Position numbers and translations under genes: made by a program
Notes under the pieces: generated by a model
Database searches by the model: none
Seen by the model: the letters and a program-made list of their open reading frames with translations, nothing else
Told to the model about the DNA's origin: nothing
Shown here: positions 1-24,237 of the stretch, piece by piece
How positions within the stretch are numbered: the stretch's first letter is position 1
Layout: each line of letters opens with the position of its first letter
Source: a virus
Virus record (IMG/VR): IMGVR_UViG_3300025886_000154
Location: 1 to 24,237 of that record
Length of the DNA stretch: 24,237 nt
Direction: 5' to 3' (one strand)

Positions 1-1158
1 AAAGGATCAATGGAATTTGAAAATGGATCAAGAATCGTAAGTGCAACTACTACAGGAAATACTGGTAGAGGTATGTCAATATCTTTACTATATTGTGACG
101 AGTTTGCATTTGTTATGCCAAACGTTGCTACTGATTTTTGGACTTCTATATCACCAACACTTGCTACAGGCGGTCGAGCAATTTTAACCAGTACGCCAAA
201 TTCAGATGAAGACACATTTGCTACTATATGGAAGCAAGCTGAAGACAAGTATGACGAATATGGTAATGAACAAGATCTTGGTAGAAATGGATTTCATAGC
301 TTTAGGTCTTATTGGAACGAGCATCCTGACCGAGACGACGAATGGAAAAAAGAAGAAATTGGTCGTATTGGCGAAGAGCGTTTTAGAAGAGAATACGATT
401 GTGAATTTTTAGTATATGACGAAACACTAATTAACAGTATTAAACTTGCAAGTCTAGAAGGAATATTACCTGTATTAAATATGGGACAAACACGTTGGTT
501 TAAACAGCCTAGTGCTGATTATAGCTATGCAGTAGCACTAGACCCTTCAATGGGAACTGGCGGCGACAATGCTGCAATACAAGTAATAGAGTTGCCTACA
601 TACAAGCAAGTTGCAGAATGGCAACATAATACTACTGCTATACCTGGTCAAATTAGAGTACTCAAAGACATATGCGAATATCTTTCTAAAACATGCAACT
701 CTGAAGGTTCTAATATATATTGGAGTGTAGAAAATAATGGCATTGGAGAGGCTGCGCTTTTGGTAATACAAGATTTTGGAGAAGAAAGTATTCCAGGGTT
801 GTTTATATCAGAACCAATGAAAAAAGGACATGTGCGTAAATTTCGCAAAGGATTTAATACTACTCATAGTAGTAAAATATCAGCATGTGCTAGATTAAAA
901 ACAATGCTAGAAAATAATCAGCTAATAGTTAATAGTAAACCTTTAATATCTGAACTTAAAGGCTTTGTTGCTACTGGTTCAAGCTACCAAGCTAAATCAG
1001 GCGCAACTGATGACTTAGTTAGTGCATTAATTCTTTCTTTAAGAATGATAACTATTATGAAAGATTGGGACCCAATGATATATAATACTTTTAGTCAAGT
1101 AGACAATTTAAATGATGATTATGAAATGCCTATGCCAATCTTTATTACATCTAATTAA
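1..1158 (+). CDS. terL: Terminase large subunit, gp17-like (5' partial)
   Basis: This is the C-terminal part of the packaging ATPase/nuclease that drives DNA into the prohead and cuts concatemers. The frame is open from base 1, so the Walker A part lies upstream of the window. Counting from the Met codon at position 10, the Walker B-type stretch LLYCDE (D30/E31) and the coupling-motif-like LTSTPN (residues 59-64) belong to the ATPase domain. The RNase H-fold nuclease follows, with candidate metal-binding acidic residues D178 (ALDPSMGTGGD), E241 (VENNGIG) and D334/D335 (GATDDLV), in the order known for T4 gp17. The ATG at position 10 is internal, not a real start. In many T4-like phages the tail sheath and tube genes follow gp17, but here an unknown 936-residue gene follows. 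Identification is confident; the partial state is due to the window edge. Confidence 0.95.
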   Translation, partial: KGSMEFENGSRIVSATTTGNTGRGMSISLLYCDEFAFVMPNVATDFWTSISPTLATGGRAILTSTPNSDEDTFATIWKQAEDKYDEYGNEQDLGRNGFHSFRSYWNEHPDRDDEWKKEEIGRIGEERFRREYDCEFLVYDETLINSIKLASLEGILPVLNMGQTRWFKQPSADYSYAVALDPSMGTGGDNAAIQVIELPTYKQVAEWQHNTTAIPGQIRVLKDICEYLSKTCNSEGSNIYWSVENNGIGEAALLVIQDFGEESIPGLFISEPMKKGHVRKFRKGFNTTHSSKISACARLKTMLENNQLIVNSKPLISELKGFVATGSSYQAKSGATDDLVSALILSLRMITIMKDWDPMIYNTFSQVDNLNDDYEMPMPIFITSN

Positions 1159-1166
1159 ACATCTAA

Positions 1167-1174
1167 GATAAATA
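1167..1174 (+). promoter_or_regulatory. Late-type promoter box GATAAATA
   Basis: GATAAATA differs at one position from the T4 late -10 consensus TATAAATA. It lies in the 20-nt gap after terL, only 4 nt before the next ATG. The same ATAAATA core precedes gp32 and the putative structural gene at 21760. The very short distance to the start codon would give a nearly leaderless message. Confidence 0.45.
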
Positions 1175-1178
1175 CGTT

Positions 1179-3989
1179 ATGAAAAACCTTAATAAAACAG
1201 CACAAGATCTTTTTAGTAAAATTCGTGGAAGGTTTCCTAAAGTAACAATAGGAAATGAAAAAGGCGAAGTGACCAATGTTCCTGAGGAAGCTAGATATTT
1301 TGATTTTTCGTTTATGATTCAAGAAATTGATTTAGGAAAAGTTAGTATTAGCTTAGACGAAGAAACTGGATTATCAGTAATTGTTGGAAAAGATATTGTA
1401 CAAGATCAATTAGGATCTATACAAAAAAAATGGTATGACTTTTTAAAAGAATTAAGAGTATTTTCAAAAAAGAGAATGTTACAATTTGATGTTCGTGACA
1501 TTACTAAAAGCAATTTGAACAAAAGAGATTATAAATATCTAGCAAATAACCGTTCTGGAGAAACAGCAATGTCTGAAACAAAAATGTATGGTACTACTAA
1601 AACAAGTTATCAAAAAATTGGAAATGCAAAACTTTCAATTAAACATAGCGGAACTATTAATACTGAAAGTAAAACAGCGAGATCGCAAAAAATTGGAAAA
1701 CTTTATATTGAAAGTTCTGAAGGCGAACGTTTTAAATATCCATACAAACATTTAAACGGTGCTAGAGCAATGGCTAGACATGTAAGCGAAGGCGGAGTTC
1801 CATATGACGACTTTGGTAGACATATTATAAGCCTGTCAGAAGAAATGGCAAACTTGCGCAAGTTTAAGACTTATATGGGTCGTTCAAGTGTAATGGCTGA
1901 AAGCTTATCAGATTACATGGACGTTGTTAATGAACGTATTATTACAGTACGTAAGACAATTTCATCTCTAAAGAATCCAAATTATTATGCTGAAAAAATT
2001 TCAAGTTTTGAAGTTCCAATTATGGAAGAAGTTCCAGCTGATGTTGCTGAAAATTGGATAGATCAACTTACTATAAGACAGTTTAATGAAGAGCTATCGG
2101 ATGTATTTCCGTACATTTATAAACTAGTAAGTGAAGCGTCAAAAGCTGAAGAACTAGGACCACAAGAGCTTGAAGAATTTGCACCTGCATTAGCAGCTCT
2201 AGGCGGCGCCGCATTAAGAACTGTTGGAAGTGTAGTAGGTGGCGCTGCAACAGATATTGCAACAGGTGTAGCAACTGGAATTGCAAGCGCAATTACTAGT
2301 GACGATGAAGAAGAAGAAGATGAAGAAGATATCGACGAAGGAAAATCATCACCCGCAGGCGGACCGGCGTGTTGGAAGGGTAAGAAAATTGGTAACCCTA
2401 AAACCAAAATGAAAGGTGGCAAGCGTGTAAACAATTGTGTACCCGAATCAACTGAAGACGAAAATGAAAGTACTCAATATGGCGACCAAGGTGAACTTAA
2501 AAGAGACAAAACTTATGCACTAAGTCCAGAAGTAGTAAAATATCAAAAGAAATCACAAAGAGCAAAACAACGTCGAAAAAACAAAGACTTTGAAATGGAT
2601 GTTGACGATAAAGAAGGTTACTTGTGTGTTCCAGAAGATTTTGATCTTGAAAATGGATTTAACGAGATGATGGGTCAGTTTAATGAAGAAAAACTTGATG
2701 AAGCTTATATCAAAAATAATAAAGACGTTATGAATGTGTTAAGCAATCTAAGAAAAATTGGAAAATCAATTGAACGCGGCGATAACAATTATGAAGGCAA
2801 TTTAGCAAATGAATATGCTAATGATGTTTGGAGTGTGTATACATATATTGAAAATAAAACCAACGGCTTTCAAGATATTGATGACAATGGACAAAATGCA
2901 ATTGATGCTATGATGAGTTTGCGTAAAACAGCCAAGAGTTTGGAAACTAAACCAGATTCAGGTTCAGATGGCAAATTTGGTAATGCTATTGTTAACACAC
3001 TATATCCAGTTATGCAATGGCTAGAACAGTCTGGAATTGGCGAAGATGCCGATGATGCTGATAAACAAAAAACACCACTTGGTGAATTTATACTTAGTTA
3101 TTTTGATAGACAAAATGGAACATTTCCTAAAGGTGAAACTTCAGTATTAACTTCAATACAAAAAGACTATGGTGACCAATATGTTAAGCCTGCAGCAAAA
3201 TTTATAGAGCGTATAACAAGTAAATATAATGAAATGCAGAATACAGTTATGGATGAAGTTGAATTTGAACCAATCGAAGAAGGATTTTTGCGTAATTTAG
3301 TAGGTGATATTAAAAATGCATTTAAACCAGGCGTTCAAGTTACACCAAATATGGTCAAAGAACTAGAGGCAGGTTTAGCAGCTATTAAAGCAGGCGGCCA
3401 ACCTACTCCGAGACAACAAAAAACAATGGACACATTTATGAGTGACACATTGCCTAGAGAATTGCAAAAGATGGGCATAAACATGAATGAGGATTTATCA
3501 AATAACTATACAAACGATGCAGAAGCTATCAAAGCATTAATGGCAAAGAGTGCTAGATCTTCAGAAGAAGATGCATATCTTGCAATGCTTGCTCGTAAGT
3601 ACGACTTTTACGGTAAGCCAGAAAATATTAGTGCTGCAATAGCAAAAGCTGAAAAATCAGCAAATGCAGCTGATAAAGCATATATGTCAAGTAACAGAGG
3701 CAATGTTGGCGACCCTGGCGAAACGCCTTCGGCACCAGATAAAATTACAAACTTTCCAAGCATGGAAGCAGCAATGCAAAAAGTAATGTATTACGTACCA
3801 GGTGAAAAAGCTAATATTGACGGTCAGCCACATGTTAGAGATGTAAAAGGTGGTAAGAAGATATGGAGACCTATTAAAGCAGCAGATCCAGATATTAAGT
3901 TACAAAACAAAAGAGGATTTACACCAGATACTAAAGATGAAGATCCTACCAAAGAACAAATTGATATATTAAGATTAGCAGGAGTTTAA
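1179..3989 (+). CDS. Large unknown protein, probable virion component (936 aa)
   Basis: I do not recognise a characterised family. The N-terminal half is mixed alpha/beta with basic patches. Residues about 333-372 form a Gly/Ala-rich, moderately hydrophobic stretch, followed by a very acidic run (about 373-388, mostly D and E). Next comes a Cys/Lys/Gly module (about 397-423) containing CWKGKKIGNP and RVNNCVPE, a motif type I recall from several marine phage proteins. Residues about 518-617 hold a diverged tandem repeat: LRK at 524 and 581, KSIE/KSLE at 529 and 586. The C-terminal third is hydrophilic and alanine-rich. Position directly behind terL and a late-type promoter box suggests a structural or assembly role, which is inference. 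No Shine-Dalgarno sequence is seen before the ATG. The next gene starts after a 1-nt gap, so the two are probably co-translated. Confidence 0.6.
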   Translation: MKNLNKTAQDLFSKIRGRFPKVTIGNEKGEVTNVPEEARYFDFSFMIQEIDLGKVSISLDEETGLSVIVGKDIVQDQLGSIQKKWYDFLKELRVFSKKRMLQFDVRDITKSNLNKRDYKYLANNRSGETAMSETKMYGTTKTSYQKIGNAKLSIKHSGTINTESKTARSQKIGKLYIESSEGERFKYPYKHLNGARAMARHVSEGGVPYDDFGRHIISLSEEMANLRKFKTYMGRSSVMAESLSDYMDVVNERIITVRKTISSLKNPNYYAEKISSFEVPIMEEVPADVAENWIDQLTIRQFNEELSDVFPYIYKLVSEASKAEELGPQELEEFAPALAALGGAALRTVGSVVGGAATDIATGVATGIASAITSDDEEEEDEEDIDEGKSSPAGGPACWKGKKIGNPKTKMKGGKRVNNCVPESTEDENESTQYGDQGELKRDKTYALSPEVVKYQKKSQRAKQRRKNKDFEMDVDDKEGYLCVPEDFDLENGFNEMMGQFNEEKLDEAYIKNNKDVMNVLSNLRKIGKSIERGDNNYEGNLANEYANDVWSVYTYIENKTNGFQDIDDNGQNAIDAMMSLRKTAKSLETKPDSGSDGKFGNAIVNTLYPVMQWLEQSGIGEDADDADKQKTPLGEFILSYFDRQNGTFPKGETSVLTSIQKDYGDQYVKPAAKFIERITSKYNEMQNTVMDEVEFEPIEEGFLRNLVGDIKNAFKPGVQVTPNMVKELEAGLAAIKAGGQPTPRQQKTMDTFMSDTLPRELQKMGINMNEDLSNNYTNDAEAIKALMAKSARSSEEDAYLAMLARKYDFYGKPENISAAIAKAEKSANAADKAYMSSNRGNVGDPGETPSAPDKITNFPSMEAAMQKVMYYVPGEKANIDGQPHVRDVKGGKKIWRPIKAADPDIKLQNKRGFTPDTKDEDPTKEQIDILRLAGV

Positions 3990-3990
3990 A

Positions 3991-4524
3991 ATGACAAAAT
4001 CGGTAGCACAACAAATTAGAGAGATGGGAAACCGTCTAGCAGCAATTCACGAAGCAGACGAAAAAATGCCTTCTAAGTCGCACATAATGAAGATGTGCAA
4101 AGACGGCAAAACCAAAGCTGAAATTTGCAAAATGCATCCAGATTGCGACCAAAGCAAATTAAAAGATATGATTGATGATTGCATGGATAAAACAAAAACA
4201 AATGAATCAGTTGTAATTGAAGCTACAAACGATGCTTATGCAGCTCTAGCAAAAACTGCATATCCAAATGCACAAACAATTGTAAAAATTGCAAAAGCAA
4301 TGGATAGAATAGGAATGAACGGCGGAGGATGGCTAAGAGGAGTTATTCCAGAAAAGGGCGACAAGTATAGCTTTATTTGGGACGGACAATCACAGCCAAG
4401 TGGCATAACAAAGATGGGAAGACCTAGAAATCTTCCAAGAGACGGCGCTAATCCAGGCGGTACTACCAAGTCTATTCCAACTAACAAACCTCAACCAGGA
4501 TTACCAAAAACCACAGAAGTATAA
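3991..4524 (+). CDS. Unknown Cys-containing protein (177 aa)
   Basis: No family is recognised. The N-terminal third is helical and charged, with four cysteines at residues 36, 46, 52 and 64 in the region KMCKDGK...EICKMHPDCD...DDCMDK. This could bind metal or be a small helical hairpin; the helix-turn-helix-like text 'DGKTKAEICKMHP' is also compatible with DNA binding, but this is weak. The middle (about 80-135) looks like a small compact domain with a WLRGV and FIWDGQ stretch, and the tail (from about 140) is Pro/Gly-rich and probably disordered. It starts 1 nt after the 936-residue gene and ends 1 nt before the next ATG, so the three genes form one translationally linked unit, probably late/structural. 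AGGAG at 3980-3984 lies 6 nt before the ATG. Confidence 0.55.
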   Translation: MTKSVAQQIREMGNRLAAIHEADEKMPSKSHIMKMCKDGKTKAEICKMHPDCDQSKLKDMIDDCMDKTKTNESVVIEATNDAYAALAKTAYPNAQTIVKIAKAMDRIGMNGGGWLRGVIPEKGDKYSFIWDGQSQPSGITKMGRPRNLPRDGANPGGTTKSIPTNKPQPGLPKTTEV

Positions 4525-4525
4525 A

Positions 4526-5161
4526 ATGGATAACCTTTATATTGAACAAGGATACAAAGTAGTAAAAGTACGCACAGAAAGTTCTTTTACTAAGAAAGTA
4601 TATTGTCTTTTTGAAGGATCTATTCCATCTTCGTATGCTAAAACATATGTTTTTGAATATACTAAACATAATTCGTGCTATGACAAACTGCTAAATTCAC
4701 TTAAAATATTTAAAAATTATTATCCATTAGATATAAATTATACTGTTGAGGGAAATGTAGTAAATATTATATTAGATCCTATACATTTCCCTCAAGGACA
4801 AGATAACTACAGCGGTAACAACCACTTTTCATTTGGATATAAAGAATATTTAAAAATATATAAAGAATTTCTTTTAAAGCTAGCATCAGCTAATCTAGAC
4901 GGTAATGGTTATGTAGTATGCGAAGACTTTTACATAAATTGTACAGGGTTAATTGGAAGTAATGTTGTATATGATGGAACATCTTTAATTTGTATTGATG
5001 AATCAAAAATAAAGGTTTTAGCTAGTAAAGATGCTGCAAAAATTATTGCATTATGCGGAGGATTAAAATGTTTACATGAAAATTTTCCTCCAGAACTGCA
5101 TCTTAACTCCAATAAAGCAATTAAAATAATGAAAAATCTAGTAAACGAAATATACGACTAA
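4526..5161 (+). CDS. Unknown protein (211 aa)
   Basis: No confident family. The C-terminal half has a pattern loosely like the catalytic region of aminoglycoside-phosphotransferase-type kinases: an acidic residue in VCEDFYIN, then NVVYDG, then ICIDES, but the typical HxD is absent and the match may be chance. There is no signal peptide or membrane segment. It follows the 177-residue gene by 1 nt and ends 123 nt before gp32, so it closes the upstream transcription unit. A perfect 14-bp inverted repeat lies inside the coding sequence (4746-4795). Base composition is as AT-rich as its neighbours. Confidence 0.5.
   Translation: MDNLYIEQGYKVVKVRTESSFTKKVYCLFEGSIPSSYAKTYVFEYTKHNSCYDKLLNSLKIFKNYYPLDINYTVEGNVVNIILDPIHFPQGQDNYSGNNHFSFGYKEYLKIYKEFLLKLASANLDGNGYVVCEDFYINCTGLIGSNVVYDGTSLICIDESKIKVLASKDAAKIIALCGGLKCLHENFPPELHLNSNKAIKIMKNLVNEIYD
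4746..4795. repeat. Perfect 14-bp inverted repeat inside a coding sequence
   Basis: TTGAGGGAAATGTA at 4746-4759 is the exact reverse complement of TACATTTCCCTCAA at 4782-4795, with a 22-nt AT-rich spacer. In RNA it would form a long hairpin in the middle of the 211-residue gene. There is no U-run directly after it (AAGGACA follows), so it does not look like a simple intrinsic terminator. Confidence 0.8.
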
Positions 5162-5193
5162 CAAAGTTATTTCTAAATATTAAAATAAATTCA

Positions 5194-5222
5194 TTGACAA
5201 GATAAATAATATCGTGTAGTAT
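5194..5222 (+). promoter_or_regulatory. Sigma70-like early promoter of gp32
   Basis: TTGACA (5194-5199), a 17-bp spacer, then TAGTAT (5217-5222). The -35 is a perfect consensus match and spacing is optimal. Predicted transcription start is near 5229, giving a leader of about 56 nt before the gp32 ATG. It lies in the 123-nt non-coding gap between the 211-residue gene and gp32. Confidence 0.7.
5201..5208 (+). promoter_or_regulatory. Late-type promoter box GATAAATA upstream of gp32
   Basis: GATAAATA, one mismatch from the T4 late box TATAAATA and identical to the box before the 936-residue gene. It sits inside the spacer of the sigma70-like promoter, so gp32 may be transcribed both early and late. 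Confidence 0.45.
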
Positions 5223-5238
5223 TAAAACTGTGCTACAC
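5214..5238. repeat. Inverted repeat over the gp32 promoter / leader
   Basis: GTGTAG (5214-5219) pairs with CTACAC (5233-5238). One G:T and one A:T pair extend the stem to 8 bp with a 9-nt loop. It overlaps the -10 box and the predicted start, so it is either an operator-like palindrome or, if transcription starts at the late box, a 5'-end hairpin of the mRNA. T4 gp32 represses its own translation through a leader structure; an equivalent role here is only a possibility. Confidence 0.5.
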
Positions 5239-5284
5239 ACTAAAGGCACAAGACAAACATAGGCATTTATAGGAGGCATTAACT

Positions 5285-6271
5285 ATGGCATCACTAGCAG
5301 AAATCAGAGCAAAGCTCAAAGAACAAGAAACACGCTCAGGCAGCGGCTCACAAGGCGGCGATAACGCAATCTACGCATTTTGGAATATGGAAGAAGGAAA
5401 GCAAGCAACATTGCGTTTTCTTCCAGATAATGATCAAGACAATACTTTTTTCTGGACAGAACGTCTTATGATTAAATTACCCTTTTCGGGTGTTAAAGGT
5501 CAAACCGATTCACGCCCAGTACAAGTACAAGTTCCATGTATGGAAATGTATGGCGAATCATGTCCTATCTTACAAGAAGTTCGCGGTTGGTTTAAAGACC
5601 CAAGTCTTGAAGATATGGGTCGTAAGTATTGGAAAAAGCGTTCGTATGTATTTCAAGGCTTTGTAACTGAAAATCCAATTGCGGATGATCAAGCACCAGA
5701 AAATCCAATTCGACGTTTTATTATTGGACCACAAATTTTTCAACTTATTAAAGCAGCATTAATGGATCCAGATATGGAAGAACTTCCAACTGATTATACT
5801 GCTGGAGTTGACTTTAGACTGTCAAAAGGTTCAAAAGGTGGATATGCTGATTATGGCGCAAGTAATTGGGCACGTAGAGAGCGTCCATTAAGCGACAGCG
5901 AGATGAATGCAATCAACACACATGGGTTGTTTAATCTTGGAGATTTTCTTCCAAAGAAACCAACACCAGAAGGTGTTGTTGCACTTAAAGAAATGTTTGA
6001 AGCGTCAGTTGACGGTGAAGCATATGATGCTGATCGTTGGAGTCAATTTTTCCGTCCAAGTGGAATGGCAGCACGTACTGGTGATCCTACTCAATCAGCA
6101 TCTCCAAATGCAACTGCAACTAGTCAAAGTGCTCCAGTCGCTGACACAAGAATGCAAGAAGCGCCTACTCCGGCTGCTCCAGTTGAAACTGCTATTCCGG
6201 CAGCAGAGTCAACAAACGGTGATGCACAAGATATTCTTGCAATGATCCGCAAACGTCAGACAGCTGAGTAA
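5285..6271 (+). CDS. 32: Single-stranded DNA-binding protein gp32
   Basis: Coats ssDNA during replication and recombination and works with UvsX, UvsY and UvsW. The 328 residues show the gp32 plan: a basic N-terminal segment (MASLAEIRAKLKEQ) for cooperative binding, an OB-fold core with many aromatics (FWNMEEGKQATLRFLP, YWKKRSYVFQGFV, ADYGASNWARRERPL), and a Ser/Thr/Ala/Pro-rich linker leading to a short charged tail ending in ILAMIRKRQ. In T4 the core holds a zinc bound by His and three Cys. Here only two Cys are present (VPCMEMYGESCP) with no CxxC and no nearby His, so the zinc site is probably missing. A strong AGGAGG at 5271-5276 lies 8 nt before the ATG. It has its own promoter and a terminator behind it, consistent with high, separate expression. 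Confidence 0.95.
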   Translation: MASLAEIRAKLKEQETRSGSGSQGGDNAIYAFWNMEEGKQATLRFLPDNDQDNTFFWTERLMIKLPFSGVKGQTDSRPVQVQVPCMEMYGESCPILQEVRGWFKDPSLEDMGRKYWKKRSYVFQGFVTENPIADDQAPENPIRRFIIGPQIFQLIKAALMDPDMEELPTDYTAGVDFRLSKGSKGGYADYGASNWARRERPLSDSEMNAINTHGLFNLGDFLPKKPTPEGVVALKEMFEASVDGEAYDADRWSQFFRPSGMAARTGDPTQSASPNATATSQSAPVADTRMQEAPTPAAPVETAIPAAESTNGDAQDILAMIRKRQTAE

Positions 6272-6292
6272 AAACATATTTTCATAAAATTA

Positions 6293-6320
6293 ACCAAGGC
6301 TTTTACGGCCTTGGTCTTTT
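6293..6320 (+). terminator. Rho-independent terminator after gp32
   Basis: ACCAAGGC (6293-6300), a 7-nt loop, GCCTTGGT (6308-6315), then CTTTT. The stem is a perfect 8 bp, GC-rich against an AT-rich background, and stands 21 nt after the gp32 stop codon. It should separate gp32 transcription from uvsX. Confidence 0.85.
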
Positions 6321-6341
6321 AATCATTATATAGGAGAAACT

Positions 6342-7412
6342 ATGGCTAAATCGTTTGATGTTAGTAAATTTCGTAAAGACTTAACAAAAAGTATTTCAGG
6401 CATGAGTACTGGATTTAACGACCCTACTGATTGGATTTCAACAGGTTCGTATGCACTAAATTATCTTATTAGTGGAGACTTTCATAGAGGTGTTCCACTA
6501 GGTAAGGTTACAGTATTTGCTGGTGAATCAGGAGCAGGCAAGAGTTATTTTTGTTCAGGTAATATTGTAAAACACGCACAGGATCAGGGTATTTTTGTAG
6601 TACTAATTGACTCTGAGAATGCACTTGACGAAAGCTGGTTACAAGCTCTACAAGTTGATACTAGTGCAGAAAAATTGCTCAAGCTAAACATGAGCATGAT
6701 TGATGATGTAGCAAAAACTATCTCAACATTTATTACAGACTATCGTTCAATGGACGAAGAAGATCGTCCTAAAGTATTATTTGTAGTTGATAGTTTAGGT
6801 ATGTTACTAACACCTACTGACGTTGATCAGTTTAATAAAGGTGATATGAAAGGTGATATGGGTCGTAAGCCTAAAGCATTAACAGCACTTGTTCGTAACA
6901 CAGTTAATATGATTGGCTCATTAAATGTTGGACTAGTATGTACTAACCACACCTACGCATCGCAAGATATGTTTGACCCGGATGATAAGATCAGTGGAGG
7001 TTCAGGCTTTATCTATGCATCAAGTATTGTTGTTGCAATGAAGAAAATGAAACTAAAAGAAGATGAAGCAGGCAATAAAATCTCAGAAGTTATGGGTATT
7101 AGAGCCGGTTGTAAAGTGATGAAAACACGTTATGCAAAACCTTTTGAAGGTGTGCAGGTTAAAATTCCTTATGAAACTGGCATGAATCCATACAGCGGTC
7201 TTGTTGAGTTATTTGAGAAGAAAAACTTGTTGGTTAAGCAAGGTAATAGACTCAAGTATATTGACTTAGCCGGTGAAGAACATCTTCACTATCGTAAACA
7301 ATGGGTTGGATCGACACTCGATATGGTGATGGATCAATACGAAGAAAAAATGAAGCCTGTGGTAAATACCGAAGTTATTGAAATTGCCGAGGAGAATACC
7401 GATCATGAATGA
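6342..7412 (+). CDS. uvsX: RecA-like recombinase UvsX
   Basis: ATP-dependent strand-exchange protein that forms filaments on ssDNA and starts recombination-dependent replication. Walker A GESGAGKS is at residues 61-68 and Walker B VLFVVD ends at D150. The region KGDMGRKPKALTALVRNTVN and the following VGLVCTNHTY match the L1/motif region of RecA-type cores. Length (356 aa) is normal for phage UvsX. AGGAG at 6332-6336 lies 5 nt before the ATG, in a leader (TATAGGAGAAACT) that is repeated before the cupin gene at 18381. It lies between gp32 and uvsY, both functional partners. The stop codon overlaps the next gene's start by 8 nt. No convincing own promoter is seen in the 70-nt gap behind the gp32 terminator. 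Confidence 0.96.
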   Translation: MAKSFDVSKFRKDLTKSISGMSTGFNDPTDWISTGSYALNYLISGDFHRGVPLGKVTVFAGESGAGKSYFCSGNIVKHAQDQGIFVVLIDSENALDESWLQALQVDTSAEKLLKLNMSMIDDVAKTISTFITDYRSMDEEDRPKVLFVVDSLGMLLTPTDVDQFNKGDMKGDMGRKPKALTALVRNTVNMIGSLNVGLVCTNHTYASQDMFDPDDKISGGSGFIYASSIVVAMKKMKLKEDEAGNKISEVMGIRAGCKVMKTRYAKPFEGVQVKIPYETGMNPYSGLVELFEKKNLLVKQGNRLKYIDLAGEEHLHYRKQWVGSTLDMVMDQYEEKMKPVVNTEVIEIAEENTDHE

Positions 7413-7629
7413 TGAAGAAATTGCAGATATCTGGATGTTGTTTAAAGAATATTTAGACAAAAAACATATCGAAATGGCAGCTGAAAAGTACGTTGATTTA
7501 CTAGCAGATTATGGTGTAGACGATAACACACTAAGAGAACTGTTTGGCCATGACAAATATCTTGACAGTGCTGTGAATTATTATCTTGATTTAGACTCAG
7601 AATATGATACAGTTGAGGATGACGATTAA
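7405..7629 (+). CDS. Small acidic unknown protein between uvsX and uvsY (74 aa)
   Basis: I recall proteins of this type next to uvsX in marine T4-like phages, without known function. It is helical and very acidic, beginning MNDEEIADIWMLFKEYLDKK and ending in a D/E run (DTVEDDD). The frame is open from a TTG at 7378, but the ATG at 7405 is preferred because GAGGAG (7389-7394) lies 10 nt upstream and the protein then starts with the expected MNDEEIADIW. It overlaps the end of uvsX by 8 nt and shares one base with the uvsY start, so the three are translationally coupled. The context suggests a recombination accessory role; this is inference. Confidence 0.75.
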   Translation: MNDEEIADIWMLFKEYLDKKHIEMAAEKYVDLLADYGVDDNTLRELFGHDKYLDSAVNYYLDLDSEYDTVEDDD

Positions 7630-8084
7630 TGGGTTACTACTCCGAAGTTTCGAGAGATATTAGTAAGATTCCAGAAGCAATACAATACTTTGAAGATCAG
7701 TTAATTGAAGCTAGGAGTGAAGTAAAACTCAAAGGAAATGTTGAACGTGCAGCAGCAGAAATGCCAGGTATTGTTGAACAGAGATTTAATCAACTACAAG
7801 AGATTGAAGCAATTCTTAATTACTTAAACATTGAACTACGCAGATTGCGTAGTTCTTTCTTTAAACAATATCTTGAAAGCTACCAACGAGCTCTGTCAAG
7901 CCGCGATGTTGAAAAATATGTAGATGGCGAAGCAGATGTTGTTGACTATGAAAAAATTATTAATGAGTTTGCACTTATGCGTAACAAGTGGCTAGGTTTG
8001 TTAAAAGGACTGGATCAAAAACAATGGCAGATAACTAATGTTGTAAAACTTAGAGTTGCTGGCATGGAAGATGCTTCGTTATAA
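7629..8084 (+). CDS. uvsY: Recombination mediator UvsY
   Basis: Loads UvsX onto gp32-coated ssDNA. The 151 residues are almost all helical. The conserved C-terminal part is recognisable: RRLRSSFFKQYLESYQRAL, then the acidic YVDGEADVVDYEKIINEFALMRNKW and the LDQKQWQITNVVKLR end, a pattern of marine T4-like UvsY. Length fits (T4 UvsY 137 aa). The TAATG junction at 7627-7631 overlaps the preceding gene by 1 nt. The coding sequence contains a perfect 10-bp hairpin followed by TTTCTTT (7833-7862). The recombination block ends here; a glycan cassette starts 19 nt later. Confidence 0.88.
   Translation: MGYYSEVSRDISKIPEAIQYFEDQLIEARSEVKLKGNVERAAAEMPGIVEQRFNQLQEIEAILNYLNIELRRLRSSFFKQYLESYQRALSSRDVEKYVDGEADVVDYEKIINEFALMRNKWLGLLKGLDQKQWQITNVVKLRVAGMEDASL
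7833..7862 (+). terminator. Terminator-like hairpin inside uvsY
   Basis: GAACTACGCA (7833-7842), loop GAT, TGCGTAGTTC (7846-7855): a perfect 10-bp stem followed by TTTCTTT. It encodes ELRRLRSSFF in uvsY. It has the shape of an intrinsic terminator or attenuator, but lies mid-gene, where translating ribosomes would normally prevent it forming. Confidence 0.5.
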
Positions 8085-8103
8085 GTAATGTAAAGGAACA
8101 TAC

Positions 8104-8643
8104 ATGGCAGTTAGTAAAGAATATTTAGAACAATTAACAGAACTTCATAATCGGTCTAAATTTGGCAGTGGCGAAAGCATACCACATGTTGTGTCTGAAA
8201 TTTTAGAAAATAAAAATATTACTAGTATATTAGACTTTGGATCAGGAAAAGGACTTACATCTAATGCACTTGCTGAAAAATATCCTGATATAAGATTGTA
8301 CACATACGACCCAGTAACTAGTCCAATTAATTTGCCGCAATCAGTTGATATGATTTATAGTAGCGATGTACTAGAACATGTTGAACCTAATCTAATAGAT
8401 CAAACATTAACTGATCTTTTTAATCGAGCTTCAAAGTATCAGTATCATTTAATTGCATGTCACCCTGCAAAGAAAAAACTCAACGATGGTCGTAATGCTC
8501 ATTTAATTATTGAAACACCTAGATGGTGGAAACATAAATTAGAAACGTTTGGTTGGACTGTAGAATACGAAAAAATTACAGAACGCTACGTTAAAAAATT
8601 TAATATTAATTCTATAAAATATATTACGGTATTAAAAAAATGA
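8104..8643 (+). CDS. Class I SAM-dependent methyltransferase (179 aa)
   Basis: Probable small-molecule or sugar methyltransferase. SAM-binding motif I is LDFGSGKG (residues 43-50), followed by the acidic end of the next strand (LYTYDPV) and the motif IV-type segment DMIYSSDVLEHVEP (about 82-95), typical of the Methyltransf_11/23-like group. The C-terminal part WWKHKLETFGWTVEY also fits. The substrate cannot be read from the sequence. AAAGGA at 8092-8097 lies 6 nt before the ATG. A possible but weak -10 (TATAAG at 8080-8085) overlaps the uvsY end. It is the first gene of the glycan cassette and overlaps the FkbM gene by 4 nt (ATGA), indicating coupled translation. Confidence 0.85.
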   Translation: MAVSKEYLEQLTELHNRSKFGSGESIPHVVSEILENKNITSILDFGSGKGLTSNALAEKYPDIRLYTYDPVTSPINLPQSVDMIYSSDVLEHVEPNLIDQTLTDLFNRASKYQYHLIACHPAKKKLNDGRNAHLIIETPRWWKHKLETFGWTVEYEKITERYVKKFNINSIKYITVLKK

Positions 8644-9260
8644 AAAAAGTATATAACTATTGGATGCCCGACACTGATAATCATTTTGAAAGGCTTATAA
8701 CAAAACGTGTAAGAAACGGCGGCCCTCCTCAGTACCAAGATGATGTAAGAGATGAAGCATACAAATATGTAACAGATTTTGATCTAGTAATTGATGTAGG
8801 TGCAAACGTAGGATTATGGGCTGTGCACCTAGCAGAAAAATTTACACAAGTTATTGCATACGAACCAATGTATCAAGTGTACGAATGTTTGCATTTAAAT
8901 GTAAAAGATCTTAATGTACAAATTAACGAGTATGCATTAGGTAATATTAATAGTCAAGTTACTATTGAGTATAATTCTAATAATACAGGAGGTAGTTTTG
9001 TAAGTAAAGTTGGTACTGGAAATATATCAATCAAGCGTATGGACGATCTAAATTTACCAAAGTTTGGATTGTTAAAAATTGATTGTGAACGTCATGAACT
9101 TGAAGTCTTACAAGGTGCAACTGAAACAATTTTAAAATATAAACCAATTATTGTATGCGAACAACATGCCGACACTGAATACTGTGCAGGAAAATACCTA
9201 AAATCTCTTGGTGCTAAAGAAATTACTAATGTCAGAAAAGACTATATATTTGGTTGGTGA
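8640..9260 (+). CDS. FkbM-family methyltransferase (206 aa)
   Basis: SAM-dependent O-methyltransferase of the FkbM type, often found in polysaccharide or secondary-metabolite clusters. Motif I is IDVGANVG (residues 51-58), followed by VIAYEPMYQVYECLHLNV, and later the FkbM hallmark LLKIDCERHELEVLQGA. The C-terminal VCEQH is also typical. Length is slightly short for the family but the fold elements are all present. Start codon ATG overlaps the preceding methyltransferase stop (ATGA), so both are made together; a sugar or glycan substrate is the simplest reading of the neighbourhood. Confidence 0.9.
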   Translation: MKKVYNYWMPDTDNHFERLITKRVRNGGPPQYQDDVRDEAYKYVTDFDLVIDVGANVGLWAVHLAEKFTQVIAYEPMYQVYECLHLNVKDLNVQINEYALGNINSQVTIEYNSNNTGGSFVSKVGTGNISIKRMDDLNLPKFGLLKIDCERHELEVLQGATETILKYKPIIVCEQHADTEYCAGKYLKSLGAKEITNVRKDYIFGW

Positions 9261-9262
9261 AA

Positions 9263-9270
9263 TGTAAATA
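9263..9270 (+). promoter_or_regulatory. Possible late-type box TGTAAATA
   Basis: TGTAAATA lies in the 14-nt gap between the FkbM gene and the nucleotidyltransferase-cupin gene, 4 nt before the ATG. It differs from TATAAATA at one position. An identical box exists on the minus strand before the antisense glycosyltransferase. Weak on its own. Confidence 0.25.
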
Positions 9271-9274
9271 CTAG

Positions 9275-10048
9275 ATGAAAATAGTTTTAGTTACAGGAGG
9301 CTTTGATCCTCTTCACTCAGGACATATTGCAAATTTTGAAAACGCAAAATCATTAGCTAGGCTTTCCGATGGAGAACTTTGGATTGGTGTAAACAGCGAC
9401 AAATGGTTGTCTCGTAAAAAAGGCATGCCTTTTATGTCCGTTGACGAACGTAAAACAATTATCAACGCACTTGAATGCGTTGATAATGTATTTGAATTTG
9501 ATGACACAGACGACACAGCAATTGATGCAATTCAATATGTGCAAAATATTCATCCTGATGCACAAATTATTTTTGCCAACGGTGGCGATAGAACTGTTGA
9601 TAATATTCCAGAAATGATTTTTGATAATGTTGAATTTGTATTTGGCATAGGCGGAACTGATAAGAAGAATTCTAGTAGCTGGATATTAGATGAATGGAAG
9701 ACACAAAAGACCAAACGCGATTGGGGATACTGGAGAGTACTAGATCACAAGCCTACTCAAGGTTATAAAGTAAAAGAGCTTGTAATTTATCCTGGTAAAA
9801 GTTTAAGTGATCAAAAACATTTTAAACGCAGTGAGCAATGGATGGTTCTTGAAGGCATTGTTAAAATGCAAACTGAATGGAATAATTTAATTGATATAAA
9901 ACATTTAAAACCACATGGATTACCATATGAAATTGGTAAACAAGTTTGGCACAAAGCATCAAATCCAGGAGATAAAAATGCCCATATATTAGAAATACAA
10001 TGGGGGAAAGAATGTATAGAAGATGATATTGAACGGAGACATAGATGA
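9275..10048 (+). CDS. Nucleotidyltransferase-cupin (mannose-6-P isomerase type II-like) fusion
   Basis: Two domains in 257 residues. Residues 1 to about 140 form a cytidylyltransferase-like domain (TagD/HldE-C family) that would activate a sugar- or polyol-phosphate with CTP or ATP: HSGH signature at 14-17 in GGFDPLHSGH, IGVNSDKWL, VDERKTIINAL, and a C-terminal KNSSSWIL in the place of the usual ISTT loop. Residues about 149-257 resemble the C-terminal cupin of ManC/ManA type II enzymes: WGYWRV (150-155), YKVKELVIYPGKSLS, KHFKRSEQW (181-189), VWHKASNPG (224-232) and the ending IEDDIERRHR. An NDP-sugar precursor enzyme with an attached isomerase/epimerase-like cupin is the likely reading; the exact substrate is unknown. 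It overlaps the following glycosyltransferase by 4 nt. Confidence 0.85.
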   Translation: MKIVLVTGGFDPLHSGHIANFENAKSLARLSDGELWIGVNSDKWLSRKKGMPFMSVDERKTIINALECVDNVFEFDDTDDTAIDAIQYVQNIHPDAQIIFANGGDRTVDNIPEMIFDNVEFVFGIGGTDKKNSSSWILDEWKTQKTKRDWGYWRVLDHKPTQGYKVKELVIYPGKSLSDQKHFKRSEQWMVLEGIVKMQTEWNNLIDIKHLKPHGLPYEIGKQVWHKASNPGDKNAHILEIQWGKECIEDDIERRHR

Positions 10049-10722
10049 AGGTATTTATAGGATACGATACTAGAGAAGACATAGCATATCAGGTATGTAA
10101 ACACAGCCTTGAATCTCGAAATAAAGATGTCAAAGTCATTCCGTTAATTCAGCACACACTTAGAAAACAAGGCTGGTACACTCGTCCTATAGATAAACTA
10201 GCAAGTACTGAGTTTACATTTACAAGATTTTTAATTCCAGAGCTAACTAATTTTAATGGATGGGCATTGTTTTGTGACAGTGATATTATTTTCTTAAATG
10301 ATGTTAAAGAATTGTTCGACCAAGTTGATGACAAGTACGCAGTAATGTGTGTTAAGCATGACTATACACCTAAAGAAGGTACTAAAATGGATGGACAAAC
10401 ACAAACAGTTTATCCTCGTAAAAACTGGTCAAGTGTGATGTTGGTTAATTGTAGTCATTCGAGTAATAAAAAATTAAACACAGCACTTGTTAATAACGAG
10501 TCTATTACCGGTGCATACTTACATCGATTTAGCTGGTTAAATGATGACGAAATAGGTGAGTTTAGTTATGAATGGAATTACTTAACCGACTGGTATATAG
10601 AAGGAACCCCCAAGGCATTACATTATACCGAAGGTGGCCCTTGGTTTGAAAATTATAGAGATTGTCCATTTAATAGAGTATGGAAAAAGGAATTACAGGA
10701 TATGATGCAAATTGTTAGTTAA
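10045..10722 (+). CDS. GT8-like glycosyltransferase (225 aa)
   Basis: Probable GT-A-fold sugar transferase. The N-terminus MKVFIGYDTRED is typical, and the metal/nucleotide-binding DxD is seen in FCDSDIIF (D78, D80). The middle region has YPRKNWSSVMLVNC, and the C-terminus holds ALHYTEGGPWFENY, which fits the HxxGxxKPW-like end motif of GT8 enzymes in a variant form. There is no membrane segment. Donor is likely a nucleotide sugar, perhaps the product of the adjacent nucleotidyltransferase-cupin (inference). Start codon overlaps the previous stop (ATGA). Confidence 0.85.
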   Translation: MKVFIGYDTREDIAYQVCKHSLESRNKDVKVIPLIQHTLRKQGWYTRPIDKLASTEFTFTRFLIPELTNFNGWALFCDSDIIFLNDVKELFDQVDDKYAVMCVKHDYTPKEGTKMDGQTQTVYPRKNWSSVMLVNCSHSSNKKLNTALVNNESITGAYLHRFSWLNDDEIGEFSYEWNYLTDWYIEGTPKALHYTEGGPWFENYRDCPFNRVWKKELQDMMQIVS

Positions 10723-11728
10723 AGTGTTTATGCTAACTGCAGGTCACAATTATGAACAGACCTTATTACGTAGTATGAAAGAAGGTATTGAAAAACAATT
10801 AATACCAGACTCTGAAATAGAAATACATAAATTAAAACAAATTAATAAAATAGTTAACCTAGGTCTAGGCGTAAATTATGACTATAATGAAAAATACACT
10901 AAATGTGACGTAGCAGTAATGCTAGGTAGTTGGAAGCCTCTACGTGGAAGTATGCAACATCAAGTAAGAACTGATATTAAAAATAATGCAAAATGTTTTA
11001 TTTGTATTGAAACTCCAATACTTAATCGTACTCTTGAATTTGAAAAATGTAATTATTTTCGAGTAGGCGTAAATGGCTTTCTGAATAAAGATGCATATTT
11101 TGGTCCTAATATAAAACGTCCTGATGACCGTCTATTAAAATTAGGAAATTTAAAATTTTCAGGATGGCATAATCAACTTGGCAATAAAATTGTAATTGCA
11201 ATGCAACTCACAGGTGATGCAAGTTTGCGAGGCAATAATATTAACGAATGGTGTTTTGATACTATTAATACATTAAAAATGTATACTAATAGGCCTATTG
11301 AAGTAAGGATGCACCCAGCAGCAAGTTCTAAAGGAATGGAAGCATATAATCCTATATTACAAAAAATAGTCTATTCAAAAAATGATTACTCAAATGTTAC
11401 GTTTGTTGACGGTAAAACTATTTCATTAAGAAATCAACTTTCTGATGCTTACTGTCTTGTATCATACTCTAGCGGCACTGCTATAGATGCACTATGTATG
11501 GGAATTCCAAATATCACATGCGACGAAGGAAGTTTTGCATGGAATGTTTCTGAAACTAAGTTAGAGAATATTGAAAATTTACTTTTACTTAAAAAATCTG
11601 CTATAAATCAACATCTAAGTAATTTAGCATATTGTCAGTGGACTCAAGATGAAATGAGCTCCGGTTTAGTATGGAATCATTTAGTATCTGGTATAAAAAA
11701 TTATTTACAAGATGATTTACTTCTATGA
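10712..11728 (+). CDS. KpsS-like glycan transferase paralog A (338 aa)
   Basis: First of four diverged paralogs (A-D) in this window. It has CDVAVM (65-70), FRVGVNGFLN (107-116), MQLTGDASL (164-172), RMHP (199-202) and the C-terminal SYSSGTAIDALCMGIP (251-266), followed by AYCQWTQDEMSSGLVWNH. The order Q..GD - RxHP - S.tAi.A...GIP resembles capsule Kdo transferases (KpsS/KpsC) and CDP-polyol phosphotransferases with GT-B folds. Exact activity is unknown. The start is uncertain: TTG at 10712 (AGGA 11 nt upstream) and GTG at 10724 are possible, ATG at 10730 would trim the first strand. It overlaps the GT8-like gene by 11 nt and the next paralog by 4 nt. Confidence 0.65.
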   Translation: MLVKVFMLTAGHNYEQTLLRSMKEGIEKQLIPDSEIEIHKLKQINKIVNLGLGVNYDYNEKYTKCDVAVMLGSWKPLRGSMQHQVRTDIKNNAKCFICIETPILNRTLEFEKCNYFRVGVNGFLNKDAYFGPNIKRPDDRLLKLGNLKFSGWHNQLGNKIVIAMQLTGDASLRGNNINEWCFDTINTLKMYTNRPIEVRMHPAASSKGMEAYNPILQKIVYSKNDYSNVTFVDGKTISLRNQLSDAYCLVSYSSGTAIDALCMGIPNITCDEGSFAWNVSETKLENIENLLLLKKSAINQHLSNLAYCQWTQDEMSSGLVWNHLVSGIKNYLQDDLLL

Positions 11729-12573
11729 AAATACGAAAAAATCCAAAACGAGGACTAGGATGTCGAGTAGCACATATATTTTCGCCTACAATTGATAATA
11801 CTACATATTTTAATTCTTATTTAAAATTGTTTGAGAACGGTATTAATCAAGCAAAATTAAGTACATGGAATAATACATCAACAGTTGATTCACCTTTATT
11901 AATCCGAGGAATGGCATCGCATTCTCAGGAAGCAATTCATTATTGTTGGAATAATAAGAAAGATTTTTATTATATCGACTCGTCGTATTTTGGAAATGAA
12001 ACTAGTAAAAATAAAATTTGGCATCGTGTTACAAGAAATAATTTACAAAATCTTACACCTATTAAAGATCGTCCACAAGATAGATTAAACAAAATATTAC
12101 CAAATTATAAGTACAAAGAATTTAATACAGGACGTAAAATTTTAATTTGCCCGCCTAGTAATAAAGTAATGAAATTTTGGAATCAACCGCGCCAAGAAGA
12201 ATGGATAAAAATTGTTATTAAAGAACTACAATTAGTAACAACCCGTCCAATTGAGGTTAGATTAAAACCAGGAAGAGCTGAACGTATTACATTTAATACA
12301 CTTGCTCAGGCATTACAAGATGATGTTTATTGCTTAGTAACTTATAATAGTATAGCTGCTATTGAAGCACTTATGAACGGCATTCCAGCAATTGCACTAG
12401 GGCCGAACGCTGCAACAACAATGTGTAATACTTCTTTATCTCAAATTGATAATTTAAATACATATAATGAAGAACAGATGGTAAGATATCTTTCACATCT
12501 TAGCTATTGTCAATTTCATATCAATGAAATGGAAGATGGCACAGCATGGAGAATCTTACATGGAGGTTGTTAA
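11725..12573 (+). CDS. KpsS-like glycan transferase paralog B (282 aa)
   Basis: Second paralog. The N-terminal half is the most divergent, lacking a clear CDVAVM but keeping FYYIDSSYF and WHRVTRNNLQ at the equivalent places. Further on, KILICPPSN stands where A has KIVIAMQLTGD, RLKP (169-172) replaces RMHP, and TYNSIAAIEALMNGIP (196-211) matches A closely, followed by LSYCQFHINEMEDGTAW. The loss of the His in the RxHP motif could mean altered or lost catalysis. The ATG overlaps the stop of paralog A (ATGA). The next paralog begins 4 nt after its stop, with its ribosome-binding site inside this gene. Confidence 0.6.
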   Translation: MKIRKNPKRGLGCRVAHIFSPTIDNTTYFNSYLKLFENGINQAKLSTWNNTSTVDSPLLIRGMASHSQEAIHYCWNNKKDFYYIDSSYFGNETSKNKIWHRVTRNNLQNLTPIKDRPQDRLNKILPNYKYKEFNTGRKILICPPSNKVMKFWNQPRQEEWIKIVIKELQLVTTRPIEVRLKPGRAERITFNTLAQALQDDVYCLVTYNSIAAIEALMNGIPAIALGPNAATTMCNTSLSQIDNLNTYNEEQMVRYLSHLSYCQFHINEMEDGTAWRILHGGC

Positions 12574-12577
12574 CTAT

Positions 12578-13495
12578 ATGAGTAGTGTTCCTGCTGGTAA
12601 CACTAATATACAAAAAGAACAACTAATTAACTATTTTCATGAGGGCATTTTACGACACTCTCAAGATACAAGCAGTATTAACTATGATCAAAAATTAATA
12701 CCGTGCGATGTTGCAGTAATGCAAGGTTGGGTGTATGCTAACACAAATCCGCCACATTTAAAATTACGTAAAAATATAATAACTCAACAGTTAAATCAAA
12801 AAAAGTATGTTATTGTAGCAGATGCAAACTTATTTAGATTTGCAGATGACACCAACGCACATGGATATTTACGCTATAGTGCAAACGGAATTTTTCCAAC
12901 GACTGGTAACTATTTTGATAATATTATAGATACATCTCGTTGTAATCAAATTTTACAACATCATAATATAAGTCTACTGCCTTACAAAAAAACTGGATCA
13001 AAAATAATATTATGTTGTCAACGGAATAATGGCTGGAGTATGAAAGGAATACCAATTGAAGATTGGATTATAACTACAGTAAAGAAGATACGCAAATATA
13101 GTGACAGACATATTATAATAAGAGCACATCCAGGAGATAGAACTCAACGTAACTGGACAAAATTACCAAACATTCAGTCGTTGCTTAAAAAAAATAATCT
13201 ATCAATTAGTAACACTGGAATACCAATTCATCAAGATTTAGTCGACGCATGGGCTGTTGTAAATCATAATAGTAGTAGTATTGTTGGACCAATTATACAA
13301 GGACATTATGCATTTGTAACCGACAAAGAAGACAGTCAGTGTAAAGATGTTGCTGATGATGATTTTAGTAATATTGAAAATCCAAAAGAATTCAACAGAG
13401 AATACTGGATGCAACTGAAGTCAATGAGTCATTGGTCTTTTGAAGAACTTAAAAATGGACAGGCATGGAATCACATGCGTAATCATCTCCAATAG
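12578..13495 (+). CDS. KpsS-like glycan transferase paralog C (305 aa)
   Basis: Third paralog. CDVAVM is at 43-48, GYLRYSANGIFP parallels VGVNGF of A, KIILCCQRNNGWSMKGIPIEDW parallels the MQLTGD...NEW region, RAHP is at 172-175, and the end WSFEELKNGQAWNHM matches the shared tail. The typical IEALMNGIP segment is degenerate here (NSSSIVGPIIQGHYAF). The frame is open from 12524, but ATG 12578 is chosen because GGAGG (12562-12566) is 11 nt upstream and the earlier ATG would overlap paralog B by 50 nt without a ribosome site. The gene ends 13 nt inside the 3' end of the opposite-strand glycosyltransferase. Confidence 0.6.
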   Translation: MSSVPAGNTNIQKEQLINYFHEGILRHSQDTSSINYDQKLIPCDVAVMQGWVYANTNPPHLKLRKNIITQQLNQKKYVIVADANLFRFADDTNAHGYLRYSANGIFPTTGNYFDNIIDTSRCNQILQHHNISLLPYKKTGSKIILCCQRNNGWSMKGIPIEDWIITTVKKIRKYSDRHIIIRAHPGDRTQRNWTKLPNIQSLLKKNNLSISNTGIPIHQDLVDAWAVVNHNSSSIVGPIIQGHYAFVTDKEDSQCKDVADDDFSNIENPKEFNREYWMQLKSMSHWSFEELKNGQAWNHMRNHLQ

Positions 13496-14325
13496 TCTTC
13501 TGTTCTATTAACCATGATATCTTTAGGTAAACTTTTACCTATATTTTTTCTGTCGCCCTTCATGTGATCAATCCATTTACCCAGCACAGTATTAATTAAT
13601 GGATGTCCCCCGCCGCCGGTTTTAGCTTCTTTTAAATACATTTCTGCACTATAATCTAATACATTATTGTTAACAAATTTTAAATTATTTAAAATATGTC
13701 CAAACACATAACTGTCATGCCATTCTTCTAATTCAAAAATACCATTATCAGCGTCTTCATAATAACGTTCAAATTCTTTTAAGAATTGTATACACACAGG
13801 ATGATTTAAGTTCATGCCGTAAAAGCCACATTCTGGCCAGGTCTGTGATCCTTTGCCTCTACCCACATAGGTTAACCATTTATCGTTAGGTAATAATTTA
13901 TTAAATTCTTTGTGAGACCATTCGCTATGTACAAATGTATCAGCGTCCATCCATACTACCCAATCTTTACTACGGTTACACGCATCAAATACTGCATAGG
14001 TTTTATTAGAAAATCTTACAGCATTCCATTTAAATTCCTTATGCCAATCACGCGGCCTACGTGCTTTAATATTGTCTGGAGGTATGCCGTTTGCTTTTGG
14101 AATGTTTTTCCATTTTTCTTTAAATGCAATTAATTTAGGTAATTCAATATTTGCATTTAGTAGCGTTACTTGTTGATTATTTGAAATATAAGGAGCACAC
14201 TCTTCTGCATAAACTAATAATGTGATTCGTTTATCAACTTTTTGAATAAAACTATCAATAAATCTTTGACCATATTTTCTCATACCATCTGCATGAAATG
14301 TAGTAACCACAGTTATTTGAGACAT
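13483..14325 (-). CDS. Glycosyltransferase-like protein on the opposite strand (280 aa)
   Basis: Probable GT-A-type transferase. The start MSQITVVTTFHADGMRKYGQ is nucleotide-sugar-transferase-like, and the DxD motif is WMDADTF (D117, D119) at the end of a strand after WNAVRFSNKTYAVFDA. Further on come GRGKGSQTWPECGFYG and GGGGHPLINTVLG; no membrane segment is seen. I recall similar proteins in marine phages and metagenomes but no tested function. It is the only minus-strand gene within the cassette, placed between paralogs C and D and overlapping C tail-to-tail by 13 nt. TAGGA lies about 8 nt before the ATG on the minus strand. Its orientation suggests separate insertion or separate timing. 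Confidence 0.75.
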   Translation of the reverse strand: MSQITVVTTFHADGMRKYGQRFIDSFIQKVDKRITLLVYAEECAPYISNNQQVTLLNANIELPKLIAFKEKWKNIPKANGIPPDNIKARRPRDWHKEFKWNAVRFSNKTYAVFDACNRSKDWVVWMDADTFVHSEWSHKEFNKLLPNDKWLTYVGRGKGSQTWPECGFYGMNLNHPVCIQFLKEFERYYEDADNGIFELEEWHDSYVFGHILNNLKFVNNNVLDYSAEMYLKEAKTGGGGHPLINTVLGKWIDHMKGDRKNIGKSLPKDIMVNRTEDYWR

Positions 14326-14353
14326 TGCTTATTCCTATTAAATATATTAAAGG

Positions 14354-14361
14354 TATTTACA
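14354..14361 (-). promoter_or_regulatory. Possible late-type box TGTAAATA (minus strand)
   Basis: On the minus strand this reads TGTAAATA, one mismatch from TATAAATA, 28 nt upstream of the antisense glycosyltransferase start. It lies in the 37-nt divergent gap, which also holds the ribosome site of paralog D. Confidence 0.3.
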
Positions 14362-14362
14362 C

Positions 14363-15196
14363 ATGAAATTTAAATTATGGAAAGAATACGGTGCATTAAA
14401 TTCTATACCAGTGTTTGATGCATTTGCACAAGGATTAAATAACTATGGATTTACTATAGTTGACGATCATGATATTGCAGATGTTAATGTTATATGGAGT
14501 GTACTATGGCATGGCAGAATGGCCAAAAATAAAAAAGTTTGGAATTATAATAAGCCGACAATTGTATTAGAAGTTGGAGGAATAAAAAGGGGAACAACGT
14601 GGAAGGTAGGATTAAATGGTATCAATCGTGATGGGAATCTTGGCCCTAGTGGCAATAATAACAATCGTGCTAGGAGTTTGGGACTAGAACTAACACCGTG
14701 GAGAAAAACAGGAGATTATATTTTAATTTGTGGACAACATGATAAAAGCCTACAATGGGAAAATATGCCTCCAATGAGCAAGTGGATTATGCACACTATT
14801 GAAACTGTTCAATTATATTCAGATAAACCAATACTGTTTCGACCTCATCCTCGATGTCCTTTGCCTGATATTGAAAGTCAATATAAAAATGTTTATAGAC
14901 AGCGTCCTCAAAAATTACTAGATACATACGATGACTTTGATATGTCATTTGATAACACATGGGCAACAATTAGCTGGTCTAGCAATCCTGGAATACATAG
15001 TGTAATAGCTGGCGTGCCAGTGTTTACTGGACCAAGTAGTTTAGCATGGCCGGTATCAAATACAGGAACCGAAACTATCGATAATCCTCTAATGCCCAAT
15101 AGACAACAATGGTTAAATGACTATGCACACACAGAATATACAATTGACGAAATCACACAAGGCATTCCGCTAACATACTTGACATCTTTACTATAA
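14363..15196 (+). CDS. KpsS-like glycan transferase paralog D (277 aa)
   Basis: Fourth paralog, separated from A-C by the antisense glycosyltransferase. ADVNVIWSVLW replaces CDVAVM, WKVGLNGINRDGNLG parallels VGVNGF of A, YILICGQHDKSLQW parallels the MQLTGD region, RPHP is at 150-153 and SNPGIHSVIAGVPVF parallels the GIP segment. The tail DYAHTEYTIDEITQGIPL matches the shared YCQWT.DEM..G ending. The HP motif is the most canonical of the four. AAAGG (14349-14353) lies 9 nt before the ATG. The 3' end carries a sigma70-like promoter for the next gene. Confidence 0.62.
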   Translation: MKFKLWKEYGALNSIPVFDAFAQGLNNYGFTIVDDHDIADVNVIWSVLWHGRMAKNKKVWNYNKPTIVLEVGGIKRGTTWKVGLNGINRDGNLGPSGNNNNRARSLGLELTPWRKTGDYILICGQHDKSLQWENMPPMSKWIMHTIETVQLYSDKPILFRPHPRCPLPDIESQYKNVYRQRPQKLLDTYDDFDMSFDNTWATISWSSNPGIHSVIAGVPVFTGPSSLAWPVSNTGTETIDNPLMPNRQQWLNDYAHTEYTIDEITQGIPLTYLTSLL

Positions 15197-15207
15197 TGTG
15201 TTATATA
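15179..15207 (+). promoter_or_regulatory. Sigma70-like promoter before the uvsW unit
   Basis: TTGACA (15179-15184), 17-bp spacer, TATATA (15202-15207). It overlaps the end of paralog D. The predicted start falls at about 15214, exactly on the ATG of the following gene, so the message may be leaderless. Confidence 0.45.
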
Positions 15208-15213
15208 TAGTAC

Positions 15214-16413
15214 ATGATTAAAAATATCGAAGATTGCCTTGAGTCAGTTACTGGACTAACTGTGAATAATCCCATCAATATAGTAATTGACGAAAATGAC
15301 CAACATATTATATATAGTATTGCTAGACAAGTGTTTAAAGGAACTGCATTAACTGACAAGCAATATCATTTGATGCAAGCAAAATTATTAAAATATAAAA
15401 CAGAATTTGAAAAATTTGAAATATTTAATCTTAACGAAATAATTAATAATCTACGATCTCCGCTAAGGCAAGTTGATCGTCGAAAACTAATTACCATCTG
15501 CAAAAATACATCTGATGGATGGATTAAGGTACAATTTCCGTTTAGTAAAAAATTAATTGTTGTAGTTGAAAGAATAATTTTTCAAAATAAGTCTAACCAT
15601 GTTCATCGTAAAGGCTCAAATTCTCATTTTTTTAAATTATGCGAAACAACAATTTATGATATTGTACACAATTTAAAAGATAAAGGATTTATAATTGACC
15701 AAAATTTAGTAAACTTATATCATAAAATTGATAACGTAAAACAAAATAAAGGGTTACATTTACCGTCATATGATTCAGATAAATTTAATAACTTAACTGA
15801 TACTGCAATTGAATTTATTAAAAACGATCTAGACAATATTAATGATAATATTATTATACAAGATCGTAGACGAAGATTTGGACTAAATTATGTACAATTA
15901 ATTGATAACAATCTTGAAGAAAATATTAAAGAAATTATCTATAGACAAAATACACTAGTTAGACTATGTCCAATATCTAACAGTCTACCAAGTATTCATG
16001 ACGCTCTAGTGCAACTAAAAAGATTTCCATTGTTAGTATTATTAGACAAAGACGACTGTCTTGAACAGTTATCATCAATGCATAAATCATTTACTACTGT
16101 GTCAACTAATGAACAAATAGTTCTTTTTAGATTGCCTAACGAAGATAATTATAATATTAACAATTATATTAAAGACAGAAATTTTAATACTATACTTGAC
16201 AATGATACAAAAATAGTATATATTTGTAAGGATAAACTACCAAAATTATTGTTTAGATTAGACTGGAAGCCAATGTGTGTATTTTCACTAACAGGAAAAC
16301 GTCATAATACAATGATTTCAAAATTTATCAAAGATGTATGTGATTTAATCATATTTCACGAAAATTTACCATCAACCTTTCATGGAGTTAAAGATAACCA
16401 ATATGAGTTGTAA
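15214..16413 (+). CDS. Unknown protein upstream of uvsW (399 aa)
   Basis: No characterised family is recognised. It is lysine- and asparagine-rich, very AT-rich, without membrane segments. The N-terminal part contains TALTDKQYHLMQAKLLKYK, a phrase I associate with phage replication/helicase-linked proteins, but this is only an impression. No Walker A or Toprim motif is evident. A basic RRRRFG occurs near residue 220 and the C-terminal part alternates hydrophobic strands (KIVYICKDK, VCDLIIFHENLP), as in a Rossmann-like or helicase C-lobe fold. It overlaps the chosen uvsW start by 11 nt, suggesting coupled translation and a role with UvsW. No Shine-Dalgarno sequence is seen. Confidence 0.55.
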   Translation: MIKNIEDCLESVTGLTVNNPINIVIDENDQHIIYSIARQVFKGTALTDKQYHLMQAKLLKYKTEFEKFEIFNLNEIINNLRSPLRQVDRRKLITICKNTSDGWIKVQFPFSKKLIVVVERIIFQNKSNHVHRKGSNSHFFKLCETTIYDIVHNLKDKGFIIDQNLVNLYHKIDNVKQNKGLHLPSYDSDKFNNLTDTAIEFIKNDLDNINDNIIIQDRRRRFGLNYVQLIDNNLEENIKEIIYRQNTLVRLCPISNSLPSIHDALVQLKRFPLLVLLDKDDCLEQLSSMHKSFTTVSTNEQIVLFRLPNEDNYNINNYIKDRNFNTILDNDTKIVYICKDKLPKLLFRLDWKPMCVFSLTGKRHNTMISKFIKDVCDLIIFHENLPSTFHGVKDNQYEL

Positions 16414-17863
16414 ACTAATTATCGAAGACGAAGTTAATATCAAAATTGAGGGCCTTGATGTTGATGTACGTAGGAAACTTGCAAACGCACTCAAATTTGA
16501 AGTGCCATATGCAAGATATATGCCACAGTACAAACTTGGTCGCTGGGATGGTAAAGTTGCTTTTTTTAGTATTGGCGGAACTGGATACGTTAATCATCTT
16601 GATACTATTGTTTCAATTTTACAAAGGAACAAAGTACAAATTGTAGATATCGACGATCGTCGGCATCCAATAAAACTAGACTTTGTTCCAGTTACTGAAA
16701 CATATTGGAAAGACCGGGGCGTAGTTTGGCCCCAAGGTCATCCAGCAGTTGGTGAAGATATTATTTTACGTGATTACCAAGTTGAAGCAATTAATAACTT
16801 TTTAAATAATCCACAAAGCCTACAACAAATTGCTACTGGTGCAGGCAAAACAATTACAACAGCAACACTGTCACATATAAGCGAGCCGTATGGACGTAGT
16901 CTGGTTATTGTTCCAAACAAATCGTTAGTTGAACAAACAGAAGAAGACTATATAAACTGCGGTTTGGATGTAGGGGTGTACTTTGGAGACAGAAAGGATC
17001 TAGGTAAGACTCACACTATTTGTACTTGGCAAAGTTTAAATATACTTGACAAGAAAACAAAAGATGGCTCAGCAGTATTGTCACTAGCAGAGTTTTTAGA
17101 AGGTGTAAGCACTATTATTGTCGACGAAGTACACCAAGCAAAAGCAGAGGTTCTTAAGAATCTGCTTACACGCAACCTACGAAATGCACCTATACGTTGG
17201 GGACTTACTGGTACAGTGCCTAAAGAAAAATTTGAATTTGAAAGTATTCATGCTAGTTTAGGACCAGTTATTGGTAATATAAGTGCTAAAGAATTACAAG
17301 ACAAAGGTGTACTGTCTCAGTGTCATGTTAATGTAGTACAATTAATAGATACAGTAGTACACAACGGATATCAAGAAGAATTAAAATATTTAACAACAGA
17401 TACAAAACGAATTGAATACATGGCTAAGTTATTAAACACTGTATCTCAATCAGGAAATACATTAATCTTAGTAGATAGGATTAGTGCAGGAGAAGCATTA
17501 CAAGACTTAATACCCAATAGTACATTTGTTAGCGGTTCAGTTAAAGTAAAAGATAGAAAAGAAACTTACGATACAATTCGCGAAGGTACTAATGAAGTTA
17601 TTATTGCCACCTACGGAGTTGCAGCAGTAGGACTTAATATTCCTCGTATCTTTAATCTTGTGTTAATTGAACCTGGCAAAAGTTTTGTAAGAGTTATTCA
17701 ATCAATAGGCAGAGGCGTAAGAAAGGCAAAAGACAAAGACTTTGTCCAAATATGGGACCTAACTTCAACGTGTAAGTTTGCAAAGAGGCATCTTACACAA
17801 CGTAAGAAGTTTTATAAGGAGGCACAATACCCCTTCACCATAGAAAAGGTAGATTGGAATTAA
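16403..17863 (+). CDS. uvsW: Superfamily 2 DNA helicase UvsW
   Basis: T4-type helicase that unwinds branched intermediates and R-loops and moves replication from origins to recombination. From the chosen start (486 aa), the N-terminal substrate-recognition domain contains GRWDGKVAFF; the Q-like LRDYQVEAI precedes Walker A ATGAGKT (144-150), motif II is DEVH (241-244), motif III GLTGT, and motif VI QSIGRGVRK. All helicase motifs look intact. The frame is open from an ATG at 16382; ATG 16403 is preferred because MSCKLIIEDEV is a more usual start, although the only GGAG (16384-16387) is 15 nt away. It lies behind the unknown 399-residue gene, which it overlaps. Confidence 0.95.
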   Translation: MSCKLIIEDEVNIKIEGLDVDVRRKLANALKFEVPYARYMPQYKLGRWDGKVAFFSIGGTGYVNHLDTIVSILQRNKVQIVDIDDRRHPIKLDFVPVTETYWKDRGVVWPQGHPAVGEDIILRDYQVEAINNFLNNPQSLQQIATGAGKTITTATLSHISEPYGRSLVIVPNKSLVEQTEEDYINCGLDVGVYFGDRKDLGKTHTICTWQSLNILDKKTKDGSAVLSLAEFLEGVSTIIVDEVHQAKAEVLKNLLTRNLRNAPIRWGLTGTVPKEKFEFESIHASLGPVIGNISAKELQDKGVLSQCHVNVVQLIDTVVHNGYQEELKYLTTDTKRIEYMAKLLNTVSQSGNTLILVDRISAGEALQDLIPNSTFVSGSVKVKDRKETYDTIREGTNEVIIATYGVAAVGLNIPRIFNLVLIEPGKSFVRVIQSIGRGVRKAKDKDFVQIWDLTSTCKFAKRHLTQRKKFYKEAQYPFTIEKVDWN

Positions 17864-17864
17864 A

Positions 17865-18371
17865 ATGAGAATACTTACTTTAGAAAATACAACATTTGAA
17901 TTAAATAAAATACCCGACTCAGTTGACGATACCATACGATTTTCAGTACTAGATAATAGCAATCCAAAAGAACCTGATTTCTTTTTTAATCCTTTAATAT
18001 TTCTTGAAAGTTTTAATTCTCCAGCAATAGTGTTAAATATTAATAATAAAGAAATTGTTATGCCACTTGATTGGTGTATTGCTGTAGGATGTAGAGATGC
18101 AGGCAGCGATTTAGAAGTATTGCCATTAACTAGTTTAAATGATAGAGGATTTGAAGCATTTCTTTTTAATCCTCTAACAGGATCAATGCCAGATTACGGA
18201 AAGATTGAAATTATAAATTTTTATAATGATGTTAAATGGTTTTTTCCAAAAATGAAAAACGGTCAGTTGTTGTCAATACCAATAACCGAAAAGGATAACG
18301 AGTTATGTGCATTTTTTGTAAAAGATATAAATCGTCAAAGTGAAATAATTGATTTTGGAAAATTATTATAG
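17865..18371 (+). CDS. Conserved marine-phage unknown protein (168 aa)
   Basis: I recall related proteins in marine T4-like phages, annotated as hypothetical. Features: an N-terminal beta-rich stretch, then MPLDWCIAVGCRD, EVLPLTSLNDRGFEAFLFNPLTG, INFYNDVKWFFPKMKNGQLLSIPI. No catalytic motif is evident and it is soluble. It starts 1 nt after uvsW and is followed 9 nt later by the cupin gene with a strong AGGAG at 18370-18374. The conserved position after uvsW suggests a replication or transcription function, which is speculative. Confidence 0.7.
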   Translation: MRILTLENTTFELNKIPDSVDDTIRFSVLDNSNPKEPDFFFNPLIFLESFNSPAIVLNINNKEIVMPLDWCIAVGCRDAGSDLEVLPLTSLNDRGFEAFLFNPLTGSMPDYGKIEIINFYNDVKWFFPKMKNGQLLSIPITEKDNELCAFFVKDINRQSEIIDFGKLL

Positions 18372-18380
18372 GAGAAACTA

Positions 18381-18731
18381 ATGGGAATTAAAGCAGGAAA
18401 AATTTGGGGAGGTACTGAATTAATACACGCTAATGGTGTACTTGAATTTCATCGTATTGAATACAATGCAGGATTTAAGTGTAGTGAACATGAACATCAA
18501 TTTAAATGGAACGGATTTTATGTAGAGTCAGGCAAGATGCTCATACGTGTATGGCAAGACGATCAAGGATTAGTAGACGAAACTATCCTTAATGCAGGAG
18601 ACTTTACTCAAGTTAAACCAGGAAAGATTCATCAGTTTGAAGGCCTTGAAGATGGAGTAGCATTTGAATTGTATTGGGCTGAATTCAATCATGATGATAT
18701 TGTAAGACGCACTAGTGGTACTGAAGTTTGA
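18381..18731 (+). CDS. Small cupin protein (116 aa)
   Basis: Single-domain cupin. The metal-binding first motif is SEHEHQFKWNGFYVESGK (about 35-52) and the second is GDFTQVKPGKIHQFEGL. The ending FNHDDIVRRTSG resembles the C-terminus of type II mannose-6-phosphate isomerase cupins (EDDIVR...GR), as does the cupin half of the gene at 9275. Function is likely sugar-phosphate isomerisation/epimerisation or binding, but small cupins vary widely. AGGAG is 6 nt before the ATG, in a leader identical over 13 nt to that of uvsX. Its TGA shares a base with the next ATG (TGATG). Confidence 0.8.
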   Translation: MGIKAGKIWGGTELIHANGVLEFHRIEYNAGFKCSEHEHQFKWNGFYVESGKMLIRVWQDDQGLVDETILNAGDFTQVKPGKIHQFEGLEDGVAFELYWAEFNHDDIVRRTSGTEV

Positions 18732-18997
18732 TGATAGATACATTAATACCCGGTGAAGCACTTATATACGAACGAGCTAACGGTGTTGTTTATGCCCGAT
18801 ACAGAGATCCTCCGCATTGTTCAAAGCCAAGATGGATTATAGGTGGAAGTAATGAAGCGTTTGATAGAGCAACAAATAATTTGTTTAGCTATAGCGAATG
18901 GCAACACATGATACAACTTAGTGAAGATAATCCTACTTTAAAAAAACAAATTGACAGAATGTTAGTAATATACTATACTATAAAAGACGAGGAGTAA
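18731..18997 (+). CDS. Conserved small unknown protein (88 aa)
   Basis: Starts MIDTLIPGEALIYERANGVVYARYRDPPH, a pattern I recall from small hypothetical proteins of marine T4-like phages. No function is known to me. The middle has KPRWIIGG and the C-terminal half is helical. The frame is open from a TTG at 18728, but ATG 18731 overlaps the cupin stop (TGATG) and is the natural coupled start. The last part of the gene contains a near-consensus promoter for the next gene and its ribosome-binding site. Confidence 0.7.
   Translation: MIDTLIPGEALIYERANGVVYARYRDPPHCSKPRWIIGGSNEAFDRATNNLFSYSEWQHMIQLSEDNPTLKKQIDRMLVIYYTIKDEE
18951..18979 (+). promoter_or_regulatory. Near-consensus sigma70 promoter before the gp62-like gene
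   Basis: TTGACA (18951-18956), 17-bp spacer, TATACT (18974-18979). Predicted start near 18986, giving an 18-nt leader that includes GAGGAG (18989-18994), 9 nt before ATG 19004. It lies in the 3' end of the preceding coding sequence. This is the best promoter match in the window. Confidence 0.65.
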
Positions 18998-19003
18998 TAT
19001 AAT

Positions 19004-19474
19004 ATGAAAAACAAAGAACTTGATTTGTTTAAAGATTTATTACCAGCAATTGACAATAATATAAAAAGCATGTACGATGCTGGAACTGATGTTGGGCGCA
19101 AAGACATCAAAGGCGATTTATGGAATCTCAACAGGTATGTAAGTAGTGTCAAAGGTAATTATGATTCGCAAGCATTTTCAGTTCTTAAAGTAAATGAATA
19201 TTATAATAAAAATTGGAATGTGCTCGGGGGAACTAATCATAATAAATTACAATGGCAATTGTTGTGTGTTGCTGGAAATAAAGGCAGCAAAAAGTTTCAC
19301 CCATGGATTGGATTAAAAAAGAAAAAGGATGACAGTAGTAAAGCAGTTAAGTTTCTATGTCAATTATATCCTAATATAAAATTAGACGAGGCTGAATTAC
19401 TTGCTAAAATATCTACAAAAAAAGAACTTAAACAGTTGGCTCGAGACCACAATATCGACAATGCCAGCTTCTAA
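19004..19474 (+). CDS. 62: Probable sliding-clamp loader small subunit, gp62-like (156 aa)
   Basis: In T4, gp62 joins gp44 to load the gp45 clamp. The sequence is short and helical. The middle FSVLKVNEYYNKNW and KLQWQLLCVAG, followed by KKFHPWIGLKKKK, correspond to the segment of T4 gp62 ending PRGKRYGKWAKL. The C-terminal STKKELKQLARDHNID corresponds to the T4 end KQLKKLALEW. Length is close to marine-phage gp62 (T4: 187 aa). It has its own strong promoter. gp44, the usual neighbour, is not in the window. The identification rests on diffuse similarity, so it is probable rather than certain. It overlaps the Zn-finger gene by 14 nt. Confidence 0.6.
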   Translation: MKNKELDLFKDLLPAIDNNIKSMYDAGTDVGRKDIKGDLWNLNRYVSSVKGNYDSQAFSVLKVNEYYNKNWNVLGGTNHNKLQWQLLCVAGNKGSKKFHPWIGLKKKKDDSSKAVKFLCQLYPNIKLDEAELLAKISTKKELKQLARDHNIDNASF

Positions 19475-20150
19475 CAAACCTTACGTATGTGAGTATTGTA
19501 AAACTGGTTATGCTAGAGAAAAAACTTTAGCAGTACATATGTGTGAGAAAAAACGCAGGGCATTACAAAAAGATGAAAAACGTGTACGTCATGGGTTTTA
19601 TGCATTTGGTAGATTTTATAAATTAAGTGCAGGCGCCCAAAAAGAAAAAACATATAAGGAATTTTGTGATAGTCCTTATTATAATGCATTTGTTAAGTTT
19701 GGTAGTTTTATTAGTAATGTAAAACCCTTGTATCCTGAAAAATACATCGACTATGTAGTAACCAGCGGAGTTAAATTAGATCATTGGTGTAATGAAGAAC
19801 TTTATGAAAAATATGCATTAGATTTAATATTAAAAGAAGATGTAACTACTGCACTTGAAAGGTCTGTAGTAACCATGGTAGAATGGGCCAAAAAAAATAA
19901 TACTAGCTGGAATAAATATTTTGCCAATGCTAGTACTAATCTAGTAGTCTGGCACATTAAGGATGGAAAGATAAGTCCTTGGTTATTATTAAATTGTAAA
20001 AGTGGAAAAGCAATGTTAGGCACACTTAATGAAGAACAACTAACTATGATATTTAATAATCTTAATCCGCAACATTGGGCTTTAAGATTTAAGAGACAAA
20101 AAGATGATGTTGCACTAGTAAAAGAAGTTGTTGAAGGAAGTAACCTATGA
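19461..20150 (+). CDS. Conserved marine-phage protein with N-terminal zinc finger (229 aa)
   Basis: The N-terminus holds a C2HC zinc-finger-like motif: C10, C13, H26, C28 in YVCEYCKTGY...LAVHMCEKKRR, followed by a basic stretch, suggesting nucleic-acid binding. The remaining domain (RHGFYAFGRFYKL, SPYYNAFVKFG, VTSGVKLDHWC, DGKISPWLLLNC, LNEEQLTMI) matches a protein I recall as conserved in marine T4-like phages with no known function. The frame is open from TTG 19401, but ATG 19461 puts the first residues just before the zinc finger and is chosen. It overlaps the gp62-like gene by 14 nt and pyrF by 4 nt. A role beside the replisome is inference. Confidence 0.78.
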   Translation: MPASNKPYVCEYCKTGYAREKTLAVHMCEKKRRALQKDEKRVRHGFYAFGRFYKLSAGAQKEKTYKEFCDSPYYNAFVKFGSFISNVKPLYPEKYIDYVVTSGVKLDHWCNEELYEKYALDLILKEDVTTALERSVVTMVEWAKKNNTSWNKYFANASTNLVVWHIKDGKISPWLLLNCKSGKAMLGTLNEEQLTMIFNNLNPQHWALRFKRQKDDVALVKEVVEGSNL

Positions 20151-20803
20151 AAATCATTGTTGCACTTGATTATACTAATCCTCTCGATGCACTAGAAATG
20201 GCTGCAAAACTACGTCATTATGTTGACGGATTTAAAACCAATCATACATTGTGGAGTCAAAGTGTTTATATTAAAGATTATACAGAAGGTAAAGAACTTT
20301 TTGTAGATTGTAAACTATGGGACACACCAAATACTGTTAAACAAGTTGTACAAAAAATTGTAGACAAAGGTGCCACAATGACCACTGTATGCACACACAA
20401 CAATGAAGCAGTATTTGAAGAACTCGAACAGTTTTCAGATCAAATTAAATTGTTAGGTGTTACATATCTCACTAGTTGGAGCGGCAGTGACTTGTTAGAC
20501 ATATTGCACTACTTGCCTAAAGGTGCAGATACAATGTGGAGAGAAAACATCAAAAGAGTGCAAAAATATGGGTTCTCAGGTATGATATGTAGCCCAACAG
20601 ACTTAGCAATAGTAAAACCCTTAGCACAAAATATGATAACAGTCTGTCCTGGCATCGGAAGTAACAAAGGACAAGTGAGAGCAGTTACGCCTAGACAAGC
20701 AATCAACTTAGGCGCCGATTATCTAATTATTGGTAGGACTATTACCGAGTCTGATGATCCTATAAGAACAATAAGAGAGATTAGAGAAAATGCCAGATAT
20801 TGA
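20147..20803 (+). CDS. pyrF: Orotidine-5'-phosphate decarboxylase
   Basis: Last step of UMP synthesis: OMP to UMP plus CO2. The TIM-barrel signature is clear: IVALDYTN at the start (D8), GFKTN (K30), the catalytic DxKxxD set as D54-K56-D59 in FVDCKLWDTPNTV, CPGIGSNKGQ near the C-terminus, and GADYLIIGRTITESDDP, the phosphate-gripping end with its Arg. All residues expected for activity are present. The 218-aa length matches compact archaeal/bacterial forms (E. coli about 245). A KGPDC/other HPS-related decarboxylase is possible because the families share the fold, but the DxPNTV context favours PyrF. It overlaps the genes on both sides (4 and 14 nt) and is therefore part of the replication operon. 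Confidence 0.88.
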   Translation: MKIIVALDYTNPLDALEMAAKLRHYVDGFKTNHTLWSQSVYIKDYTEGKELFVDCKLWDTPNTVKQVVQKIVDKGATMTTVCTHNNEAVFEELEQFSDQIKLLGVTYLTSWSGSDLLDILHYLPKGADTMWRENIKRVQKYGFSGMICSPTDLAIVKPLAQNMITVCPGIGSNKGQVRAVTPRQAINLGADYLIIGRTITESDDPIRTIREIRENARY

Positions 20804-21359
20804 CATTGACTTTGCTAATAGAGATAATATACTATCACAGATTACACACAGAGTTGCAAAACTAGAATCAGGAAAAAAGCATAACACTGGAATATATGTA
20901 AATCAAATCCCTTATAATCCTGTTGATAATATTTCAACAATTGATCATAAATTAGCAGATAGCCGCGGGTATTATAAATTAGATTTTTTAAATGTTTCAA
21001 TGTATAACGGAATCAGCAATGAAGAGCACTTACAGCAGTTAATAAGAAAGGAACCAATATGGCAACTACTGGAGCACAACGAATTCAGCGACAAAGTATT
21101 TCATCTCAACGGGCACGGAGAACTATTAAGGCAATTGAAGCCTGCATCGGTCATTCAATTGGCAGCAACACTGGCAATTATACGGCCAGCAAAAAGACAT
21201 CTAGCGACAGCACAATGGTCGCATATAATGGAACACGTTTGGACAAAACCAATAAATAATGAATATTTTTTTAAGAAAAGTCATGCTATTTCATACGCTG
21301 TTGCAGTAGTAGTACACATGAATTTATTGTGTGAACAACTTGCTGAGACAACTACTTAG
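20790..21359 (+). CDS. Miniature DnaE-like (C-family DNA polymerase) protein, 189 aa
   Basis: Begins with PDIDIDF (D3, D5, D7), the palm motif holding the first two catalytic Asp of DnaE (E. coli PDFDVDF). Next GKKHNTGIYVNQIPYNP matches DnaE GKHAGGVVIAP, and YYKLDFLNV (D65) matches VKFDFLGL with the third catalytic Asp. VFHLNGHGELLRQLKPASV followed by LAIIRPAKRHL matches VFQLESRGMKDLIKRLQP and ALFRPGPL; FFKKSHAISYAVA matches FNKSHAAAYALV. So the order of core motifs is kept while PHP, exonuclease, most finger and all C-terminal domains are gone. I recall homologs in marine phages as hypothetical proteins. Whether it polymerises DNA is unknown. It starts inside pyrF (14-nt overlap) and ends 8 nt into an opposite-strand gene. 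Confidence 0.75.
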   Translation: MPDIDIDFANRDNILSQITHRVAKLESGKKHNTGIYVNQIPYNPVDNISTIDHKLADSRGYYKLDFLNVSMYNGISNEEHLQQLIRKEPIWQLLEHNEFSDKVFHLNGHGELLRQLKPASVIQLAATLAIIRPAKRHLATAQWSHIMEHVWTKPINNEYFFKKSHAISYAVAVVVHMNLLCEQLAETTT

Positions 21360-21720
21360 GTTTACGAACTAATTGAACTGACTTTCGTTTTACACGTTTT
21401 TGTACCAAGTTGTGTACATTTACACAAGGCCCTATAACAAGTTTTACATCCTTTGAATTCATTGTAACATTACTATAACGCAGTTGGCCAATTTCTTTAC
21501 GTAGAAAAATATTAATAGGAATCATTCTGTTTGATTCCCACCACCAAATTTCTCCAAGGTCCAGCAGAAGTTTTTTATCTTCTTCAGAACGTAATGTAGT
21601 ATATAGGAACATATTAGTTACATATTGATCTTGATTAGATATAATACCCACATATTCTTTGCCGCCGTAGGCAACAACACTAACATATGGAAATCGATTT
21701 TCTATTTCTTTTAATAACAT
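21352..21720 (-). CDS. Conserved marine-phage unknown protein, minus strand (122 aa)
   Basis: The sequence MLLKEIENRFPYVSVVAYGGKE, VGIISNQDQYVTNMFLY, LGEIWWWESNRMIPINIFL and the basic C-terminus QKRVKRKSVQLVRKPK resemble a short hypothetical protein I recall in marine T4-like phages. The basic tail suggests nucleic-acid binding, but this is inference. It is transcribed opposite to its neighbours, overlaps the mini DnaE-like gene tail-to-tail by 8 nt, and diverges from the structural gene over a 39-nt gap. No clear Shine-Dalgarno sequence or minus-strand promoter is seen. Confidence 0.7.
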   Translation of the reverse strand: MLLKEIENRFPYVSVVAYGGKEYVGIISNQDQYVTNMFLYTTLRSEEDKKLLLDLGEIWWWESNRMIPINIFLRKEIGQLRYSNVTMNSKDVKLVIGPCVNVHNLVQKRVKRKSVQLVRKPK

Positions 21721-21726
21721 TTTTAA

Positions 21727-21734
21727 AATAAATA
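21727..21734 (+). promoter_or_regulatory. Late-type promoter box AATAAATA
   Basis: AATAAATA differs from the T4 late consensus TATAAATA at one position. It lies 26 nt before the TTG start of the putative structural gene, followed by the ribosome site AAAGGA (21745-21750). Spacing to the gene is as in T4 late genes. Confidence 0.55.
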
Positions 21735-21759
21735 CACTATAATTAAAGGATCCGGTACA

Positions 21760-22572
21760 TTGCAGTTAACACCTAGATATTTAGTCGATAACAAAATAAA
21801 TGTTATTTCAACTGATGCAACTGAGGCATCCTTATTTGTTGTGGAGTATAGACCAGTGTATAGCAGACAGTTAAAAGTATATAGAGGTATTGATAATACC
21901 TTACAATTTCGTTTATTTAATTCGGACCAAAAGCCTGTGTTATTAAGTACCAACATACCTTGGATAGTAATATTTGATGAACATCGAAATAAAATAATAG
22001 AACGTGCATGTACAATCACAGACGATCAATCATCGACAGCTAGTTTAACCAAAGGAACTTTTCAGGTTATATTAACTGAAAATGATCTACTAAACGTACA
22101 ACAACAGTATCTAAGCTATAATATCTACATGCGTAATGCAGACAATACCAATACTATTACATATTCAAATCAAAACTTTGAAAGTGCTGGTACTATATTT
22201 CTAGATAGTTTAGCATTTCCAGGGCCAAAAAAAAGTACTAGTGTAACAAATTTTTATGTAGAAAATTCTTACTGGGTTGCTGGTAGCGATGATGCAACTA
22301 AAATAGAAGCACAGCCGGGTATTAACGGTAACGATGCATTGCATACTGTTGCTATATATTCTTCGTCATACATCGGAACTGTTGAAATACAAGCTACTTT
22401 AGAAAATCAAATCACAGGCAATAACAACTGGTCTACTATTAACACTATTACATTTACTGGATCAGAATCAATGCCAGTACCTGCAAATTTTAATGGAATA
22501 TTTAATTACATTAGATTTAAATTTAGTGCTGATCCCACAGACAAAATAAGTAAAATACTAATTAGAAACTAA
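21760..22572 (+). CDS. Putative virion structural protein (270 aa)
   Basis: Beta-rich, Thr/Asn/Ser-rich protein with no enzymatic motif. It includes FVVEYRPVYSRQLKVYRG, IPWIVIFDEHRNKI, LTKGTFQVILTENDLL, LSYNIYM and a C-terminal galactose-binding- or fibre-like stretch (VEIQATLEN, NNWSTINTITF, FNGIFNYIRFKFS). The pattern (strand-rich halves, adhesin-like C-terminus) fits tail or neck/fibre-associated proteins of marine myoviruses; this is inference, the family is not named with certainty. It uses a TTG start: AAAGGA (21745-21750) is 9 nt upstream and there is no earlier in-frame ATG in the gap. The late-type box AATAAATA supports late expression. Confidence 0.68.
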   Translation: MQLTPRYLVDNKINVISTDATEASLFVVEYRPVYSRQLKVYRGIDNTLQFRLFNSDQKPVLLSTNIPWIVIFDEHRNKIIERACTITDDQSSTASLTKGTFQVILTENDLLNVQQQYLSYNIYMRNADNTNTITYSNQNFESAGTIFLDSLAFPGPKKSTSVTNFYVENSYWVAGSDDATKIEAQPGINGNDALHTVAIYSSSYIGTVEIQATLENQITGNNNWSTINTITFTGSESMPVPANFNGIFNYIRFKFSADPTDKISKILIRN

Positions 22573-22601
22573 TTGACTTTTTAAACTGTTTGTGTTACTA
22601 T
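22573..22601 (+). promoter_or_regulatory. Sigma70-like promoter of primase
   Basis: TTGACT (22573-22578), 17-bp spacer, TACTAT (22596-22601), directly after the structural gene stop. The predicted start is near 22608, on or just before the primase start codon, so the mRNA may be leaderless. Confidence 0.6.
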
Positions 22602-22606
22602 TAGGC

Positions 22607-23584
22607 ATGAGCATGGTATCTGATACTCTAATTTCGCATTTGCCATTCAAGCGCAAACAGACTCCAAGTGGATGGATAGCATTTAATGCTCCGTGTTGTA
22701 TTCACAATGGCGAAAGCACAGATAAGAAGTCACGAGGCGGTGTTATCAACGAAGGAGACACAGTTAGCTATCATTGTTTTAATTGCGGATTTAAATGCAG
22801 TTGGCAACCAGGTAGACCATTTTCTCATAAGATGCGAAAATTATTTCAATGGTTAAACACACCTGATGATATAATTAATAAGATTGCACTTGATGTAATG
22901 AGAGAAAATGAAGGTGTATCGATACAACAAAGGCTAGTTGAACTTCCTACATTTTCAACTGTGCCTTTACCTAACGACGTTATTAAATTATCAAATATAA
23001 AAGAATTTGATAAACACAGTATGGCTATACTCGAATACATGGCTACACGTGGATTAAATTTAGACGATACTGATTATTATTGGTCAAGTAGTTTAGGATA
23101 TCGTGATAGATTAATTATACCATTTTACTATGAAAAAAGAATTGTTGGCTGGACAGCTCGTACAATACTTGATAAAAAGCCAAAATACTTAACAGAAGTA
23201 CAGCCTGGGTTTGTCTACGGTCTTGACGAGCAAGGTTATAACAAGATATTTTGTATAGTTTGTGAAGGACAAATTGATGCTATACACATTGATGGTTGTG
23301 CTCTTGGAGGATCAGAAATTTCAGAACAACAGTCAATGTTGTTAAACAAGTTAAATAAAGATATAATAGTTGTACCAGATCGAGATCGTGCAGGCAGTAA
23401 ACTTGTCGAACAAGCTATTGAATACAACTGGAGTGTAAGTTTACCTTCTTGGAATAAAGAAGTTGGTGACATAAATGATGCAGTTTATAAATATGGTAGA
23501 TTATATACTCTTTACAGTATTGTAAATGAAGCTGAAAGCAGTCCACTAAAAATAAGATTAAAAGCAAAAAAATGGTTTATTTAA
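22607..23584 (+). CDS. 61: DNA primase, gp61-like
   Basis: Makes RNA primers for lagging-strand synthesis with the replicative helicase. The N-terminal zinc-binding site is C30-x2-H33 and C57-x2-C60 (CCIHNGES, YHCFNCGFKC). The Toprim domain has the catalytic Glu in FCIVCEGQIDA (E220) and the DxD in VVPDRDRAG (D258, D260). Length 325 aa is near T4 gp61 (342). Start choice: the frame opens at GTG 22592, but that lies upstream of the -10 box; ATG 22607 is used here and ATG 22613 is equally possible. No clear Shine-Dalgarno is seen, only AGG at 22603-22605. Followed by the HAD gene after 13 nt. No gp41 helicase is in the window. Confidence 0.92.
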   Translation: MSMVSDTLISHLPFKRKQTPSGWIAFNAPCCIHNGESTDKKSRGGVINEGDTVSYHCFNCGFKCSWQPGRPFSHKMRKLFQWLNTPDDIINKIALDVMRENEGVSIQQRLVELPTFSTVPLPNDVIKLSNIKEFDKHSMAILEYMATRGLNLDDTDYYWSSSLGYRDRLIIPFYYEKRIVGWTARTILDKKPKYLTEVQPGFVYGLDEQGYNKIFCIVCEGQIDAIHIDGCALGGSEISEQQSMLLNKLNKDIIVVPDRDRAGSKLVEQAIEYNWSVSLPSWNKEVGDINDAVYKYGRLYTLYSIVNEAESSPLKIRLKAKKWFI

Positions 23585-23597
23585 AGGAGACACACTA

Positions 23598-23936
23598 ATG
23601 AAATATGTAATAGATATTGACGGTACTATTTGTCGAGAAGTTTATTTTATGGACGGAAGTGGCAAGAAAGATTATGCCAATCATGTTCCAATTCCAGATC
23701 GCATTGCACGGGTAAATGCATTGTACGATGCAGGACATACCATCAAGTATATGACTGCACGAGGTATTAGCAGCGGAGTTGACTATACTATGCTTACCAA
23801 ACAACAGTTGACTAATTGGGGAGCAAAACATCATGAATTAAGTGTTGGCAAAAAAGAACACTACGATGTTTGGATTGACGATAAAGCATTTTGGAGTGAA
23901 AACTTCTTTAGAGATACTGGAGAAACATATGAATAA
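23598..23936 (+). CDS. HAD-superfamily phosphatase (112 aa)
   Basis: Small HAD hydrolase. Motif I is VIDIDGTI (D6, D8), motif II is MTARG (T53), and motif III/IV are the Lys in SVGKKEH plus VWIDDKA (D94, D95). It has no large cap, resembling small phage phosphatases and the capsule-biosynthesis/polynucleotide 3'-phosphatase-like HAD group. Substrate is unknown: a sugar phosphate or nucleotide is plausible. A strong AAAGGAGA (23583-23590) precedes the ATG. It overlaps the aldolase start by 8 nt, so the two are probably co-translated, which could place it in sugar-phosphate metabolism. Confidence 0.85.
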   Translation: MKYVIDIDGTICREVYFMDGSGKKDYANHVPIPDRIARVNALYDAGHTIKYMTARGISSGVDYTMLTKQQLTNWGAKHHELSVGKKEHYDVWIDDKAFWSENFFRDTGETYE

Positions 23937-24237
23937 TTTTATTGCAGCAATGGATCACAGCGGCGGATCAACTGGTGGTGTGCTAGAACGTTACGGGCAA
24001 GAGTATACCGAAGATGATAAAATGGCAAAAGTACATCAAATGCGGTTGCGTATGGTTAACTCTAAATATTTTAATCATAATAATATTTGGGCTGCTATAC
24101 TATACAAAGATACTGTAGACAGAGGCATGGTGTCAGAGTTGTCATCAAAGGGAATTAGTTCAATATTAAAAATTGATAGTGGTTGTAAAGATGACGGAAC
24201 ACTAAAAGTATTTGATATCTCTGGAATGATTGAATAT
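23929..24237 (+). CDS. Class I fructose-bisphosphate aldolase (3' partial)
   Basis: Only the first 103 residues are in the window. MNNFIAAMDHSGGSTGGVL matches the start of bacterial class I aldolases (FIAALDQSGGSTPK), followed by MAKVHQMRLRMVNS, IWAAILYKDTVDRG and GISSILKIDSGC, matching the expected ILFE-TMDR and FLKVDKG segments. The enzyme would interconvert fructose-1,6-bisphosphate with triose phosphates. The Schiff-base Lys lies beyond the window and cannot be checked. The ATG (23929) overlaps the HAD stop by 8 nt. This is a host-type metabolic gene carried by the phage, with base composition like its neighbours. Confidence 0.85.
   Translation, partial: MNNFIAAMDHSGGSTGGVLERYGQEYTEDDKMAKVHQMRLRMVNSKYFNHNNIWAAILYKDTVDRGMVSELSSKGISSILKIDSGCKDDGTLKVFDISGMIEY

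Follow-up and report, generated by a model that had tools for sequence, protein, structure and literature searches.

What would a phage make with four diverged transferase-like genes held in one cassette? The question is raised by a stretch of 24,237 nucleotides (the window, positions 1 to 24,237 of the virus record IMGVR_UViG_3300025886_000154) from a large marine-type, T4-related phage, in which the cassette lies between uvsX/uvsY and uvsW. A sequence-only reading had singled out the four as diverged paralogs of a KpsS-like transferase, which we call A, B, C and D. The cassette and its neighbours are arranged as follows:

8104-8643, plus strand: class I SAM methyltransferase
8640-9260, plus strand: FkbM-type methyltransferase
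9275-10048, plus strand: fusion of an HldE/RfaE-C-type nucleotidyltransferase and a ManC/PMI-type cupin, probably for activated-sugar supply
10045-10722, plus strand: GT-A glycosyltransferase of GT8-like type, carrying a DSD motif; relatives have it fused to B-type domains
10712-11728, plus strand: paralog A, 338 aa, with the full catalytic set of retaining Kdo transferases
11725-12573, plus strand: paralog B, 282 aa, with PPSxK and R-x-K181-P-x-R-x-x-R in place of QxxxD and RxHP
12524-13495, plus strand: paralog C, up to 323 aa (start uncertain: 12524, 12557 or 12578), with Gln and RxHP kept and Gly at the nucleophile position
13483-14325, minus strand: GT-A-like glycosyltransferase with a DAD motif; related genes stand at 85 of 90 loci, in one orientation or the other
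14363-15196, plus strand: paralog D (277 aa), conserved most strongly of the four, with E70, Q125-H-D127-K-S129-L and RPH162P
18381-18731, plus strand: cupin; in relatives KdsA-KdsB lie between it and the gene at 19004
18728-18997: 270-nt ORF, the sole ORF in the window at the relatives' KdsA-KdsB position

Four homologues in separate lineages

Sequence comparison shows genuine homology among A, B, C and D, which bears out the description of them as diverged paralogs. Their pairwise local scores stand 11.7 to 34 s.d. above shuffles, blastp among A-D copies returns E values of 1e-7 to 1e-20, and profile-profile comparisons between clade alignments (n = 4) reach probabilities of 99.5-99.9% with E values of 5e-23 to 3e-35 (A-B 3e-35, C-D 7.6e-32, A-D 1.5e-29, B-C 4.7e-23). 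The common order of motifs ascribed to all four survives in part: [CA]DVxV is missing in B, and a true Q-x-x-G-D occurs in A only.

On the same kind of evidence, the four are not local duplicates. In fact, B, C and D form separate lineages, two or three of which adjoin in nearly all of the ~85 related phage contigs, while A is an optional extra copy. Between two close relatives the difference is an exact swap of A for a B-type module. The clades carry fixed and differing catalytic residues, in keeping with the suggested ancient duplication followed by specialisation. Single-protein scans recover at least 150 relatives with D as the query and almost none with A or B. Outside these contigs, a scan of genome contigs for the E clade, one of the A-like groups, found phage contigs binned in a MAG and nothing else, and the stronger matches in other "bacterial" genomes fell on a contig of a T4-like phage, on a prophage and on a short contig that bears the same prophage-type genes. 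A comparable locus in Pelagibacter phage Mosig EXVC030M (MT647606) has FkbM-type methyltransferases, a GT-A and a GT8 followed by two family members, but these two copies, the only ones there, branch towards B in the tree, outside the clades of A, C and D.

A Kdo transferase fold with altered active sites

The KpsS/KpsC-type assignment gained support from structure. In AlphaFold models of D and B, the retaining beta-Kdo transferase fold ranks first, with KpsC (GT107), WbbB (GT99) and KrkA (GT140) above all other folds; A and C are linked to D and B by profile comparison. The best PDB matches of the D model (pLDDT 95) are all retaining Kdo transferases, namely KpsC (Z 12.8-13.8), WbbB (Z 12.1-12.5) and KrkA (Z 10.7-11.0), and other GT-B folds score Z 10.1 or less. 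For the B model, KpsC scores Z 11.9 and the first unrelated fold 8.9. TagF was rejected as an identity for B, because its chains match the model only at Foldseek E values from 0.007 up, well after those of the Kdo transferases.

In sequence, however, the likeness is negligible. The family has no significant sequence similarity to GT99, GT107 or GT140, the best match being WbbB at E = 0.022 (family profile A2); a further profile, A4, gave no match, and KpsC was not recovered. None of the four window proteins matches Pfam PF05159 (Capsule_synth, gathering cut-off 20 bits), even at E 1, while three A/E-like relatives do, with E down to 1.6e-5. Bacterial PF05159 proteins, sampled in one phylum, carry no QxxxD/HP pair and were unusable for profile comparison. 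PHROGs holds no family for A-D. Matches to DUF6716 (Pfam) and TIGR04396 were weak and both assignments were rejected; TIGR04396 was left out since 36 of 149 bacterial genomes matched it too, 0 of them over its cut-off.

The residues that count are the Glu, QxxxD and RxHP that are catalytic in WbbB, KpsC and KrkA (PMC9587256, PMC10148158, PMC12887879). In the window, the corresponding positions are:

11009-11011, plus strand: A Glu100, the Glu of the catalytic set, from alignment
11204-11206, plus strand: A Gln165, the Gln of QxxxD, from alignment
11216-11218, plus strand: A Asp169, within QLTGDASL
11312-11314, plus strand: A His201 of the RxHP motif (R199-x-H201-P)
12265-12267, plus strand: B Lys181, at the RxHP His position
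13031-13033, plus strand: C Gly at the nucleophile position, within QRNNGWSM (Gly in 41/41 clade representatives)

The Glu, Q-x3-D and RxHP are invariant in all 17 aligned A/E/E2-type proteins. Elsewhere the set is remodelled by clade. The QxxxD Asp, present in A and those 17, is Gly in C and absent from B/F/G; (K/R)xHP occurs in every A, C and D representative, and B/F/G carry RxK instead; and the putative general-base column, placed by sequence context, holds Glu in A, E, E2 and D and Asp in C and B. In D the Gln-Asp spacing is two residues shorter than in A, giving a shortened Q-H-[D/E]-K-S motif, and the nucleophile column is Ser by MAFFT and Asp127 by hhalign, across a 2-residue deletion.

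Of the four, A is the copy that retains the whole set of the known enzymes. KpsC (E. coli / Thermosulfurimonas; PDB 6mgb, 6mgc, 6mgd, 8fuw, 8fux), to which the folds of D and B come closest (Z 11.7-13.8), agrees with A in its Glu / QxxxD-x-S / HP set, reading QTFNDMSV where A has QLTGDASL. However, KpsC has two Kdo transferase modules in series and the phage proteins one, and C, D and B differ from it at the nucleophile, B also at the His. The beta-Kdo transferase domain of WbbB (PDB 5fa0, 5fa1, 8csb-8csf; Z 11-12.5) shares RxHP and a Ser/Glu-Ala/Gly segment with the phage family, and its catalytic E158, Q228, D232 and H265 have counterparts in A at equal Q-D spacing and a D-H spacing of 33 against 32 in A; the WbbB domain is, though, bacterial and longer. 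The N-terminal module of KrkA (PDB 9yfx, 9yfy, 9yfz) has the fold (Z 9.2-11.0) and, like A, the QxxxD and (K/R)xHP motifs, but no sequence match here and a general base on a different element.

To explain these patterns we propose that A would be a double-displacement enzyme that transfers CMP-activated Kdo, or a ulosonic acid akin to it. Asp169 would act as the covalent nucleophile and Glu100 as the base, and His201 would sit at the phosphate of the CMP. C and D would use altered chemistry, C lacking the nucleophile and D possibly using the Asp/Glu two residues upstream; both probably still take CMP-ulosonate donors, because they keep the HP motif and the Gln that binds the ulosonate carboxylate. 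B has neither the Gln nor the Asp of the catalytic set, and its loss of the RxHP His, noted earlier, is real. Since it has also gained a Lys/Arg cluster, its donor is probably a different one, and may be an NDP-sugar.

Are these odd copies degenerate scaffolds, as had been suggested? The changes speak otherwise: Lys181 of B is fixed in 26/26 B-clade representatives, and the "degenerate" GIP segment of C is trivial because its Gly is retained in all 41 C-clade representatives. Moreover, purifying selection on B and C is strong (dN/dS ~0.08), and the two are thus not decaying. More tentatively, the fold may have split into three or four catalytic types, Asp (A), Gly (C), displaced carboxylate (D) and Lys/Arg (B), some of them transferring CMP-ulosonates or other donors by a mechanism new to this fold, with CMP-Kdo supplied by the phage in most relatives; we put this at rather less than an even chance.

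The KdsA-KdsB link

KdsA and KdsB are the genes for making CMP-Kdo. Of 34 related records, 23 have a KdsA, which in 20 exceeds the curated cut-off, and 22 have a CMP-Kdo synthetase-type KdsB. In two thirds of the relatives the two adjoin each other ~4 kb downstream of D. Elsewhere among phages KdsA is very rare, with just 4 of 50,697 phage records having one at an identity of at least 38%. The enrichment is seen inside one phage lineage, so the records that carry these genes are not independent. Both genes are absent from the window and from several relatives with long records, so that such phages would depend on the host for Kdo. Neither KdsC nor KdsD turned up in the phage records searched. 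In 12 of the 20 fully visible loci, KdsA and KdsB stand alongside B/C/D-type copies alone.

A phage-specified glycan

Our best reading, with moderate confidence, is that A-D are ancient paralogs whose phage branch belongs to the retaining ulosonic-acid (Kdo) transferase fold, and that the cassette is a modular glycan assembly whose paralogs add successive, partly ulosonic-acid units. That different units are added in turn to one glycan, as first suggested, is plausible. A-D would be the core, and the GT8, the antisense glycosyltransferase, both methyltransferases and the nucleotidyltransferase-cupin would work with them to assemble and cap a variable oligosaccharide. Because the active sites are fixed and lineage-specific and many relatives carry activated-sugar genes, the cassette probably makes a phage-specified glycan. 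The sugar/LPS clusters of jumbo cyanophages (PMC7824862) likewise combine a HIGH-type nucleotidyltransferase, a cupin and paralogous glycosyltransferases and are polymorphic between relatives, but the words Kdo and KdsB are absent from that paper, whereas here paralogs with the Kdo transferase fold are tied to KdsA-KdsB.

The acceptor could be a host envelope glycan or a virion protein. Decoration of virion proteins is possible, if somewhat doubtful: in two prophage-type loci of other phages, single-copy A-type relatives sit inside head-tail structural modules with a sialyltransferase-like gene beside them, and family members of Caulobacter phage CcrColossus lie near tail genes, but the cassette here is among replication and recombination genes (gp32, uvsX, uvsY, uvsW), and the LPS-type clusters of jumbo cyanophages are usually taken as host-surface modification (PMC7824862).

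Alternatively, A-D could be GT-B enzymes that share only the fold and use ordinary NDP-sugars, such as an ADP-heptose-like sugar from the 9275 nucleotidyltransferase, with KdsA/B serving, for example, Kdo supply to host LPS. The loss of Gln, Asp and His in B, the HldE-C-type partner present in 80 loci against 33 for KdsA, and the window itself, without KdsA/B, fit this idea. However, A, C and D retain the Gln and HP of the CMP-ulosonate site, A also the nucleophile and base, and a WaaA-type inverting Kdo transferase (GT30, PF04413) is absent from the 20 phage records searched, the window and 19 related ones; we thus consider it unlikely. That A-type copies alone are enzymatic, with B, C and/or D as non-catalytic scaffolds or regulators of active glycosyltransferases, would suit the missing nucleophile of the known mechanism in C and B and the frequent fusion of B to a GT8 domain, but it is improbable given that most KdsA/B phages lack an A-type copy but carry B, C and D, and that the substituted positions are fixed to specific residues at a median dN/dS of 0.08-0.15.

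To our knowledge, few bacterial families of retaining Kdo transferases have been characterised. These enzymes were the first glycosyltransferases shown to use double displacement with a covalent enzyme-sugar adduct (PMC9587256). Auto-labelling by CMP-Kdo, a mass gain of 220 Da, has been assayed on the variants WbbB D232C, KpsC D160C and KrkA D193C. Phage lineages swap the catalytic nucleophile and the phosphate-binding His in proteins that are still strongly selected, and the limits of mechanism change are therefore directly testable on natural variants. In turn, the tie to KdsA-KdsB suggests a glycan with Kdo that is specified by these phages themselves, which would bear on superinfection exclusion or virion decoration.

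Four paralogs with a Kdo-transferase-type fold

The window is a phage fragment of 24,237 bases. Its glycan-type genes form a run between a uvsY-like gene and uvsW, and it also encodes gp32, uvsX, a T4-type terminase and a primase-like protein. The cassette reads, in order, two methyltransferases, a nucleotidyltransferase-cupin fusion, a GT8-like gene, A, B, C, an antisense GT-A-like gene and D. The features are:

9275-10048: HldE/RfaE-C-type nucleotidyltransferase fused to a ManC/PMI-type cupin; homologue in 80 loci
10712-11728 (+): paralog A
11725-12573 (+): paralog B
12524-13495 (+): paralog C
13483-14325 (-): GT-A-like gene between C and D, found in either orientation across relatives, as if inverting
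14363-15196 (+): paralog D
15214-16413: 399-residue protein adjoining D, conserved in 78 loci, with no Pfam or PHROGs match
20147-20803: phage PyrF (orotidine-5'-phosphate decarboxylase), above one NCBIfam domain cut-off; a pyrimidine source that may bear on CTP/CMP-sugar use

The sequence-only reading had proposed that A to D are four diverged copies of one transferase, and the comparisons bear this out. Local alignment scores exceed shuffles by 11.7 to 34 s.d., A used as query against the window recovers B, C and D at E 1e-14 to 1e-20, and profile-profile comparison gives E 5e-23 to 3e-35, at an identity of only about 23-30%. Judged by sequence, the four are homologous beyond doubt.

AlphaFold models D with a pLDDT of 95.2 and B with 88.8. 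When the D model was compared with the PDB by Foldseek, the top 28 rows were all KpsC (GT107), WbbB (GT99) or KrkA (GT140), the bacterial retaining beta-Kdo transferases. VIA-align gave Z 12.8-13.8 for KpsC (rmsd 3.7-3.9 across 225-235 residues), 12.1-12.5 for WbbB and 10.7-11.0 for KrkA, other folds reaching at most 10.1; for the B model these enzymes lead again (Z 11.9, first unrelated fold 8.9). Sequence alone ties them only weakly to these enzymes (E = 0.022 to WbbB, over the segment from RxHP to Ser-Glu-Ala-Gly) and no Pfam, PHROGs or NCBIfam family lies above cut-off (NCBIfam for A and D only). Thus, as modelled for D and B, the paralogs share the fold and part of the active site of Kdo transferases and are not members of GT99, GT107 or GT140. 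In BFVD, Tetraselmis virus 1, a giant virus of a green alga, has four strong structural homologues of D (A0A2P0VNK4, A0A2P0VP54, A0A2P0VP74 and A0A2P0VP72), two of which are named capsule polysaccharide biosynthesis proteins.

Active-site residues along the series

In WbbB, KpsC and KrkA the nucleophile is the Asp of a QxxxD motif (Asp232, Asp160 and Asp193, respectively), a Gln holds the Kdo carboxylate, the His of the HP motif contacts the phosphate of CMP, and a Glu acts as general base (PMC9587256, PMC10148158, PMC12887879). Like them, A has the whole set (E100, Q165, D169, H201), and Glu, Q-x3-D and RxHP are invariant across an alignment of A with 16 other proteins. We propose from residues and fold that A would transfer Kdo, or some similar ulosonic acid, with retention of configuration through a covalent Asp169 intermediate.

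C, unlike the bacterial enzymes, has Gly at the nucleophile and Asp for Glu while retaining RxHP, in 41/41 members of its clade. In a tree with outside phages C is nested among sequences of A type and of the smaller clades E and E2 (support 96/86 and 95/89), in a nest that also includes copies of A type found in a podovirus and in prophage-type loci, suggesting that its Asp was most likely lost secondarily. The D clade retains Glu, Gln and RPHP in 37/37; at the nucleophile column MAFFT places a Ser, and hhalign brings the Asp of QHDKS onto that of A across a two-residue deletion. The carboxylate in QHDKS (Asp or Glu) is nearly invariant, with one Gln seen. B and the small clades F and G, again unlike the bacterial enzymes, are without the Gln (now Pro), the nucleophile Asp and the HP His (RxK); their Glu is Asp, and most have extra Arg residues.

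Because Gln and HP are retained, CMP-ulosonate donors are likely for C and D, with altered chemistry, and B would probably take another donor, Lys181 and Arg residues replacing the HP site. Median dN/dS is 0.08 for B, 0.09 for C and 0.15 for D (approximate, since dS > 1), low values that mark all three, at the sequence level, as constrained rather than decaying genes.

Separate clades and the exchange of units

With D as query we found at least 150 candidates in at least 80 loci on viral contigs, and a family HMM retrieved 311 ORFs in 90 sources (296 once re-fetched pieces of the window were excluded). Three to five copies are usual for a locus: the copy-number survey named beforehand as a check gave three in 17, four in 14 and five in 3 of 34 related-phage records. 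Two loci, L099 (PBPT01000016, 335 kb) and L100 (PBPT01000082, 153 kb), are related-phage regions in contigs assigned to a MAG that is filed under Candidatus Neomarinimicrobiota RS350; these are probably misbinned phage contigs.

By representatives, the tree comprises clades C (41), D (37), B (26) and A (4) besides the smaller E, E2, F and G, each fully or near-fully supported in a careful tree. A-type copies within the cassette-bearing group are restricted to four distinct loci; C-type, D-type and B-side copies, as classed by sequence, coexist through most of the group. The series therefore does not stem from recent duplication, in keeping with the ancient origin first suggested.

B-type domains are frequently fused to a GT8-like domain in proteins of about 520-590 aa. 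In a close relative, L082, such a fused module occupies the position of A: the exchange spans window 10648-11701 versus L082:3418-4488, between flanks 89% and 97% identical, and leaves L082 with a tandem pair of B-type copies. One member of the series has thus been exchanged naturally for another.

Donor supply and possible acceptors

Clustering of ORFs neighbouring family members revealed two enzymes towards CMP-Kdo, whose genes in relatives adjoin each other some 4 kb downstream of D. KdsA (KDO-8-phosphate synthase) lies above two NCBIfam equivalog cut-offs; for KdsB (CMP-Kdo synthetase) the family is by far the best match, yet under the cut-offs. KdsA occurs in 23/34 records (20 above cut-off, one slightly under it and two truncated at contig ends), and a KdsB-type member in 22/34; since these are related phages, the pair counts as one lineage trait, not as independent events. 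In a general phage collection KdsA at ≥38% identity appears in only 4/50,697 records. The window, whose record ends at 24 kb, is among the loci with neither gene at that slot. L069:7257-8036 and L016:13652-14335 exemplify the tandem phage KdsA and KdsB; the phage records searched for KdsC, KdsD and WaaA, the inverting Kdo transferase (GT30), contained none of them.

Both genes are present in 15/20 fully visible distinct loci, 12 of these 15 without an A-type paralog. Thus phage-made Kdo, if used by the phages' own transferases, must there go to C, D or B. LPS-type clusters, and now and then a KdsA, have been described in phages before: KdsA was reported in a marine virus (PMC5332604), and cyanophage S-SCSM2R carries a KdsA-KdsB annotation. 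The literature searched gives no account of phage paralogs with the Kdo-transferase fold or of the divergence in their active sites.

As acceptor, the host surface is favoured by the position of the cassette among replication genes and by earlier readings of cyanophage clusters (PMC7824862). The virion is favoured by single A-type copies in or beside head-tail genes of two prophage-type loci (L108:8893-9816 and L109:1976-2791), each adjoining a sialyltransferase-like gene (phrog_4603). We envision that the paralogs, together with the GT8 and antisense GT genes and the two methyltransferases, would build and then cap an oligosaccharide.
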